Below are positions 1-64,000 of a stretch of DNA of 64,000 nt, piece by piece. The stretch comes from Streptomyces uncialis (GTDB lineage: Bacteria; Actinomycetota; Actinomycetes; Streptomycetales; Streptomycetaceae): contig NZ_CP109583.1 in NCBI RefSeq assembly GCF_036250755.1, positions 5,231,501-5,295,500 of the forward strand, written 5' to 3'. The translations under genes were made by a program, and so were the position numbers. The notes beneath the pieces were generated by a model that was given only the letters and a program-made list of their open reading frames with translations, ran no database searches and was not told where the DNA came from. Every line of letters starts with the position of its first letter. Positions within the stretch are counted from its first letter, which is position 1.

Positions 1-923
1 AGCCAGTTCACCAGCTCGGTGGAGAACGCCACGGGGTCCTCCTCATGGGGGAAGTGCCCGAGCCCGTCGAACAGCCGCCACCGGTAGGGCGCTTCGACGT
101 ACTCGCCGGAGCCCGCGGCGCTCCGCGTCCGCATCACCGGATCGAGGGAGCCGTGCAGATGCAGGGTGGGCACCCGCACCGGCCGCTTCATCCGCCGGTT
201 GAACTGGATACCGTCGGGCCGCGCCAGCGACCGCACCATCCACCGGTACGGCTCGACCGCGCAGTGCGCCGTCGACGGGATGCACATGGCCCGCTGATAC
301 GTCTCCACCACCGGGTCGGAGGGGAACTCGCCGATCCCGGGCCCCGCCCAGTCCCGGATCAGACGCCCCACCAGGGCGCCCTCGTCCGCGACGAGCTGAC
401 GTTCCGGCAGCCAGGGCCGCTGGAATCCCCAGATATGGCCCCCGGCCGCGGTCTGCCGCGGGTCCGACAGCATCGCGGAGCGCCAGCGGCGCGGATGCGG
501 CATCGAGGACACGGCGAGCCGCCGCACCAGCTTGGGCCGCATCACCGCCGCCGTCCACGCCAGATAGCCGCCGAGGTCGTGGCCCACCAGGGCCGCGTCC
601 GGCTCGCCCAGCGACCGCACAACCCCGGTGATGTCGAGCGCGAGGTTCGCGGGGTCGTAGCCGCGTGGGGTGCGGTCGCTGCCGCCCACCCCGCGCAGAT
701 CCATCGCGACGGCCCGGAACCCGGCGTCGGCGAGCGCCACCAGCTGATGGCGCCAGGTCCACCAGAACTCGGGGAAGCCGTGCAGCAGCAGGACGAGCGG
801 CCCGTCACCCAGCTCCGCGATATGGAAACGCGCGCCGTTGGCGGCGACGTCGCGGTGGGTCCATGGGCCCTCGATCCGTACGACCGAGGGAGGCTGCGCC
901 GGAGGTGTGGCGGGGTCCGTCAT
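1..923 (-). CDS. alpha/beta hydrolase, epoxide hydrolase/dehalogenase-like (3' end off window)
   Basis: The visible 307 residues show an alpha/beta-hydrolase fold. The oxyanion motif HGFPEFWW lies near residues 49-55, a GHDLGG nucleophile elbow puts Asp at about 116, and a late GHFPHEEDP carries the catalytic His. An Asp rather than Ser nucleophile is typical of epoxide hydrolases and haloalkane dehalogenases, so hydrolysis of an epoxide or halide is the family expectation; the substrate is unknown. There is no signal peptide, so it is probably cytoplasmic. The ATG overlaps the stop of the upstream holin-like gene as ATGA, which implies translational coupling. The C-terminus lies beyond position 1. 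Confidence 0.85.
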   Translation of the reverse strand, partial: MTDPATPPAQPPSVVRIEGPWTHRDVAANGARFHIAELGDGPLVLLLHGFPEFWWTWRHQLVALADAGFRAVAMDLRGVGGSDRTPRGYDPANLALDITGVVRSLGEPDAALVGHDLGGYLAWTAAVMRPKLVRRLAVSSMPHPRRWRSAMLSDPRQTAAGGHIWGFQRPWLPERQLVADEGALVGRLIRDWAGPGIGEFPSDPVVETYQRAMCIPSTAHCAVEPYRWMVRSLARPDGIQFNRRMKRPVRVPTLHLHGSLDPVMRTRSAAGSGEYVEAPYRWRLFDGLGHFPHEEDPVAFSTELVNW

Positions 924-1405
924 GAGGTCGAGCGTGCCACAAGCTCGGGTGTTTCCAGGAACTCGTCGTCCTTGGGTGCCGGGCGCGGGTGAGGCTTGGC
1001 GTGCTGGAGCACGGCGGCCGTCTGCTTGGCCGACGCGGCGACCTTCTGCGGGCCCTTGCCCTTCTTGGCCTTCTTCGCGAAGGACACACCGATGAGCCCG
1101 AGCACGGCGGCGACGATGATGTTCGCGGCGAACGACAGCAGGAAGCACACGGAGATGTGCCAGCCGCTCCACGCCTGGATGCCGTACGCCAGGGCGAAAC
1201 TGAGCATCGGCAGGGAGAAGAGCAGCACGGTCCCGGCGGCGATGAACGCGCCGCCGCTGAAGGCGCCGCGCTTGACGTCCTGCCGGAGCTGGGCCTTGGC
1301 CAGGGCGATCTCGTCGTGCACCAGTGCCGACATCTCGCTGGTGGCGCCGGCCACCAGGGTGCCGAGGCTGCGTTCGGCGCCGACGGGGGCGTCGGGTGCG
1401 CTCAT
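920..1405 (-). CDS. phage holin family (Holin-X type) membrane protein
   Basis: This 161-residue protein has two hydrophobic hairpin segments, at roughly residues 50-78 and 85-110, and a basic Lys-rich C-terminal tail. That is the layout of the actinobacterial putative holin superfamily III proteins, which are usually chromosomal membrane proteins rather than phage lysis genes. A purine-rich ribosome site (GAGGAAG) precedes the ATG. It is coupled to the downstream hydrolase by an ATGA overlap. Before element 1 inserted, this gene would have lain just downstream of nhaA on the same strand. Its physiological role is not known. Confidence 0.75.
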   Translation of the reverse strand: MSAPDAPVGAERSLGTLVAGATSEMSALVHDEIALAKAQLRQDVKRGAFSGGAFIAAGTVLLFSLPMLSFALAYGIQAWSGWHISVCFLLSFAANIIVAAVLGLIGVSFAKKAKKGKGPQKVAASAKQTAAVLQHAKPHPRPAPKDDEFLETPELVARSTS

Positions 1406-1637
1406 CGCGTTCTTCCTCTCCTTGAGCTGCTCGGAGCCTCAGGGCTGCGAGCGCTGCTGCGGCTGATCCTCACATCCGCGGCGTCCGGGGAGCCGGACAC
1501 CACGCGCGTCATCGCCGCCGCGAATCCGGTGCCCCGGCGATGAGGCCGTCCGGGGCCACGGACCGGGCGGTGCGGTCCCGGCCCGGGGGCCGGGGTCCCG
1601 GGGGCGGCCGGGGTTCCGCGGTGATGACGCTTTGATG

Positions 1638-1658
1638 TCAGATCATGCCGGACTGTCG
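1638..1658. repeat. attL, 21-bp direct repeat
   Basis: A perfect copy of the 21-bp sequence at 11589-11609 (it contains GATCATGCCGGACTG). This copy lies outside any gene, whereas the other one overlaps the nhaA stop codon. The identity stops on both sides (G/C mismatch before, G/C mismatch after), as expected for a tyrosine-recombinase core. Confidence 0.9.
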
Positions 1659-1808
1659 GGGCTTCTGCCCGACCTGGGGGTAGGTCATGTCACCTGCTTC
1701 TGAGCTGCGGCCAAGGTGTCGTCATTGGTCGTTGTCGACCGTTGCTGGTCGTGCTCGGACGGCCCACAGGCGGCCCGGACCCGCGCCGGTCCTGGTGGCG
1801 ACTTCGCA

Positions 1809-1966
1809 GGTAGAGGGGCCCCCTCTACCTGTCCCCGGATCACACCCGTGCAAGCGCCCCCTCTACCTGCCCTCTACCCGACCTCTCGAAGTAGAGGGGC
1901 CCCTCTACCCCGGTAGAGGGGGTGGTAGTGGGGTCTGACCTGCGAGGTAGGGGGGGTAGAGGGGGT
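1809..1966. repeat. repeat array A, unit GTAGAGGGG / CCCCTCTAC
   Basis: At least six copies of GTAGAGGGG or its complement lie in 160 bases. They include a perfect 18-bp palindrome at 1891-1908 and a near-perfect one at 1809-1829. The word CTGACCTGCG sits at 1935-1944 inside the array. No convincing gene is present; open frames here merely follow the base composition. Confidence 0.85.
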
Positions 1967-2006
1967 CCGGGTGTTGTCGTCCCAGGGGCGTGGTGGGGGT
2001 TGTTTG

Positions 2007-2131
2007 GGGGAGGTAGGCGGGCAGGGAGGTGCCAGGGAGGCAGGGAGTTCTCCCTGTCCGCCTCCCTCTCGTGCCTCCCCACGCTGACCTGCGTCTACCG
2101 CCGGTTAGGGAGGCCAGGGAGGCAGGGAGGC
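2007..2131. repeat. repeat array B, unit AGGGAGGC / GCCTCCCT
   Basis: AGGGAGG(C/T) recurs about six times, with spacings of 8-9 bases where adjacent, plus inverted copies and a CAGGGA-GTTC-TCCCTG palindrome at 2041-2056. CTGACCTGCG occurs at 2084-2093, between the inverted and direct blocks. Confidence 0.85.
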
Positions 2132-2235
2132 GGGTCCGTGAAGGGGCCCGAAGCGGCGTTCAGGGGGCACTTTCGGGGGTGGTGGCCTGCCTCCCTCCGT
2201 GGGGGAGGTGTCCGTGGGAGGTCGTGGTGGCGGTT

Positions 2236-2413
2236 GCCGGAACCGGGGTCCGGAACCGTCGGAACCAGTACCGGAACCGACGTTGACCCCGTGCTTCCGT
2301 GGGTTGGGGGCGGGTGGACTTCGGGGCGGAACCGGGGGGCGGAACCGGCGGAACCGAGCGTGGTTCCGGTGGTTCCGGACCCCGGTTCCGCTGGTTCCGG
2401 TGCTGCGGTTCCG
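2236..2413. repeat. repeat array C, unit CGGAACCG / CGGTTCCG
   Basis: Seven GGAACC copies (2239-2355) are followed by five GGTTCC copies (2362-2412), so the direct and inverted blocks face one another. The unit differs from the neighbouring arrays. No CTGACCTG word was seen within this one. Confidence 0.85.
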
Positions 2414-2421
2414 GGCCCTGG

Positions 2422-2533
2422 CTTGTCGCTTGTCGCTTGTCGCCCGACAGGCGACAAGCGGGGGGAGGGCCTGGTGCGTGGGGTGGTCTGACCTGGTGGG
2501 TGACAAGCGACAAGACAAGCGACAAGCGACAAG
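2422..2533. repeat. repeat array D, unit TTGTCGC / GCGACAA
   Basis: Three tandem TTGTCGC heptads at 2423-2443 are followed by CGACAAGCG and then by a second block of GACAAGC heptads at 2502-2533 in the opposite orientation. CTGACCTG lies at 2488-2495, immediately before the second block. Confidence 0.85.
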
Positions 2534-2691
2534 CCGCTTTTACCCGGGGCCGGTGGGGCGGTGGGCCTCCCGCCGGCCGAGTGCCGTGCGGCCATCGAGC
2601 GGGGCCGGTAAAAGCCGTGTCCCGGGTCATCATCGGCCGCGGCCGCGGCCGCGGCTGCGGCTTCGCCTGTCGCCGGTCCGGACGGGCTGGC

Positions 2692-2833
2692 CCTGTCACC
2701 TGTCATCCGCCTGTCACCTGTCACGCTCGGGGTGTCGTGGGCCTGTTCTGGCGCTGGAACATGCCTCTGACCTGGGGGTGACAGGTGACAGACAGGTGAC
2801 AGGTGACAGGTGGATGACAGGCGGGGTGACAGG
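2692..2833. repeat. repeat array F, unit CTGTCAC / GTGACAG
   Basis: CCTGTCA heptads at 2692-2723 face GTGACAG heptads at 2778-2832. CTGACCTG at 2767-2774 directly abuts the second block, the same geometry as in array D but with a different unit. Confidence 0.85.
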
Positions 2834-2895
2834 TCGTCGCGCCCCCGCTCCGGACCCGGATTGCCGCCTGCCCGGTGCGGTCGTGGTGGCTGATC

Positions 2896-3140
2896 TAGTG
2901 GGGCGTACTGGGTAGTGGGTAGTGGGGTCCCCACTGGGGGATGCCTGTTCAGGGGCCCTGTACGCCCCCCTAGGGCCGCTACTGGGTACTGGGGCGCTCC
3001 CCGTTCCCCAGTAGCTCCACGCGTTCTACTGGTTACTGGTTAGTGGAAACCTTTCCACTAACCAGTAGAACGGGGCTCAGGGGCTGCACGGAGCCTGTGA
3101 ACAGGCCGTTTTCCAGTAGCCAGTAGCCAGTAGCCAGTAG
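2896..3140. repeat. repeat array G, unit CCAGTAG / CTACTGG
   Basis: Many CTACTGG or GTAGTGG variants lead into a long hairpin at about 3024-3070 and then into four perfect tandem CCAGTAG heptads at 3113-3140. A GGGGTCCCC palindrome lies at 2926-2934. This is one of the most regular arrays in the region. Confidence 0.85.
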
Positions 3141-3149
3141 CGGGGGCGG

Positions 3150-3200
3150 ACAGGCAAGAGGAGCACCCGGTGCCCCGCCCGGGGGTGCTCCTCTTGTCTG
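3150..3200. repeat. hairpin with CAAGAGGAGCACCC stem, copy 1
   Basis: An inverted repeat whose arms contain CAAGAGGAGCACCC and GGGTGCTCCTCTTG. The same stem sequence returns at 4180-4228 with a different loop. It could act as a terminator or as a structured recognition site; no gene adjoins it to favour termination. Confidence 0.7.
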
Positions 3201-3213
3201 TTCTGTTCGGGGC

Positions 3214-3345
3214 CTGACACCTGTCTGACGTCTGACACCGTCACGTCCCCGTGACACCGGAACCTCTAGGCGGGAGCGGGTGTCAGGGTGTCTGACACCC
3301 CGCCCTGACAGTCGTGTGACGCCTGGCCTGGCCGTGCCTGACACA
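3214..3345. repeat. repeat array I, unit CTGACAC / GTGTCAG
   Basis: About eight copies of TGACAC, TCTGAC or their complements in 130 bases, in both orientations, with a GGGTGTC palindromic core near 3289-3301. The unit is distinct from the GTGACAG array further left. Confidence 0.75.
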
Positions 3346-3444
3346 GACGTGTGGGGACGCCTTCGGCGACGCCCTTCGGCTCGCCCACGTTGGCTCGCCC
3401 ACAGGCTGTGGAGCGGCCTGCGGACTGTCCGGGGTGATGGTGAT

Positions 3445-3501
3445 GCTCTTCAAGAGGGGGCGACGGCATGAGCACGCGTCGGCGCCCCCTCTCTGAAGAG
3501 C
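3445..3501. repeat. inverted repeat with GCTCTTCAAGAGGGGGCG arm
   Basis: The left arm (3445-3462) and right arm (3483-3501) are nearly complementary and could form an 18-bp imperfect stem with a loop of about 20 bases. It immediately precedes the long 181-bp inverted repeat arm. Confidence 0.65.
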
Positions 3502-3523
3502 GTCTTCAACCACGTGCCAGGGA

Positions 3524-3704
3524 TGTGGGGATCGGCCTTCGGCCGTGCGTTCCTTGGCAGCGAGCTGCGCTCGCGCGCGGTCCGGCCGGAGGGCCCTCCC
3601 CTGCTCGGCGCTCTGCCGGGAGCAGCACCCCGAGGACGGCATTCCAGGGGGCGGGGCCGCTCGGGGCACCGCCCACCTCCCCCCTTGGAAGGCCAGACCG
3701 TGGC
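3524..3704. repeat. 181-bp long inverted repeat, left arm
   Basis: This arm matches the reverse complement of 4569-4749 over 181 bases with two mismatches. The two arms enclose 864 bases that contain repeat arrays and nested hairpins. Neither arm resembles a known insertion-sequence end, and there is no transposase between them. Confidence 0.88.
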
Positions 3705-3756
3705 CCCCGTTTCCTAAGAGGTGGTGGAGCGGTTCCGCTTCGCTGACTTCTTTCTC

Positions 3757-3971
3757 TTACTAGAGAGTTAGAGGGAGACAGTGTCCGCAGCGTCCGCAAG
3801 AAGATCGATATGCCGTCTGACCTGCGGTGATGATGCGGACGCTAAGAGAATTGCCTAGCGTCCGCCAGTGTCCGCAGCGTCCGGGCACTCTCAGTTACGT
3901 GCCGGTGTTTCCGCAGGTCAGGACGGCTCTTAGGGAGCGGCGGTGCGGACGCTGCGGACGCTGTCTCTCGT
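3757..3971. repeat. repeat array L, unit GCGTCCGC / GCGGACGC with paired anchor words
   Basis: GCGTCCGC or GCGGACGC occurs about seven times. A perfect 10-bp stem with an 11-base loop lies at 3835-3865. CTGACCTGCG at 3817-3826 is mirrored by its complement at 3912-3921. The 10-mer CTAGAGAGTT at the left edge is found in reverse complement at about 9693-9702, next to the same GCGTCC unit and another CTGACCTGCG. So this module and 9575-9707 are inverted relatives. Confidence 0.82.
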
Positions 3972-4041
3972 CCCGGGGGCATCGGAACCGGGGGTGCCGC
4001 ATTTCGCTTTCGGTGTTCCAGCCGCCTGTGGGGAGCTCTGC

Positions 4042-4298
4042 GACAGGCGAAGAGGCCACCCCCGCCGGACCAGGCGAGGTGGCCTCTTCGCCTGTCTGCG
4101 AGGGAAAGAGCCACGTGGGAGGGGGGATGCCGGGTCGGAGGTCGAACGCACGCCTGAAGGGGCGCATGGCCGGGGCCGCACAAGCAAGAGGAGCACCCCG
4201 GGCGGCGTGGGGTGCTCCTCTTGCTTGTCGCCACCCCAAGGCCCTCCCTCGCGCTTGTGAGGACACCGGCCACTGCATCCCCCCTCCCACGTGGCTCT
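4042..4298. repeat. set of long perfect hairpins
   Basis: Three strong inverted repeats are packed together. A 19-bp stem pairs 4042-4060 with 4078-4096. A 24-bp perfect outer repeat pairs 4107-4130 with 4275-4298. Nested within it, a 20-bp perfect stem with a 9-base loop pairs 4180-4199 with 4209-4228 and repeats the 3150-3200 stem. The third would fold inside the second. No gene is evident. Confidence 0.85.
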
Positions 4299-4370
4299 GT
4301 GGCCCTTGCCCCCTGAGTCCGCGAGGGCATCGAGGAGCGCGGTCCGACGCTCCGGATGGTGACGTTTCGT

Positions 4371-4475
4371 GTGGGGAGGCGATTGGGGAGGCGGGGAGTT
4401 CTCCCCTACCGCCTCCCCAACGGCGCCGCCCCAGCCTGACCAGTGCAGACCCCTATTTGGGGAGGCAGTGAGGCA
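4371..4475. repeat. repeat array M, unit GGGGAGGC / GCCTCCCC
   Basis: Three to four GGGGAGGC copies, one complement, and a GGGGAG-TT-CTCCCC palindrome. The anchor word is present in variant form (CTGACCAGTG at 4436-4445). Confidence 0.75.
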
Positions 4476-4568
4476 GCCCGCGACGCCCTCAAAACCCCCA
4501 GCAGAGCCACTGCCCGCCCTTCTCCCTGGCTCCCCTCCCCAGAACGCACAGTGACCGTTATGACGAGC

Positions 4569-4749
4569 GCCACGGTCTGGCCTTCCAAGGGGGGAGGTGG
4601 GCGGTGCCCCGAGCGGCCCCGCCCCCTGGAATGCCGTCCTCGGGGTGCTGCTCCCCGCAGAGCGCCGAGCAGGGGAGGGCCCTCCGGCCGGACCGCGCGC
4701 GAGCGCAGCTCGCTGTCAAGGAACGCACGGCCGAAGGCCGATCCCCACA
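4569..4749. repeat. 181-bp long inverted repeat, right arm
   Basis: Reverse complement of 3524-3704 with two differences. It ends just before the AT-richer DNA that carries the HNH gene. Confidence 0.88.
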
Positions 4750-4783
4750 CTGGTATGCAAATCAGAAGTAGTTGACGCAATCT

Positions 4784-5494
4784 CTAGCGCAATGCAAGCA
4801 CGTCTTTCACCTTCTGCAGGGCCTTAGCGCATTCAATCATTGAGAGGTAATTGGTTTCAGCGTATTCGAATTCCTTTGCCAGCTTGACGACTTCCCTGCT
4901 GTCGGGTCCGAGGATCAGTTGAGCTGATGTTAGAACGGCGGAAATGCGAGGTGCAATTCCTTCGTGATATGCAGCCCTCATGGCAGATGTGTGATTTGTG
5001 TGCAGCTCTGCCCTCTGCCAAAACGACAACTGTGGGTGTCGGGTGTTGGAAGGGTCGAAGGCCTGCCAGTGTGCGCAGAATCCAAGGATTTCTATCCGGG
5101 CTGTCTCGACCTCGACGAGTAGCATTCCAACGTGATCGCTAGTTATTTTGGAGTCACGGGCAGCCATTATCTCTGCGTTCTTTTTCCAGGCGTGTAGTCC
5201 ATCTACTGTGAAGGCGTCTGGTGAGGCGTCGATTATCTTTGAGCAGCTGAGGCAAAGCCAAATTGCGTTTTCCGGAGATTTCCGCTGTTCGGGAGTCATT
5301 GACGCGTCGAAGCGGGGACCTCCCTGACTTGCTGCTCTGATGTGGGCTGCGATTCCCAAATTGAGGAATTTGTCAATATGTACAGGGTCTGGCCTGTTGG
5401 TGAGGAGTCGGCATGTTGGATTGCTGCAACGATTCCCCGCTCGGTTTGCCACGGCTTTTTTGCTGGCAGCGGAAAAATCATCCCTATTGCCCAC
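4784..5494 (-). CDS. HNH-type nuclease domain protein (possible defence gene)
   Basis: This 236-residue protein starts with GTG, preceded by GGAG. An N-terminal zinc-type HNH module shows CSNPTC near residues 23-28, then an AAHIRAAS block, and NAIWLCLSCSKIID, i.e. two Cys pairs and the central His. The C-terminal half is helical and unrecognised. HNH modules of the AAHI...AAS...GPR type occur in many stand-alone bacterial nucleases, some tied to phage defence; cleavage of DNA is the family expectation. The gene and flanks (about 4760-5560) are visibly AT-richer than everything around them, suggesting recent acquisition. It follows the deaminase on the same strand with a 74-base gap. Confidence 0.7.
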   Translation of the reverse strand: MGNRDDFSAASKKAVANRAGNRCSNPTCRLLTNRPDPVHIDKFLNLGIAAHIRAASQGGPRFDASMTPEQRKSPENAIWLCLSCSKIIDASPDAFTVDGLHAWKKNAEIMAARDSKITSDHVGMLLVEVETARIEILGFCAHWQAFDPSNTRHPQLSFWQRAELHTNHTSAMRAAYHEGIAPRISAVLTSAQLILGPDSREVVKLAKEFEYAETNYLSMIECAKALQKVKDVLALR

Positions 5495-5568
5495 TGAATC
5501 CCCACTCCATCTAGAAATAAAGAAAACTGGCGTGGTGGGTCAAATGGGACCCGCCACGCCAGCATCAA

Positions 5569-6072
5569 TCACAACTTGGCTTCGACAGGCTCCGGCAGCT
5601 GATTCACCCAGGCGCCGAGTACTTCGGTGGCCTGACCTCGAAGAGCCTCGCTCTGTACGGAGGTGATGAGGGTCCGGCGCTCAGACGCTTCCGCCAATTC
5701 GCGGTAGAACTGCACGTCCTCGAAGCCGCTGATTGCCACGTCCGTACTCGTCGCTCCGTAGACGAGTCGGGGCAGACGGGCCCAGTAGCAAGCCACGAGG
5801 CACATCGGGCAAGGCTCGCTGCTCGCGTACATGACGCCGTCTTCCATGAGGTGTCGCCCGAGCTTGGAACCGGCCTCCCTCAGTGCCATCACCTCAGCGT
5901 GCGCGGTGGGGTCCCGCAGCTCAACCACACTGCTGGTTCCCTCTCCGGCTACCTGCCCTTGAACTACGACGACAGCCCCGAAAGGAGTGCCGCCTTTATC
6001 GAGTGAGCGCTGCGAGAGTTCAATGGCGCGCTTCAGATGCCGCTCGTCGGCGCTGTTGAGCTGGGGTGCCAT
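5569..6072 (-). CDS. nucleoside/guanine deaminase-like zinc enzyme
   Basis: A 167-residue cytidine-deaminase-fold protein. It shows the zinc and catalytic motif HAE (THAHAE-type context, TAHAEVMAL) near residue 60 and PCPMC near 90, the classical signature of cytosolic purine/pyrimidine deaminases such as GuaD and TadA. Exact substrate is uncertain. A good ribosome site (GGAGGGAG) precedes the ATG. It lies 22 bases downstream of the GntR regulator on the same strand, so the two probably form an operon that may continue into the HNH gene. Confidence 0.85.
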   Translation of the reverse strand: MAPQLNSADERHLKRAIELSQRSLDKGGTPFGAVVVVQGQVAGEGTSSVVELRDPTAHAEVMALREAGSKLGRHLMEDGVMYASSEPCPMCLVACYWARLPRLVYGATSTDVAISGFEDVQFYRELAEASERRTLITSVQSEALRGQATEVLGAWVNQLPEPVEAKL

Positions 6073-6094
6073 GCGTGGAGCTCCCTCCGGTTAT

Positions 6095-6922
6095 TCATGA
6101 CTTGTGGTGCGTCCACGGCTTCAAGGAGGCCACGAAGCGCAGTTCCGTTCGGTCGGCCGGATACTCCGCATCCGAGACCTCAACCACCCGGTCGGACTCG
6201 TCCAGCGAGATCCGACGGCAGATGAGCAATGGGACTCCATCGGGTAGGCCCCATGTCTGAGCCTCCACAGTGGTAGGCATGCGTCCGGTGACTTCGTCTA
6301 CCACCGTCATGATCTCGATGCCCACGGTGGACAACTGGTGCATGGTGCCCCCCGGCCAGGGTTCCTTGCTCGGGTCAAGGAGGTCCGGGTTCCCCTCCAA
6401 CAGCTCGACCGGGATGTACGACGTGCTGTGGGACAGAAGATTCCCAGTGCGCCGATCTGTGGATTCGTAGAGCCTCCTGAGCGCCGCTGAGCCCTCGGGG
6501 GCTCCCAGCGCTTGGGCAAGCTCAGCTTCGATCGTGATGATGTCGTACTCGGTTCTGAAGTCCTGGTCCTGGATGGACATCCCAAGGTTCGTCTCGGCTT
6601 CCCCAACGGCCGCACGTTCCACTTCGGGCTGCGCCGCTAGGTCTTTCTCCGCCTGGTGTCGCTCGGAGGAGCGAACGACTCGCGCCGGGGGGATTCGCAC
6701 CCTTGGGGCCTTGCCGCGGCCGGCGGTGATGAGCCCTTGAGCCTTGAGGAGCGCGACGGCTCCCCGAGCGCTGTTCATCGAGGTGGACCACTGCTGACAC
6801 AGCTCAGCGAGGGTCGGTAGGGAGTCGCCTGGCCGCAGGTCTCCCCGCTCGATCCGCATGCGGATGGCGTCTGCGATCTGCAACTGAATGGGTCGAGGTA
6901 CTTCCGTCGGGCGAGGCTCCAT
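6095..6922 (-). CDS. GntR/HutC-family regulator with UTRA domain (KorSA-like)
   Basis: The 275-residue protein has an N-terminal winged helix (IQLQIADAIRMRIERGDLRPGDSLPTLAEL, split here for length: it spans residues 11-40) followed by a UTRA effector-binding domain from about residue 110. The ATG at 6922 is chosen because the winged helix begins 11 residues in; an upstream extension would run through the operators. In pSAM2-type elements a HutC-type GntR protein (KorSA) represses the divergent activation/replication genes. The divergent arrangement and twin operators here fit that role, but the effector is unknown. Confidence 0.85.
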   Translation of the reverse strand: MEPRPTEVPRPIQLQIADAIRMRIERGDLRPGDSLPTLAELCQQWSTSMNSARGAVALLKAQGLITAGRGKAPRVRIPPARVVRSSERHQAEKDLAAQPEVERAAVGEAETNLGMSIQDQDFRTEYDIITIEAELAQALGAPEGSAALRRLYESTDRRTGNLLSHSTSYIPVELLEGNPDLLDPSKEPWPGGTMHQLSTVGIEIMTVVDEVTGRMPTTVEAQTWGLPDGVPLLICRRISLDESDRVVEVSDAEYPADRTELRFVASLKPWTHHKS

Positions 6923-6938
6923 GTCCCCATGATGCAAC

Positions 6939-7024
6939 TTCGCGGGTTTGTGGGCAAACACTTGCGCCCGACCTTCCGGGTGGCTAATGTCCTGCCTAGT
7001 TCGCGGGTTTGCCCACAAACCTGC
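6939..7024. promoter_or_regulatory. twin operators for the GntR regulator
   Basis: Two palindrome-like sites, GTTTGTGGGCAAAC at 6946-6959 and its exact reverse complement GTTTGCCCACAAAC at 7007-7020, lie in the divergent promoter region. Both follow the same TTCGCGGGTTTG direct repeat (6939-6950 and 7000-7011). Two inverted GTTTG half-sites are typical of dimeric GntR binding. Their position implies autoregulation and control of the rightward operon. Confidence 0.75.
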
Positions 7025-7098
7025 GAGTCCGAACTGGGAGCGGCTCCTACCGCCAAGCAGACAGCCGCTCCCGTGACCCTCGAAGGGGTGTGTCCATC

Positions 7099-7635
7099 AT
7101 GCCTGGAACTGTTGTGGAGCGGCGTGCTGAAGCGGTGACGGTTGAGGTCAGCGTGACTGTTGATCTCGGGAGTCTGACGAGCGCGGAGCGGACGGTGGCG
7201 CTGTACGTCTCGGGCATGCCGAACCAGCGGCGGCGCTGCACTCCTGAGCAGTTGGCCGCGTGGCTTGTGCAGGGTGTCGAGCGGCTGGGGATGAACGAGA
7301 TGCGGCGGTGGGCCCGCTTCTACTCGGGCCACCGGGCGCTGGAGGTCGCCCGTGTGATGCCCTCGGCGGTGCAGGCCCGGCACGAGCAGCGGTTCCCTAA
7401 CGGTCGACGTCTGGAGTGGGCGTCCCAGATGAGCGCCAACTCGTTGTGGCGCTTCGAGATGAGCGCCGAAACGCTGGTCCGCAACCGTCGGGACATCGAG
7501 GTCGACGGGGAGTGCCCGTGCGGGGGTACGGCCACGATCGACTTCCCCGACTGCGACCCCGACTTTTCGTTCGGCCTGGTGTGCCCCGTTCACGGGGCGG
7601 CCACGATCGCCGCACACCAGGGGCGGATCTACTGA
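7099..7635 (+). CDS. unknown element protein with C-terminal Zn-ribbon-like motif
   Basis: A 178-residue protein starting at ATG 7099, with GAAGGGG upstream. A longer frame begins inside the operator and is not favoured. It ends in CPCGG...C...CPVHG, a likely zinc-binding cluster, after a helical middle. The first gene of the rightward operon occupies the place of the pra activator in pSAM2-like elements, but I see no sequence basis for naming it Pra. Its stop overlaps the next start (TGATG). Confidence 0.65.
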   Translation: MPGTVVERRAEAVTVEVSVTVDLGSLTSAERTVALYVSGMPNQRRRCTPEQLAAWLVQGVERLGMNEMRRWARFYSGHRALEVARVMPSAVQARHEQRFPNGRRLEWASQMSANSLWRFEMSAETLVRNRRDIEVDGECPCGGTATIDFPDCDPDFSFGLVCPVHGAATIAAHQGRIY

Positions 7636-7760
7636 TGGCCCGATCGGCAACCCGACCCGGTGTCCCGGAGGGGGAACGGTCTATGGCTGACCTGCGCATT
7701 CGCCCCCTCCGACCGGGCGCCCGGACGGCTCCCCACGTGCGCGGAATCGAGGCGGCATGA
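7635..7760 (+). CDS. 41-residue small protein, coupled at both ends
   Basis: This short reading frame begins at the ATG of a TGATG overlap with the preceding gene and ends in an ATGA overlap with the following ATPase gene. Such double coupling is strong evidence for translation. The product is basic and Arg/Pro-rich with no recognisable domain. The codons at 7687-7696 contain the exact CTGACCTGCG word found beside the repeat arrays, so part of its sequence may be constrained at the DNA or RNA level. Confidence 0.55.
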   Translation: MARSATRPGVPEGERSMADLRIRPLRPGARTAPHVRGIEAA

Positions 7761-9514
7761 ACACCACCCCCAAGCCCCTGAACGCCGTGAACGGCACCGT
7801 GAACACCGGCCCGATCGCCGTGAACGATCGACCCGCCCCCGTGAACGATCGACCTGCCCCCGTGAACGGATCGACCCCGACCGCGAACACCCGAAGCGAG
7901 CCCGTGAACGCCGTGGACGGGCCCCTGAACATCGAGAGCGGGCCCGTGAACAGTCGGTCGGCCGGTGCCGGTCGGGGGTCGGGTCCGGTCGAGGAGTCGG
8001 GCAAGAAGCCGCCCGCCGCCGCGCGGATCGTGGCCATGGCACGCGGGGAGTACCGGTTTGTCATGTCGCCGGACGGGCGTCCGTACGCGGTGGCGGTGGA
8101 CGGGCCGAACATCGCCCTGCCGCTGCGGAACAAGGGCGGACTGCGTCAGCGGCTGGCCCGGAGGTTCGCGGACGCCTACCCCGGCGAGGTGGCCTCACAA
8201 TCCGCCCTGGCCGATGCGATGACGGTGCTGGAGGGCATCGCGGAGGACAGCGACCCCGTACCCGTTCACCTGCGGGTGGGGAGCGTGCCCGGGGGTGGGA
8301 TCGCGGTGGACCTGGGCACCGTCGACGGCCGTGCGGTCGTCGTCACCGCCACCGGATGGAACGTGGTCGACCGGGCCCCGGTGCTGTTCCGCCGCTCCGG
8401 GGCGATGGCCCCGATGCCGGAACCGGTGCTCGACGGCGACGGCCTGGCCAGGCTCCATGCCCTGTTGAACATGGACGGGTCGGCGTTCCGCCAGCTTGTC
8501 GCCTGGCTGGTCGCCGCGTGGATTCCCGACATCCCCCACCCGGCCCTGGTGTGCAAGGGCGAGCAGGGCACCGGCAAGTCCAAGGCGGCCCAGATGTTCA
8601 TCAACCTCATCGACCCGTCACCGGCCGCCAAGCGCAGCCAGCCACGGGACGAGAAAGCGTGGTCACGGCAGGCGTTCAGCTCATGGGCGCTGTGCCTGGA
8701 CAACGTGAGCGTCATCCCGCCGTGGCTGTCGGACACCCTGTGCAAGGCGGTGACCGGTGACGGGGTCGTAGACCGGGCCCTGTACACCGACGACGACGTG
8801 GTGGTCCTCACCTTCAAACGGGTACTGGCCCTCACCACGATCGACGCGGGAGCTCTGGCCGGGGACCTGGCCGAACGCGTCCTCATGCTCGACCTGCAAC
8901 TCATCGACTCCTCCGAGCGGCGCTCGGAGGAGGAACTGGACGCCACGTTCGAGGCCGACCGCCCGGCGGTCCTCGGGGCCCTGTTCGATGTGCTCGCCTG
9001 TGTGCTGGCGGTCCTGCCCTCGGTGCGGCTGGACTCGATGCCCCGCATGGCGGACTTCGCCCGCGTCCTCGCCGCGGTCGACCAGACCCAGGGCTGGCAC
9101 ACCCTGGACGATTACCTCGCCACCTCCGCGAACGTCGCCACCGACGCGATGGAGGGCGACCCGTTCGCCATGGCCATCGCCCGCCTGGTCGACCAGGCAG
9201 GCACCTGGCAGGGCACAGCGGCCCAGTTGCTCGACATCCTGCCCGCGCCGCTCATCCGGCCCCCGAACTGGCCCAAGGACGCCACCCGCGCCAGCGGACG
9301 CGTCAAGCGGCTGGCCCCGCTCCTGCGGTCCATCGGGATCACCGTGGACGACACGCAGCGTAGCCGCGACCGCCACCGTCACCGGCTCATCACCCTCGCC
9401 CGCACCCCCGACGACGACCCCTCGGCGTCCACAGCGTCCGCACCCGAACAGGGCCCGCTCTGGCCCGGCGTCGCCCCCCTCGGACAGGGCAGCACCCCGC
9501 CTGACCAGCCCTGA
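7757..9514 (+). CDS. SF3/D5-like replication ATPase
   Basis: A 585-residue protein. After an Asn/Val/Pro-rich repetitive N-terminus (residues 1-75) comes an AAA+ core with Walker A GEQGTGKS near 269-276, a Walker-B-like WALCLDNVS near 312-320, and an Arg-rich sensor region (LAERVLML). This resembles the primase-associated helicases of plasmids and phages and of actinobacterial integrative elements, so it probably drives replication of the excised element. It overlaps the small gene by ATGA and lies directly upstream of xis-int. The last 40 residues are Pro/Ser-rich, over DNA holding GCGTCC repeats. Confidence 0.72.
   Translation: MNTTPKPLNAVNGTVNTGPIAVNDRPAPVNDRPAPVNGSTPTANTRSEPVNAVDGPLNIESGPVNSRSAGAGRGSGPVEESGKKPPAAARIVAMARGEYRFVMSPDGRPYAVAVDGPNIALPLRNKGGLRQRLARRFADAYPGEVASQSALADAMTVLEGIAEDSDPVPVHLRVGSVPGGGIAVDLGTVDGRAVVVTATGWNVVDRAPVLFRRSGAMAPMPEPVLDGDGLARLHALLNMDGSAFRQLVAWLVAAWIPDIPHPALVCKGEQGTGKSKAAQMFINLIDPSPAAKRSQPRDEKAWSRQAFSSWALCLDNVSVIPPWLSDTLCKAVTGDGVVDRALYTDDDVVVLTFKRVLALTTIDAGALAGDLAERVLMLDLQLIDSSERRSEEELDATFEADRPAVLGALFDVLACVLAVLPSVRLDSMPRMADFARVLAAVDQTQGWHTLDDYLATSANVATDAMEGDPFAMAIARLVDQAGTWQGTAAQLLDILPAPLIRPPNWPKDATRASGRVKRLAPLLRSIGITVDDTQRSRDRHRHRLITLARTPDDDPSASTASAPEQGPLWPGVAPLGQGSTPPDQP
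7778..7951 (+). repeat. in-frame GTGAAC repeats with 21-base periodicity
   Basis: GTGAAC occurs at 7787, 7799, 7820, 7841, 7862, 7904 and 7946. The intervals are 12, 21, 21, 21, 42 and 42 bases, so most copies keep a seven-codon register and encode Val-Asn pairs. The array lies within the 5' end of the ATPase gene. Confidence 0.8.
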
Positions 9515-9574
9515 CACGGCCCGGCAACCCGGTGTCCGGGCCGCACGCCAGCGGCCCGGACACCCCGGAACCTG

Positions 9575-9707
9575 TGGACGCTGAAGCCGTCCCGCACCCA
9601 CAGCGTCCACACCAGCGTCCACCCCTAACGCCCTGCCTGACCTGCGTAAACGCGGCCGTGCGGACGCTGGAGCGCTGCGGACGCTGCGATGCACCAACTC
9701 TCTAGGA
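9575..9707. repeat. repeat array between ATPase gene and xis, unit GCGTCCAC / GTGGACGC
   Basis: Five copies of (A/T)GCGTCC(A/G)C or its complement flank CTGACCTGCG at 9637-9646, and AACTCTCTAG ends the module. Array L at 3757-3971 carries the same unit, the same anchor and the complement of AACTCTCTAG, in the opposite orientation. A further two unit copies lie inside the end of the ATPase gene (about 9425-9443). Confidence 0.8.
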
Positions 9708-9764
9708 CGGCACCCCGGACCGACCCCCCGCACCGCACCACGGACACGAGGAGTCACCACCACC

Positions 9765-10016
9765 ATGACCACACCAAAGCGCCGGCCGGACCCCCGCGAC
9801 ACCCTGCGCGCCGGACTCCCCGACCGCTACCTGACCCCCGACGACCTCGTCACCATGTTCAGCCTCCCGAGCGTCGAAACGGTCTACGCCTGGCGCCGCA
9901 AGGGCATCGGCCCGCCCGGCTTCCGCGTCGGCAAGTACATCCGCTTCAACCCCGCCGCCGTAGCGGCGTGGGAGGCAGCACAGACCACCGACCCCGCTGC
10001 CCGGCTCGTGGCCTGA
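9765..10016 (+). CDS. helix-turn-helix protein, putative excisionase
   Basis: An 83-residue protein with a MerR/Xis-type winged helix: YLTPDDLVTMFSLPSVETVY, then WRRKGIGPPGFRVGKYIRF and a C-terminal WEAA. Proteins of this size and motif directly upstream of an element integrase are the usual excision directionality factors. AGGAG precedes the ATG. Separated from int by a GTGACGC repeat array. Confidence 0.8.
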   Translation: MTTPKRRPDPRDTLRAGLPDRYLTPDDLVTMFSLPSVETVYAWRRKGIGPPGFRVGKYIRFNPAAVAAWEAAQTTDPAARLVA

Positions 10017-10019
10017 CGC

Positions 10020-10147
10020 ACTGACCAGCGTGACCCGGGTGCGTCACGGCGTCACACCCCGACCGTGACGCCGTGACGCACCCCGCCACACCCTCGCCCG
10101 CACTGCCGCCCACCAGGGCGCTGACCAGCGTGACCCGGTGCGTCACA
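10020..10147. repeat. repeat array between xis and int, unit GTGACGC / GCGTCAC
   Basis: Two near-identical blocks, at 10021-10047 and 10121-10146, contain CTGACCAGCG followed by GTGACCCGG and GCGTCAC. Further GTGACGC copies lie between them. The leading word is a one-base variant of the CTGACCTGCG anchor. A CACGGACACCCG run follows at about 10199-10230. Confidence 0.75.
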
Positions 10148-10263
10148 CCCCCACCCGCACACCCAGCCGCACGCAGCCCGCACGGCATCCGCACACCCCG
10201 CACGGACACCCGCACGGACACCCGCACGGCGTGTCCGCCCCAACCCGAAGGGACACAGCCCAC

Positions 10264-11529
10264 ATGGCTGGCCACATCCAGGACCGCTGGTACAAGACCA
10301 CCACCGGCCCCGACCACAAGCCCGTCAAGGAACGCAGTGACCGCTACGGCACCGGCCTCCGCTACCGCGCCCGCTACATCGGCCCCGACGGCACCGAGAA
10401 GTCCAAGAGCTTCCGCGACGGACAGAAGCGACTTGCTGAGAAGTGGCTGAGCAAGACCGAGACGGACATGGCCACGGGCCAGTACGTCGACCCCCGTTCG
10501 GCGCGGACCACGTTCCAGGAGCACGCCGTGAAGTGGGTTGCCGCACAGACCTCCGACATCGCGACGCGGCAGGCTGTCGAGATGCGGCTCAGGCTGCACG
10601 CCTACCCGCACATCGGTAGTCGTCCGCTCGGTTCCTTCAGGCCGGAGCACATCCGGGCGTGGGTGCGTGTCCTGGAGGACACTGTCCCTGCGGCTTCCTA
10701 CCGCCGTGCCATCTTCGGCAACGTCTCGGCTGTGCTCACGGCCGCTGTGGACGATGGCCTCTTGCTCAAGAACCCCTGCCGCGCCGAGTCCGTGAAGGCA
10801 CCCAAGCCCTCCCCGACCCGTGTGAAGCCGTGGCCCGCCGAGTGGGTGTTCGGGGTGCGCGAGGCGTTGCCCGGCCGGTACCGGGCCGGTGTCGACCTGG
10901 GCGGAGGCTGTGGGCTGAGGCAGGGCGAGGTCTTCGGGCTTCCCGTCGATGAGGTCGACTTCCTGGGGGGCTGGCTGCACGTCGCCTACCAAATCAAGCT
11001 GGTCCGGGGGAAGCCCGTGTTCGCTCCGCCCAAGGGCGGGAAGGAGCGTGACGTTCCTTTCCCCAGTGAGGTGGGCGCCGCCCTGGCCGCGCACATGACC
11101 GTGTACCCGCCGGTGGCGATCACGCTTCCGTGGTGCGAGCCGGACGGGGCGCCGGTGACCAAGAAGCTGTTCTTCACCAACAGCGACGGGCACGCCGTAC
11201 GGCGGAACGCGTTCAACCTCCGGGCGTGGAAACCCGCTCTGGCCGCTGTGGGGGTCATTCCGGTGCCGGAGCGGGGGGAGAGGCACGCGAAGGCCCCCGA
11301 GCACGGCATGCACGCGCTGAGGCACTTCTACGCGTCGGTCCTGCTCGATGCCGGGGAGAACATCAAGGCGTTGAGCCAGTACCTCGGGCACAGCGACCCC
11401 GGATTCACCCTCCGGACCTATACGCACCTCATGCCGAGCAGCGAGGGGCGCACCCGCAAGGCGGTGAATCAGGTCTACGGGGAGCACGGTTCCCGTGATC
11501 ACGGCCCAGGGACGGCCCAGGCGGCATGA
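10264..11529 (+). CDS. tyrosine site-specific integrase of element 1
   Basis: A 421-residue tyrosine recombinase. It has an N-terminal SAM-like core-binding region, then CGLRQGEVFGL (catalytic Arg), HALRHFYAS near 349-357, LGHSDPGFTLRTYTHL with the His and nucleophilic Tyr near 385. The ATG at 10264 is preceded by GAAGGGA; the in-frame upstream extension is His/Pro-rich repeat translation and is rejected. It lies 60 bases from attR, and an intrinsic-type hairpin follows. It is predicted to recombine the nhaA 3' site with the element core. Confidence 0.92.
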   Translation: MAGHIQDRWYKTTTGPDHKPVKERSDRYGTGLRYRARYIGPDGTEKSKSFRDGQKRLAEKWLSKTETDMATGQYVDPRSARTTFQEHAVKWVAAQTSDIATRQAVEMRLRLHAYPHIGSRPLGSFRPEHIRAWVRVLEDTVPAASYRRAIFGNVSAVLTAAVDDGLLLKNPCRAESVKAPKPSPTRVKPWPAEWVFGVREALPGRYRAGVDLGGGCGLRQGEVFGLPVDEVDFLGGWLHVAYQIKLVRGKPVFAPPKGGKERDVPFPSEVGAALAAHMTVYPPVAITLPWCEPDGAPVTKKLFFTNSDGHAVRRNAFNLRAWKPALAAVGVIPVPERGERHAKAPEHGMHALRHFYASVLLDAGENIKALSQYLGHSDPGFTLRTYTHLMPSSEGRTRKAVNQVYGEHGSRDHGPGTAQAA

Positions 11530-11530
11530 A

Positions 11531-11571
11531 CAGGCCCCCTACCGGCAAGAAACACGCTGGTAGGGGGCCTG
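11531..11571 (+). terminator. hairpin terminator after int
   Basis: CAGGCCCCCTACC pairs with GGTAGGGGGCCTG around an A-rich loop right after the integrase stop. It would stop rightward transcription from running antisense into nhaA. Confidence 0.8.
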
Positions 11572-11588
11572 TTCGGCCCGTATTGGGC

Positions 11589-11609
11589 TCAGATCATGCC
11601 GGACTGTCG
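11589..11609. repeat. attR, 21-bp direct repeat overlapping the nhaA stop
   Basis: Identical to 1638-1658. On the minus strand it encodes the last four codons of nhaA (Asp-Ser-Pro-Ala) and its TGA, so insertion leaves nhaA intact. Confidence 0.9.
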
Positions 11610-12988
11610 CTCCCGTCGCCTGCCCCGGCCGTCACTTTCGCAAGCCTGCGGTGTTCCTCGGCCTTGCGGTCGTGGATCGCGGCCATCCGGAGGTGGTACT
11701 CCGGGTTGTCCTGCTCGTAGACGTCGGGGATGCCGTCCAGGTCGTCGTCGCGATTCTCGTCGTCCCAGAGGGTGCGGTACCGGTTGTTGCGGACCTTCAG
11801 CAGGATGCCCGCGAGGACGGCCGCGATGAGGGAGCCCACCAGTACGGATGCCTTGACCTCGGCGGTCAGCGCGGGGTCGTCGGCGAAGGCGAGTTCCCCG
11901 ATCAGCAGGGAGACGGTGAAGCCGATGCCGGCGAGGGTCGCCACCGCGAACACGTCCGGCCAGGCCAGGTCGTCGCTGAGCGAGGCGCGGGTGAACCGGG
12001 CGGTCAGCCAGGTGCCGCCGAAGATGCCGACCGCCTTGCCGAGCACCAGCCCGAGGACGACACCCAGCGTCTCGGGCCGGGTGAACACCTCGGCGAGCGC
12101 CCCGCCGGACACCGGCACCCCCGCGCTGAACAGCGCGAACAGCGGTACGGCGAGTCCCGCCGAGATGGGCCGTACGAGGTGCTCGATGTGCTCACCGGGG
12201 GAGTGCTTCTCGTCCTCGCGCCGGGAGCAGCGCAGCATCAGGCCCATGGCGACACCGGCGATCGTCGCGTGGACGCCGCTGTTGTACATCAGGCCCCAGA
12301 CGACGAGCGCCAGCGGGACGTACACGTACCAGCCGCGGACCTCCTTGCGCAGCAGGAGCCAGAAGAGGACCAGGCCGACGACCGCGCCGCCGAGGGCCGC
12401 GAAGTTCAGTTCGCTGGTGAAGAAGACCGCGATGATCAGGATGGCGAAGAGGTCGTCGACGACGGCGAGGGTCAGCAGGAACGCGCGCAGCGCGGACGGC
12501 AGCGAGGTGCCGATGACGGCGAGCACGGCGAGTGCGAAGGCGATGTCGGTGGCGGTGGGGACGGCCCAGCCGCTGAGCGAGCCGCCGCCGGCGAGATTGG
12601 TGACGACGTAGACCAGGGCCGGGACGGCCATGCCGCACAGCGCGGCGACCACGGGCAGTACGGCGGCCTTGGGGTCGCGCAGATCGCCTGCCACGAGTTC
12701 GCGTTTCAGCTCGATCCCGGCGACGAAGAAGAAGATCGCGAGGAGCCCGTCGGCGGCCCAGTGCCGGATCGAGAGGTCGAGGCCGAGGGCGGCGGGGCCG
12801 ATATGGAAGTCGCTGACGCTCTGGTAGCTGTCCCGCAGCGGGGTGTTCGCCCAGACCAGCGCGGTGATGGCGGCGATGAGAAGCAGGACACCGCCGACCG
12901 TCTCGGTCCGCAGCGCCTCCGCGACGAAGTTCCGCTCGGGGAGCGACAGTCGTCCGAAGAGCTTGCGGGGGGTGTGCGGCGCGGTCAC
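11594..12988 (-). CDS. nhaA: Na+/H+ antiporter NhaA
   Basis: This 464-residue multi-pass membrane protein matches the NhaA family, exchanging sodium for protons for pH and salt homeostasis. Visible landmarks are AGIELKRELVAGDL, the ATDIAFALAV helix-IV motif with its ion-binding Asp, and LTLAVVDDLFAILIIAVFF with the paired Asp. The hydrophilic tail after about residue 405 is longer than in enterobacterial NhaA. The GTG start at 12988 has GGAGG eight bases upstream. The final codons form the element 1 attachment site. Confidence 0.93.
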   Translation of the reverse strand: MTAPHTPRKLFGRLSLPERNFVAEALRTETVGGVLLLIAAITALVWANTPLRDSYQSVSDFHIGPAALGLDLSIRHWAADGLLAIFFFVAGIELKRELVAGDLRDPKAAVLPVVAALCGMAVPALVYVVTNLAGGGSLSGWAVPTATDIAFALAVLAVIGTSLPSALRAFLLTLAVVDDLFAILIIAVFFTSELNFAALGGAVVGLVLFWLLLRKEVRGWYVYVPLALVVWGLMYNSGVHATIAGVAMGLMLRCSRREDEKHSPGEHIEHLVRPISAGLAVPLFALFSAGVPVSGGALAEVFTRPETLGVVLGLVLGKAVGIFGGTWLTARFTRASLSDDLAWPDVFAVATLAGIGFTVSLLIGELAFADDPALTAEVKASVLVGSLIAAVLAGILLKVRNNRYRTLWDDENRDDDLDGIPDVYEQDNPEYHLRMAAIHDRKAEEHRRLAKVTAGAGDGSDSPA

Positions 12989-13225
12989 GGTGCGGACCTC
13001 CAGGGCGTGTCGGCTGACGGAGCCGGCGGGGTCGCCGACTCACATTGCCGACCAGACTTCCCGGCGCACCTGTGATACTCGCTGCGTCCTGGGGGTCGAG
13101 ACGGGCCCTTCGGCCTATGCGCGGGATCACTTGAGCCCGCGCGTCGATCTTGACGTGACCTTGACGCGTCGCACAGCTTACCGGTTGGTCGGACGGGCGT
13201 ACTGGATGATCTTCACCATAAGCCG

Positions 13226-13281
13226 GACAGGGGCGTCCGGCGCGCGAGCGATGACGCGCTCGCGGGCCGGACGCCCCTGTC
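13226..13281 (-). terminator. hairpin terminator after acs
   Basis: GACAGGGGCGTCCGGC (13226-13241) is perfectly complementary to 13266-13281, a 16-bp stem just downstream of the acs stop on the minus strand. Confidence 0.75.
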
Positions 13282-13315
13282 GGGTGACGCGGGTGGCCCC
13301 GTGGGGCCGGGGGTC

Positions 13316-15274
13316 TCAGTCCTCGCCGGGTGCGGCGGGGAGCTTGGTCTGGATGAGGTCCATCACCGACGAGTCGGTGAGCGTGGTGACATCGCCCAGC
13401 GCGCGGTTCTCCGCGACATCGCGCAGCAGCCGCCGCATGATCTTGCCGGAACGGGTCTTCGGCAGCTCCGCCACGGGGAGCAGGCGCTTCGGCTTGGCGA
13501 TCGGTCCGAGGGTGCGGCCCACATGGTTGCGCAGATCGGCGACGAGGTTCTCGTCGTCGGCGTTCGCGCTGCCCCGCAGGATCACGAAGGCCACGATGGC
13601 CTGGCCCGTCGTCTCGTCCGCCGCGCCCACGACCGCCGCCTCCGCGACCGCCGGGTGCGAGACGAGCGCCGACTCGACCTCGGTGGTGGAGATGTTGTGC
13701 CCGGACACGAGCATCACGTCGTCCACCCGGCCGAGCAGCCAGATGTCGCCGTCCTCGTCCTTCTTGGCGCCGTCGCCCGCGAAGTACTTGCCCTCGAAGC
13801 GGGACCAGTAGGTGTCGAGGTAGCGCTGGTCGTCGCCCCAGATGGTGCGCAGCATCGACGGCCACGGCTCGGTGAGGACCAGATAGCCACCGCCGCCGTC
13901 GGGGACCTCACGGGCCTCGTCGTCCACGACGGTCGCGGCGATACCGGGCAGCGCGCGCTGCGCGGAGCCCGGCTTGCTCTCGGTGACGCCGGGCAGCGGC
14001 GAGATCATCATCGCGCCGGTCTCGGTCTGCCACCAGGTGTCCACGATCGGACAGCGGTCGCCGCCGATGTGCTTGCGGTACCAGATCCAGGCTTCGGGGT
14101 TGATCGGCTCGCCGACCGACCCGAGCACCCGCAGGCTGCTCAGATCGAACTTGGCCGGGATCTCGTCGCCCCACTTCATGAAGGTGCGGATCGCGGTGGG
14201 CGCGGTGTAGAGGATCGTCACCCCGTACTTCTGGACGATCTCCCAGAACCGGCCCTGGTGCGGGGTGTCCGGGGTGCCTTCGTACATGACCTGGGTGGCG
14301 CCGTTGGCGAGCGGGCCGTAGGTGATGTACGAGTGGCCGGTGACCCAGCCGATGTCGGCGGTGCACCAGTAGACGTCGGTCTCCGGCTTGAGGTCGAAGA
14401 CGGCGTGGTGGGTGTAGGCCGCCTGGGTGAGGTAGCCGCCGGAGGTGTGCAGGATGCCCTTGGGCTTCCCGGTGGTGCCCGAGGTGTAGAGGATGAAGAG
14501 CGGGTGCTCGGCGTCGAACGCCTCGGGGGTGTGCTCGGTGGACTGGCGCTCGGTGATCTCGTGCCACCACACGTCGCGGCCCTCGGTCCATGCGACGTCC
14601 TCGCCGGTGCGGCGGACGACCAGGACCTTCTCGACGCCCTCGACGCGGCTCACCGCGTCGTCCACGGCGGGCTTCAGCGCGGACGGCTTGCCGCGGCGGT
14701 AGCCGCCGTCGGCGGTGATCACCAGCTTGGCGTCGGCGTCCTGGATACGGGCCGCGATGGCGTCGGCGGAGAAGCCGCCGAAGACCACGGAGTGCGCGGC
14801 GCCGATCCGGGCGCACGCGAGCATCGCGACGACCGCCTCGGGGATCATCGGAAGGTAGACCGCGACCCGGTCGCCCTTGCCGACGCCGAGTTCGGTGAGG
14901 GCGTGCGCGGCCTTGGAGACCTCGTCCTTGAGCTGGGCGTAGGTCACCGCCCGGCTGTCGCCCGGCTCGCCCTCGAAGTGGATGGCGACACGGTCGCCGT
15001 GGCCGGCCTCCACATGCCGGTCCACGCAGTTGTACGCGACGTTCAGCTTGCCGTCGGCGAACCACTTCGCGAACGGCGGGTTCGACCAGTCGAGGGTCTC
15101 GGTGGGTTCGGTGGCCCAGGTCAGGCGGCGGGCCTGCTCGGCCCAGAAGCCGAGCCTGTCAGCCTTGGCCTGCGTGTACGCCTCCGCGCTGACGTTGGCG
15201 TGCGCGGCCAGCTCTGCGGGAGGCGCGAACCTGCGCTCTTCCTTGAGCAGGTTGGCCAGGCTTTCGTTGCTCAC
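13316..15274 (-). CDS. acs: acetyl-CoA synthetase (acetate-CoA ligase)
   Basis: A 652-residue enzyme of the ANL superfamily that makes acetyl-CoA from acetate, ATP and CoA via acetyl-AMP. The P-loop [11 protein letters not shown], the WWQTETGA block and the C-terminal [11 protein letters not shown] are present; the Lys of the last motif is the catalytic, reversibly acetylated residue in this family. GTG at 15274 is chosen because GGGAGA precedes it and the protein then begins [12 protein letters not shown]. An ATG 16 codons upstream has no good ribosome site. Confidence 0.95.
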
Positions 15275-15570
15275 GACATCTCCCTTTCCCAGGGGGTCCG
15301 CGTCCGCTGTGTTCCGCGCCACAGCTCACCAGAAGCAAGGGCCTGGTGACAAGGGCTGGCCGGAAATTGGTTTAGACCTGTGTGAGAAACGTCTCGGGAG
15401 CTCGCGGGTCGGTCAAGGCCCTTTCCAGGGCCGGTTTCTACGCTGGCCGAGGGTTTCCTGGACTCCTGGGCGGGTGCGTGGCCCGGTCACGTACCGGATG
15501 CGCCCGGACCTGGGGGAGGGGCCCGCGTACCGGATGCCGCCCGGACCTGGGGAGCGGCCCCCTGGGTCGG

Positions 15571-15633
15571 ACGCACCCGACGCACCCGACGCACCCGACG
15601 CACCCGATGTGCCCGACGCACCCGCTGTGCCCC
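15571..15633. repeat. 9-bp tandem repeat ACGCACCCG, about 7 copies
   Basis: Seven contiguous 9-base units, five of them identical (ACGCACCCG), with diverged units 5 (ATGTGCCCG) and 7. Intergenic. Confidence 0.85.
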
Positions 15634-15681
15634 CGCCCGGGGAGGGAGCCCACCCACCGGATGCGGTCGGCCCGGAGAGAG

Positions 15682-15717
15682 GGCCGCCTGCCGGGGACTC
15701 GCGGGGGACAGGCGGCC
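15682..15717 (-). terminator. hairpin terminator after carbonic anhydrase
   Basis: GGCCGCCTG (15682-15690) pairs with CAGGCGGCC (15709-15717), about 45 bases past the carbonic anhydrase stop. Confidence 0.6.
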
Positions 15718-15760
15718 TTCTCCGTGGGGGGTGGGATGGACCGGGGCCTTGCGGAAGGCT

Positions 15761-16795
15761 CTAGGGCGAGGTGTCCTCCAGGGCGTTCACCTGGGTGAAG
15801 GCTCCGGCGGGCTCGTCCAGGAGATACGCCTGGGCCTCGCCCACATGGAAGTACATGCCGTGCAGCGTGAGGGAGCCGTCGGCCAGCCGACGCGCCACGG
15901 ACTCGTGCGCGCGCAGATGGGCGAGCTGCTGGACCACATTGGTGAGGCAGAGCTGTTCGACGGAGTCGGCGGGCGCCCGGCCGGTGAGCCGCGCGGGTGA
16001 CTCCTGGGTGGACGCCATCCGCTCCAGGCTGGGCGTCCCATGACGCAGCCACCGCCGCAACGGGCTCTGCGCGGCCGACGCCTCGGCGCTGAGCAGGGCC
16101 TGCATGGCACCGCAGCCGGAGTGCCCGCAGACGGTGACGGACCGCACCTTCAGTACGTCGACCGCGTACTCGATGGCCGCCCCGACGGAGTCGTCGCCGC
16201 TCTCCGCGCCGGGGACGGGCACCAGATTGCCGACGTTGCGCACCACGAACAGGTCCCCGGGGCCGCTGGCCGTGATCATCGAGGTGACGAGGCGGGAGTC
16301 GGCGCAGGTGAGGAAGAGCTGGGAGGGCTGCTGCCCCTCCCGGGCGAGCCGCGCCAGCTCCCCACGGACGAGCGGGGCCGTGTGCCGCTGGAACGCGCCG
16401 ATGCCACGGGCGAGTTGATGGCCGCCGGGGTGATGTCCGCCGGGGTGGTGGGTCTCGCGTGCGGCGGGTGCGTGCTGGGCCCGGGGGGCGCCGCTCTGGT
16501 GGTCGCGCCAGGGGTTCCAGGGGCGGCAGCAGGAGTGGGACGAGGCGCCGGGCTCGGTGCTGGGGGTTTCGGGGTCCCCGGGCGCGGCGGATTCCGCGAG
16601 TACTTCGGCCGGATCACGTACGGCGTTCCCGGCCCCGGGGGGTGAACAGGGGGGCGGGGCGGGGGCAACGCCGGTCGCATGGGGAGCCGGTGGGGACGGC
16701 GGGCTGTGCGGGGGGGACGGCGGGCTGTGCGGGGGGTGGGCCCGTGCCGTGCGGGTGGTCTGGTCGTCGGTGCGGGCGGGGACGCAGGCTGTCAT
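15761..16795 (-). CDS. beta-type carbonic anhydrase with long low-complexity N-terminus
   Basis: The C-terminal 220 residues are a beta-class carbonic anhydrase, which interconverts CO2 and bicarbonate. CADSRL supplies Cys, Asp and Arg, and HSGCGAM supplies the second His-Cys zinc pair. The first 120 residues are Pro/Ser/His-rich with no fold. The ATG at 16795 has GGAG and GGGAAAC upstream, so the long form is kept, but a shorter product starting near the HHPGGHHPGG run cannot be excluded. Divergent from the deacetylase-like lipoprotein gene. Confidence 0.85.
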   Translation of the reverse strand: MTACVPARTDDQTTRTARAHPPHSPPSPPHSPPSPPAPHATGVAPAPPPCSPPGAGNAVRDPAEVLAESAAPGDPETPSTEPGASSHSCCRPWNPWRDHQSGAPRAQHAPAARETHHPGGHHPGGHQLARGIGAFQRHTAPLVRGELARLAREGQQPSQLFLTCADSRLVTSMITASGPGDLFVVRNVGNLVPVPGAESGDDSVGAAIEYAVDVLKVRSVTVCGHSGCGAMQALLSAEASAAQSPLRRWLRHGTPSLERMASTQESPARLTGRAPADSVEQLCLTNVVQQLAHLRAHESVARRLADGSLTLHGMYFHVGEAQAYLLDEPAGAFTQVNALEDTSP

Positions 16796-16975
16796 GTTTC
16801 CCGTCTCCTCCGGGGCAGCGCGGTCGCGGAACAGGGTCCCCCGGGCTCAAGGCGGGGGCGGGTCGCGGCCGTGGGGTCACGGCGTGCAGCGGCGGGATAT
16901 CTCAACTCTCGGTAAACGAATCGTAATCCAGAGTAAAGAAGAAGGCCGAACATTTGCATCAAACGGTGCAACCAA

Positions 16976-16991
16976 TCACTCGGGTGAGTGA
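16976..16991. promoter_or_regulatory. TCACTC-GGGT-GAGTGA palindrome in divergent promoter region
   Basis: A six-base inverted repeat in the AT-rich 290-base gap between two divergent genes. It is a plausible operator, but there is no evidence for a particular regulator. Confidence 0.35.
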
Positions 16992-17086
16992 ATGCATCAT
17001 TTGATCGGCTTGTCATACAAACATCACGGAGGTCCCGTGCGAGGTTGGCCGCGCCCTGATTCGTCTTATAGGAAGAAGGTGGGCGG

Positions 17087-18358
17087 ATGGCCGCCACCCA
17101 GAGGATCGCCGCGGGCCTCGCCGTGACCGCGGCCTGCGCCATGGCCGTGTCCGGCTGCTCGTCCGACGGCGGGCCGAGCAAGCGAGGCGGCACGGAGAAG
17201 AAACCGTCCCCGGCCGCCGCGCCCAAGAACGCGGTCCGGCTGATCGGCGACGGTTCCACCGCCTTCACCGGCACACAGCCCAAGCAGCCACGCGCCGAAC
17301 GGCTCGCGCCGGGGCAGCGTCCACCGCAGTTCGTCGTGTTCTCCTGGGACGGCGCGGGCGAGGACAGTCAGCGGCTCTTCTCGCACTTCAGGAAGGTGGC
17401 GAAGGCCAACAACGCCACCATGACCTATTTCCTCAGCGGGGTGTACATGCTCCCCGAGGACAAGCGGTCCCAGTACGACCCGCCGCAGCACAACGCGGGC
17501 AGCTCCGACATCGGCTTCAACGACGTCGCCGGTGTGAAGGAGACCGCCGAACAGCTGCGGGGCGCCTGGCTGGAGGGCAATGAGGTGGGCACCCACTTCA
17601 ACGGGCACTTCTGCGGCAGCGCCGGTGGCGTCGGCCAGTGGTCCGTGGAGGAGTGGAAGAGCGAGATCACACAGGCCAAGTCGTTCGTGAAGTCCTGGAA
17701 GGGCAACACGGGGCTGAAGGACGCCGAGCCGCTGCCCTTCGACTACGACAAGGAACTCATCGGCGCCCGCACCCCCTGTCTCGAAGGCCAGAAGAACTTC
17801 ATGCAGGCCGCCCGTGAGATGGGCTTCCGCTACGACACCAGCGGGGTCAACGACCAGGTCTGGCCGAAGAAGAAGGACCGGCTGTGGGATCTGTCCATGC
17901 AGCTCGTCCCCGTCCCCGGACGCTCCTTCGAGACGCTGACCATGGACTACAACTTCATGGTCAACCAGTCCGGCACGGTCTCCCAGGGCGACCCGGACAT
18001 GCACGAGTACTGGGGCGACCAGATGCGTGACGGTCTGCTCCAGGGCTTCGACCGCGCCTACAACGGCAACCGCGCGCCGCTGATCATCGGCAACCACTTC
18101 GAGTCCTGGAACGGCGGCACCTATATGCGTGCCATCGAGGAGACCATCGAGAGTGTGTGCAACAAGAAGGACGTGCGCTGTGTGTCCTTCCGCCAGCTCG
18201 CCGACTGGCTCGACGCCCAGGACCCTGCGGTCCTCGACAAGCTCCGCGCGCTGAAGGTCGGCCAGGAGCCCAAGGGCGGCTGGCCGGCCTATCTCTCCGC
18301 CCGCCCCGCACCGGCTCCCAAGGGCGTACCGGGAGCCCCGGCCGCCGGACAGCGCTGA
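17087..18358 (+). CDS. polysaccharide deacetylase-like lipoprotein
   Basis: A 423-residue exported protein. The first 23 residues are a lipoprotein signal peptide ending in the lipobox VSGC, so it is probably anchored to the outer face of the membrane. The mature part resembles the NodB/polysaccharide deacetylase barrel: FSWDGAGED (in place of the usual FDDG motif), then GNEVGTHFNGHF, where the two His fit the metal-binding H-x3-H site. Family members remove acetyl groups from glycans. The changed first motif makes activity uncertain. AGGAAGAAGG precedes the ATG. Confidence 0.8.
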   Translation: MAATQRIAAGLAVTAACAMAVSGCSSDGGPSKRGGTEKKPSPAAAPKNAVRLIGDGSTAFTGTQPKQPRAERLAPGQRPPQFVVFSWDGAGEDSQRLFSHFRKVAKANNATMTYFLSGVYMLPEDKRSQYDPPQHNAGSSDIGFNDVAGVKETAEQLRGAWLEGNEVGTHFNGHFCGSAGGVGQWSVEEWKSEITQAKSFVKSWKGNTGLKDAEPLPFDYDKELIGARTPCLEGQKNFMQAAREMGFRYDTSGVNDQVWPKKKDRLWDLSMQLVPVPGRSFETLTMDYNFMVNQSGTVSQGDPDMHEYWGDQMRDGLLQGFDRAYNGNRAPLIIGNHFESWNGGTYMRAIEETIESVCNKKDVRCVSFRQLADWLDAQDPAVLDKLRALKVGQEPKGGWPAYLSARPAPAPKGVPGAPAAGQR

Positions 18359-18376
18359 CCCCCGGACACCGGCCCT

Positions 18377-18415
18377 GACGTCCCCCGCACCGCGTGCCCG
18401 GGTGCGGGGGACGTC
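18377..18415. terminator. bidirectional hairpin terminator
   Basis: A perfect 15-bp stem (GACGTCCCCCGCACC with 18401-18415) and a 9-base loop lie between two convergent genes. Confidence 0.85.
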
Positions 18416-18451
18416 CATGTCCTGCCGGGACCCGGCGGCGCGGGCCCGCGG

Positions 18452-19438
18452 TCAGGCGGGCTGGGCCGCCACCGGCTGCTCGCGCAGCACGAACGCGGGG
18501 TCCACCTGGGAGGCGAGGTCGCCCCCGGTGCGCTCGTTGCCCCAGGAGCGGGCGTTCTTGAGGTGGAACTGCACCATCTGCCGGGTGTAGCGGTCCCAGT
18601 CCCGGTGCTCGTACATGGCGTCGGCCGCCGCCTGAAGGGTGCGCAGGGTGGCGCGGTTGCCGTCCTCCAGCCGGGCGAACGCGAGCGGGCGGCCCTTCTC
18701 CATGGCCCGCACCCAGTCCGAGTGCCCCACGGTGGCGATGAGGTCGTCGCCGACCTCCTCGCGCAGGAAGTCCAGATCGTCCTGGCCCTGGACCTTGTTG
18801 CCCACGACGCGCAGGGCGATGCCGAAGTCCCGCGCGTACTCCTTGTACTGGCGGTAGACGGACACACCCTTACGGGTCGGTTCGGCCACCAGGAACGTCA
18901 TGTCGAAGCGGGTGAACATGCCGGACGCGAAGGAGTCGGACCCCGCCGTCATGTCGACCACCATGTACTCGTCGCGGCCGTCGACCAGGTGGTTCAGGCA
19001 CAGCTCCACGGCGCCCGTCTTGGAGTGGTAGCAGGACACCCCCAGGTCCGCCTCGGTGAACGGCCCCGTGACCATCAAACGCGCGGTGGCGCCGTCGAGT
19101 TCCACGGGACGCGCGCACGCGTCGTACACCGGGTTGTTCTCACGGATGCGCAGCAGCCGCGATCCCTCCCCGGGCGGGGTGGTCTTGATCATCGTGTCGA
19201 CGGAGGCGATACGCGGGTTGGAGCCCCGCAGGTACTCCTTGATGAACGCGAGACGTTCGCCCAGGGCGGGCAGCCGCGCCGAGGTCTCGTCGTCGAGGCC
19301 GAGGGCGGCCCCCAGGTGCTGGTTGATGTCGGCGTCCACCGCGACGACCGGCGCGCCGGTGGCCGCGAGGTGCCGCACGAAGAGGGACGACAGGGTGGTC
19401 TTGCCGCTGCCGCCCTTCCCAACGAAAGCAATTTTCAT
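18452..19438 (-). CDS. CooC/MinD-type ATPase
   Basis: A 328-residue SIMIBI-class P-loop protein starting MKIAFVGKGGSGKTT, a deviant Walker A with the signature Lys, followed by VVAVDADINQHLG and YMVVDMTAGSDSFASG (Walker B region). CooC-like members insert metal or cofactors into enzymes, and MinD-like ones organise membrane proteins; which applies here is unknown. ATG at 19438 places the P-loop at the N-terminus as usual; the longer upstream frame would run into the divergent promoter. Divergent from the Fic-like gene. Confidence 0.8.
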   Translation of the reverse strand: MKIAFVGKGGSGKTTLSSLFVRHLAATGAPVVAVDADINQHLGAALGLDDETSARLPALGERLAFIKEYLRGSNPRIASVDTMIKTTPPGEGSRLLRIRENNPVYDACARPVELDGATARLMVTGPFTEADLGVSCYHSKTGAVELCLNHLVDGRDEYMVVDMTAGSDSFASGMFTRFDMTFLVAEPTRKGVSVYRQYKEYARDFGIALRVVGNKVQGQDDLDFLREEVGDDLIATVGHSDWVRAMEKGRPLAFARLEDGNRATLRTLQAAADAMYEHRDWDRYTRQMVQFHLKNARSWGNERTGGDLASQVDPAFVLREQPVAAQPA

Positions 19439-19559
19439 GTTCAGTAAGCCTAGTGGCCCTCCGTGCCCCCCGGGACCGCCGACGTGGAGAAGACCACTCC
19501 TTCGTGGGGCGTCGCCCCGGCGCGTGTGGGTGAGCCGGCGGGTGCGTAGGGTCGTACCC

Positions 19560-20387
19560 ATGAGTAGTACGTCAGGTGCGTCCGCCGATCCGCTCGTCGC
19601 GCTGGGCACGCTGCCCGGGGTGCCCGACTCGGTGGCCGCGGTACGCAAGGCGGTGGACCGGGTCTACGGGCACCGCGTCATGCGCAGGCGCAGCAACGAG
19701 GTCACCTCGGAGGCCGCGTTGCGCGGTGCGCGCGGCTCGGCGGCCCTGTCCGGGGCGGACTGGGCGCTGGAGGAGGTCCGCAGACGCAGCGACTTCGGCG
19801 CGGACGACGAGGCCCTCACGGTCGGCGCGGCCTTGCGGCTGACGGCCGAGGCGGGGCAACTCCTCTCCGTCTGGCGGCAGTCGCCGCTGCGGGTGCTGGC
19901 CCGGCTGCATCTGGTGGCCGCCGCCGACCGCGGGGAGCGCGTGGGGCGTCCCCGTCAGCAGGGCGAGCCGGTGGACGAGCCCCTGATCGAGCTGCCGCTG
20001 CCCGGTGCCCACGAGGTCGCCGCGCGGCTGGAGGGGCTGTCCGCGCTGGTCGTCGCGGGGGGCTCGGCACCGGCCCTGGTGACCGCCGCGGTGGTGCACG
20101 GTGAACTGCTCGCGCTGCGGCCCTTCGGCTCGTACAACGGGATCGTGGCGCGGGCGGCCGAGCGGATCGTCCTGATCGGCAGCGGGCTGGACCCCAAGTC
20201 GGTCTGTCCGGCGGAGGTCGGCCACGCGGAGCAGGGGCGCGCGGCCTACGCGGCGGCCCTGGCGGGCTATGCGACCGGTACGCCGGACGGGGTGGCCCGG
20301 TGGATCGCGCACTGCGGCCGTTCGGTCGAGCTGGGAGCGCGGGAGTCGACCGCAGTGTGCGAGGCGATGCAGCGGGGCGCCGCCTGA
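19560..20387 (+). CDS. Fic-like fold protein with altered catalytic motif
   Basis: A 275-residue helical protein. RPFGSYNGIVAR near residues 188-199 aligns with the Fic motif HPF-x-x-GNGR but replaces the catalytic His with Arg and alters the Gly-Asn-Gly turn, so AMP transfer is unlikely by the usual mechanism. Such proteins are often annotated loosely as oxidoreductases, for which I see no nucleotide-binding motif. A TAGGGT hexamer six bases before the ATG, and the absence of a ribosome site, suggest a leaderless transcript. Confidence 0.6.
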   Translation: MSSTSGASADPLVALGTLPGVPDSVAAVRKAVDRVYGHRVMRRRSNEVTSEAALRGARGSAALSGADWALEEVRRRSDFGADDEALTVGAALRLTAEAGQLLSVWRQSPLRVLARLHLVAAADRGERVGRPRQQGEPVDEPLIELPLPGAHEVAARLEGLSALVVAGGSAPALVTAAVVHGELLALRPFGSYNGIVARAAERIVLIGSGLDPKSVCPAEVGHAEQGRAAYAAALAGYATGTPDGVARWIAHCGRSVELGARESTAVCEAMQRGAA

Positions 20388-20898
20388 CGCCGACGCGGTC
20401 CGGGGGCTCCGGCTCGACCGTGAGGCTGTTGGCCCGTGCGTCCGGTGGTCAGTGTGCGCGCTGGGCGCGAGGCCGCGGCGGTGGACTGGCCCGGGGCGCC
20501 TGGACATGGTTGCGGCGGTACGGATTCCGTACCGCCGCTGGCATGTTCACCTGGATACCAAGCGTCCTCGATGTATTGCCCATCAGGCCGGGGGCTCTGC
20601 CCGTTCCTGGTGCGGCTGGCCCGTATTCGACGGGTCGACGTCGCGTGGGTGCCTGGTGTTCATGCGCGGTCCGTGGGGCCTGGTTGAGTCAAAGGTGATC
20701 CTCTCGGATGTCCTTGGTCTCGCGGGCCGTTGATTCCTTTGTACTCCTGTCCGGAAAGAAGCGGAACCCCACGCCGCACTTCTTTACTTTTAGGTTCAAA
20801 CAAGGGTCAAGCGGACACGTGGTGAGGGGGGCCCGGGAGTGCGTCCAGAGGCGGGCCCGGCGGCGGTCCGTCCTGATCCCGCTCCGGTCCCGCCCTGG
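20388..20898. other. gene-free stretch with perfect 13-bp palindrome
   Basis: No supported gene in 510 bases. At 20512-20538 GCGGCGGTACGGA and its complement are separated by one base. This could be a terminator for the Fic-like gene or an operator. The stretch 20700-20815 is AT-richer but holds no recognisable RNA gene. Confidence 0.55.
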
Positions 20899-21732
20899 TC
20901 AGCTCGGTACGGGACGCCGTTTGCTGGCGTACCAGACCAGTCCGGCCGTGGCCGCCGCCGCTCCGACCGCCGCCGCGGCGACCAGCGCCGGGCGGGGCGG
21001 GACCTTCAGTGCGGGGAGGCGCTGCTTGAGCCGTACGGGCCGGTGGAAGTCGAGAATCGGCCAGTCCCGGGCCAGGGCCTCGCGGCGCAGCGCGCGGTCC
21101 GGGTTGACGGCGTGCGGATGGCCGACGGACCGGAGCATCGGCAGATCCGTCATGGAGTCGCTGTACGCGTAGCAGCGCGCGAGGTCGTAACCCTCCGTCC
21201 GCGCCAGGTCCTTGATCGCCTCCGCCTTGGTGGGGCCGTACGCGTAGTACTCGACCTCGCCGGTGAAGCAGCCGTCGTCACCGACGACCAGCCGGGTGGC
21301 CACCACGCGGTCCGCGCCGAGCAGTTCACCGATCGGCTCCACCACCTCCGAGCCGGAGGTGGAGACGATCACGACGTCCCGTCCGGCGGTGTGGTGCTCC
21401 TCGATGAGGGAGGCGGCCTCGTCGTAGATGATCGGGTCGATGAGGTCGTGCAGGGTCTCGGCGACGATCTCCTTGACCTGCTGCACGTTCCACCCCCGGC
21501 AGAGCGCGGACAGGTACTCCCGCATGCGCTCCATCTGGTCGTGGTCGGCGCCGCCCGCGAGGAACACGAACTGGGCGTAGGCGGTACGCAGTACGGCCCG
21601 CCGGTTGATCAGGCCACCGTGATAGAAGGACTTGCTGAAGGTGAGCGCGCTCGACTTCGCAATGACCGTCTTGTCCAGGTCAAAGAAGGCGGCCGTGCGG
21701 GGCAGCGAGTGGTTTTCCACGAGCCCGAGCAT
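20899..21732 (-). CDS. HAD-IB family phosphatase (SerB-like), C-terminal membrane anchor
   Basis: A 277-residue haloacid-dehalogenase phosphatase. FFDLDKTVIAKSS gives the nucleophilic Asp (DxDxT), VIVSTSGSE motif II, and YAYSDSMTDLPML motif IV. Family members hydrolyse phosphoserine or lysophospholipid-type substrates. A hydrophobic Ala-rich segment and basic tail at residues 250-277 suggest membrane attachment. It is divergent from ssd, as is the corresponding pair in mycobacteria (Rv3661 beside Rv3660c). Confidence 0.85.
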   Translation of the reverse strand: MLGLVENHSLPRTAAFFDLDKTVIAKSSALTFSKSFYHGGLINRRAVLRTAYAQFVFLAGGADHDQMERMREYLSALCRGWNVQQVKEIVAETLHDLIDPIIYDEAASLIEEHHTAGRDVVIVSTSGSEVVEPIGELLGADRVVATRLVVGDDGCFTGEVEYYAYGPTKAEAIKDLARTEGYDLARCYAYSDSMTDLPMLRSVGHPHAVNPDRALRREALARDWPILDFHRPVRLKQRLPALKVPPRPALVAAAAVGAAAATAGLVWYASKRRPVPS

Positions 21733-22306
21733 AGGCGCCCACCATTCGGCGTAAGCTCCGGCGTGTGGGTTTGCCTGAGAAGGCCTTCGGGTACACCATG
21801 GAAGTCACGGATCGTTCGCGACCGTGCTAACCCGGTCCGACTCCACCCCCCCCCGAGTCGGCCGTGGGGACGACCCCCGCTCTCCCCCCCCGGCGGGGGT
21901 CGTCGCATGTCCGGACCGGTTTGGTCCGCACCTTTCCGACCCTCGCGCCCTTCGGCCGCTCTTCTCGGCCCGCGCAACCCCTCCCCGAAAATCTTACGCA
22001 GAGTAACGATCTTGCTGCGCTGGGGAAAGCTTTGCGGTGTCACCTGTTCGGGTGATGGAGATATCCACAAGAGCCCTCTTGTCCACGGTATTTGACCAAG
22101 ATCCACATGATTTTCCGGATCGGCGCATCGTGATTGCAGCGCGATCCGCTCATGGAGTTCGGACGGTTCGTTCACGGTGGTTCTGCTGGCCGGATTCCGA
22201 TGGCCCGACGTATCACCGGGAACGGAACTCCACGTTCGGGATTCGCGGGTTCATCAGGAACCCGGGGACGCGCGGAACCACGGACGGATCGAGGGGGCTG
22301 GAGATC
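21733..22306. other. gene-free divergent region between HAD gene and ssd
   Basis: It contains a 12-bp hairpin (GACGACCCCCGC at 21869-21880 with 21893-21904) and a relatively AT-rich stretch at 22070-22150, the most likely promoter area for ssd. Open frames through here start poorly and look compositional. Confidence 0.5.
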
Positions 22307-23539
22307 GTGAAGGACATCGTCGCCCGGCGCGGGGCGGACGGGGAGCGGGCGGGGCCGCCCCGGAGCGGCCCCCGGGCCCGTCCCGGGCATCCGGGGCGGA
22401 CCCGGTCCGAGGCCGCCGGCGGGACCCGGGCGGTCGGGCGCCGAGGAGCGGACGCCGCCCCGGTGGAGCCCGTCGGCCCACTGATCCTCACGGAGGACGG
22501 CCCGCTGCTCGACGACCTGCTGAGGCTGTGCGCCGCGGCCGGGGCGAGGGCTCAGGTACGGCACGGCCCGCCGGACCGCGACCGCTGGGAGAGCGCGCCC
22601 CTCGTCATCGTCGGTGACGACGCGGCGGCCCGGCTGCGGGGCTCCGGCCGCAGGCGCGGAGTGGTCCTGGTCAGCCGGGCCCCGGAGTCCCCGGAGCTGT
22701 GGCGGCACGCGGTCGAGGTCGGCGCCGATCACGCGCTCGTCCTCCCGGATGGCGAGAAATGGTTGGTCGACCGGATCGCGGACGTCGCCGAAGGCGCCGG
22801 CTGCCCCGCCCTCACCGTCGGCGTCCTCGGCGGCAGCGGCGGTGCCGGAGCCTCCACCCTCGCCTGCGCCCTCGCGCTCACCTCGGCCCGGGCCGGGCGC
22901 CGCACCCTGCTGGTCGACGCCGACCCTCTCGGCGGCGGGCTGGACATCATGCTCGGCGCGGAGGAGGCCGAGGGCCTGCGCTGGCCCGCCTTCGCCGGAT
23001 CACGGGGGCGGGTCGGCGGCGGCGCCCTGGAGGAGGCGCTGCCCGCGCTGCACGGTCTGCGGGTCCTCAGCTGGGACCGCGGGGAGCCGGTGCCCGTCCC
23101 GTCCCAGGCGGTGCGCGCCGTGCTCGCCGCCGCCCGCCGCGGCGGCGGCTCCGTCGTCGTGGATCTGCCACGCCACGCCGACGACAACGCCTCGGAAGCC
23201 CTCGCCCAACTCGACCTGGCCCTGATCGTGGTGCCCGCGACCCTTCCCGCCGTCGCCGCGGCGGGCCGGACGGCCGCCGCCGTCCGGCCCGTCCTGCGGG
23301 ACCTGCGGGCCGTCGTCCGTCCGGCTCGCCGCGACCGCTCCGGCCGCGTACCCGACGGCGCCGAGGTCGCCCGGCTCCTCGGGCTGCCCTACGCGGGCGA
23401 ACTGCCCCATGACCCCGGGCTCCCGGCCGCCCAGGACACCGGCCGCCCACCCGGGCACGATCCGCGCGGCCCGCTCGCCCGCTTCGGCACGGCCTTCTGG
23501 CAGCAGCTCGTCCCCGGACCGGACGGAGCGACGTCATGA
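22307..23539 (+). CDS. ssd: CpaE-like/septum-site determining protein Ssd
   Basis: A 410-residue MinD/CpaE-family protein. After an Arg/Gly-rich leader and a receiver-like pseudo-domain comes GGSGGAGASTLA, a deviant Walker A, and LVDADPLGGGLDIMLG. CpaE proteins position Tad pilus machinery, and the mycobacterial orthologue (Rv3660c) is called Ssd for its effect on septation. GTG at 22307 is chosen for GAGGGGGCTGGAG upstream; earlier starts lack a ribosome site. It overlaps tadA by ATGA. Confidence 0.82.
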   Translation: MKDIVARRGADGERAGPPRSGPRARPGHPGRTRSEAAGGTRAVGRRGADAAPVEPVGPLILTEDGPLLDDLLRLCAAAGARAQVRHGPPDRDRWESAPLVIVGDDAAARLRGSGRRRGVVLVSRAPESPELWRHAVEVGADHALVLPDGEKWLVDRIADVAEGAGCPALTVGVLGGSGGAGASTLACALALTSARAGRRTLLVDADPLGGGLDIMLGAEEAEGLRWPAFAGSRGRVGGGALEEALPALHGLRVLSWDRGEPVPVPSQAVRAVLAAARRGGGSVVVDLPRHADDNASEALAQLDLALIVVPATLPAVAAAGRTAAAVRPVLRDLRAVVRPARRDRSGRVPDGAEVARLLGLPYAGELPHDPGLPAAQDTGRPPGHDPRGPLARFGTAFWQQLVPGPDGATS

Positions 23540-24696
23540 CCGCGGTGGTCGGCGAGCGCCTGCTCGACGGCGTACGTCAGTGGCTCGCCCGCAGCGGCCT
23601 CGAAGCCACGCCCGCACATGTCGCCGAGGCGCTCCGGGCGCAGTCCGTCGTCCTCGGGGACGCCGAGGTCCTCGGCACGGCGAGGCGGCTCAGGTCCGAG
23701 CTGGTCGGCACCGGGCCGCTGGACTCCCTGCTCACCGACCCGGCGGTCACCGACGTGCTTGTCTCGGCACCCGACCGCGTATGGGCCGACCGGGGCCGCG
23801 GCCTCCAGCTCACCGACATCACCTTCCCCGACCCGGGCGCCGTCCGCCGGCTCGCGCAACGCCTGGCGGCGGCGGCCGGACGCCGGCTCGACGACGCCCG
23901 CCCCTGGGTCGACGCCCGGCTTCCCGACGGCACTCGGCTGCACGCGGTGCTGCCGCCGGTCGCCGTCGGCTCCACCTGTCTGTCCCTGCGGGTCGCCCGC
24001 CCCCAGGCATTCACCCTCACCGAACTCGTCGCGGCCGGGACGGTGCCCCCGGGCGGCGACCGCTTCCTGCGCGCCCTGCTGGACGCCCGGCTCTCCTACC
24101 TGATCAGCGGCGGCACCGGCACAGGCAAGACCACCCTGCTCAGCACCCTCCTCGGCCTCGTGGCGGCCGACGAGCGCATCGTCCTCGCCGAGGACTCCGC
24201 GGAGCTGCGCCCCGACCATCCCCATGTGGTCCGGCTGGAGGCCCGCCCGGCCAACCAGGAGGGCGCGGGGCTGGTGACCCTGCGGGACTTGGTGCGGCAG
24301 GCCCTGCGGATGCGACCGGACCGCCTTGTCGTCGGGGAGGTCCGGGGCCCCGAGGTCCTCGACCTGCTCGCCGCGCTCAACACCGGCCACGAGGGCGGCT
24401 CGGGCACGGTCCACGCGAACACCGCGGCGGACGTACCGGCCCGCCTCGAAGCCCTCGCCACCGCCGCCGGACTCGACCGCGCGGCCCTGCACAGCCAGCT
24501 CGCGGCGGCGGTGGCGGTCGTGCTGCACCTCGTACGCGACCGTCAGGGCCGCCGACGGGTCGCCGAGGTACGGGTCCTGGAACGCGCCCCCTCCGGCCTG
24601 GTCGTGACGGTGCCCGCCCTGCGCTGGGGGCCCGACGCGTTCACCCCCGACACCGGATGGCGACGCCTGAGGGCCCGCCTCGGGGACGCCCTGTGA
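23536..24696 (+). CDS. tadA: TadA/CpaF-type secretion ATPase
   Basis: A 386-residue type II/IV secretion ATPase that powers assembly of Tad/Flp pili at the inner face of the membrane. Walker [12 protein letters not shown] lies near 192-202, the Asp box [10 protein letters not shown] near 216, Walker B-region [16 protein letters not shown] near 256, and [13 protein letters not shown] supplies the His box. Coupled to ssd (ATGA) and tadB (GTGA). Confidence 0.9.
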
Positions 24697-25802
24697 ACCC
24701 GGCGGCGCTGTGTGTCGCGGCGGCGGTGGCGTGCTGCGCGGGGGCGGGTGTGTGGCTGGCTTGGGCGTGGGGCCCGCGAGCGAGCCGGGCGGCCCGGCTG
24801 CGGGCGGTGCTGGCCCGGCCGGTGCGGCCTCCGGCGACCCAGCCCCTGGACCGGGCCCTGGGGCATCTGCTGGACCGGACGTCGGGTGGTGGACGGGGTG
24901 CCTGGCATGGGGTTCGGGCAGGGGCCCGGTCCGGAGTTCGGCATGAAGTTCGGCATGAAGTTCGGCCTGGTGGGGCGGTTGCTGGGGCTTTCGGCGGGCC
25001 GTTCGGTGGGCTGGCCGGTGGGTCGGTCGGCGTGCTGATCGGTGGGGCGTCCGGTGGGTCGGCGCGTGGGCGGGTAGGTGTGACGGTCCGTCGGTGGGGG
25101 GCTGTTGTGGCGGGGCGGGTCGGGCACGAGGTGTGGGTGCTGGTTGTGGGGGCCGTGGTCGCGCTCGCCGGGCGGTCACCGCTGCCGTTGCTGCTCGGGG
25201 CGGCCGCCATGCCCGTGACGCGACGTGCGCTGCGTGCCCGAGCTCAGCGGGCGGCACGCGACCGGCGGGCCGACGAGGTGATCGCCCTGTGCGGCGCCCT
25301 GGTCGGTGAGATGCGCGCCGGACGGCATCCAGGCGAGGCCCTGTCCGAGGTCGCCCGCGCCCCGGACGGCGGGCTCGGCGCGGCCCGTACCACCGTGCTC
25401 GCCGCGGCCCGCTTCGGCGGGGACGTGCCGGGCGAACTCACCGCGGCGGCCCGGGAGTCCGGTGCGGAGGGGCTCGTGGGACTGGCCGTGTGCTGGCGGG
25501 TGGCCGTGGACCAGGGCGCGGGGCTCGCCGCCGGACTGGAGCGCCTGGAGGCAGCCTTGCGCGCCGAGCGGGACCAGCGCGCCGAACTGCGCGCGCAGTT
25601 GGCGGGTGCGCGGGCCACCGCCGTGATGCTCGCGGGCCTTCCCGTGGTGGGGCTGCTGCTCGGCGCCGCGTTGGGGGCGGAGCCGCTGAGGGTGCTGCTG
25701 CACACCGGTCCCGGTTTGGTGTGCCTCGCGGTGGGCGGCGCGCTGGAGGTCACGGGGCTCTGGTGGGCCTCCCGGATCGTGCGGGGGGCAGAGGTGGGGT
25801 GA
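24693..25802 (+). CDS. tadB: TadB-type pilus assembly membrane protein
   Basis: A 369-residue protein with the T2SSF domain in its C-terminal half (RRADEVIALCGALVGEMRAG onward) and hydrophobic segments at the N-terminus, near 150-170 and near 315-360. With TadA and TadC it forms the inner-membrane platform of the pilus. The N-terminal third has an odd low-complexity insertion of Gly/Val/Arg (residues 70-130), over DNA where GTTCGGCATGAA is repeated. GTG start overlaps the tadA stop. Confidence 0.82.
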   Translation: MNPAALCVAAAVACCAGAGVWLAWAWGPRASRAARLRAVLARPVRPPATQPLDRALGHLLDRTSGGGRGAWHGVRAGARSGVRHEVRHEVRPGGAVAGAFGGPFGGLAGGSVGVLIGGASGGSARGRVGVTVRRWGAVVAGRVGHEVWVLVVGAVVALAGRSPLPLLLGAAAMPVTRRALRARAQRAARDRRADEVIALCGALVGEMRAGRHPGEALSEVARAPDGGLGAARTTVLAAARFGGDVPGELTAAARESGAEGLVGLAVCWRVAVDQGAGLAAGLERLEAALRAERDQRAELRAQLAGARATAVMLAGLPVVGLLLGAALGAEPLRVLLHTGPGLVCLAVGGALEVTGLWWASRIVRGAEVG

Positions 25803-26094
25803 GGGGCGGGGCGCCGGGGACGCGTGGGGTTGGGCTGACGCGGGGTGGGGCTGGGCCGGCCGGGGCGAGGGCTGGGGGTGCGGTCGGTGCGGAGGCGGGT
25901 GCGGGGTGCGGGGGAGCCGGGCTGGGTCTTGGGGTGCGGACGTGAGGAATGGGTCGGCCAGGGCGGCAGGGCTCGGGCTGGGGCCAGGGGCGGGGGCTGG
26001 GCGCGGTGTGCGGGGTCGGGGGCGAGGGGCTGAGTGGGCTGGATGTGGTCGGTGTGCTCGGTGGTGGGGGTTGTCCACAGGCTGGGGGTTGTTC

Positions 26095-27000
26095 ATGTCG
26101 GGTTGGTTGGGTGCGGGGGCCGCGTGGTGGCTGTGGTGGCTGTTGTGCGGGGTGAGCGAGAAACGGTGCGGAGGGTACGTACGGGCGCGGTGGGGGCGAG
26201 TGCTCGGGACGGCGGGTCCGGCGACGGGCAGGGGGATGCGCGTGGTCATGAGCGGGGCGGCGGCTGTGGCCGGTCCGGGCGGGGGGATTCGGAGTCCGAA
26301 CGCTCCGACTGCGAGGCGGGGGCGGGGCGAGGACGGCCGGGGGAGGGAGGCCGCGGTGAGCGGTGGCGGTGAGCGGGGACGGCGTGGGACGGAGGTCGTG
26401 CGGAGGTGGGCGCCGGTGCTGGGCGTCGGGTGTGCCGCGTTCCTGTTCGTGGAGGGTGCGGCCGGGCTCGTGGCCGGGGTGCTCGCCGGAGCCGGGGCGT
26501 GGTGGGCCGGGCGGCGGGTGGGCTCGGCGGCCGAGGGACCGGACCTGACGCGGGTAGCGGGTGAACTTCCGCTCGCGGCGGATCTCCTGGGCGCGTGCGT
26601 GGCCGCGGGTGCCGAGCCGGTCAGCGCGGCACGGGCGGTCGGTGACGCGCTGGGCGGGCCGGTCGGGGTGTGCCTGGCCCGGGGTGCGGCGGAGGTGCGG
26701 TTGGGCGCCGGACCGGCGTACGCCTGGCGGGAGTTGGCGGCGCTGCCGGACGGGGCGGGGCTGGCCCGGCTGCTGGAGCGCGCGGGGGACTCGGGGGCGC
26801 CGGCGGCAGCGCCGGTGGCCCGGTACGCGGCCCAGGCCCGGGCGCGGTGGAGTCGCACCGCGACGGCGCGGGCCCGGCGGGCGGGGGTGCTGGTCACGGC
26901 GCCGGTGGGGCTGTGTTTCCTGCCCGCGTTCGTGGTCGTCGGGGTGCTGCCGGTGGTGGTCGGCCTGGCGGGGCGGCTGTTGGCGGGAGGTGACGGATGA
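26095..27000 (+). CDS. tadC: TadC-type pilus assembly membrane protein
   Basis: A 301-residue protein with a T2SSF-like core (ELPLAADLLGACVAAGAEPVSAARAVG) and a C-terminal hydrophobic segment. The start is uncertain: ATG 26095 has GGGGG upstream but leaves a 290-base gap after tadB in which only low-complexity frames occur. Residues 45-95 are Gly/Arg-rich and unlike the family, so a start nearer the core (for example around 26360) is possible. Confidence 0.72.
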   Translation: MSGWLGAGAAWWLWWLLCGVSEKRCGGYVRARWGRVLGTAGPATGRGMRVVMSGAAAVAGPGGGIRSPNAPTARRGRGEDGRGREAAVSGGGERGRRGTEVVRRWAPVLGVGCAAFLFVEGAAGLVAGVLAGAGAWWAGRRVGSAAEGPDLTRVAGELPLAADLLGACVAAGAEPVSAARAVGDALGGPVGVCLARGAAEVRLGAGPAYAWRELAALPDGAGLARLLERAGDSGAPAAAPVARYAAQARARWSRTATARARRAGVLVTAPVGLCFLPAFVVVGVLPVVVGLAGRLLAGGDG

Positions 27001-27118
27001 CTCGGACACCGGGGTGAGGCGTCCCGGTCAAGGAGCGGAGGTCGGGTCGGGGCGCCACGTAATGAGAGCAGTTGAAGGTTCAGGAACGTCAGGGAAATCG
27101 CGAGCAACGGGGGTTGCC

Positions 27119-27403
27119 ATGGGTTGCGGAACACGGGTGCGGGCGGGTGTGCGTACCGGGATGAGGAAGGTGCGGGGTGCGGTGGTCGCGGTGCGCCGAC
27201 GCCACGGCCACGGGGACGGGGACGGCCACGGGGACGGCCGACGCCACGGCCACGGGGACGGCGGGATCGTCACCTCGGAGTACGCGATGGGACTCATCGC
27301 GGCGGTGGGGTTCGCCGGGGTGCTCTACAAGGTGGTGACCAGCGCGCAGGTGAGTGCCGCGCTGCAAGGGGTCGTCCAGAAGGCGCTCGATGTCCAGTTC
27401 TGA
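27119..27403 (+). CDS. Flp-like pilin (DUF4244) with His-Gly-Asp repeat leader
   Basis: A 94-residue small pilin-type protein. The C-terminal part (IVTSEYAMGLIAAVGFAGVLYKVV) has the Glu-Tyr and single hydrophobic helix of DUF4244/Flp pilins, the expected pilus subunit of the Tad operon. The N-terminal 50 residues contain HGHGDGDGHGDG-type repeats from a 12-base tandem repeat at about 27200-27262. Basic residues precede the helix, as needed for prepilin processing and orientation. Confidence 0.75.
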   Translation: MGCGTRVRAGVRTGMRKVRGAVVAVRRRHGHGDGDGHGDGRRHGHGDGGIVTSEYAMGLIAAVGFAGVLYKVVTSAQVSAALQGVVQKALDVQF

Positions 27404-27920
27404 GGGCCGGGTTCCCAGGTCCGGGGTTGCTTCGGGTTCCGAGGCTGTTCCGATGTCCAGGTCTGTGGGGTGGCGCCCCGAGCGGGATGGCCCGAGGCGG
27501 AGGCCGTGGGGAGGCGTCGGGCATCGCGGGGACCGGGGGTTCGTGACGGCGGAGGCGGCGGTCGCGTTGCCCGTGCTGGCGGTGTTCACGATGGCGCTGG
27601 TGTGGGCGCTGCTCGCCGCGGCGGCACAGATCCAGTGCGTGGACGCGGCTCGGATCGGCGCGAGGGCCGCCGCCCGGGAGGACCCGGAGGCCGCTGTCGT
27701 CGTGGCGGCGCGCCGGGCGGCGCCCGCGGGCGCCAGGGTCTCGGTGCGCCGGGACGGTGATCTGGTGCGGGTGCGTGTCAGCGCCCCCGCCCCGGGGCCC
27801 GACGTGCTTCCACTGTGGCTGCGGCACACGGCGGTGGCGCCGGCGGAGGACCCGGCCGTGACGGTTGCCGGTGAAGTGGGGGTCCTTGAGCGGGCAGGGG
27901 GCGGGGTCGGTGAGCGGTGA
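27390..27920 (+). CDS. tadE: TadE-family minor pilin
   Basis: A 176-residue protein whose FVTAEAAVALPVLAVFTMALVWALLAAAAQIQCVDAAR segment, residues about 50-88, is the TadE hydrophobic helix preceded by a Glu. TadE-like pseudopilins join the Tad pilus. ATG 27390 has AGAAGG six bases upstream and overlaps the pilin gene by 14 bases; ATG 27453 is an alternative. The next gene starts inside its last codons. Confidence 0.78.
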   Translation: MSSSEGRVPRSGVASGSEAVPMSRSVGWRPERDGPRRRPWGGVGHRGDRGFVTAEAAVALPVLAVFTMALVWALLAAAAQIQCVDAARIGARAAAREDPEAAVVVAARRAAPAGARVSVRRDGDLVRVRVSAPAPGPDVLPLWLRHTAVAPAEDPAVTVAGEVGVLERAGGGVGER

Positions 27921-28401
27921 CGGACCGGTGCTCACCGGAGTGACGGACGGTGGTCGGACCGCGGGTGGGAAAGCCCGTTCCTGTTCCCGTTCCCGCTCAT
28001 CCTTGTCCGGTGCGTCCGGTGCGTCCGGTGCGTGTCGCGGGGGTCGCCGTCACGGCAGGGATCGGGGCGCGGCGACTGTGTGGGCGGTCATGGCGGTCGC
28101 CGTCCTGGGGTTGGTCTTCGGGGTGCTTCTGGCCATGGGTCACGCGATGGTGGTCCGTCACAAGGCGGCGGGGGCGGCCGATCTGGCCGCGCTCGCCGCG
28201 GCGGAGCACTGGATGGCGGGGCAGGCGGGGGCGTGCGCGCGGGCCCGGGTGGTGGCCGGGGCGCAGGAGGGGCGGTTGGTGCGGTGCGTGCTGAACGGCG
28301 AGGTGGTGGAGGTGACGGCCGCGGTGGGCGAGGGCATGTTCGCCGCCGAGATGAGATCCCGGGCGGGCCCGGCGACGGTGCCTCTGCCGGGGGTGCGTTG
28401 A
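27910..28401 (+). CDS. Rv3654c-like TadE/TadG-type protein
   Basis: A 163-residue protein with RDRGAATVWAVMAVAVLGLVFGVLLAMGHAMVVRHKAAGAADLAALAAA, a TadG-type helix with the conserved AADLAALAAA motif, at residues 58-106. This family sits between TadE and the DEAD-box helicase in actinobacteria and is thought to be a secreted or pilus-associated product. GTG at 27910 overlaps tadE by 11 bases. Confidence 0.75.
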   Translation: MSGDGPVLTGVTDGGRTAGGKARSCSRSRSSLSGASGASGACRGGRRHGRDRGAATVWAVMAVAVLGLVFGVLLAMGHAMVVRHKAAGAADLAALAAAEHWMAGQAGACARARVVAGAQEGRLVRCVLNGEVVEVTAAVGEGMFAAEMRSRAGPATVPLPGVR

Positions 28402-28715
28402 GGAGCCGCCGTGGGAGCGGAACCGCCGTCCTGGCGCTTGACGGGGTCTCTGGGGTCCTCGGCGTTCGAGATGATCCCCGGTGGTCGACAGACTGTGCGA
28501 CGGGCGTGGCGCCCCCCTGAGGGGCCGTCAGGGGGCATGTCCGCGGCGGCGCGGGCCTCCACCTTGCGGTATCCGGCTCCACGTCGGCCGTCGGCGCACA
28601 CCGCACTCGGCCAAGGCGGCCCAGGACCCTGCGCCGGAACCGGTCCCGCGTCCGGCCCAGTTCCGGGCTCAGGCTCTACGCCCGGTCCCGGTCCCGGTTC
28701 CGGCTGGGGCTCGGC
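28402..28715. other. convergent intergenic region, repetitive
   Basis: No gene seen. The rightmost 90 bases continue the CCCGGTTCCGG-type repetition that also encodes the Gly-Pro-Glu tail of the helicase. Confidence 0.5.
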
Positions 28716-31244
28716 TCACGCCTGCGGGCCAGGCCCCGGCTCAGCGCCAGATCCCGGCTCAGGGCCAGGCCCCGGCTCAGGGCCAGGTCCCGGCTCGGGG
28801 TTCGGCCCGTGATCAGGTTCCGGCTCAGAGGTTCGCTCAGGGGGTGGTGCGTCGGTGAGGAGGGTGGTGAGGAGGCGGAGGGCGGCTCGTTTGTGGAGGG
28901 GCTCGTTGCCGTTGCCGCACTTGGGGGACTGGATGCAGGACGGGCAGCCGGCGTCGCACTCGCAGGCCGCGATGGCCTCGCGGGTGGCGGTGAGCCAGCC
29001 GCGGGCGGTGCGGAAGGCGCGTTCGGCGAAGCCCGCGCCGCCGGGATGGCCGTCGTAGACGAAGACCGTGGGAAGGAGGGTGTCGGGATGCAGGGGGACG
29101 GAGACGCCGCCGATGTCCCAGCGGTCGCAGGTGGCGAAGAGGGGCAGCATCCCGATGGAGGCGTGCTCCGCGGCGTGCAGCGCACCGGCGAGCTGTTCGG
29201 GTCCGATCCGGGCGGCGTCGAGCTGGTCCTCGGTGACCGTCCACCACACGGCGCGGGTGCGCAGGGTGCGGGGCGGCAGGTCGAGCTTGGTCTCGCCGAG
29301 CACCTCGCCGGTGATCAGTCGGCGGCGCAGGAACGAGACGACCTGGTTGGTGACCTCGACGGAGCCGTAGCAGAGCCGCCCGTCGCCCCAGGGGATCTCC
29401 GTGTCGGTCTCCAGGACAGAGATCGAGGTGATGTCACGGGCGACCGTGGAGTACGACGGGGCGGCCTGCTCGACCAGGGCGACGGAGTCGTCCAGGTCCA
29501 GTCGCCGGACGAGATAGGTGCGGCCCTGGTGGAGGTGGACGGCGCCCTCGTGGACGGAGGAGTGCGCGGCGGAGGCGTCGACGGTGCCGAGGAGACGGCC
29601 GGTGGCCTCCTCCACGATCTGCACCGGGGCACCGCCGCCGCCCCGGATGTCGGTCAGGTCGGCGGCCCGTTCCCGGCGGGTCCAGTGCCAGGCGCTGGTC
29701 CGGCGGCGCAGCAGCTTCGCGGCCTCCAGCTGGGGCATCAGTTCCGCCGCGCCGGGGCCGAAGAGCGCCAGGTCGTCGTCGGTGAGCGGGGCCTCGGCGG
29801 CGGCGGCGCACAGATGCGGGGCGAGGACGTACGGGTTGTCGGGGTCGAGGACCGTCGACTCGACCGGCTGGTCGAAGAGGGCCTCAGGGTGGTGGACGAG
29901 ATAGGTGTCCAGCGGGTCGTCACGGGCGATGAGCACCGCCAAGGCGCCCTCCCCGGAGCGCCCCGCGCGCCCGGCCTGCTGCCAGAGGGAGGCCCGGGTC
30001 CCGGGATAGCCGCAGATCAGGACGGCGTCCAGGCCGGAGACGTCCACCCCGAGCTCCAGGGCGGTGGTCGCGGCGAGGCCGAGGAGCTCGCCGGAGTGCA
30101 GGGCGCGCTCAAGGGCCCGGCGCTCCTCGGGGAGGTAGCCGCCCCGGTAGGCGGCCACCCGGCGGGGCAGGGAGCGGTCGACCTCGGCGAGCCGGTCCTG
30201 GGCGATGACGGAGATCAGTTCGGAGCCGCGCCGGGAGCGGACGAAGGCGACCGTGCGGACCCGGTCGACGACCAGGTCGGTGAGGAGGTCGGCGGTCTCG
30301 GCGGTGGCCGTGCGGCGGACCGGGGCGCCCTTCTCGCCGTGCAGCTCGGTGAGCGGGGGCTCCCACAGGGCGAACACCAGTTCGCCGCGCGGGGAGGCGT
30401 CGTCGGCCACCTCGCGCACCGGTACGCCGGTGAGCCGGGTCGCCGCGGCGGCCGGTTCGGCGGCGGTCGCGGAGGCCAGCAGGAACACGGGGTCGGAGCC
30501 GTACCGGGCGCACAGCCGCCGCAGCCGGCGCAGCACCTGGGCGACATGGGAGCCGAACACACCCCGGTAGGTGTGGCACTCGTCGATGACGACGTACCGC
30601 AGCGCGCGCAGGAAGGAGGACCAGCGCGGGTGCGACGGGAGGATGCCGCGGTGCAGCATGTCCGGATTGGTGAGGACGTACGTGGCGTACTGGCGTATCC
30701 ACTCCCGCTCCTCGAACGGGGTGTCGCCGTCGTACACGGCCGGGCGGACCGCCTTGCCGAGCGGCGCGGTGAGGTCCCGCAAGGCGCGGTGCTGGTCAGC
30801 CGCCAGTGCCTTGGTGGGCGCCAGGTACAGCGCGGTGGCGCCCCGCCCGTTGGGTGCCTCGGAGCCGTCCATGAGCGTCGACAGGATCGGGACGAGATAC
30901 GCCAGCGACTTGCCGGAGGCCGTCCCGGTGGCGACGACGACGGACTCGCCGTCGAGGGCGTGCCGCGCGGCGGTCGCCTGATGGGCCCACGGCCGTTCGA
31001 TGCCGGCTGCCCGGATCGCGTCGATCACTTCGGGCCGAATCGCCTCGGGCCAGTCGGCATGACGGCCCGCACGTGGGGGCAGGTGCTCCGTATGAGTGAT
31101 GCGGGTGGCCCTGCCTTGCCGGGCCGCGAGACGGTCGAGCACGACGTCAGGAGCGTCGGCGGCGTCCGCCCGTGGTCCGGGGACACGAGGAAGATTAGTC
31201 AAATCGGCCATTGGCACCGAGTGTGTCACTGGTCTGGTGGACAA
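28716..31244 (-). CDS. DEAD/DEAH-box helicase, YprA/MrfA-like with DUF1998-type zinc module
   Basis: An 842-residue superfamily 2 helicase. VVATGTASGKSLAY (motif I) lies near 104-117, VIDECHTYRG (DECH box) near 219, and QQAGRAGRSGEGAL (motif VI) near 420. A four-Cys cluster, CECDAGCPSCIQSPKCGNGN, near 770-790 matches the MrfA-type zinc module of a DNA-repair helicase family. The last 40 residues are Gly-Pro-Glu repeats without known function. The start at 31244 includes a VTHSVPMAD segment; ATG 31211 is an alternative. Convergent with the Tad operon, divergent from bldG. Confidence 0.88.
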   Translation of the reverse strand: MSTRPVTHSVPMADLTNLPRVPGPRADAADAPDVVLDRLAARQGRATRITHTEHLPPRAGRHADWPEAIRPEVIDAIRAAGIERPWAHQATAARHALDGESVVVATGTASGKSLAYLVPILSTLMDGSEAPNGRGATALYLAPTKALAADQHRALRDLTAPLGKAVRPAVYDGDTPFEEREWIRQYATYVLTNPDMLHRGILPSHPRWSSFLRALRYVVIDECHTYRGVFGSHVAQVLRRLRRLCARYGSDPVFLLASATAAEPAAAATRLTGVPVREVADDASPRGELVFALWEPPLTELHGEKGAPVRRTATAETADLLTDLVVDRVRTVAFVRSRRGSELISVIAQDRLAEVDRSLPRRVAAYRGGYLPEERRALERALHSGELLGLAATTALELGVDVSGLDAVLICGYPGTRASLWQQAGRAGRSGEGALAVLIARDDPLDTYLVHHPEALFDQPVESTVLDPDNPYVLAPHLCAAAAEAPLTDDDLALFGPGAAELMPQLEAAKLLRRRTSAWHWTRRERAADLTDIRGGGGAPVQIVEEATGRLLGTVDASAAHSSVHEGAVHLHQGRTYLVRRLDLDDSVALVEQAAPSYSTVARDITSISVLETDTEIPWGDGRLCYGSVEVTNQVVSFLRRRLITGEVLGETKLDLPPRTLRTRAVWWTVTEDQLDAARIGPEQLAGALHAAEHASIGMLPLFATCDRWDIGGVSVPLHPDTLLPTVFVYDGHPGGAGFAERAFRTARGWLTATREAIAACECDAGCPSCIQSPKCGNGNEPLHKRAALRLLTTLLTDAPPPERTSEPEPDHGPNPEPGPGPEPGPGPEPGSGAEPGPGPQA

Positions 31245-31408
31245 TCACTGTCAGGCGTCCCTCGGGGTTCCTGCGGCTTTGGTCGTGCCCGCCGTCGCGG
31301 GGGCGCTCCATGATTGAATGCCAACGCGGCTGGCGATCCGTCCCGGGGGTTCAAGCCGAGGTGTCCCTAGGGGCGACCGCTCGATAGCAAGGTGCTGGAG
31401 GATGATCC

Positions 31409-31750
31409 GTGGACCTGTCCCTGTCGACCCGTACCGTCGGCGATCGTACGGTCGTCGAGGTCGGTGGCGAAATCGATGTGTATACCGCGCCCAAGCTGCG
31501 GGAGCAGCTGGTCGAGCTGGTGAACGACGGCAGTTTCCACCTGGTCGTGGACATGGAGGGGGTCGACTTCCTCGACTCCACCGGACTCGGCGTGCTGGTG
31601 GGCGGCCTGAAGAGGGTGCGGGCCCACGAGGGCTCCCTGCGCCTGGTCTGCAACCAGGAGCGCATCCTGAAGATCTTCCGGATCACCGGTCTGACCAAGG
31701 TGTTCCCGATTCACAACTCGGTCGAGGAAGCCGTCGCCGCCACCGACTGA
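31409..31750 (+). CDS. bldG: anti-sigma factor antagonist BldG
   Basis: A 113-residue STAS-domain protein. The phosphorylation site is Ser57 in [17 protein letters not shown], the classical SpoIIAA/RsbV motif. In Streptomyces, BldG is required for aerial mycelium and antibiotic production and binds anti-sigma factors when unphosphorylated. GTG at 31409 has CTGGAGGA upstream. It is followed by hairpins and then apgA, as in the known bldG locus. Confidence 0.95.
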
Positions 31751-31755
31751 CCATC

Positions 31756-31820
31756 GTCCCCGGGTCCGCCCGGGGGACAGTGCGACCATCGGGGGGCCGG
31801 GCCGCAGGCTCGGCCCCCCG
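31756..31820 (+). terminator. two hairpins between bldG and apgA
   Basis: GTCCCCGGG...CCCGGGGGAC (31756-31778) is followed by a perfect 10-bp stem pairing 31790-31799 with 31811-31820. They would terminate part of the bldG transcripts, consistent with the monocistronic and read-through messages known for bldG in S. coelicolor. Confidence 0.65.
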
Positions 31821-31849
31821 ACACACGTCAGCCCGCCCGAGGGGGATGC

Positions 31850-32266
31850 ATGGCAACCGTCGAACTCCGCTTCAGCGCGCTGCCCGAGCATGTTCGGACC
31901 GCCAGGCTGGTCGCGGCGGCCGTCGCCCGGCGCGCCGGGGTGGACGAGGCCGTGCTGGACGAGGTGCGGCTCGCGGTGGGCGAGGCGTGCACCCGTGCGG
32001 TCGGACTTCATCAGAGCGGCGGGATCGACGCGCCCGTCGAGGTGCGGCTGATCGAGGAGGAGAAGCAGTTCTCCATCGTCGTCGGTGACGAGGCACCCCG
32101 GGTGGGTTCCGCTTCCGACGCCTCCGGTGAGAGTGCCGAGAGCGAGGACGAGATGGGTCTCGCGGTGATCAGCGGTCTCGTTGACGATGTCGAGGTCACC
32201 GCTGGTGAGGCGGGCGGATCGATCCGGATGACCTGGCCCACGGCCGCCGCCTCCGCGGCGGGCTGA
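31850..32266 (+). CDS. apgA: RsbW-like anti-sigma regulatory ATPase ApgA
   Basis: A 138-residue GHKL/HATPase_c2 protein. DEVRLAVGEACTRAV holds the N-box Glu-Asn/Ala region and DEMGLAVISGLVDDVEV the G-box region. The N-box Asn is not preserved in the usual place (EACTRAV), so kinase activity toward BldG may be weak. In Streptomyces the gene downstream of bldG encodes this anti-sigma protein and binds BldG. GAGGGGG precedes the ATG. Confidence 0.88.
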   Translation: MATVELRFSALPEHVRTARLVAAAVARRAGVDEAVLDEVRLAVGEACTRAVGLHQSGGIDAPVEVRLIEEEKQFSIVVGDEAPRVGSASDASGESAESEDEMGLAVISGLVDDVEVTAGEAGGSIRMTWPTAAASAAG

Positions 32267-33300
32267 CACCCGACACCGGACTCCGAACACCCGACACGTC
32301 CCTAGCCGGGCCGTCCCTCCTCCGTCCGGCCCTGCCATCCCTGCCATCCCTGCCATCCCTGGCCTCTGCCGGGTCCCGCCCGGCCCTGCGCCCGGCCATG
32401 CCCGCGTCGCCCGTACGGCGTCCCGGCGCCCCTGCCTGTGCCGGCCGAGGCCCACGCGGGCCCGCGCCCCCGCCCACGGTCGTACGCGCAGCCCTGGCCG
32501 CACCGGCGCACAGCCGCACCGGACGTGTGGGACGGGGCCGGACGTACTGGATGGCCGCCCCGCCCCGCCTCGCGCACCCCGTCCGCCCCACGCGGGCCGC
32601 CTGTGCCGTCCGAACACCACTTCGCACGAATGTGCCCCGCCGTACGAGCCCCCGCTCCCACCCGCTGGCGTAGCCGGTGTGCCGGGGCAGCCGGGGTGAG
32701 CCGGGGCAGCCGGGGCAGCCGGGGCAGCCGGGGTGAGCCGGGAGCGGCCATCCCGCTCCGCCGCCCGGCCCCGGCATCCGCACCCTCGCTCGGTCCCGAA
32801 GCCCGTACCCGGCCCCGGTGACCGCACTTCGGCTCCGTAGCCCCCGCTAGGTCCCGGAGCCCGGAGCCTGCACCCGGCCCCGGTGACCGCACCGCCCCCG
32901 GGCGACCGCTCCCCGTAGCTGCCTCCCCCATATCCGCCGCCCCCGGATACCCGCCGGAATCCGCTCCCCGGAATCCGCCCCCGTATCCGCCCCCTGAATC
33001 CCCTCCCCGTACCGCGGCCGGTACCGCTCCCGCACTGCCGCTCCCGTACTGCCGCTCCCCGCGCTACCGCTCCGCTCCGCTCCCCGTAACCGTCTCCGGT
33101 CCGCACTCGTGTGGATGATCGGGAGCAACCCCCGACACACACTCGCGGCACTTTCCCACATGCCTCAAGGGCATTATTTTTCATGTGCGGATGCGAGAGC
33201 GAATTTCCCCCACCCTGCGGTCGCCACTCTGTTTGGATCGGGATTCTCTCCCTACAATCCGTCCACATCTTGAGCTCAGTCCAAGCGTCAAGGAGGACGA
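32267..33300. other. 1-kb gene-free region between apgA and hppA
   Basis: No supported gene. It contains tandem short repeats: CCATCCCTG at about 32335-32362, GGGGCAGCC at about 32700-32735, and Pro-codon-like CCGCTCCCC runs at 32930-33090. The last 120 bases become AT-richer (GGCATTATTTTTCATG) and probably carry the hppA promoter. AAGGAGGA before 33301 is the hppA ribosome site. Confidence 0.6.
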
Positions 33301-35721
33301 ATGGCGGAGCTTTTCACCCCCCTGGGGAACAACCACTCCACCCCCCTCGCGGCGGCGGTCCTGACCGACGAGAACCGCCTCATCATCGTGGTCGTCGCGG
33401 CTGTCGCCCTGGCCGCGCTGGTGGTGGCGGAAGTCCTGGTGCGCCAGGTGCTCGCCGCGAGCGAGGGCACCGACGGCATGAAAAGGATCGCGGCGGCTGT
33501 ACAAGAAGGCGCGAATGCCTATCTGGCCCGGCAGTTGCGCACACTCGCGGTTTTCGCGGTGGCCGTGTTCTTCCTGCTTCTGCTGCTTCCGGCGGACGAC
33601 TGGAATCAGCGGGCGGGCCGCTCGGTGTTCTTCTTGATCGGTGCGGCGTTCTCGGCGGCCACCGGCTATATCGGTATGTGGCTCGCGGTGCGCAGCAATG
33701 TGCGGGTCGCGGCGGCGGCCCGGGAAGCCACGCCGAGGGAAGGCGAACCGGAAAAGGATCTCACCGCGGTATCGCACAAAGCGATGAAGATCGCTTTTCG
33801 TACCGGTGGTGTCGTCGGCATGTTCACGGTGGGGCTCGGGCTGCTCGGCGCCTCGTGTGTGGTGCTGGTGTACGCGGCCGACGCGCCGAAGGTGCTGGAG
33901 GGATTCGGACTCGGCGCCGCCCTGATCGCCATGTTCATGAGGGTCGGCGGCGGCATCTTCACCAAGGCCGCAGATGTGGGCGCCGACCTGGTCGGCAAGG
34001 TCGAGAAGGGCATCCCGGAGGACGACGCGCGCAATCCCGCGACCATCGCCGACAACGTGGGCGACAACGTCGGGGACTGCGCGGGGATGGCCGCGGACCT
34101 GTTCGAGTCGTACGCGGTGACCCTGGTCGCCGCGCTGATCCTCGGCAAGGCGGCCTTCGGTGACGCGGGGCTCGCGTTCCCGCTGATCGTGCCCGCGATC
34201 GGGGTCGTCACCGCGATGATCGGGATCTTCGCGGTGGCGCCCCGCCGCAACGACCGCAGCGGGATGTCCGCGATCAACCGGGGCTTCTTCGTCTCCGCGG
34301 TGATCTCCCTGGTCCTGGTCGGCGTGGCGGTGCTCGCGTATCTGCCGTCCTCGTACGCGGACCTGGAGGGCGTCACGGATGTGGCGATCCAGACCAGGGG
34401 CGGCGACCCGCGGGTGCTCGCCCTGGTCGCCGTGGCCATCGGTATCGTCCTCGCCGCGCTGATCCAGCAGCTCACCGGCTACTTCACCGAGACCGGCCGC
34501 CGTCCGGTCCGGGACATCGTCAAGACCTCCCTGACCGGCCCCGCCACCGTGATCCTGGCCGGGATCGCGGTCGGTCTGGAGTCGGCGGTGTACACCGCGC
34601 TGCTGATCGGGCTCGGGGTGTACGGGGCGTTCCTGCTCGGCGGCGCGTCGATCATGCTGGCCCTGTTCGCGGTCGCCCTGGCCGGTACGGGGCTGCTCAC
34701 CACGGTCGGGGTCATCGTCGCCATGGACACCTTCGGTCCGGTCTCGGACAACGCGCAGGGCATCGCGGAGATGTCCGGGGACGTCGACGGCGCGGGCGCG
34801 CAGGTGCTCACGGACCTGGACGCCGTCGGCAACACCACCAAGGCGATCACCAAGGGCATCGCCATCGCCACGGCGGTCCTCGCGGCGGCGGCGCTCTTCG
34901 GCTCGTACCGGGACGCGATCACGACCGCGGCGGCGGACGTGGGGGAGAAGGTCGGGGACGGCGGTCCGCTGAACCTCGTCATGGACATCTCGCAGCCCAA
35001 CAACCTCGTCGGGCTGATCGCGGGCGCGGCGGTGGTGTTCCTGTTCTCCGGGCTGGCGATCAGCGCGGTGTCGCGGTCGGCGGGCGCCGTGGTCCACGAG
35101 GTGCGCCGGCAGTTCCGCGAGCACCCCGGGATCATGGACTACACGGAGAAGCCCGAGTACGGCCGGGTGGTCGACATCTGCACCAGGGACGCGCTCAGGG
35201 AACTCGCGACCCCCGGGCTGCTCGCCGTCCTCGCGCCCGTCGCGATCGGTTTCACCCTCGGGGTGGGTCCGCTCGGGGCGTTCCTCGCGGGCGCGATCGG
35301 CACGGGCACGCTGATGGCGGTGTTCCTCGCCAACTCCGGCGGGGCGTGGGACAACGCCAAGAAGCTCGTCGAGGACGGGCACCTCGGCGGCAAGGGGAGC
35401 GAGGCGCACGAGGCGACCGTGATCGGTGACACGGTCGGTGACCCGTTCAAGGACACGGCGGGTCCCGCCATCAACCCGCTGCTGAAGGTGATGAACCTGG
35501 TGGCGCTGCTCATCGCCCCGGCGGTGGTCGGTTTCGGCTACGGCGAGAACGAGAGCCTGGCGGTGCGCGTGCTGATCGCCGGGTCGGCGTTCGCGGTGAT
35601 CATCGGGTCCGTCTACATCTCCAAACGGCGGGGCATCGCCGTGGACGGGGACGACGGCGGCGAGGGCGGCGGAGGAGTGAAACGCTCGGCCGAACCAGGA
35701 GATCCGGCGGTGGTGTCCTGA
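33301..35721 (+). CDS. hppA: membrane-bound proton-pumping pyrophosphatase
   Basis: An 806-residue, about 16-helix membrane protein that couples pyrophosphate hydrolysis to ion pumping. The catalytic loop DVGADLVGKVEKGIPEDDARNPATIADNVGDNVGDCAGM is complete (residues about 223-261), and GDTVGDPFKDTAGPAINPL lies near the C-terminus. The GNTTKAITKG segment has Lys where potassium-dependent enzymes have Ala, the marker of the potassium-independent H+-pumping class. A strong AAGGAGGA ribosome site precedes the ATG. A hydrophilic Gly/Asp-rich tail ends the protein. Confidence 0.94.
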   Translation: MAELFTPLGNNHSTPLAAAVLTDENRLIIVVVAAVALAALVVAEVLVRQVLAASEGTDGMKRIAAAVQEGANAYLARQLRTLAVFAVAVFFLLLLLPADDWNQRAGRSVFFLIGAAFSAATGYIGMWLAVRSNVRVAAAAREATPREGEPEKDLTAVSHKAMKIAFRTGGVVGMFTVGLGLLGASCVVLVYAADAPKVLEGFGLGAALIAMFMRVGGGIFTKAADVGADLVGKVEKGIPEDDARNPATIADNVGDNVGDCAGMAADLFESYAVTLVAALILGKAAFGDAGLAFPLIVPAIGVVTAMIGIFAVAPRRNDRSGMSAINRGFFVSAVISLVLVGVAVLAYLPSSYADLEGVTDVAIQTRGGDPRVLALVAVAIGIVLAALIQQLTGYFTETGRRPVRDIVKTSLTGPATVILAGIAVGLESAVYTALLIGLGVYGAFLLGGASIMLALFAVALAGTGLLTTVGVIVAMDTFGPVSDNAQGIAEMSGDVDGAGAQVLTDLDAVGNTTKAITKGIAIATAVLAAAALFGSYRDAITTAAADVGEKVGDGGPLNLVMDISQPNNLVGLIAGAAVVFLFSGLAISAVSRSAGAVVHEVRRQFREHPGIMDYTEKPEYGRVVDICTRDALRELATPGLLAVLAPVAIGFTLGVGPLGAFLAGAIGTGTLMAVFLANSGGAWDNAKKLVEDGHLGGKGSEAHEATVIGDTVGDPFKDTAGPAINPLLKVMNLVALLIAPAVVGFGYGENESLAVRVLIAGSAFAVIIGSVYISKRRGIAVDGDDGGEGGGGVKRSAEPGDPAVVS

Positions 35722-35822
35722 ACGGCGTCGCGCGGCCCGCCGCCGGGAGGTCACGCGCCGGCCGTGGCGGCGCCGCGCTCCGTCATCGCTGAGCGGCGAG
35801 CGATCCGCTGAGCGGCAAGCGG

Positions 35823-35858
35823 CGGGCGGACACCATGTGTTGACGTGGCGTCCGCCCG
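35823..35858 (+). terminator. hairpin after hppA
   Basis: CGGGCGGAC (35823-35831) pairs with GTCCGCCCG (35850-35858), about 100 bases past the hppA stop. The rest of 35722-36053 shows nothing else recognisable. Confidence 0.6.
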
Positions 35859-36053
35859 TGGCCGGGGGGCGCGCGTCCGGGAGCGGGTACGTCCGGCGGC
35901 CCGTGCCCGGCTCCGTGAGCCTTGTCTCGCCGTACGAGGATGCTCTTGGTGCAAATGGCTTCAATAGCGGGCAGAGGGGATGCCCCGCACCTGCTTGTCC
36001 CCCGATCGACGTGTAAGTTCCGGGGCCGAGAGGCCACGGAAGGGACCGATCCG

Positions 36054-36623
36054 GTGAACAAGAAGCTCGCTGTCGCACTGTCCGGCGGTGCGGTACTCGT
36101 ACTGGCTCTGTCGGGATGCGGTGACGACGGCAACGAGAAGCTCGATTCCTGGGCCAAGACCGTCTGCGACTCCGTCGAGCCGCAGTCCAAGAAGATCGCG
36201 AGCGCCAATACCGCGATCCAGGCGCAGACCGCGGACAACAGCAAGCCGGAGGACGTCAAGTCCACCGACTCCAAGGCGTTCCAGGACATGTCCGACGCGT
36301 ACAAGGCGATCGGCGCCGCCGTGCAGAAGGCCGGCGCCCCGCCGGTCGACGACGGTGAGACCAAGCAGCAGAACGCGGTGAAGGAGCTGAACGGGATCTC
36401 CGCGGCCTACGCCGGGCTCAAGAAGCAGGTCGACGCGCTCGACACCGACGACCAGGGCAAGTTCGCCAGCGGTCTCGACAACATCGCCGGTGAGCTGATC
36501 AAGCTCGGCCAGAGCGGGAACAACGCGCTGAAGACGCTGGAGGAGGGTGACGTGGGGAAGGCCATGCAGAAGCAGGAGGGCTGCAAGAACGCGGGCGCCT
36601 CCCCGGCGGCGGCCAGCGGCTGA
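36054..36623 (+). CDS. small secreted lipoprotein of unknown function
   Basis: A 189-residue protein. VNKKLAVALSGGAVLVLALSG is followed by Cys at the lipobox LSGC, so it is a predicted lipoprotein on the outer membrane face. The mature part is helical, Lys/Asp/Ala-rich, with two Cys (about residues 42 and 180) that could pair. GTG at 36054 is preceded by GGAAGGGA. No domain recognised. Confidence 0.75.
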   Translation: MNKKLAVALSGGAVLVLALSGCGDDGNEKLDSWAKTVCDSVEPQSKKIASANTAIQAQTADNSKPEDVKSTDSKAFQDMSDAYKAIGAAVQKAGAPPVDDGETKQQNAVKELNGISAAYAGLKKQVDALDTDDQGKFASGLDNIAGELIKLGQSGNNALKTLEEGDVGKAMQKQEGCKNAGASPAAASG

Positions 36624-37133
36624 CCCCGGCCCCCGGGCTCGTCGCCCCCGGCCCCAGACCTCCGGCCCCGGTGAACCCTGACTCCGGTGCCCCGGCCCCG
36701 GCGGCCGACCGGGTCGTTCAGCCCCGGTGACCCGGACCCGGTGACCCGGCCCAGGTGACCCGGCCCAGGTGACCCCGGACACCTGGCGACCCCGGACCTG
36801 ACGACCCCGCTCCCGCCCCGCGCCCCGGCCCCGGTGACCCGGTAGCCGGCACACCCGGCGACCTCGTGACCCGGGGACCCGGCCCGGCGGGCGGCTCGGC
36901 CCCGGTACCCCGACTCCGGTGACCCCGACTCCGGTGACCCCGGCCGTGGGCCGCCGCACCCCCGTCACCGCCCGGGGCCCCGCCTCGCCCGGGTGGCCCA
37001 CCTGGGGCGGTCCGGTTCCCGGCGCCGACGGGGTGGGCCCGGCCCGCCCGTTCCGCCTCCCGGAGCGCCCGCCGACGACGGCGGGCGCTCCCTCGGTGCT
37101 CCGGCCCGGGGCGGGGGCGGGGAGAATGAGGGC
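36624..37133. other. gene-free stretch rich in CCGGTGACC-type repeats
   Basis: Many imperfect CCCGGTGACCCGG and CCCCGGACC units between 36660 and 36960, in an irregular register. No gene or RNA recognised. The end contains the ribosome site of the methyltransferase gene. Confidence 0.55.
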
Positions 37134-38789
37134 GTGACTCTCTCGCGTCTGCCTGTCCTCGATGTGTCCCGCGTGTCCCCGGTGCCGTCCGGGGCTCCGG
37201 TGTCTTCCGGGTCCTCGGGCTCCTCCGTGTCCTCGGTGTCCCCCGCGTCCTCCGCTCCCGGCGGTCCTGACGGTGCCGAAGGTTCCGGCGGGGGTTCCGG
37301 TACGGCCGGGGCGCTCAGGGAGGCGCTGCTGGCGGCCGACTTCACCGCCGACGGGCTGCTCGAACTGCTCGGGGCGTCCGCGTACGCCGCGCTGGCCCGG
37401 GGCGAGACCGTTCCCGCGCTGCGGGCCACCCGGGGGGACGGCGCCCTGGAGGCGCTCGTCCGGCTGCTGTTGCTCCAGCAGCCGGTGCCCCGCGCCCGGG
37501 TCGCGTCCGTGCTGCCGGTCGCGCGCTGTGTGACGGACGGCTGGCTGGCCGAGGTCGGCGGCGACGAGGTCGCCGCCCGGGTCGACGTACGGCCGTACGG
37601 CGGGCCGGACGGCGAGGACTGGTTCATCGTCTCGGACCTCGGATGCGCGGTCGGCGGCGCGGGCGGCGCGACCGGGGCGGACGGCGGTACGGCCGACGAG
37701 GGGGTCGTGCTGGGTGTGGGCGGCGCGTCCACGACCCTCGCGGGCATCACCGTACGGACGCCCGTCGAATCCGCGCTCGACCTCGGCAGCGGCTGCGGCA
37801 TCCAGGCGCTGCACGCGGCCCGGCACGCCACCCGGGTCACCGCGACCGACCTCAACCCGCGGGCCCTGCACATCACCGCCCTCACCCTGGCGCTCTCCGG
37901 GGTCCCCGCCCCGGAGTTGCTGGAGGGTTCGCTGTTCGAGCCGGTGGGCGAGCGGCGCTTCGACCTGATCGTCTCCAACCCGCCGTTCGTGATCTCGCCG
38001 GGCGCCAGGCTCACTTACCGTGACGGCGGTCTGAGCGGCGACGACCTGTGCCGGAACCTCGTCCAGCAGGCCGGGGAACGGCTGAACCCGGGCGGCTACG
38101 CACAGTTTCTCGCCAATTGGCAGCACGTCGACGGCGAGGACTGGACGGAGCGGCTCCGCTCCTGGGTGCCGCGCGGCTGCGACGCCTGGATCGTGCAGCG
38201 CGAGGTCCAGGACATCGCCCAGTACGCGGAACTGTGGCTGCGGGACGCGGGCGACCACCGCGGTGACCCGGCCGCCTACGCCGCCCGGTACGACGCGTGG
38301 CTGGACGAGTTCGAGGCGCGCGGGACCAGGTCCGTCGGCTTCGGCTGGATCACCCTGCGCCGGACGGACGCGGCGCGGCCGTCGGTGACCGTCGAGGAGT
38401 GGCCGCACCCCGTCGAGCAGCCGCTCGGGGACACCGTCCGCGCGCACTTCGCCCGGCAGGACTATCTGCGCGGCCGGGACGACGCGGCGCTGCTGGCCGA
38501 GCGTTTCCGGCTCGCGGACGAGGTGGTGCAGGAGCAGGTCGGACTGCCCGGCGCGGAGGACCCCGAGCATGTCGTGCTGCGGCAGAACCGGGGCATGCGC
38601 CGTGCCGCCCGCGTCGACACGGTCGCCGCCGGGTTCGCCGGGGTGTGCGACGGCACGCTGAGTGCCGCCCGCATCCTCGACGCCATCGCGCAGCTGCTCG
38701 GTGAGGATCCGGTGGTGCTGCGCTCGCGGACCCCGGAGCAGATCCGTTCCCTGGTGGAGCAGGGATTCCTGGAGCCCGTCCAGGCGTGA
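37134..38789 (+). CDS. class I SAM-dependent methyltransferase (HemK/RlmG-like, NPPF motif)
   Basis: A 551-residue protein. After a Ser/Gly-rich leader (1-60) and a helical domain, the SAM fold shows ALDLGSGCGIQALHAAR near 216-232 and DLIVSNPPFVISPG near 280-293. NPPF is typical of enzymes that methylate planar amino nitrogens of RNA bases, DNA adenine or protein Gln. The C-terminal third is actinobacteria-specific. GTG at 37134 has GGGGAG at a good distance. The substrate is unknown. It precedes topA in the same direction. Confidence 0.8.
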   Translation: MTLSRLPVLDVSRVSPVPSGAPVSSGSSGSSVSSVSPASSAPGGPDGAEGSGGGSGTAGALREALLAADFTADGLLELLGASAYAALARGETVPALRATRGDGALEALVRLLLLQQPVPRARVASVLPVARCVTDGWLAEVGGDEVAARVDVRPYGGPDGEDWFIVSDLGCAVGGAGGATGADGGTADEGVVLGVGGASTTLAGITVRTPVESALDLGSGCGIQALHAARHATRVTATDLNPRALHITALTLALSGVPAPELLEGSLFEPVGERRFDLIVSNPPFVISPGARLTYRDGGLSGDDLCRNLVQQAGERLNPGGYAQFLANWQHVDGEDWTERLRSWVPRGCDAWIVQREVQDIAQYAELWLRDAGDHRGDPAAYAARYDAWLDEFEARGTRSVGFGWITLRRTDAARPSVTVEEWPHPVEQPLGDTVRAHFARQDYLRGRDDAALLAERFRLADEVVQEQVGLPGAEDPEHVVLRQNRGMRRAARVDTVAAGFAGVCDGTLSAARILDAIAQLLGEDPVVLRSRTPEQIRSLVEQGFLEPVQA

Positions 38790-39071
38790 CGGGCCCGGGC
38801 GACGGCCGGGACCCGCACCCGTGCGACAGCCGGGGCGCGTAACGGGCCGGGACGCGGGCCGGGCCGCGGGCACGCGCGCGTGAGGGCCGTTCCCGGTCTT
38901 CCGTGGCGGGTTTCGCACCGGCCGTTCCCGGGGTCCCGCGGCCGTCCCGCGGACCGTCGCGGAACGGGTTCACCCCGCGGAGGTCCCGCCGTTCACCCTT
39001 GGTTCGCCGCACCGCCGTACGGACGTGCCAGCCTCCCACCGCTGGGGACCGGGGAAGGGGAGGCTAGGGCC

Positions 39072-39269
39072 ATGGAAAACGCGCCGGCGATCTTCGCGGG
39101 ATCGGTGTTCGCCCTGTTCGGAGGGGCATTGCTGCTGTGGACCGGGACGCGGCTGCGGCAGCGGCTGCCGGTCGCCGAGGGGGTGGCGCGGAGCACCTCT
39201 GTGGCCGTCGCGACCTCGGCGGGGGTGACGGCGCTGATGCTCGCCGTGTGGTGCTTCAGCGGAATCTGA
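39072..39269 (+). CDS. 65-residue two-helix membrane protein
   Basis: A short protein with two hydrophobic segments (residues 5-25 and 43-63) joined by a basic loop. GGGGAAGGGGAGG lies upstream of the ATG. Small membrane proteins at this position ahead of topA are common in Streptomyces. Function unknown. Confidence 0.7.
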   Translation: MENAPAIFAGSVFALFGGALLLWTGTRLRQRLPVAEGVARSTSVAVATSAGVTALMLAVWCFSGI

Positions 39270-39539
39270 GACGGGTCCCCGGGCGGGGCCCCGGACAGCC
39301 CCGGGGCGGGCGGTGGATCACCCGCCGCGCACCGCCGCCGGGGCCGGTCGGCACTCCGGGCGGCAGGAAAGGCGGTAGTCGGGTTACCGTTCGAGTGGCC
39401 GTTGCGGGCTTTTCCCGTTTGACACGGGGGCGGGATGTACCGTCACACTCCGCAGCGTCACGGTACGGCCCGCCGTACCGCACCAGCCATCGTGACGTAA
39501 CGCAGCGTCATCGAGCGTCGACCGGAGAGAAGAGCGAAG

Positions 39540-42380
39540 TTGTCCCCGACCAGCGAGGCCGCACATGGCGGTCGCCGACTCGTGATCGTCGAGTCGCCTG
39601 CCAAGGCGAAGACGATCAAGGGCTATCTCGGCCCCGGCTACGTCGTCGAAGCGAGCGTCGGACACATCCGCGACCTTCCGAGCGGAGCCGCCGAGGTCCC
39701 CGAGAAGTACACCGGTGAGGTGCGCCGACTCGGGGTGGACGTCGAACACGACTTCCAGCCGATCTATGTCGTCAACGCCGACAAGAAGGCCCAGGTCAAG
39801 AAGCTCAAGGAGCTGCTCAGCGAGTCCGACGAGCTCTTCCTCGCCACCGATGAGGACCGCGAGGGCGAAGCCATCGCGTGGCACCTCCAGGAAGTGCTCA
39901 AGCCCAAGATCCCCGTCCACCGGATGGTCTTCCACGAGATCACCAAGGACGCGATCCGCGACGCCGTCGCCAACCCGCGCGAGCTGAACAAGAAGCTCGT
40001 GGACGCCCAGGAGACCCGCCGCATCCTCGACCGCCTCTACGGCTACGAGGTCTCGCCGGTCCTGTGGAAGAAGGTCATGCCGAGGCTGTCGGCGGGCCGT
40101 GTCCAGTCCGTCGCCACCCGGCTGGTGGTCGAGCGGGAACGCGAGCGCATCGCCTTCCGTTCGGCCGAGTACTGGGACCTGACGGGCACCTTCGGCACCG
40201 GCCGCGCCGGTGACGCCTCCGATCCCGCGGCGCTGGTCGCCCGGCTCACCGCCGTCGACGGACGCCGGATCGCGCAGGGCCGCGACTTCGACTCCCTCGG
40301 GCAGATCAAGGGCGCGAACACCCTCCACCTCGACGAGGGACAGGCCCGCGCGCTCGCCGCGGCCCTGGAGAACACCCGTTTCTCCGTCCGCTCCGTCGAG
40401 TCCAAGCCGTACCGCCGCTCGCCGTACGCGCCGTTCCGCACCACGACCCTCCAGCAGGAGGCGAGCCGCAAGCTCGGCTTCGGCGCGAAGGCCACGATGC
40501 AGGTCGCGCAGAAGCTGTACGAGAACGGCTTCATCACCTATATGCGTACGGACTCCACGACGCTGAGCGACACGGCGGTCCGCGCCGCCCGCGCCCAGGT
40601 CACCCAGCTGTACGGCGCCGACTACCTGCCCGACAAGCCCCGCACGTACGCCGGGAAGGTCAAGAACGCGCAGGAGGCGCACGAGGCGATCCGCCCGTCG
40701 GGTGATCGTTTCCGCACCCCCGCGGAGACCGGTCTCACCGGTGACCAGTTCCGGCTCTACGAGCTGATCTGGAAGCGGACCGTCGCCTCCCAGATGAAGG
40801 ACGCGGTCGGCAACTCGGTCACCGTCAAGATCGGCGGCACCGCCGCCGACGGCCGGGACACCGAGTTCTCCGCCTCCGGCAAGACGATCACCTTCCACGG
40901 CTTCCTGAAGGCGTACGTCGAAGGCGCCGACGACCCGAACGCCGAGCTGGACGACCGCGAGCGCAGGCTTCCGCAGGTCGGCGAGGGCGACCCGCTGTCC
41001 GCCGACGCGATGTCCGTCGACGGTCACTCCACCAAGGCGCCCGCCCGCTACACCGAGGCCAGCCTCGTCAAGGAGCTGGAGGAGCGCGAGATCGGCCGCC
41101 CCTCCACGTACGCGTCGATCATCGGCACGATCCTCGACCGCGGCTATGTCTTCAAGAAGGGCACCGCGCTCGTCCCGTCCTTCCTGTCCTTCGCCGTGGT
41201 CAATCTGCTGGAGAAGCACTTCGGGCGGCTCGTCGACTACGACTTCACCGCCCGGATGGAGGACGACCTCGACCGTATCGCCAGCGGTGAGGCCCAGGCC
41301 GTGCCGTGGCTGCGCCGGTTCTACTTCGGCGAGGGCGGCCCCGGCGACGGCGCGGGCGCCGCGGCCGACGCGGGCAACGGCGACGGCGACCACCTCGGCG
41401 GACTCAAGGAACTCGTCACCGACCTGGGCGCCATCGACGCCCGCGAGGTGTCGTCGTTCCCCGTCGGGGACGGCATCGTGCTGCGCGTGGGCCGCTACGG
41501 CCCCTACATCGAGCGCGGCGAGAAGGACTCCGAGGGCCACCAGCGCGCGGACGTCCCCGAGGACCTCGCGCCCGACGAACTGACCGTCGCCTTCGCGGAG
41601 GAACTGCTCGCCAAGCCGAGCGGGGACTTCGAGCTGGGCGCCGACCCGGTCAGCGGCCACCAGATCATCGCCAGGGACGGCCGCTACGGCCCGTACGTCA
41701 CCGAGGTGCTGCCCGAGGGCACACCGAAGACCGGCAAGAACGCGGTCAAGCCGCGGACGGCCTCGCTCTTCAAGTCGATGGCCCTGGACACCGTCACCCT
41801 GGACGACGCGCTCAAGCTCATGTCGCTGCCGCGCGTCGTGGGCAAGGACGCCGAGGGCGTCGAGATCACCGCGCAGAACGGCCGCTACGGCCCGTATCTG
41901 AAGAAGGGCACCGACTCGCGGTCGCTGACCAGCGAGGACCAGCTCTTCACCATCACCCTGGACGAGTCCCTCGCCATCTACGCGCAGCCCAAGCAGCGCG
42001 GGCGGGCCGCGGCCAAGCCGCCGCTGAAGGAACTCGGCGAGGACCCGGTCAGCGGCAAGCCCGTCGTGGTGAAGGACGGCCGCTTCGGCCCGTACGTCAC
42101 CGACGGCGAGACCAACGCGACGCTGCGCTCCGGTGACAGCGTCGAGGAGATCACGCCCGAGCGGGGCTACGAGCTGCTCGCCGAGAAGCGGGCCAAGAGC
42201 CCCGCCAAGAAGACGGCGAAGAAGGCACCCGCCAAGAAGGCGCCGGCCAAGAAGACCGCGGCCAAGAAGACGGCCACGGCCACGGCCGCGAAGAAGACGA
42301 CCACGGCGAAGAAGGCCACGGCCAAGAAGGCGCCCGCGAAGAAGGCGTCCGCGACGAAGACCGCGGGCCCGGACGCCTGA
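39540..42380 (+). CDS. topA: DNA topoisomerase I
   Basis: A 946-residue type IA topoisomerase that relaxes negative supercoils. The Toprim domain begins RRLVIVESPAKAKTIKGYLG, with DEDREGEAIAWHL acidic residues; the active Tyr is about residue 334 in GFITYMRTDST. Instead of Cys zinc fingers the C-terminus holds repeated GRYGPY/GRFGPYV modules and ends in a Lys/Ala-rich tail of about 70 residues (KKAPAKK type), a known actinobacterial feature that increases DNA binding. The start codon is TTG at 39540, with GGAGAGAAGAG upstream. Confidence 0.96.
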   Translation: MSPTSEAAHGGRRLVIVESPAKAKTIKGYLGPGYVVEASVGHIRDLPSGAAEVPEKYTGEVRRLGVDVEHDFQPIYVVNADKKAQVKKLKELLSESDELFLATDEDREGEAIAWHLQEVLKPKIPVHRMVFHEITKDAIRDAVANPRELNKKLVDAQETRRILDRLYGYEVSPVLWKKVMPRLSAGRVQSVATRLVVERERERIAFRSAEYWDLTGTFGTGRAGDASDPAALVARLTAVDGRRIAQGRDFDSLGQIKGANTLHLDEGQARALAAALENTRFSVRSVESKPYRRSPYAPFRTTTLQQEASRKLGFGAKATMQVAQKLYENGFITYMRTDSTTLSDTAVRAARAQVTQLYGADYLPDKPRTYAGKVKNAQEAHEAIRPSGDRFRTPAETGLTGDQFRLYELIWKRTVASQMKDAVGNSVTVKIGGTAADGRDTEFSASGKTITFHGFLKAYVEGADDPNAELDDRERRLPQVGEGDPLSADAMSVDGHSTKAPARYTEASLVKELEEREIGRPSTYASIIGTILDRGYVFKKGTALVPSFLSFAVVNLLEKHFGRLVDYDFTARMEDDLDRIASGEAQAVPWLRRFYFGEGGPGDGAGAAADAGNGDGDHLGGLKELVTDLGAIDAREVSSFPVGDGIVLRVGRYGPYIERGEKDSEGHQRADVPEDLAPDELTVAFAEELLAKPSGDFELGADPVSGHQIIARDGRYGPYVTEVLPEGTPKTGKNAVKPRTASLFKSMALDTVTLDDALKLMSLPRVVGKDAEGVEITAQNGRYGPYLKKGTDSRSLTSEDQLFTITLDESLAIYAQPKQRGRAAAKPPLKELGEDPVSGKPVVVKDGRFGPYVTDGETNATLRSGDSVEEITPERGYELLAEKRAKSPAKKTAKKAPAKKAPAKKTAAKKTATATAAKKTTTAKKATAKKAPAKKASATKTAGPDA

Positions 42381-42797
42381 CGGTCACGCCGTAGTCCCGC
42401 CCCGGACGCGGGGCGTGCGGGGCCGCGGTGACGGCCTCAGGCGTGCGGCGTACGGGGTCGGCGTGGGTGGCGGCCGCAGGTCCGGGGGTGCCCGGATCCG
42501 CGGTGACGCCCGCAGGTCCGGGCCCTGACCGCCCGACGTTCGACATGTGCACCCCGTACGGGGCCGGGACCTCGCTCCCGGCCCCGTACGGCGTTCCCGG
42601 GCCGGCTCCGGTTTCGCGGGCCCGGCCGCGCGGTGGTGCTGCGGGGCGGCGGGCAGGGCGCCGTCGGTGGGCCAGGGGCCCGGGGCCGGTGCCGGACACC
42701 GGGCGCGGGGCCGGGCGGGACAGGGCACGGGCCCGGTGGCGGGACGCGGGGCACGGGACGCGGGGTTGGTGTCGGCGCGGCCGGATAGGCTGTCAGG
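42381..42797. other. intergenic region between topA and tmk
   Basis: No gene. It contains the strong 42554-42591 hairpin, then a GCGGGGC-rich stretch with GGACGCGGGGCACGGGACGCGGGG-like repetition leading to the tmk start. Confidence 0.5.
42554..42591 (+). terminator. perfect 16-bp hairpin after topA
   Basis: CCGTACGGGGCCGGGA (42554-42569) pairs exactly with 42576-42591 around a 6-base loop. It lies about 175 bases after the topA stop, with no gene between. Confidence 0.75.
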
Positions 42798-45700
42798 ATG
42801 ACGCGAGCCGAGCAGCCAACGGCCGGACAACCGGCCTCCGACACCGCCCTGGTCGCCGATTCCCGCGAGCGCGCCCTGCGCGCCCTGCTGCACAACGCCC
42901 CCCTCAAACGCCTCTGGGGAGCGCAGCTCATCGGCGGCATCGGCGACGCCCTCGCCCTGCTCGTCCTGGTGCTGCTGACCCTGGAGACGGCGGTCGGCCG
43001 GGGTTCCCTCGGCGGCGGCTACCAGGGCGCCGCCCTCGCCGTCGCGGCCGTCCTCGGCACCCGGATCCTCGCGACCCTGCTGTGCGGCGCCGTCCTGCTC
43101 GGCCCGCTCACCTCGCTCACCTCGCCCGGCGGTCTGCTGGACCGCCGCTGGACGATGGTCGCCACCGACGGGCTGCGGGCCGCGCTGCTGATCGTGGCCC
43201 CGCTGTGGATCCTGTGGACACCGGGCAGCGCCCTCGTGCTGCTCCTGGTCACCACGTTCGTCATCGGGGTCGCCGAACGCTTCTGGACGATCTGCCGGGA
43301 GAGCGCGGCCCCCGCGCTGCTGCCCCCGCCGCCGCCGGAGGGCGCGGCCGTCCGCCCGCTGCCCGACCACCTGGACGCCCTGCGCCGGCTGTCCCTGCGC
43401 ACCGGCTTCGTCGCCTTCCCGCTCGCCGCCCTCACGCTCGTCGTGACCACCCTCGTCGGGAATCTGCTGGGCGCGGGCATCGACTGGTTCGGCGCCCACC
43501 AGGCGGCCCTCGCGTCGTACGCCGCGGCGGGACTGTTCGCCGCGTCGCTGTCCGTCGTCTGGTTCGTCGAACTGCCCGCCACCCCCACGCCCCGCGCGCG
43601 CTCCCCGCTCGAAGGGCTGCGCCGCCCCCGCACCGGCACCACGCCCGACCGGGGCCGGACGGGCGCGGTCACCCCGCTGGTCCTCGCCTGCGGCGCCGTC
43701 GCCGCCGCGATCGCCGCCGCCGTGGGCGTCGCCGTCCTGCACGCCGGCGACCTCGGCGGCGGGCCGGTGCTGTACGGCCTGCTGGTCCTCGCGCTCACCG
43801 GCGGCACCGTCCTCGGTATCCGTACCGGCCCCGCCGTCCTGCCGTCGCTCTCGCGGCGGCGGCTGCTCGCGCTCTCCGTCGCGGCCACCGGCGCCGCGCT
43901 GCTCGCGGCGGGCCTCGTCCCGGACGTCACCTCCGTCCTGCTGATCACGGCCCTCGCCGGGACGGCCGCCGGGGTCGCCGCCAACACCGGGCACACCCTG
44001 CTCGACCAGGAGACCGAGGAGTACCGCAGGGCCCGCACCACCGAGCATCTCCACGCGGTCGTCCGGGTCTTCGTCGCGCTCGGCGCCCTGGTGGCCCCCC
44101 TGCTCGCCGCGCTGATCGGCCCGCACCGCCTGGAGAACGGCAAGTTCGTCTTCGACCACGGCGGCGCCGCGTTCACCCTCATGCTGGTCGGCGCCCTGCT
44201 GCTGCCCGTCGCGGCCCTCGTCCTCGCCCGGACCGACGACCGCTCCGGCGTCCCGCTGCGCAAGGACCTGCGGGACGCGCTGCGCGGCGGCGACCCGGCC
44301 CAGGCCCAGGCCGCCACCGGCTTCTTCATCGCCCTGGAGGGCGGCGACGGCGCCGGGAAGTCCACCCAGGCCGAAGCGCTCGCCGAGTGGATCCGCGGCA
44401 AGGGCCACGAGGTCGTCGTCACCCGTGAGCCCGGCGCCACCCCGGTCGGCAAGCGGCTGCGCTCGATCCTCCTGGACGTCTCCGACGCCGGACTGTCCCA
44501 CCGCGCCGAGGCTCTGCTCTACGCGGCCGACCGCGCCGAACACGTCGACACCGTGGTGCGCCCCGCGCTCGAACGGGGCGCCGTGGTCGTCTCCGACCGC
44601 TACATCGACTCCTCCGTCGCCTACCAGGGCGCCGGACGCGATCTGTCCCCGACCGAGATCGCCAGGATCTCCCGCTGGGCCACCGACGGGCTCGTCCCGC
44701 ATCTGACGATCCTGCTGGACGTCGACCCCGAGGCCGCCCGCGAGCGCTTCACGGAGGCCCCGGACCGGCTGGAGTCCGAGCCGATCGAGTTCCACGCGCG
44801 CGTGCGGGCCGGTTTCCTCACCCTGGCCGCCGCCGCGCCCGGCCGCTACCTCGTGGTGGACGCGAGCCAGGAGGCGGAGGCCGTCACCACGGTCGTCCGC
44901 AACCAGCTCGACGTCCTGCTGCCGCTTTCCGAGGCCGAGATCAAGGCCCAGGAAGAGGCCCGCAAGGCCGCCGAGGAGGAGGCCCGCCGCAAGGCGGAGG
45001 AGGAGGCCGCGCGCAAGGCCGAGGAGGAGCGGCTGGAGCGCGAGCGCCAGGAGCAGCTCGCCAAGCTGCGCGCCGAGGAGGAGGAGCGCAAGCAGCGCGA
45101 GCTGGAGGAGGCCCAGCGCCGCGAGGCCGAGCGGCAGGCCGAGGAGGCCCGCCGCCGCGCGGAGGAGGCCCGCCGCAAGGCCGAGGAGGAGCGCGCCAGG
45201 CTCCAGGCCGAGGAGGAGGCGCGCGCCGCCGAGCAGGAGCGGCTGCGCAAGCAGGCCGAGGAGGAGGCCCGGCTGCGCGCCGAGGCCGAGGCCCGGCGGC
45301 TGGAGAAGCAGCGCAAGGCGGAGGAAGCCCTGCTCAGGGCGGAGGAGGCCCGTCGCGCCGCCGAGGCGGCGGAAGCCGAACGGCGCGCGGAGGAGGCCCG
45401 CCGCGCGGAGCGCGAACGCCTCGCCGAGGACGCCCGCCGCGCCGAGGAGGAGCGGCAGGCGGCCGAGGCCCGGCGCGCGGAGGAGGCGCGGGAGGCGGCC
45501 CGTCAGGCGGAGCGGGACCGGCGCGCCGAGGAGGCGCGCGGGCTGGCGGAGGCCCGGCAGGCGGAGCAGATGCGTGAGGCGGAGGCCGCCCGGCGCGCGG
45601 AGGCGGCCCGGCGGGCCGCGGAGGCACGGGACCGGGCCGCGTCCACGCAGCCCCCTCGGCCGGGCGGCGACCGTTCCACGGATGACCGTTCCACGGATGA

Positions 45701-46562
45701 CCGGTCTGCGGACGGCCGTTCCGCGGATGACCGGTCCGCGGATGGTCGTTCCGCGGATGGCCGTTCCACGGCTGGTCGGTCTGCGGATGGTACGGAAGGC
45801 CGGTTCGCCGAGGGCGGGATCGCCGGGGGCGGGGCCGGCGGGGGTCGGTCCACGGATGGCCGGGGCGCAAGTGATCCGCGCACGGGTGATCGGCGCACGG
45901 GTGCCGGGGCCGACGACGACACGACGACGCTTCCCCGGGTGCCGTCCGGCCCGGCGGACCGAGGCGGTCCCCGCAAGGGCCCCGCGTCCGGCTTGCCGTC
46001 CGATGACACGGCGGTGCTGCCCCGGGTGCCCTCCGGTCCGGCGGACGAGACGGCCGTGCTGCCGCCCGTACGGCCAGACGGTTCCGACGACGACACAGCG
46101 GTGCTCCCGCAGATGCCCGACGACCGCGCGGCCGACGACACGGCCGTGCTGCCGCCGGTGCGGCCCCGGGGCACCGGCGCCCCGACGGACCGCGTGCCGC
46201 CCGGCTACTTCCGCGACGAGCGCCCGGCCGGACCGATGTCGGCCGGTGCCCCGCGCACCCGGGTGACCGGTCCCAACGACCGTACGCACGAGCTCCCGCA
46301 GCTGGACGAACAGGGCGTGCCCAAGCGGCGGCCCCGTTCCGACTGGGCGGAGGCGACCCCGCTCGACGACCTGCCGACCCTGGCCGACGAACTGCTCGGC
46401 GCGCGCGGAGAGAACGACGACAGCGACGAGGGCGACGGCGGCAGGCGTGACGGGGACGCGTACGGGCGTGACGCGTACGGACGCGATCCTCGCGGACGTG
46501 ACGCGTACGGGCGGGGCGGTCGTGGTGACGATGGGCGCGGGCCGGGCGGTTCGCGCCGCTGA
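42798..46562 (+). CDS. tmk: MFS-like membrane domain fused to thymidylate kinase, with coiled coil and TxxLP repeats
   Basis: A 1254-residue fusion. Residues 30-490 form an MFS-type multi-pass membrane domain. Residues about 512-715 are a complete dTMP kinase: FIALEGGDGAGKSTQ P-loop, SDRYIDSSVAYQGAGR, and LDVDPEAARERF, which phosphorylates dTMP for DNA synthesis. Residues 715-950 are a highly charged Glu/Ala/Arg coiled coil. Then come about eight DRSADG-type repeats (960-997) and five DDTAVLP-type repeats (1040-1120), and a Gly/Arg/Asp tail. The arrangement is typical of Streptomyces; the membrane and tail roles are unknown. Followed closely by holB. Confidence 0.9.
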   Translation: MTRAEQPTAGQPASDTALVADSRERALRALLHNAPLKRLWGAQLIGGIGDALALLVLVLLTLETAVGRGSLGGGYQGAALAVAAVLGTRILATLLCGAVLLGPLTSLTSPGGLLDRRWTMVATDGLRAALLIVAPLWILWTPGSALVLLLVTTFVIGVAERFWTICRESAAPALLPPPPPEGAAVRPLPDHLDALRRLSLRTGFVAFPLAALTLVVTTLVGNLLGAGIDWFGAHQAALASYAAAGLFAASLSVVWFVELPATPTPRARSPLEGLRRPRTGTTPDRGRTGAVTPLVLACGAVAAAIAAAVGVAVLHAGDLGGGPVLYGLLVLALTGGTVLGIRTGPAVLPSLSRRRLLALSVAATGAALLAAGLVPDVTSVLLITALAGTAAGVAANTGHTLLDQETEEYRRARTTEHLHAVVRVFVALGALVAPLLAALIGPHRLENGKFVFDHGGAAFTLMLVGALLLPVAALVLARTDDRSGVPLRKDLRDALRGGDPAQAQAATGFFIALEGGDGAGKSTQAEALAEWIRGKGHEVVVTREPGATPVGKRLRSILLDVSDAGLSHRAEALLYAADRAEHVDTVVRPALERGAVVVSDRYIDSSVAYQGAGRDLSPTEIARISRWATDGLVPHLTILLDVDPEAARERFTEAPDRLESEPIEFHARVRAGFLTLAAAAPGRYLVVDASQEAEAVTTVVRNQLDVLLPLSEAEIKAQEEARKAAEEEARRKAEEEAARKAEEERLERERQEQLAKLRAEEEERKQRELEEAQRREAERQAEEARRRAEEARRKAEEERARLQAEEEARAAEQERLRKQAEEEARLRAEAEARRLEKQRKAEEALLRAEEARRAAEAAEAERRAEEARRAERERLAEDARRAEEERQAAEARRAEEAREAARQAERDRRAEEARGLAEARQAEQMREAEAARRAEAARRAAEARDRAASTQPPRPGGDRSTDDRSTDDRSADGRSADDRSADGRSADGRSTAGRSADGTEGRFAEGGIAGGGAGGGRSTDGRGASDPRTGDRRTGAGADDDTTTLPRVPSGPADRGGPRKGPASGLPSDDTAVLPRVPSGPADETAVLPPVRPDGSDDDTAVLPQMPDDRAADDTAVLPPVRPRGTGAPTDRVPPGYFRDERPAGPMSAGAPRTRVTGPNDRTHELPQLDEQGVPKRRPRSDWAEATPLDDLPTLADELLGARGENDDSDEGDGGRRDGDAYGRDAYGRDPRGRDAYGRGGRGDDGRGPGGSRR

Positions 46563-46811
46563 CGCCGCGCGGACCGGCCGGGTGCGCGCCGCTGAAGCCG
46601 CTGCTGGCGCTGACGGGGGATTGTGGGGCCGTGGCCGTGGCCGTGGCCGTGGCCGGGGCAGGGCGGCCGGTCGGACTCACGTGGCGGCCGGGGCCCGGTC
46701 GCCGTCGGTCCGGACGGTGATGTCAGTGGGGTCGTCCACAATGGACCGGGTGGGGGCACAGCCACGACGGGCGACGACGTGGACGGACAGCGGACGTAAG
46801 GGCGGCAACCC

Positions 46812-48041
46812 ATGACGGTATGGGACGACTTGGTGGGCCAGGAGCAGGTGAGCGCGCAGCTCGGCGCCGCCGCCCGGGACGCCGACGCGCTGGTGACGGC
46901 CGTCGCCGACCGTTCCGCGGGGTCCGGCGCGCCGCCCCCGCCCGCCCCCGAGGCGTCCCGGATGACGCACGCGTGGCTGTTCACCGGCCCGCCCGGGTCC
47001 GGCGGTCCGACCGCCGCGCGCGCGTTCGCCGCCGCGCTCCAGTGCGTCAGCCCGGACCGCGCGCTCGGCGGTGTCCCCGGCTGCGGTTTCTGCGACGGCT
47101 GCCACACCAGTCTGATCGGTACCCACGCGGATGTGCAGATCGTCCGTACGGACCTGCTGTCCATCGGTGTGAAGGACACCCGTGAGCTGGTCCGCCGCGC
47201 CCAGTTGTCCCCGGCCGTGGGCCGGTGGCAGGTCATCGTCCTGGAGGACGCCGACCGGCTCACGGAAGGCGCGGGCAACGTCCTGCTGAAGGCCGTCGAG
47301 GAGCCCGCGCCGCGCACGGTCTGGCTGCTCTGCGCGCCCTCGGTGGACGATGTCCTGCCGACGATCCGTTCGCGCTGCCGTCATCTCACCCTGCGAACCC
47401 CGCCGGTGGACGCCGTCGCGGACGTCCTGATCCGCCGGGACGGCATCGAGCCGGAGGCCGCCATGGCCGCCGCCCGCGCCACCCAGGGCCACATCGGCCG
47501 GGCCCGCAAGCTGGCCACGGACCCGAGGGCCCGCGCGCGGCGCGCCGCCGTGGTGCGGATGCCACTGCGGGTGTCGGACGTCGGGGGCTGTCTGAAGGCG
47601 GCCCAGGAGCTGATCGACGCGGCCACCGAGGACGCCAAGGAGGTCTCCGAGGAGCTTGACGTCAAGGAGACCGAGGAGCTGAAGGCGGCACTCGGCGCGG
47701 CCCAGGGCGGGCGGATGCCACGCGGCACGGCGGGTGTGATGAAGGACCTGGAGGACAGACAGAAGCGCCGCAGGACCCGTACCCAGCGCGACAGCCTGGA
47801 TCTGGCGCTCACCGAGCTGACCGGCTTCTACCGCGATGTCCTCGCGCTCCAGCTCGGCTCGCGGCTGGCCATCGCGAACGCCGACGCGGGTGACGCGCTG
47901 GACCGGCTCGCCCGCGAGAGCACCCCGGAGGCCACGCTGCGGCGGATCGACGCGATCTCGGCGTGCCGGGCGGCACTGGACAGCAATGTCGCCCCGCTGC
48001 TGGCGGTCGAGGCGATGACGATGGCGCTCCGCACGGGGTGA
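46812..48041 (+). CDS. holB: DNA polymerase III subunit delta'
   Basis: A 409-residue clamp-loader subunit beginning VWDDLVGQEQVSAQL. The P-loop position reads FTGPPGSGGPTAARAF, lacking the Walker A Lys, as expected for the non-hydrolysing delta' subunit. The zinc Cys residues lie in CGFCDGCH, and NVLLKAVEEPAPRTVWLL and SRCRHL (SRC motif) follow. The actinobacterial insertion of about 30 residues after GLVGQ (40-50) is present. It assists loading of the beta clamp onto DNA. Confidence 0.92.
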   Translation: MTVWDDLVGQEQVSAQLGAAARDADALVTAVADRSAGSGAPPPPAPEASRMTHAWLFTGPPGSGGPTAARAFAAALQCVSPDRALGGVPGCGFCDGCHTSLIGTHADVQIVRTDLLSIGVKDTRELVRRAQLSPAVGRWQVIVLEDADRLTEGAGNVLLKAVEEPAPRTVWLLCAPSVDDVLPTIRSRCRHLTLRTPPVDAVADVLIRRDGIEPEAAMAAARATQGHIGRARKLATDPRARARRAAVVRMPLRVSDVGGCLKAAQELIDAATEDAKEVSEELDVKETEELKAALGAAQGGRMPRGTAGVMKDLEDRQKRRRTRTQRDSLDLALTELTGFYRDVLALQLGSRLAIANADAGDALDRLARESTPEATLRRIDAISACRAALDSNVAPLLAVEAMTMALRTG

Positions 48042-48341
48042 CGGTGTTCGGGGCGGGATGACGCGCGCGCTCCGGCGCGGGCCGGGCGGGGTGGACGTGG
48101 GGCGGGTCGGGCCGGGCCGGGGTCGAAGCGCGCGGTCGCGTTCCGGCGCGCGGCCTGGCGGGGGATGACGCGCGCGTCCGCTCCCAGCCGTCCGCTCCCA
48201 GCCGTCCGCTCCCAGCCGTCCGCTCCCGGCTGTCCTCCGGGGTCGGACGGCGCCAGCGGAACGGAAACGGAATTCACTCGTACGGACCGACCGTGTGGCG
48301 ACGCCAGGTGATCGCAAGGTCGCGCATCGTAGTCTCGTCGG
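48042..48341. other. intergenic region with 14-bp tandem repeat
   Basis: No gene in 300 bases. Four 14-base units CGTCCGCTCCCAGC occupy 48175-48230; the remaining sequence is low-complexity. Confidence 0.6.
48175..48230. repeat. 14-bp tandem repeat, 4 copies
   Basis: Three perfect copies and one with a single change of CGTCCGCTCCCAGC, head to tail. Confidence 0.9.
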
Positions 48342-50039
48342 ATGCGCACGAGCAGCCGCCCACCCCGTCCCGCCCGTGACCCCCGCCCCCAGGGCCGTAC
48401 CGTCCCCACCGGCCCCGGTCCTGGTCCTGATCCCGGCGGCCGAACGCCGGGCGGACCCGCGCTCGGGGAACGCTGCCCCCGGGACCGTCCCACCCGTGGC
48501 CACCGCACCCGGGGGCTGCGGGCGTTCGGCGTCCTGCTGACGGCGACCGCGCTGCTGGTCACCAGCTGCTCGGCGGGCGGGTCCGCGCCGGGCGGGTCGA
48601 TGGTGGCGCCGCACGCGGGCAGCACTCCGGAGGAACTGACGCGGTACTACGGGCAGAAGCTCACCTGGCGCGACTGCGAGCCCACCGGCTTCCAGTGCGC
48701 GAAGCTGCGCGCTCCGCTGGACTACCGGCGTCCCGGGTCGGGCGAGATCGAGCTCGCGGTGGCACGCAAGGAGGCCACCGGTCCCGGTGAGCGGATCGGA
48801 TCGCTGCTGGTGAACCCGGGCGGCCCCGGCGGCTCGGCGGTCGGCTACCTCCGTTCGTACGCGGGTGTCGGGTACCCCGACGACGTCCGGGCGCGCTACG
48901 ACATGGTGGCCGTCGACCCGCGCGGGGTGGCCGGGAGCGAGCCGGTGCGCTGCCTCGACGGCAAGGAGATGGACGCGTACACGCAGACGGATGTCACCCC
49001 CGACGACCGTGGCGAACAGGACCGGCTCGTCGGCGCGTTCCGCACGTTCGCGAAGGGCTGCGAGAGCCGTTCGACGCGGGTGCTGCCCCATGTGTCGACG
49101 GAGGAGACCGCGCGGGACATGGACATCCTGCGCGCCGCGCTCGGTGACCGGAAGCTGACGTATGTGGGCGCGTCGTACGGGACGTTCCTGGGCGCGACGT
49201 ACGCGGGGCTCTTCCCGGACCGGGTCGGCCGGCTGGTGCTGGACGGCGCGATGGACCCGTCACTGCCCGCCCGCCGGATGAACGAGGACCAGACGGCGGG
49301 CTTCGAGACGGCGTTCACGGCCTTCGCGGAGGACTGTGTGCGGCGTACGACTTGCCCGCTGGGCCGGGAGGCGGCGACGGCGGGGGCGAAACTGAAGACG
49401 TTCCTGCGCGCGCTGGACCGGGAACCCGTCCGGACCGGCAAGCCGGGCCGCCGCCTCGGCGAATCGCTCGCCATGACCGGGGTGATCGCCGCGATGTACG
49501 ACGAGGGCGCGTGGCCCCGGCTGCGGTCCGCGCTGACGGCCGGGATCGACAAGCGCGACGGTACGGGGCTGCTGGCCCTGTCGGACGGCTACTACGAACG
49601 GGGGTCGGACGGCGAGTACGGGAACCTGATGTTCGCCAACGCCGCCGTGAACTGCCTCGACCTGCCTCCGGCGTTCACGACGCCCGCCGAGGCCGCCGAA
49701 GCGGTGCCCGCCTTCGAGAAGGCGTCACCCGTGTTCGGTGAGGGGCTGGCCTGGTCGGCGCTGAACTGCGCGTACTGGCCGTTCGGCGCGACGGGTGGGC
49801 CGCAGCGCATCGAGGCCAAGGGCGCCGACCCGATCCTCGTCGTCGGCACCACCCGCGACCCGGCGACCCCGTACCGCTGGGCCGAGGCCCTCGCCGCCCA
49901 GCTCGACTCCGGCACCCTCCTCACCTACGAGGGCGACGGCCACACCGCGTACGGCCGGGGGTCCACCTGCGTCGACTCCACGATCGACCGATACCTCCTC
50001 ACCGGCACCCCTCCCGCCGACGGAAAGCGCTGCTCATAG
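48342..50039 (+). CDS. secreted alpha/beta-hydrolase peptidase (tripeptidyl aminopeptidase type), lipoprotein
   Basis: A 565-residue protein. A long Pro/Arg leader precedes a lipobox (LLVTSC) at about residue 75, suggesting the true start may be an internal codon nearer the hydrophobic segment. The mature enzyme has VNPGGPGGSAVG (oxyanion loop), YVGASYGTFLGATYAGLFP with nucleophile Ser, and a C-terminal TAP-like domain with GDGHTAYG carrying the His. Family members release N-terminal tripeptides outside the cell. A strong terminator follows. Confidence 0.85.
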   Translation: MRTSSRPPRPARDPRPQGRTVPTGPGPGPDPGGRTPGGPALGERCPRDRPTRGHRTRGLRAFGVLLTATALLVTSCSAGGSAPGGSMVAPHAGSTPEELTRYYGQKLTWRDCEPTGFQCAKLRAPLDYRRPGSGEIELAVARKEATGPGERIGSLLVNPGGPGGSAVGYLRSYAGVGYPDDVRARYDMVAVDPRGVAGSEPVRCLDGKEMDAYTQTDVTPDDRGEQDRLVGAFRTFAKGCESRSTRVLPHVSTEETARDMDILRAALGDRKLTYVGASYGTFLGATYAGLFPDRVGRLVLDGAMDPSLPARRMNEDQTAGFETAFTAFAEDCVRRTTCPLGREAATAGAKLKTFLRALDREPVRTGKPGRRLGESLAMTGVIAAMYDEGAWPRLRSALTAGIDKRDGTGLLALSDGYYERGSDGEYGNLMFANAAVNCLDLPPAFTTPAEAAEAVPAFEKASPVFGEGLAWSALNCAYWPFGATGGPQRIEAKGADPILVVGTTRDPATPYRWAEALAAQLDSGTLLTYEGDGHTAYGRGSTCVDSTIDRYLLTGTPPADGKRCS

Positions 50040-50042
50040 CCC

Positions 50043-50072
50043 CCGGACCACCCCTGCCCGGGGGTGGTCCGG
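50043..50072 (+). terminator. hairpin terminator after peptidase gene
   Basis: CCGGACCACCCC pairs with GGGGTGGTCCGG around a 6-base loop, starting four bases after the stop codon. Confidence 0.85.
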
Positions 50073-50136
50073 CCCCCGCAGGAATCTGTGTAGAATTGGC
50101 GCGTCGCGCACCCCGGCACCGGTGGTGCAGACGCCA

Positions 50137-50210
50137 GCCGCCTTAGCTCAGATGGCCAGAGCAACGCACTCGTAATGCGTAGGTCTCGGGTTCGAATCCC
50201 GAAGGCGGCT
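50137..50210 (+). tRNA. tRNA-Thr (anticodon CGT)
   Basis: A 74-base cloverleaf: acceptor GCCGCCT pairs with AGGCGGC, the anticodon loop CTCGTAA gives CGT, and GGTTCGAATCC forms the T arm. No CCA is encoded. It reads ACG codons. Its 3' half is the likely insertion site of element 2, whose integrase gene lies just downstream. Confidence 0.95.
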
Positions 50211-50217
50211 CTGAAGG

Positions 50218-50250
50218 ACCCCAGGACTCACTCGCCGTGACCTGGGGTTT
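50218..50250. terminator. intrinsic terminator after tRNA-Thr
   Basis: ACCCCAGG (50218-50225) pairs with CCTGGGGT (50241-50248), followed by a T run. Confidence 0.8.
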
Positions 50251-50338
50251 TTCGCTTTTCCGGGGCATGGCGCGTCACACGGCCGGGGTGCCGCGAGATG
50301 GCTTGCGTGAGCGATGCGTGAGCGGAGCGGTCCGTGCC

Positions 50339-51940
50339 CTACTTCTCGCCCTTCTTCCGCTTGCCCTTCTTCTTGGTCCTGGCCTCGGCTTTCGCCTTGG
50401 ACGCCGCCTTCTTGGCAGCCTTGCGGGCCTCCGTCGCCTCGGCCTTCCGCTGTAGCGGGACCAGCTTGGCGGTGGCTTCGGCGGCGTTCTTGCCGACGTG
50501 GGGAAGGACGCTCTGGTAGATGTCGCGCGTGATCCGGGTGTCGCTGTGGCCGAGGGTGTCGGAGACGATCTTGACGTCGATGCCAGCCGCGAGCATGAGG
50601 GTGGCCGCGCCGTGGCGGAGGTCGTGCAGCCGGATCGGCGGGAGGCCGGAGGCGGCGACGAGGCGTTCGAAGAGGTCGGTGACCTTGCCGGGGTGAAGCC
50701 AGGTGCCGTCCTCCTGGGTGAAGACCATGCCGGTCTCGACCCAGGCCGTTCCCCACTCCTCGCGGTCCGCGTCTTGGCGCTCGCGATGTTCCTTGAGCAC
50801 GTTGACCGTGTCGTCGTCGAGCGCGATGACACGGAAGCCGCTGTCCGTTTTGGGTTCGGAGGTCTCGACAGCCCAGCCGTCCTGGACGAGCTGCGAAGAC
50901 ACGGTGAGGGAGTGGGTGTCGAGGTTGGTTTCCGACCAGGGCTGGCCGCATGCCTCGCCCCGTCGCAGGCCACGGAAGGCGATCAGGTGCCACATGGCGT
51001 ACAGCCGGTCCTCAGCGACGGAGTCGAGGAACGCGCCGGTCTGCGCCGGTGTCCAGACCATGACGGGCGAGGGCTTCTCGCCCGTCTGCTCCCAGACAGC
51101 GACGCGCTCGTCCGTCCAGACGAGGGCCTTGGGCTTGCGTGCTGGGTCGATCTCGACGTGGGCGGCGGGGTTGAAGGTGATGATCTGCTGGCCGATGGCG
51201 TTGTTGAGGGCGGCGCGGAGGGTGGCTTTGACGTGCTGGCGGGTGGCGGGTCCGGTGACGCGGCGGAACGGCGGCATCGTGTCGATCGCGGCCTTCAGTG
51301 TCTTGCGGTGGGCCCGGTGCTCCGCACCCTTCCACGGGATGGTCGCGAGTTCGTCGATCGCGGCGCGTCGTTGGGCGTTCTGTTCGAGGAGCTCGGTGTT
51401 GGCATCGGTGATGGCGGTGAACATGTCGCTGAGGTGGCTCACCCGCAGCCGGTCGAGGCGGCGGTGGCCGATGTGCGGCTTGAGGTGGATGCGGATGTCG
51501 GTCTCGTAGCGGCTGATGCCGGACTTCCGTATGCGTTTGCCCGCTAGCCACCGGTCCAGCCATTCCGCGACGGTGAGGCTGCCGACGAGGTCTTGGCCCG
51601 CGTTGAGTCGCCGACGCGTCTCCTCCACGTCGGGGAGGGGTGCCTTCTCGTTGCCGATCTCCTCCAGCATGGCCGCGATCAGCGTCATGCCCTCCGGGTC
51701 GTCGGTGTCGGTGAGGCCGAGGAGGGCGCGGACGTGGTCAAGGTCGGCCTGGGCCTTCTTGAGGGTGTCGTAGCCGGCGCGGCTGAAGGAGCGGCGGGTG
51801 CCGTCTTCGCGTGGCGGAAGTTCCTGGCGGATGGAGTACGAGCCGTGCTTGCGGCTGGACAGTTTGGGGCACTTCTTGCCGAGCGGTTTGCCGGTGTGGG
51901 GGGCGCGGCAGTAGCAGCGGCGGTGCGTGGAGCCCTTCAA
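50339..51940 (-). CDS. tyrosine site-specific integrase of element 2
   Basis: A 533-residue tyrosine recombinase. The N-terminus has three Cys/His residues (CYCRAPHTGKPLGKKCP), a possible zinc site, then an arm-binding domain. Catalytic residues are visible in FRGLRRGEACG (Arg), LHDLRHGAATLMLAAG (His-Arg), and LGHSDTRITRDIYQSV (His, Tyr). A Lys/Ala-rich C-terminal tail of about 40 residues is unusual. The TTG start overlaps the upstream XRE gene stop (TTGA). Transcription points toward the tRNA. Confidence 0.92.
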   Translation of the reverse strand: MKGSTHRRCYCRAPHTGKPLGKKCPKLSSRKHGSYSIRQELPPREDGTRRSFSRAGYDTLKKAQADLDHVRALLGLTDTDDPEGMTLIAAMLEEIGNEKAPLPDVEETRRRLNAGQDLVGSLTVAEWLDRWLAGKRIRKSGISRYETDIRIHLKPHIGHRRLDRLRVSHLSDMFTAITDANTELLEQNAQRRAAIDELATIPWKGAEHRAHRKTLKAAIDTMPPFRRVTGPATRQHVKATLRAALNNAIGQQIITFNPAAHVEIDPARKPKALVWTDERVAVWEQTGEKPSPVMVWTPAQTGAFLDSVAEDRLYAMWHLIAFRGLRRGEACGQPWSETNLDTHSLTVSSQLVQDGWAVETSEPKTDSGFRVIALDDDTVNVLKEHRERQDADREEWGTAWVETGMVFTQEDGTWLHPGKVTDLFERLVAASGLPPIRLHDLRHGAATLMLAAGIDVKIVSDTLGHSDTRITRDIYQSVLPHVGKNAAEATAKLVPLQRKAEATEARKAAKKAASKAKAEARTKKKGKRKKGEK

Positions 51941-52614
51941 GCGGCTTCCTCCGTGGGGTCGGTGTCGGTTTCGGGTGGGTCGACGTCGTGGAGTGCGGGT
52001 GGGAGGTCAGGCGGGGTGGCGCCGTCCTCGCGGATCTCGCGGCGGAGTTTGCGGAGCTCGCTCTTGGCCGCGATGGCGCGGTCGGCGTACTCGGCCCGCT
52101 GGCGTTCGGCGTTCTCCCGCTGGGCGCGGGAGGCGGCGGTTCTGGTGTCGAAGCGGGCCTGCTTCTCCTCGTCGAGTGCGGCGAGTGCGGTGCGGATGAG
52201 AAGGGTGTGGTGCTCGAACTCGGGCACCATTCCGGGGTCGTTCTCGAAGACGTCTTCCTCGCCGGTGAAGCGGCGCAGTGCGTCCCAGGTGGGGACGAGT
52301 TCCTGGAAGGGGAGTTCCTGGGTCTCCTCGATGTAGCCGACGGGGAAGATCAGGCAGACCGGGTAGGTCTCCAGTGCGGCGGCCAGGATCATGACGTCCA
52401 CCAGGGGCAGGGTGGCGCGGCGGCCGGATTCCATGTTGGCGATCACGTTGCGCGGGATCGGGTGCCCCAGCTCCTCGCAGCGGTCGGCCAGGTCCTGGGC
52501 GCTCCATCCCCTCCTCCTCCTTCTGCGTCGGACCTCGCCGGCCACGGTGGCCTTGATCCGGTCCACCCACTCCGGAAAGTCGTCTTCTTCATCATCGAAA
52601 CCGCTTTGTGTCAT
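51937..52614 (-). CDS. XRE-family regulator of element 2
   Basis: A 225-residue protein with an N-terminal helix-turn-helix (RRRRGWSAQDLADRCEELG through VIANMESGRR, residues 33-63), and a C-terminal helical, Arg/Glu-rich extension. It probably controls int, with which it overlaps by four bases, and the divergent xis-replication genes. The coding DNA has a CGTC-rich start preceded by an AT-rich promoter gap at 52615-52709. Confidence 0.78.
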   Translation of the reverse strand: MTQSGFDDEEDDFPEWVDRIKATVAGEVRRRRRRRGWSAQDLADRCEELGHPIPRNVIANMESGRRATLPLVDVMILAAALETYPVCLIFPVGYIEETQELPFQELVPTWDALRRFTGEEDVFENDPGMVPEFEHHTLLIRTALAALDEEKQARFDTRTAASRAQRENAERQRAEYADRAIAAKSELRKLRREIREDGATPPDLPPALHDVDPPETDTDPTEEAA

Positions 52615-52709
52615 GCAGACACATTAGCTTGAGGATCATCGATGGAGTGGCCTGGAGCCGGACGTGATGGACGCGTTCGCCGACGGCTGCACCGAAGAGG
52701 GGATGCCGC

Positions 52710-52940
52710 ATGCGCGGAGACGTCACGAGCGGGCAGTCGAAGGGGATGAGCCGGGAGGAGTTGCTGGCCCTACCGGTCGCTGTTGACCTGGACACCAGCA
52801 ACCGGGCACTCGGGTTGGGGCGGAGCAAGGGGTACGAGCTGGCGAAGCGGGGCGCCTATCCGTGCAAGGTGCTGCGGCTCGGCAACGCGTACCGGGTTGT
52901 GACGGCGGACCTGTTGGACCTGCTCGGCTTGGCGGCGTGA
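52710..52940 (+). CDS. helix-turn-helix protein, putative excisionase of element 2
   Basis: A 76-residue protein with an Xis/MerR-like helix-turn-helix (NRALGLGRSKGYELAKRG, then PCKVLRLGNAYRVV). GAAGAGGGG precedes the ATG at 52710; ATG 52746 is an alternative. Divergent from the XRE regulator and the first gene of the rightward block. Confidence 0.75.
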   Translation: MRGDVTSGQSKGMSREELLALPVAVDLDTSNRALGLGRSKGYELAKRGAYPCKVLRLGNAYRVVTADLLDLLGLAA

Positions 52941-53155
52941 GGGGCAGGGAGCGTAGCAGGCGGTTCTGCGCTGAGCTGACACAGAATCGCTGGACTGTGC
53001 AGGGGTGTGGACGTACTGTCCGTGTTCCCCCGGAGCACGGGGTGTGCCTCCGGCGGTGCAACGCCGGAGGCCCTGGCAACCCCCATCGGCCTGTCACGAA
53101 CCACCCCGGCGGCAAGGGCGTGCAAGCCCGCCACCGCCAGAAGAGGAGCCGCCCA

Positions 53156-54430
53156 GTGGAACACGCCCCCACCGAGCCCTATTCCACCCCTGCCAAGCCG
53201 ACCTGGCCTCCGGTCGCGGTCCTCGGCCACACCGCCGCCCAAGCATCCCTGCTGGTCGGCCCGGACGCGGCGGAGGCCGCTCCGGCAGACATACCGCCCC
53301 ACGAGACGGCGCCCGATCCGGAACCGACCGCCGGGTCCGCCCTGCTGGACGAACTACGTGTCCAGATCGCCAGGTTCGTGATCCTGCCCTCGTCCGAGGC
53401 CCTGGACGCGGTGACGCTCTGGGTGGCGGCGACGCATCTCCAGCCCGCATGGCAGCACGCGCCGCGCCTCGCGGTGGTCGGCCCGGCGAAGCGGTGCGGC
53501 AAGTCCCGGCTGCTGGACGTGCTCACCGAGACGGTCCACGAGCCGATGCTCACCATCAACACCACCCCGGCAGCGGTCTTCCGGTCGATCACCGAGGAGC
53601 CTCCCACCCTCCTGGTCGACGAGGCGGACACCATCTTCGGCACGCCGAAGCAGGCGGAGAAGAACGAGGAGATGCGCGGCCTGCTGAACGCCGGGCACCA
53701 GCGGAACCGTTACGTCACCCGGGTCGTCGGCAACGACCACACCCCGCACAAGTTCGCCACCTTCGCCATGGCCGCTATCGCGGGCATCGGTGACCTCCCC
53801 GACACGATCATGGACCGCGCCGTGGTGATCCGCATGCGCCGCCGGGCCGAAGGCGAGACGGTCAAGCCGTTCCGCTCCCGCCGCGACATCCCAGCCCTGC
53901 ACGAACTGCGCGACCGGATCGCAGCCTGGGCCCGGCCGCTGCTGGACGAAGCGGCCGACCTGGAACCGGAACTGCCGGTTGAGGACCGGGCTGCCGACAC
54001 CTGGGAACCCCTGGTGATCATCGCCGACCTCTCCGGCGGGCCCTGGCCCCGCCTGGCGCGGGCGGCGTGTGCACGGATGGTCGCCGCCGAGGAGCGGGCG
54101 GAGGAGGAGAACCCCAGCGGGGCGAAGATCCTCGCCGACATCCGGCGGATCTTCCACGCCAAGGGCGATCCGGAGAGCCTCAGCACCGACGATCTCCTGT
54201 TCGCCCTCAACAGCGACACCGAAGCCCTCTGGGCCGAGTGGGGCCGCAACGGGCTCACACCACGTGGCCTCGGCGCCATGCTCCGCGACTACACCATCGC
54301 CTCCGGCAATGTCCGCGTCGGCGACATCCAGCGCAAGGGCTACACCCGCAACAAGTTCGCCGACGCCTGGCGCCGCTACTGCCCCACCGTCCACCCGCTC
54401 GACGCCGACCCCGCCACCGCCGAGGGCTGA
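53156..54430 (+). CDS. DUF3631-type P-loop ATPase
   Basis: A 424-residue protein with Walker A VVGPAKRCGKSRLLDVL near residues 105-121 and PTLLVDEADTIFG (Walker B) near 150, followed by an arginine-rich sensor and a DUF3631 C-terminal region. Such proteins are widespread in actinobacterial plasmids and integrative elements and are thought to be replication helicase/primase partners. GTG at 53156 is chosen because AAGAGGAG lies eight bases upstream; an earlier in-frame ATG at 52862 lies inside the xis gene. Confidence 0.75.
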   Translation: MEHAPTEPYSTPAKPTWPPVAVLGHTAAQASLLVGPDAAEAAPADIPPHETAPDPEPTAGSALLDELRVQIARFVILPSSEALDAVTLWVAATHLQPAWQHAPRLAVVGPAKRCGKSRLLDVLTETVHEPMLTINTTPAAVFRSITEEPPTLLVDEADTIFGTPKQAEKNEEMRGLLNAGHQRNRYVTRVVGNDHTPHKFATFAMAAIAGIGDLPDTIMDRAVVIRMRRRAEGETVKPFRSRRDIPALHELRDRIAAWARPLLDEAADLEPELPVEDRAADTWEPLVIIADLSGGPWPRLARAACARMVAAEERAEEENPSGAKILADIRRIFHAKGDPESLSTDDLLFALNSDTEALWAEWGRNGLTPRGLGAMLRDYTIASGNVRVGDIQRKGYTRNKFADAWRRYCPTVHPLDADPATAEG

Positions 54431-54445
54431 CCCGGCCCCGCCCCG

Positions 54446-54757
54446 GTTGCCGTCCGTGCCGTCCCTGCCGTGATCCCGCAGGTCAACAGGCATCCGAATG
54501 AGACGGCAACCGGGTCCAAGACGGAACCACGATCACCACCCACCTCGGGGCTGCCCAACCGCGTCCCGATCCGTCTCGTGCCGTCCCAGCCGTACCTGCC
54601 GTATCGCCGCAGGTCACAGCCCCGCGCTCTGGGACGGGAGACAGACCGCACCCGTCCACGACCCGTCCCACAGGGCATGACACCACCGGGACTCTCACCG
54701 CCCGGCTGACGTACCGGCCCTGACCTGCGCCTGCAACGGCCAAGACGGCAAATACGG
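54446..54757. repeat. repeat array of element 2, unit TGCCGTCC / GGGACGGC, with CGCAGGTCA anchors
   Basis: TGCCGTCC, TGCCGT, GACGGCA and GGGACGGG variants recur about ten times. CGCAGGTCA occurs at 54477-54485 and 54608-54616, and CTGACCTGCG at 54720-54729. This is the same anchor word and the same architecture (short unit in both orientations between a replication ATPase gene and the next gene) as in element 1, although the units differ. Confidence 0.8.
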
Positions 54758-54801
54758 ACCACGCCGACAGCCCCACGCACCACCCCAGGAGCACACACCC
54801 C

Positions 54802-55524
54802 ATGGCCACATACGCCATACCGCCCGAACACCCCGGCACCGTTCACCGAGTGACCAGTTGGGACCGCGCCGCGATCCTCTCCCTCGGTGCCGCCGCCTGC
54901 GCCCTCTCGTACGACGCCCTCCAGCAGATGGCCGTCGCCATCCACGTCCGCGGACTCCTCACCTACCTGCTCCCACTCGTCATTGACGGATTCATCGCCT
55001 ACGGCGTCCGCGCCCTCCTCGTCCTGCGCACCGCCCCGTTCCGGGCCCGCCTCTACGTATGGGCCCTGTTCGGCACCGCGACCTGCGCCAGCATCTGGGC
55101 CAACGCCCTCCACGCAGTACGCATCAACCAGCAAAGCCCGCCCGGCACGCTGCACCTGAGCGACCTCACCGTCGGCATCCTGTCCACCCTCGCCCCACTC
55201 GCCCTCGCCGGAGCCGTCCACCTCCACATCCTCATCACCCGCGAAACCACCACCGACACGGCGCCCCCGCCGGTATCCCTCCCCGGTCCGGAACAGCCCA
55301 CCAGCGAACCGGCAACCACCCGCCGGGGCGGACGGCCAGCGGACGCGACCCTCGACGAACTCGTCGAGATCGGCCGAATCGCCGTAGCCGAGCACGGCCG
55401 CATCTCCCGCTCCACCGTCCTCCAAGCGATCAGGGACAAGGGCCTCAAGATCGGCGGGGAGCGGCTCACCGAGGTCATGAACACCCTGCGAGCCGAGAGC
55501 GAGACCAACCCCGCCGACGGCTGA
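54802..55524 (+). CDS. DUF2637 membrane protein with C-terminal winged-helix-like region
   Basis: A 240-residue protein with four hydrophobic segments (about residues 22-44, 51-72, 78-100, 116-138), as in DUF2637 proteins of actinobacterial plasmids, some of which act in intramycelial spread. The C-terminal 70 residues (LDELVEIGRIAVAEHGRISRSTVLQAIRDKGLKIG) look like a helix-turn-helix or nucleic-acid-binding segment. The ATG follows an AGGAG site. Confidence 0.78.
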   Translation: MATYAIPPEHPGTVHRVTSWDRAAILSLGAAACALSYDALQQMAVAIHVRGLLTYLLPLVIDGFIAYGVRALLVLRTAPFRARLYVWALFGTATCASIWANALHAVRINQQSPPGTLHLSDLTVGILSTLAPLALAGAVHLHILITRETTTDTAPPPVSLPGPEQPTSEPATTRRGGRPADATLDELVEIGRIAVAEHGRISRSTVLQAIRDKGLKIGGERLTEVMNTLRAESETNPADG

Positions 55525-55547
55525 CCACACCTCACCGGAACAGGCAC

Positions 55548-55576
55548 GGGGTGGTCGGAACCCTTCCGACCACCCC
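55548..55576. promoter_or_regulatory. perfect hairpin upstream of mobC: terminator or oriT part
   Basis: GGGGTGGTCGGAA (55548-55560) pairs exactly with TTCCGACCACCCC (55564-55576) across a 3-base loop. It lies 200 bases before mobC. Inverted repeats next to mobilization genes often mark oriT, but it also follows DUF2637 as a terminator would. Confidence 0.55.
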
Positions 55577-55780
55577 GGCCACGGACCAACTGTCGCGGAC
55601 GGAACCGAGACGCCTCCGGGCTGCGGTCCCGGATGGCGACGAGAAGGTGGCTTGCCACCGAGCACTCCCCACCCCATGCCGGTGGTCTCAGCACTCGCAG
55701 ACAGAACGTCGCCGTGACTTTCCCGGACCCATCCGACGACTTCACCCACTTCACGAGCAGACCCCGAGGAGAACCGCCAC

Positions 55781-56428
55781 ATGCCCCACCCGGACAGCCC
55801 TCAATCCCTCGACCTCCAGGAGATGACCACTGCGGTCACCAACGCAGCAAGGTATGCCGCTGGACCGTCCAAGGGCCGGTCCCATGCGGATGCCTCCGCC
55901 CCGAGGGTGGCGGAGGAGTTCGGGCGCCAGGGGGCGCCCGAGGGGGAACCGTCAGCGTCCCCGACCGTCAGCCCGTTGCCGCGAGCAGCCGAAGCCGCCG
56001 CGCTGCATCGCGTCGCCCGTCGTCGCCAGCGTGATCCGAGCGGCCAGCGCAAGCAGCGTGTCGACGCCCGCTACAGCATCGGTGAGAAGACGGCGATCCT
56101 CGCCCGAGCCAGGTCACTGAACATTGCCGGAGCCCACTACGTCGGTGCGGTCGTCATGGCCCATATCCACGGAGATCTTGCCCTACCAGGCCAGCGCACC
56201 CCGCTTGACGACTACATCGACGAGCTGACCGCCCTGCGCGGGGAGGTTGCCAGGATCGGCAACAACATCAACCAGATCGCCCGCAAGCTCAACGCCGGTG
56301 GTCATCCCCAGCCTGGGGACACCGAGCTCCTGGCCCAAGCCGAACGCACCCTGGCGGACACCGGAACCACCGTCCGTGGGATCGCAGCAGCCGCGAACCA
56401 AGCCCTCACGAGGAAGGAGGGCCAGTGA
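55781..56428 (+). CDS. mobC: MobC-like relaxosome accessory protein
   Basis: A 215-residue protein whose C-terminal half, RVDARYSIGEKTAILARARSLNIAGAHYVGAVVMAHIHGD then ALRGEVARIGNNINQIARKLNAGG, is the MobC/RHH-like module (residues 95-185) that helps a relaxase melt oriT. The N-terminal 90 residues are low-complexity. A strong GAGGAGAAC precedes the ATG. Its stop overlaps the relaxase start. Confidence 0.85.
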   Translation: MPHPDSPQSLDLQEMTTAVTNAARYAAGPSKGRSHADASAPRVAEEFGRQGAPEGEPSASPTVSPLPRAAEAAALHRVARRRQRDPSGQRKQRVDARYSIGEKTAILARARSLNIAGAHYVGAVVMAHIHGDLALPGQRTPLDDYIDELTALRGEVARIGNNINQIARKLNAGGHPQPGDTELLAQAERTLADTGTTVRGIAAAANQALTRKEGQ

Positions 56429-58125
56429 TCGCGAGTATCACCAGCGGCAAGAGCACCGCCGGCCTCATCCGGTACCTGTTCGACACGAAGAAGGCCAAGG
56501 ACCACACCGACCCGCACCTGGTCGCATCCTGGGACGGCTTCGCCCCGGACCCTGGCCGGGCCGATGACTTCGACGCCACCAAGAAGCTCCTCGTCGCCGA
56601 CCTCGACCTGCGGGTCAAACAGGCCAGGCGGCTCGGCCGGGCACCCAAGCAGCACGTCTGGCACTGCTCGATCCGGGCCGCACCTGAGGATCGGATCCTC
56701 AGTGACGACGAGTGGGCGGACATCGCCCGCCGTATCGTCCACGCCACCGGCATCGCCCCCGAAGGCGACCCGGACGGATGCCACTGGGTAGCCGTCCGCC
56801 ACGCCCCGGACCACATCCACATCACCGCCACCAAAGTCCGAGGTGACCTGAGTGGTGCCCGCCACTGGCACGACTATCGCAACGCCGACCGAGAACTCGT
56901 CGCTGTGGAGAAGGAGTACGGTCTCCGCCAAGTCGCCCGTGGAGACCGCACCGCCGCCAAGCGCCCCACCCGCGCTGAACAGGAGAAGGCCCGCCGTCGC
57001 GGCCGAGGAACGACCGCGCGTGAGCAATTGCGTACCGCCGTTCGCACCGCCGTTGCCGCCGCTTCCACCATCGACGAATTCGACCACCTGCTCAGCCAGA
57101 TCGACGGTGTGCTCACCCAGGTCGTCTACTTCCCGTCCGGGGATGTACGTGGATACAAGATCGCGCTCAAGGGAGACACCAATGCCCAAGGCGACCCCGT
57201 CTGGTTCTCCGGCTCCGAACTCGCCCCGGACCTGTCCTTCCCCAAGATCCGGGAACGTCTGGACGCCATCGAGTCGGACGCCGACCAGCAACTGAACCGG
57301 GACAGGCCCGACCCCTGGCATCAGACCATCGCCGTGATCGAATTCATCCCCCACCACCTGGAGCAAGCCGACGACGAAGCCTCCCAGGCCCACCTCCACG
57401 CCTTCGGTGAAGTCCTCGACGCCCTGCCACTCATTGCGCCCCAGCAGCTTCGGACCCAACTCCGAGACGCGGCGACTGCGTTCGAACGCGCCACCCGCTC
57501 CCGTATCCGGGCCGAGCAGCACCAGGCTCGTGCGCTGCGCAGCGCCGCACGAGCAATGCTCCAGCAGCCCCCGCCAAAGGACGGAGCATTCCTGGCGATG
57601 CTTCTCGACGCCGCCGTCCTCGTCGTCATCGCCGCAGCTCGCTGGCATCAGCTCCGCCATCACGACCAACAGGGCGAAGCCGCCCACCAGGCTCTGCTGC
57701 ATCTCCAGGTCGCCTACGACCAGGCCGCCGTCGCTCCATTGACTGCCCTCGCCCAAGGCCGGCCATCCCAGCAGATTGTGGAACGGCACATCCACCGCGT
57801 ACGTCGTGCCGTCCCCAGCCAGGCGGAGCGGGTCCTCGCAGACCCTGCCTTCGACGCCCTCGTCGCCGTTCTGTCCAAAGCCGAGGCCGCTGGCCATGAT
57901 CCGGATCAGCTGCTGCGACAGGCCACCGATCAGCGTGCCCTGGATGATGCCCGCCACCCCGCCCGAGTGCTGACATGGCGCGTACAGCGACTCAGCACAG
58001 GTCAGGTGCCCAGCAGCCGAGACCGTGTGGCTCGGGTTCGCAGTACCGCCAAACCGGGTAGTGCTCCGGCTCGTCCAGCAGAGTTCACGCCCCTACAGCC
58101 TTCGGCGCCGGGCCGCCGACGCTGA
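56425..58125 (+). CDS. relaxase / mobilization nuclease
   Basis: A 566-residue MobP-type relaxase. Residues 1-140 hold the nuclease: SITSGKSTAGLIRYLFD with candidate catalytic Tyr17, and HWVAVRHAPDHIHITATKVRGD with the HxDHxH metal-binding triad. A basic linker and a long helical C-terminal part follow. It nicks oriT and carries the strand to the mating channel supplied by another element. GTG overlaps the mobC stop (GTGA). Convergent with the lanthipeptide operon. Confidence 0.88.
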   Translation: MIASITSGKSTAGLIRYLFDTKKAKDHTDPHLVASWDGFAPDPGRADDFDATKKLLVADLDLRVKQARRLGRAPKQHVWHCSIRAAPEDRILSDDEWADIARRIVHATGIAPEGDPDGCHWVAVRHAPDHIHITATKVRGDLSGARHWHDYRNADRELVAVEKEYGLRQVARGDRTAAKRPTRAEQEKARRRGRGTTAREQLRTAVRTAVAAASTIDEFDHLLSQIDGVLTQVVYFPSGDVRGYKIALKGDTNAQGDPVWFSGSELAPDLSFPKIRERLDAIESDADQQLNRDRPDPWHQTIAVIEFIPHHLEQADDEASQAHLHAFGEVLDALPLIAPQQLRTQLRDAATAFERATRSRIRAEQHQARALRSAARAMLQQPPPKDGAFLAMLLDAAVLVVIAAARWHQLRHHDQQGEAAHQALLHLQVAYDQAAVAPLTALAQGRPSQQIVERHIHRVRRAVPSQAERVLADPAFDALVAVLSKAEAAGHDPDQLLRQATDQRALDDARHPARVLTWRVQRLSTGQVPSSRDRVARVRSTAKPGSAPARPAEFTPLQPSAPGRRR

Positions 58126-59286
58126 TCACCGGAGCACGAGGCTGTCCCAGATCACCTTGTCGCAGGTGTGTAGGGCCGCCGCCAGTTCGCCATGTAGGTG
58201 ATCCGGGATGGCTCCGGCCCTCAGCGCGCAGGCTCGGACCAGGGCGCGGCAGCCCTGCGCTTCCCGATCTGTGGCCAGGGCGAGGAAAAGAGGATGGGCC
58301 AGGACCTCGCGGGCCGCGTAGCCGTCCCCGGCTTCGGCGGTCCTGCGGTGGAGGTCTTGCACAATGCGCTGCGCGGCGGGTGTTTCGGCGGGACCGACCG
58401 TGTCGAGAATGGTGAGACCTAGCCGGATGTCGAAGACGGTCATCCCAGGCTCTGGCGACCGTTGAAGGTAGGCCGCGATCAGTTCTGCCCGTTGGTCGTC
58501 GCATGGCTGCTGGGCATCGCGGCGGCACAGGACGGTCAGGCACGCCGTGACGAGCTGTTCCCAGGGGTCGCCGGGCGTCGTGTCGTGGAGGAGCTCTGCT
58601 GCCGATGCCGTGTCGCCGGAGACGAGGGCGGCCAGTACGGCGACTTGGCGGCCGTCGAGCATCCGCTGGCCGACGCCCCGGTGGGACTCGATGTGCGTCA
58701 GGGCCTCGGCCCAGCGGCCGGCGGTGGTGAGGGTGCGGGTGCCGTCGGCGAGGAGTACGCGCCAGAGCCAAGCACGGACTTCTTGGCGGTCGGCTTCGGT
58801 CGCCGTGAGGTCCGCCGGTATCTCCACGCCGTCGAAGCGGGCATGTGCGCCTGCTTCGACGGCTCCGTACAGGTCGAGCAGTCGCTGTCGTCCCTCGTCG
58901 GCGCGGCCGGCGCGGATCTGGAGGCGGGCGAGGTTGACGACGGGTTCCAGTCCGCGGATCGCGCTCATCCCAGGCAGCGGACAGCTGTGGAGGTACGCGG
59001 CGGCCTGCTGGTGGCACAGCTCGCGCGCCAGGTCGGGAAGGCCCAGGTCGGAGGCGATGAGCGCGGCCTGGTTGTAGACGGCCGACGCCAGGCCCTGGTC
59101 GGCCTTCCGTACCGCGGCGTCGGCCAGGTCGACGAGCGCGTGGACGCGTTGGGGCAGAGGTAAGCAGGCGGGACGGAATCGGGCGACGAGCGGGAAACGC
59201 TGGGCGGTGGGTCCGTGCGGGTCCATGAGTCCCCCGAGGCGTGGGTTGGAGACGGTGCCCGCCCGCCGTAGGCCGACGGACACCAT
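58126..59286 (-). CDS. TPR-like protein of the lanthipeptide locus, function unknown
   Basis: A 386-residue helical protein with repeats resembling TPR units (for example LVDLADAAVRKADQGLASAVYNQAALIASDLGLPDLARELCHQQAAAYL near residues 44-92). No DNA-binding motif is seen. ATG 59286 is chosen here; a GTG overlapping the methyltransferase stop (59307) and an ATG at 59226 with GGGGGA are alternatives. It is the last gene of the operon, spaced 17 bases from the methyltransferase. A longer upstream frame antisense to it is rejected. Confidence 0.6.
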   Translation of the reverse strand: MVSVGLRRAGTVSNPRLGGLMDPHGPTAQRFPLVARFRPACLPLPQRVHALVDLADAAVRKADQGLASAVYNQAALIASDLGLPDLARELCHQQAAAYLHSCPLPGMSAIRGLEPVVNLARLQIRAGRADEGRQRLLDLYGAVEAGAHARFDGVEIPADLTATEADRQEVRAWLWRVLLADGTRTLTTAGRWAEALTHIESHRGVGQRMLDGRQVAVLAALVSGDTASAAELLHDTTPGDPWEQLVTACLTVLCRRDAQQPCDDQRAELIAAYLQRSPEPGMTVFDIRLGLTILDTVGPAETPAAQRIVQDLHRRTAEAGDGYAAREVLAHPLFLALATDREAQGCRALVRACALRAGAIPDHLHGELAAALHTCDKVIWDSLVLR

Positions 59287-59303
59287 CCTCTCTCTATCGG
59301 TTG

Positions 59304-61385
59304 TCACTGCCAGTCGACGACGATCCGGTTCAGCGGGGTGTCGAGGGCGAAAAGACCAGGGCGCTGTTCGATGGGCGGAGCGGCGAGGTGCTGGATCTCG
59401 AAGGTGGCCTCCCGGCCGCGGTACTCCCGGTCCCAGATGCGGATGGCGTCGGCGACCTTCGCGGCCAGCTCGTCGCTGCCGGGACCGTGGCCGATGACAC
59501 CGAACTCCCAGAGCTTGCCGCCCTCCGGGGTCCTCTTCTCCAGCAGCCGCCGGGCCAGGTAGGTGACAGCGCTCTTCTCCACGGCCGCGGTGGATGACGG
59601 GTAGGGGTCCTCGGTGAGTAGCCCGCCCTTGGTGCCCTGCGGGAACAGCATCCGGATCAGGCCGGAGGGCAGGGAGCAGGTGAGGAACAGCTCCATCCAC
59701 TCCGGCGACTCCATGGCGCGGACCGTCATACCGGTCCACTCCTCGGTGCGCGGCTGCTCCAGAACGCGGGCGAGGGCATCGGCGTCGATGTCCTGGCCGG
59801 CGGGGGCCTGGAGCCGGACGGTGCCGTCGGCGCTGAGCGGGACGACACGGCGGTCGTCGTCGGCGATACCCCGCCGGAGCGGCATGAAGGTGTTCATCTC
59901 GCTGCCGAGCGACACCCACCGGCCGCCACGCTGTTCGTACGCGATGGAGCGGGCGACGCTGCCCTTGAGGCGCTGGGGGACGAGGAGTCGTCCGCCGGGG
60001 GCGAGCTGTTCCAGCCAGGCGTGCGGCACACCGTGCGCACCGACGGTGGCGATGATCCGGTCGTACGGTGCTCCCTCCGCGTATCCGAGGGCCCCGTCCC
60101 TGGTCACAGCCTCGGCGTTGGTGATCCCAGCTGCGGCGAGGTGGGCGCGGGCGCCCTCCACGAGGTCGTCGTCGACATCGAGGGTGGTGACGTGGCCGGC
60201 CTCGCCGACCAGGTGCGCGAGGAGAGCGGCGTTGTAGCCGCTTCCGGCGCCGAGTTCGAGGACGCGGTCGCCGGGACGGACGTCGAGCTGGTCCAGCATG
60301 AGGGCGACGACCCCCGGCTGGGAGGCACACGAGATGGACGCACCGTCGGTGTTGTACTTGATGTGCACCGGCGCGTTGGCGTAGGCGTCTTCGAGTGTCG
60401 CGTCGGGCACGAACACATGGCGGGGGACCGCCCGCAGGGCCTGCTCGATGGCGGGGGTACGGGCGTGGCCGTTCGCCAGGATCTGGTCGACCAAGGCGTT
60501 TCGGAGGTGCTCGGCCTCCGCCGAGTTGGTGGTGATCGTGTCGGTGTTCACCGCGCCGACGCTATCGACGTACGCCGCTGCCCCGCTGGGCGACGCGGTG
60601 TTGTCACTGGTTCCCATGACTACCTCTCGTGCGATGTTGAACAGAGCGCTCTGGTCGTCCCGAAGGAGACCTGCGCGGTTGGCGTGGAAGATCACGTGGT
60701 GGGCGAGCACCGCGCGCAGACCACGGGTGAGACCACCGTGGTCCGCGAGACTGGTGAGCGTCGCCCCGGTCCCCTCGAAGGCGGTGACCCATTCTTCGTG
60801 CCTATGGAACGGGCCGCCCTGGTGGCAGAGACTGCGGGCGTCGGCCGTCATCAACTTCCGTACGGCGGGAACAAGCTCGGCGGCGCGTTCGACCGGCAGC
60901 GGATCGGTGGCCGCTCGAAGGGCGGCGACCTTTGACCAGACGTCCCCCTGCTCGAACCAGTCGAGCCCGGCACCGCGCAGCATGGAGCTCACCAGCAGGA
61001 CGACGGTCTCCCGCCGCCCCAGGTGCTTCGGACCCGGCTGGTACGTCAGCAGGTGATGGGAGTCGCTGTGGAACAGTTCGTGGGCTGCGTCCATGGCCGC
61101 CCGGCCGCCGAACGCGTCGGTCTCGGGCTCGTACATACCAGGCCGCCACGATACGACTGAACCCTCACCGACCAGGTCGTCCAGCAGCGACTCCACGACT
61201 GGAGCCGGTTCGTCGGCGCGGTACCGCAGGGGCCAGGGCTGCTTGTTCATGAACCACCAGCCGGAGAGCTGTCCGGCCACCTCGGCGGTGATCAGCGCTG
61301 GGGCGAGGCGTTCGGCGATGACCAGCTGGGCGCGCGAGCGGTCGACGAAGGTGATGTTGTGCTGGTGCCAGCGGTCGGAGGGCAT
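59304..61385 (-). CDS. FxLD-system methyltransferase (PCMT-type) fused to thiopeptide-type N-domain
   Basis: A 693-residue fusion. Residues 1-250 resemble the C-terminal thiopeptide/SpaB_C-type domain of LanB enzymes. From about residue 265 (MGTSDNTASP) a protein-L-isoaspartate-type methyltransferase appears: HVKIKY-like cap (VHIKYNTDGASISCASQPG), VLELGAGSGYNAALLA near 375-390, and PYDRIIATVGAHGVP. This matches the FxLD methyltransferase family. PCMT-like enzymes in lanthipeptide clusters methylate Asp and can yield isoAsp or aspartimide. The precursor peptide is not in the window. Confidence 0.88.
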   Translation of the reverse strand: MPSDRWHQHNITFVDRSRAQLVIAERLAPALITAEVAGQLSGWWFMNKQPWPLRYRADEPAPVVESLLDDLVGEGSVVSWRPGMYEPETDAFGGRAAMDAAHELFHSDSHHLLTYQPGPKHLGRRETVVLLVSSMLRGAGLDWFEQGDVWSKVAALRAATDPLPVERAAELVPAVRKLMTADARSLCHQGGPFHRHEEWVTAFEGTGATLTSLADHGGLTRGLRAVLAHHVIFHANRAGLLRDDQSALFNIAREVVMGTSDNTASPSGAAAYVDSVGAVNTDTITTNSAEAEHLRNALVDQILANGHARTPAIEQALRAVPRHVFVPDATLEDAYANAPVHIKYNTDGASISCASQPGVVALMLDQLDVRPGDRVLELGAGSGYNAALLAHLVGEAGHVTTLDVDDDLVEGARAHLAAAGITNAEAVTRDGALGYAEGAPYDRIIATVGAHGVPHAWLEQLAPGGRLLVPQRLKGSVARSIAYEQRGGRWVSLGSEMNTFMPLRRGIADDDRRVVPLSADGTVRLQAPAGQDIDADALARVLEQPRTEEWTGMTVRAMESPEWMELFLTCSLPSGLIRMLFPQGTKGGLLTEDPYPSSTAAVEKSAVTYLARRLLEKRTPEGGKLWEFGVIGHGPGSDELAAKVADAIRIWDREYRGREATFEIQHLAAPPIEQRPGLFALDTPLNRIVVDWQ

Positions 61386-61406
61386 CGGGGTCCTTCGGTC
61401 GGTGGA

Positions 61407-62639
61407 TCAGGCGATGAGCAGGCAGGAGTCCCAAGCGGATCGAGGCGGGGTGGTGGTGCTGGGCGCGATGAGCGCCAGGGCGACACCGGCAGCACCGTCG
61501 AGCAGGCCAGGATCTCCGCTCCCGAGTGCCCCGCCCGCTGGGAGGATCTTGTCCAGGAGCGCCGGGATCGCGGCGCGTATCCGGTCCACGGTCGTGGCAT
61601 GGGCGTCGTCGGCGACACGGGCGGCGAGGTGGGCAAGCCCCGCGAAGCCGTGGCAGAGGCCGTCGTCCGTGATGACCTTGAGTTGGTCGGCGTCAGCGAG
61701 GGCGGCCACGAGGGCGTTCTCCGCCCGGATGCGGCGGCGGGTATCGCCGAGGGCGAGCCCGGCAAGCTGCTGAGCACGGGCGAGGCCGGCGGTCCCGTAG
61801 CACCAGGACGGTCGCCGGGGCGCGGACAAGGTGACTCGGCAGGTCCGTAGTTCGTCCCGGGTGATCCAGCACGGCCACGCCGGACCGGGCCTGTTCTCCC
61901 AGCGGTCCAGCCACGCCACAATGGTGCGCATCGCCGCGTGGTGCCCGCTCACGACGGTGCCGCGCCGGGCAGCCAGGGCCAAGAAGGCGAGTACGCCGCC
62001 GATGCCGTGCGCCATGCCGTGGTTGGCGTGGCCGCCGGGGAAGAGGTCGTCCGGGTTGCCCGAGGGGCCGGTTTCCGTCCACCAGCCGGGCAGGGCCTCG
62101 TCCTGGTCGGTCAGTGGTTCGGTGAGGCGTACACAGTAGTCGAGCACGGCACGAGTCGTGGTGCCGTCGGGGCTGCGGTGTAGAAGATGGGCCCCGTACC
62201 CGGTGAGCCCTCGGATGACGTCGAACTCAGCGAGCTGCGGTAGCCGTCCGGCGTCGATACGGCGGTGAGCGGCCTCCAGACGACGGCCGATGTCGATCAT
62301 GATCTGCTGGTCTAGCGATTCCAGGGCACTCTGGTAGGCCCCGGGTAGGTGGTCCGCCGCGCAGGCCAGGGCATGGGCGAGGGCGGGAGCCCCGTAGAAG
62401 GGGTGGCTGTCAGGACCGCTGGTGAGGGGTTGGCGGGAGGCGGCGGCGAGCCAGTCGTGAGCGCGCTGCCACGGTCCGAGGCCCCGCGCGGCCCGTTCGA
62501 TGTGCAGGAGCGCGATGCCGGGAGGGCCGTAGGCCAGGTGCTGCCCGTACGCGGGCACGGCCCAGGACCGGGGCACATCGGGATCGGCGAGTTGGGACGC
62601 GATGGCGTCGGCTAGGTCGAGGGCCGGGTGGGCGGTCAT
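61407..62639 (-). CDS. lanC: LanC-type lanthionine cyclase
   Basis: A 410-residue zinc cyclase that adds Cys thiols to dehydroamino acids to form thioether rings. GHANHGMAHGIGG is the characteristic helix motif with its catalytic His. The zinc ligands are in SWCYGTAG (Cys) and LCHGFAG (Cys-His). The alpha/alpha toroid repeats are complete. The ATG overlaps the LanB stop (ATGA), with GGGGAGG upstream, so dehydration and cyclisation enzymes are made together. Confidence 0.92.
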   Translation of the reverse strand: MTAHPALDLADAIASQLADPDVPRSWAVPAYGQHLAYGPPGIALLHIERAARGLGPWQRAHDWLAAASRQPLTSGPDSHPFYGAPALAHALACAADHLPGAYQSALESLDQQIMIDIGRRLEAAHRRIDAGRLPQLAEFDVIRGLTGYGAHLLHRSPDGTTTRAVLDYCVRLTEPLTDQDEALPGWWTETGPSGNPDDLFPGGHANHGMAHGIGGVLAFLALAARRGTVVSGHHAAMRTIVAWLDRWENRPGPAWPCWITRDELRTCRVTLSAPRRPSWCYGTAGLARAQQLAGLALGDTRRRIRAENALVAALADADQLKVITDDGLCHGFAGLAHLAARVADDAHATTVDRIRAAIPALLDKILPAGGALGSGDPGLLDGAAGVALALIAPSTTTPPRSAWDSCLLIA

Positions 62640-64000
62640 GATTGCCTCCCCTTTGTACGAGCGGTCCAGGCGAGAGCGGCAGCGCGCGCCAGGTAGAGGC
62701 AGACCTCTTCCTCGGGGAAGTTCACCGCGACATGCCGCACGAAGTGGACGTGCAAGAGGGACGTCAGAACGTCATCGACGGCGATTCCCCGGGTGTCCGG
62801 GCCCGGCAGATGGGGCCGGTAGTCGGCGAGGGCCGCGTCCCGTTCCGCCCACCCGGACACGATGGCGTCCCCGCCCGGTGCTCCGCGCAGCGCCGCCCAT
62901 TCGTCGCGGGGGTCGGCCAGCCGTACGGCCTCCGTGAATTGCGGGCGCGGTACGGGCACGGGAGCCGTCGGTGGAATGTGGTCGACCAGCCACCGCATCC
63001 CGGCTTCCGTGCTTCCGAGGAAGGCGGAGACGATGGCGACGGTGTGCGCCACCACTAGGGCACGTCGGTCGGGACGCTGCCGCTGCACGAACTGCGTCAC
63101 CACGGCACCTGAGTCGGCCCGGAAGACCTCTTCGGCAGCCTCCCACGCCGCTCCGGAACCCCAGCGGCCCATCTCGCGGTACGAGGTCGGATAGCGCAGA
63201 TCGGCAAGCAGGCTGGCCCGGCGCAGTTCGTCGGCCCACTCGCTCACCGCACGGGCGGTCTCGCCGAAGGCGTCCGGATGGGGGAGGGCGATACGGAGGC
63301 GGAGGTGCTGGGCCGGGTCGCGGAAGCGGATGAACCACCAGGGTGGGTTGCCGAGCTGCTCCAGCAGGCCGGGCAGGTGCTGGGCGAGCACGGTGTCCTG
63401 ACGGCGGGCATCTCCGTACAGGGCGGCCAGTAGCACGGAAGAGGTCGCTGGCGGCTGCATCTGTGCTGGCGAGAGTGCACGAGCAAGGGTCGGGGCGGGC
63501 AGGGGCGGCCACGCTGTCGGTCGTACCGCCTTGAGGGGCACGACGATCTCGTGGGCGCGCCCGTCGCACCAGCCGTACCCCTCCGGGGCTTCGACGAGCA
63601 CGGCGGTGTGCGCACGGTCGAGGTGCTGGCGGAGCAGCGTTCGGTGACCGAGCTCGTCAAGGTCGAGGAAGAGGTACTGGTCCCCCTCCACGAGATAGAC
63701 CTGCCGCGGCAGCCGCCGTCGGACCCGCCAGTCGGCCAGAGCCGCCTCCCACTCGGCGCCGCTGGCCAGCTCCGAGGATTCGAGCCGCCAGCGCGCCGGA
63801 GCCAGCACGGTACGTCCGTAGCGGAGACGCGGAAGGAACGGCATCGCCGCGGCGACGCCCCAGTCGAAGACGGTGACTTGCGCACACTGGGCACGGGACA
63901 GCTCGGTGAGAAACCGCGCCAGCGGCGGGGTGTGCGTGCGCAGGTTCAGCGCGTTCATCCCCACCGCTTCGACGCGGTGGCCCCGCTCGGGGGCGGCCAG
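62636..64000 (-). CDS. lanB: class I lanthipeptide dehydratase LanB, C-terminal portion (N-terminus off window)
   Basis: 454 residues of a LanB enzyme, open to the window edge. Residues near the right edge (RTHTPPLARFLTELSRAQCAQ through VYLVEGDQYLFLDLDELGH) belong to the glutamylation domain, and VLLAALYGDARRQDTVLAQHLPGLL...WWFIRFRDP...HLRLRI opens the SpaB_C elimination domain. LanB glutamylates and then eliminates Ser/Thr using glutamyl-tRNA. The N-terminal 400-600 residues and probably the precursor gene lie beyond 64000. Confidence 0.9.
   Translation of the reverse strand: MAAPERGHRVEAVGMNALNLRTHTPPLARFLTELSRAQCAQVTVFDWGVAAAMPFLPRLRYGRTVLAPARWRLESSELASGAEWEAALADWRVRRRLPRQVYLVEGDQYLFLDLDELGHRTLLRQHLDRAHTAVLVEAPEGYGWCDGRAHEIVVPLKAVRPTAWPPLPAPTLARALSPAQMQPPATSSVLLAALYGDARRQDTVLAQHLPGLLEQLGNPPWWFIRFRDPAQHLRLRIALPHPDAFGETARAVSEWADELRRASLLADLRYPTSYREMGRWGSGAAWEAAEEVFRADSGAVVTQFVQRQRPDRRALVVAHTVAIVSAFLGSTEAGMRWLVDHIPPTAPVPVPRPQFTEAVRLADPRDEWAALRGAPGGDAIVSGWAERDAALADYRPHLPGPDTRGIAVDDVLTSLLHVHFVRHVAVNFPEEEVCLYLARAAALAWTARTKGRQS

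Follow-up and report, generated by a model that had tools for sequence, protein, structure and literature searches.

Ten arrays of short repeats, each built on a different word, are packed into positions 1810-4485 at one end of a mobile element in Streptomyces uncialis, within the 64,000-nucleotide stretch that we analysed (the window). We consider it highly probable that the element is a satellite carrying a library of clt mimics, by which many helpers mobilise it. The features on which this reading is built are listed in Table 1.

Table 1. Features of the integrated element, in window coordinates
Feature	Position	Strand	Evidence or remarks
attL, 21-bp direct repeat	1638-1658	+	exact copies in the window only at 1638 and 11589
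clt-like array CCCTCTAC (GTAGAGGGG)	1810-1964	.	7/84 traB-downstream sequences match, all TraB group E, 75-86%
clt-like array AGGGAGGC	2005-2200	.	19/84 match: 16 group C, 3 group E
CGGAACC array (CGGAACCG)	2238-2414	.	0/84 match
clt-like array TTGTCGC (GACAAGC)	2421-2534	.	9/84 match, all group A, 45-58 bp aligned
clt-like array CTGTCAC (GTGACAG)	2692-2833	.	2/84 match, group A, 84-88% over about 70 bp
clt-like array CCCAGTA/CCCACTA (GTAGTGGG)	2890-3016	.	3/84 match, group A, 72-80%, 108-128 bp
clt-like array CCAGTAG	3020-3145	.	2/84 match, group A, over 45-49 bp only
clt-like array CTGACAC/TGACACC	3205-3350	.	12/84 match, all group B (pWTY27 type), 75-83%
187-bp inverted repeat, left arm (98%)	3524-3710	+	repeat listing
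GCGTCC(GC) array; cores CTGACCTGC and GCAGGTCAG	3775-3967	.	layout like the pWTY27 iteron region
Hairpin, perfect 19-bp arms	4042-4096	.	repeat listing
Hairpin, perfect 20-bp arms	4180-4228	.	repeat listing; similar hairpins at related loci
clt-like array GGGGAGG(C) (GGGGAGGC)	4365-4485	.	14/84 match: 13 group C, 1 group E
187-bp inverted repeat, right arm	4563-4749	-	repeat listing
236-aa protein, cargo	4784-5494	-	N-terminal half resembles CBASS/SAVED-type endonuclease effectors
Deaminase, cargo	5569-6072	-	dCMP_cyt_deam_1
GntR-UTRA regulator	6095-7018	-	profile scan
208-aa protein without family	7009-7635	+	profile scans
585-aa Rep-like ATPase	7757-9514	+	Walker A GEQGTGKS in consensus
AGCGTCC array directly 3′ of rep	9577-9686	.	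word downstream of rep in 15/15 elements
Excisionase (HTH_17)	9765-10016	+	PF12728, phrog_66
TGACGCA/GCGTCAC repeats	10014-10147	.	conjugative elements have this word downstream of Rep
Tyrosine integrase	10264-11529	+	PF00589, phrog_1; start by coding signal, frame open from 10138
attR, 21-bp direct repeat at nhaA 3′ end	11589-11609	+	exact-copy search

The original prediction had described a mosaic of nine repeat words, and a word scan of the block recovered all nine in the order given; however, a separate tenth word (GTAGTGGG/CCCAGTA/CCCACTA) had been fused with CCAGTAG, which forms an array of its own. In order, the copies of the ten words span 1810-1964, 2034-2196, 2238-2413, 2423-2532 (TTGTCGC), 2693-2832 (GTGACAG), 2896-3014 (the tenth word), 3026-3140 (CCAGTAG), 3214-3344 (CTGACAC), 3790-3961 (GCGTCC(GC)), and 4373-4466 (GGGGAGG(C)). 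A general array test (one 7-mer at least five times in 160 bp) gave eight arrays in the 2.7 kb of the block, and none when the 64-kb window was resampled three times under a first-order Markov model. Elsewhere in the real sequence of the window there are 13 such arrays, three of them within the same element; most of the others are on one strand only. When arrays were defined by word class (at least four copies per 130 bp), the classes having been drawn up post hoc with the data already seen, 400 kb of simulated Markov sequence contained one, and the remaining 51 kb of the window contained two. In most arrays a direct block does face an inverted one, so that several direct and inverted copies of a short word lie within about 50-200 bp, as in clt/TRS loci. 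The unit periods of 7-9 bp held in part: steps of 7 bp are regular in TTGTCGC, GTGACAG, and CCAGTAG, and steps of 8-9 bp occur in part of AGGGAGGC, but the remaining arrays are irregularly spaced. That the block is free of genes agrees with the coding signal, which calls none in 1406-5568, although mechanical ORFs do exist there and the caller missed the low-GC gene at 4784-5494. The phage records searched with the block contained no match.

To relate the arrays to transfer genes, we compared them with 84 distinct sequences from directly downstream of traB (93 minus nine that duplicated a place or copy already in the set). Eight of the ten arrays matched, each in a manner specific to a TraB group, while GCGTCC and CGGAACC did not; four non-array pieces of the block, taken as controls, had no match in the same set (0/4). 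The proposal that the words belong to TraB proteins was supported for eight arrays, and the outcome it had named as contrary evidence, arrays matching neither TraB nor Rep words, did not arise. The homologous sites adjoin FtsK-like genes, and in a resident element the TTGTCGC word begins 4 bp past the traB stop. Particularly, the CTGACAC array is homologous to a transfer locus of proven function, the clt of pWTY27, where four TGACACC repeats are footprinted by the FtsK-like Tra and required for transfer (PMC3583192). The pWTY27 clt is found at the end of that plasmid's own tra gene, whereas the array in the window is detached from any tra and stands among seven other TraB-matched arrays, which are homologous to candidate traB-adjacent arrays and not to proven loci. 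As for CGGAACC, matches were found in 6 of 295 genomes and none in plasmids; the best one outside the element is a 78% identical array inside the DUF2637 gene of a resident conjugative element (L017/L018).

The relation between word and protein is also visible in the TraB sequences themselves. At 27 loci selected for a homologous Rep (from the higher-scoring of the 34-40% Rep matches, with some skipped), a 7-mer occurs at least four times beside the stop of 20 of 26 TraB genes, compared with 39 of 339 other genes; at five copies the figures are 16/26 and 13/339, and 8 of those 13 are Rep genes. Six of the 26 TraBs fall short of four copies. The TraB C-terminus covaries with the word: in group A the C-termini vary with the array word, and among the 26 TraBs accompanied by either array, KSD goes with AGGGAGG in 11/11 and KSH with GGGGAGG in 7/7, a D/H residue switch (three of the D and two of the H cases were read once the pattern was already known). 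Consistent with this, the partners of the AGGGAGGC array are mostly KSD/KSN proteins and those of the GGGGAGGC array mostly KSH proteins. Group A proteins, like the NCBIfam-named TraB of L069, fall below the Pfam FtsK cut-off or have no match, and the weakest profile links between TraB groups are A-C (54% probability) and B-C (64%).

The complete integrated element occupies 1638-11609 (9.97 kb) at the 3′ end of nhaA, bounded by the two att repeats. The site is empty in all 11 relatives fetched, which were drawn from 24 other genomes matched by nhaA; there nhaA adjoins a holin-like gene (11/11) and an attB-like site with 1-6 mismatches is present. The element encodes its own integrase and an excisionase, which has relatives at 59-85% in 14/14 other elements, and it has no transfer machine of its own, as would be expected of an integrative/mobilizable element of the dsDNA type. 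The carrier had been predicted to be non-conjugative, and tblastn searches with 47 TraBs against 15 elements of this kind (E up to 1e-3) indeed gave no hits. Nor did the scanned genes of the window element include any relaxase or translocase family, and the TraB/Tra translocase gene that marks an AICE is missing. For the 236-aa cargo protein, the genome contigs searched contained no relatives. The 585-aa ATPase, whose homologues are annotated as ATP-binding proteins, matched nothing in Pfam, NCBIfam, or PHROG, nor any of the PDB sequences; its homologues lie 5′ of iteron-like arrays and, in L060 and L104, 3′ of Prim-Pol genes, a setting that suggests a role in replication.

The block might instead be a graveyard, that is, leftovers from a series of conjugative elements, each inserted at one hotspot and then decayed. 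Rearrangement is evident in the 187-bp inverted repeat, and on a 1.56-Mb linear plasmid (L012) a GCGTCC array and the remnant of a clt lie in a degenerate block. Nevertheless, the 15 loci contain no traB fragment, one SpdB and two DUF2637 queries found nothing in them, the arrays keep many perfect word copies, and 15 elements, integrated at several sites, show the same pattern. Among 295 genomes, 12 encode a Rep of 71% identity or more; every one of these has the pattern and is among the 15. We therefore regard decay as very unlikely.

Two of the repeats outside the TraB-matched set point to replication. The AGCGTCC array at 9577-9686 probably represents the Rep iterons, and the GCGTCC array in the block probably duplicates the origin used by the element's Rep, because it shares its word with the array directly downstream of rep. 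These two, which carry the downstream word of this Rep family, and the TGACGCA/GCGTCAC repeats, whose word lies downstream of Rep in conjugative elements, would fit a library of origins in which each array provides the iterons of a different Rep. So would the CTGACCTG core, which many clt-like arrays share with Rep iterons, including the pWTY27 iteron region, so that some traB-adjacent arrays could serve replication too. Against this, eight arrays match traB-downstream DNA, and in the conjugative set Rep-adjacent words are nearly constant (TGACGCA/GCGTCAC, matched by 0/84 traB-downstream sequences) whereas traB-adjacent words follow the TraB C-terminus, which leaves such a library with little credibility. 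With the core scored as present wherever GACCTG or CAGGTC fell within 220 bp, and with duplicate places removed, we found it in traB-adjacent arrays of class A1 (8/9), A2 (2/2), C1 (14/14), C2 (8/11), E1/2 (6/6), and E3/4 (4/14), and in none of class B (0/15) or A3/4 (0/4). It also occurs in 63/230 control stretches and is non-decisive, so we dropped it as proof of replication origins. A core common to many arrays would likewise be expected of ordinary regulatory sites for a host protein, e.g., a chromosome-organising factor; however, the words differ among arrays and track the TraB group, and 51 kb of neighbouring chromosome contained only one clt-class array, making this the least plausible reading of all.

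The satellite reading gains weight from the related elements. We assembled 15 satellites: ten loci fetched for clustered array matches, four (L100-L103) found by Rep homology, and the window element. The 14 relatives, all TraB-less, carry 2-5 word classes each; over the 15 the range is 2-9 with a median of 4, compared with 0 or 1 at the 27 Rep-chosen loci, 26 of which have TraB. For L052, L054, L057, L066, and L103, whose element ends were not found, the array count covers the entire stretch, and L050 has three classes rather than four because a single array accounts for both A3 and A4. The array-chosen TraB-less loci L053, L058, L060, L152, L156, L162, and L163 stand outside the 15, and a group with Rep at 57-61% (L104-L112), of which 4/9 have TraB, was counted on neither side. 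In 59/60 class occurrences a satellite has one array per class; its B1 and C2 arrays have median copy numbers of 5 and 6, against 7 and 8 beside traB. Moreover, 12 of the 15 host genomes contain a resident TraB with a word that the satellite also carries, and satellites and resident TraBs share 23 classes, compared with 15.6 by permutation (p = 0.0012). A matching resident was absent from the other three (G158, G310, and G194), group D being outside the search.

The same homologies would be expected if the arrays were decoys that titrate TraB, hindering co-resident conjugative elements and shielding the satellite or the host. TraB words together with Rep words would suit a competitor, and the 236-aa cargo protein resembles defence effectors. 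Titration, however, would favour multiple copies of the commonest class, not one array per class, and the element that houses the arrays is integrative and has att sites, Int, excisionase, and a Rep-like gene of its own; we therefore think a purely decoy role unlikely, although the arrays could serve interference and mobilisation alike.

Under the preferred reading of a mobilised satellite, the element would use its own Int and excisionase for integration and excision, and probably its own Rep for replication. Its eight, possibly nine, clt mimics would each present the word recognised by one particular TraB C-terminal domain, a different one in every case; the TraB of a helper co-resident in the same mycelium would load on the array whose word it reads and pump the excised circle of the satellite into a recipient. 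Binding by TraB, excision, replication, and transfer are inferences here. With one array per TraB specificity the satellite would be independent of any single helper, and many unrelated conjugative elements can probably move it from one cell to another. On balance we also favour, with less assurance, the broader view that these elements form a widespread class of TraB satellites, each with a non-redundant key ring of clts derived from helpers plus helper Rep words, and that the recognition code is readable. A D or N at one TraB position, for example, would read AGGGAGG and an H GGGGAGG, and the mimics would have been acquired, about one per specificity, from helpers sharing the cell.

As far as the accessible portions of the literature show, parts of this arrangement have precedents. 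AICEs share with the window element a tyrosine integrase, a Rep-like gene, a GntR regulator, site-specific integration, and small size, but they have TraB and it does not; those portions describe no collection of foreign clts (PMC3218068, PMC9513070). Among staphylococci, non-conjugative plasmids likewise copy the transfer site of their helpers (those of the pWBG749 type), some of them bearing two or three oriT mimics, usually of different subtypes, and a single residue change switches the specificity of the DNA-binding protein SmpO (PMC8136818). Those mimics reside on plasmids and serve relaxase-based, single-strand transfer, whereas the window element is integrative and has eight TraB-matched arrays, sites for an FtsK-like double-strand translocase. 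SGI1 and other integrative mobilizable elements are also integrated satellites that pirate helper conjugation; they use a relaxase, a coupling protein, and a T4SS, unlike the window element with its TraB-type sites, and the parts of the review at hand include no TraB-dependent case (PMC5704250).

The analysis provides candidate clts for many AICE-type TraBs, located directly downstream of traB, candidate specificity residues in TraB, and a natural set of elements that gathers clt-like sites. Mobilisation networks in Streptomyces thereby become predictable and testable and, if true, the code would predict, genus-wide, which conjugative element mobilises which satellite.

Between its flanking repeats, the TraB-less element in the window carries ten arrays, each with a different 7-9 bp word. 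All nine words named in the original prediction are present, and we added a tenth array at 2896-3014. When k-mer enrichment was checked (five or more copies of a 7-mer within 160 bp), we found eight arrays in this 2.7-kb block, 13 in the window's remaining 61 kb and none in three Markov resamples. The block had been described as gene-free, and coding signal indeed calls no gene from 1406 to 5568, except a low-GC gene found via protein families. Between arrays there are two perfect-arm hairpins, and the last part of the block is bordered by a 187-bp inverted repeat. A non-array stretch within it is 83-87% conserved in several Streptomyces genomes (e.g., G256, G370, G140, and G364), and a degenerate relative of the block, with a clt (transfer locus) remnant, a hairpin and a GCGTCC array, lies on a 1.56-Mb linear Streptomyces plasmid (L012, 5585-6790).

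Features of the window and matches of its arrays to 84 distinct traB-downstream sequences
Feature	Position	Matches	TraB group or remark
Integrated element	1638-11609
21-bp direct repeat, exact copies	1638; 11589		11589 copy covers nhaA end
Array block	1810-4466
CCCTCTAC array	1810-1964	7	all group E
AGGGAGGC array		19	16 group C, 3 group E
TTGTCGC array		9	all group A; 45-58 bp aligned only
CTGTCAC array		2	group A
CCCAGTA/CCCACTA array		3	group A
CCAGTAG array		2	group A; 45-58 bp aligned only
CTGACAC array		12	all group B
GGGGAGGC array		14	13 group C, 1 group E
CGGAACC array	2238-2414	0
GCGTCC array	3775-3967	1	22 bp; probable Rep origin copy
Rep-adjacent array		0
Array region	10005-10150	0
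Conserved non-array stretch	3351-3466
Low-GC cargo gene	4784-5494
CGTGAAC-like array	7786-7951		rep start; in-frame VN repeats
CTGACCTG core	1936, 2085, 2489, 2768, 3818, 9638

In 27 loci chosen by their Rep homologues, 20 of 26 traB genes have four or more copies of a 7-mer around the stop codon (from 30 bp upstream to 270 bp downstream), compared with 39 of the 339 remaining genes. The words follow the TraB groups: GACAAGC, CTGTCAC, and CCAGTA types in A, TGACACC and variants such as GTAACAC in B, AGGGAGGC or GGGGAGGC in C, and CCCTCTAC, CCCTTTAC, and GCTAGC/GCTACC types in E, three members of which have AGGGAGGC; the L126 TraB has a different word, and TraBs with no clear array in this stretch include those of L016, L131, and group D. 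Profile comparison related every pair of groups (E 1.3e-4 or better, weakest for A-C and B-C). Group B includes NCBI's plasmid TraB (L069) and pWTY27, whose clt is described as footprinted and required for transfer (PMC3583192). Each of the plasmid records L015, L016, and L069 contains two copies of its gene set, which may reflect dimers or assembly duplications.

The proposal that the arrays are TraB recognition-type sites is supported for eight of the ten, which match traB-downstream DNA, while none of four non-array control pieces did. Some matches are 100-160 bp long, so the similarity exceeds the word alone, and judged by sequence the window arrays are clt-like. Replication origins, an unlikely reading of the set as a whole, would account only for the GCGTCC arrays and perhaps for 10014-10147. 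The CTGACCTG core recurs in many loci: many of the clt-like arrays in groups A1, A2, C, and E1/2 contain it, as do Rep iterons, the pWTY27 iteron region included, but group B clts lack it. CGTGAAC-like arrays within coding sequence also occur in DUF2637 genes of conjugative plasmids (L014, L016, and L069).

The TraB C-terminus varies with the word. In group A the C-terminal helix is TRQTVVGWLK-like with GACAAGC, RRPVIQRWL with CTGTCAC, and DRKTVRAAL or SRQAVRAAL with CCCAGTA/CCCACTA or CCAGTAG. Among 26 TraBs with AGGGAGG or GGGGAGG arrays, KSD (11), KSN (three), and KTG (two) go mainly with AGGGAGG and KSH (seven) mainly with GGGGAGG, and in the three with KYN GGGGAGG exceeds AGGGAGG (6:2, 6:1, and 3:2); the TraBs of L188, L190, L191, L192, and L197 were read after this pattern was noticed. 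The window element holds both words.

We matched nhaA in 24 other genomes and fetched 11 relatives (L141-L151). In all 11, nhaA adjoins the holin-like gene that is the element's left neighbor in the window, at an attB-like site with 1-6 mismatches. The direct repeat and this empty site therefore mark out a single integrated element, 9,972 bp long. Its genes are those for a tyrosine integrase, an excisionase (HTH_17, phrog_66), a GntR-UTRA regulator, a 585-aa Rep-like ATPase, and a 208-aa protein without assignment. Two more genes are cargo: one encodes a deaminase, and the other a protein that is similar in its N-terminal half to CBASS-type (CBASS/SAVED) endonuclease effectors and in which no Pfam domain was found. 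As predicted for a non-conjugative element, the element has no TraB. The Rep-like protein gave no family match; we infer the name from homologues that come after Prim-Pol genes (L060 and L104) and before iteron-like arrays.

Among 295 Streptomyces genomes, this protein has homologues of at least 71% identity in 12, of 57-61% in nine and of ~34-41% in many; from this lowest-identity group we fetched 27 loci, and 26 of them hold a TraB. The 12 genomes and three found via array similarity gave 15 satellites, read in stretches of 10-20 kb. A tblastn search with 47 TraBs found none in any of them, and all 15 have an excisionase and two AGCGTCC arrays, one immediately after rep and the second elsewhere. 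With a word class called at four copies in 130 bp, the window element holds nine classes and each of the other 14 satellites 2-5, with more than one array per class in 1 of 60 class occurrences. The 27 Rep-chosen loci have one class in 20 and none in seven; the count of one is built in, because classes were partly defined on such loci, but the absence of a second class is not. A further mosaic of eight arrays, with mirrored CCGCTAC/CCGCCAC pairs, adjoins a serine recombinase in L058 (9201-12287), where no TraB was found, and is perhaps a second satellite lineage. Clt-like or Rep-like arrays, again with no TraB found, also occur in L053 (with a phage-capsid gene), L152, L156, L162 (D5-type helicase), L104 (Prim-Pol), and L105.

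We searched the satellite genomes for resident TraBs of groups A, B, C, and E. Twelve of the 15 genomes hold a resident TraB whose word class also occurs in their satellite (no match in G158, G310, and G194). Shared classes numbered 23 vs. a shuffled mean of 15.6 (p = 0.0012; 10,000 shuffles of resident sets across the 13 genomes that have a classed word), with classes called at three copies for residents and four for satellites and with A3 and A4 overlapping. G351 has a resident TraB with the word CGTCACA, which also forms a formerly seeming orphan array in its satellite. The window's genome has one conjugative element in two copies (L017 and L018), ~1.5 Mb apart in opposite orientation, with a GACAAGC array after traB and, inside its DUF2637 gene, a CGGAACC array 78% identical to that of the window. 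The arrays could also serve as decoys, a possible role that may coexist with mobilisation.

Clts, AICEs, and mobilizable elements are already known, and among the matches listed in a literature search, with subscription papers mostly outside its scope, no title concerned multi-clt elements. PMC9513070 poses the question of whether elements can hijack other elements' TraB, and the nearest parallel is staphylococcal plasmids, described with two or three oriT mimics (PMC8136818). Carriage by several TraB pumps would be the simplest account of these satellites: each would excise, and probably replicate, with its own proteins and exit the cell via any of several TraB pumps.
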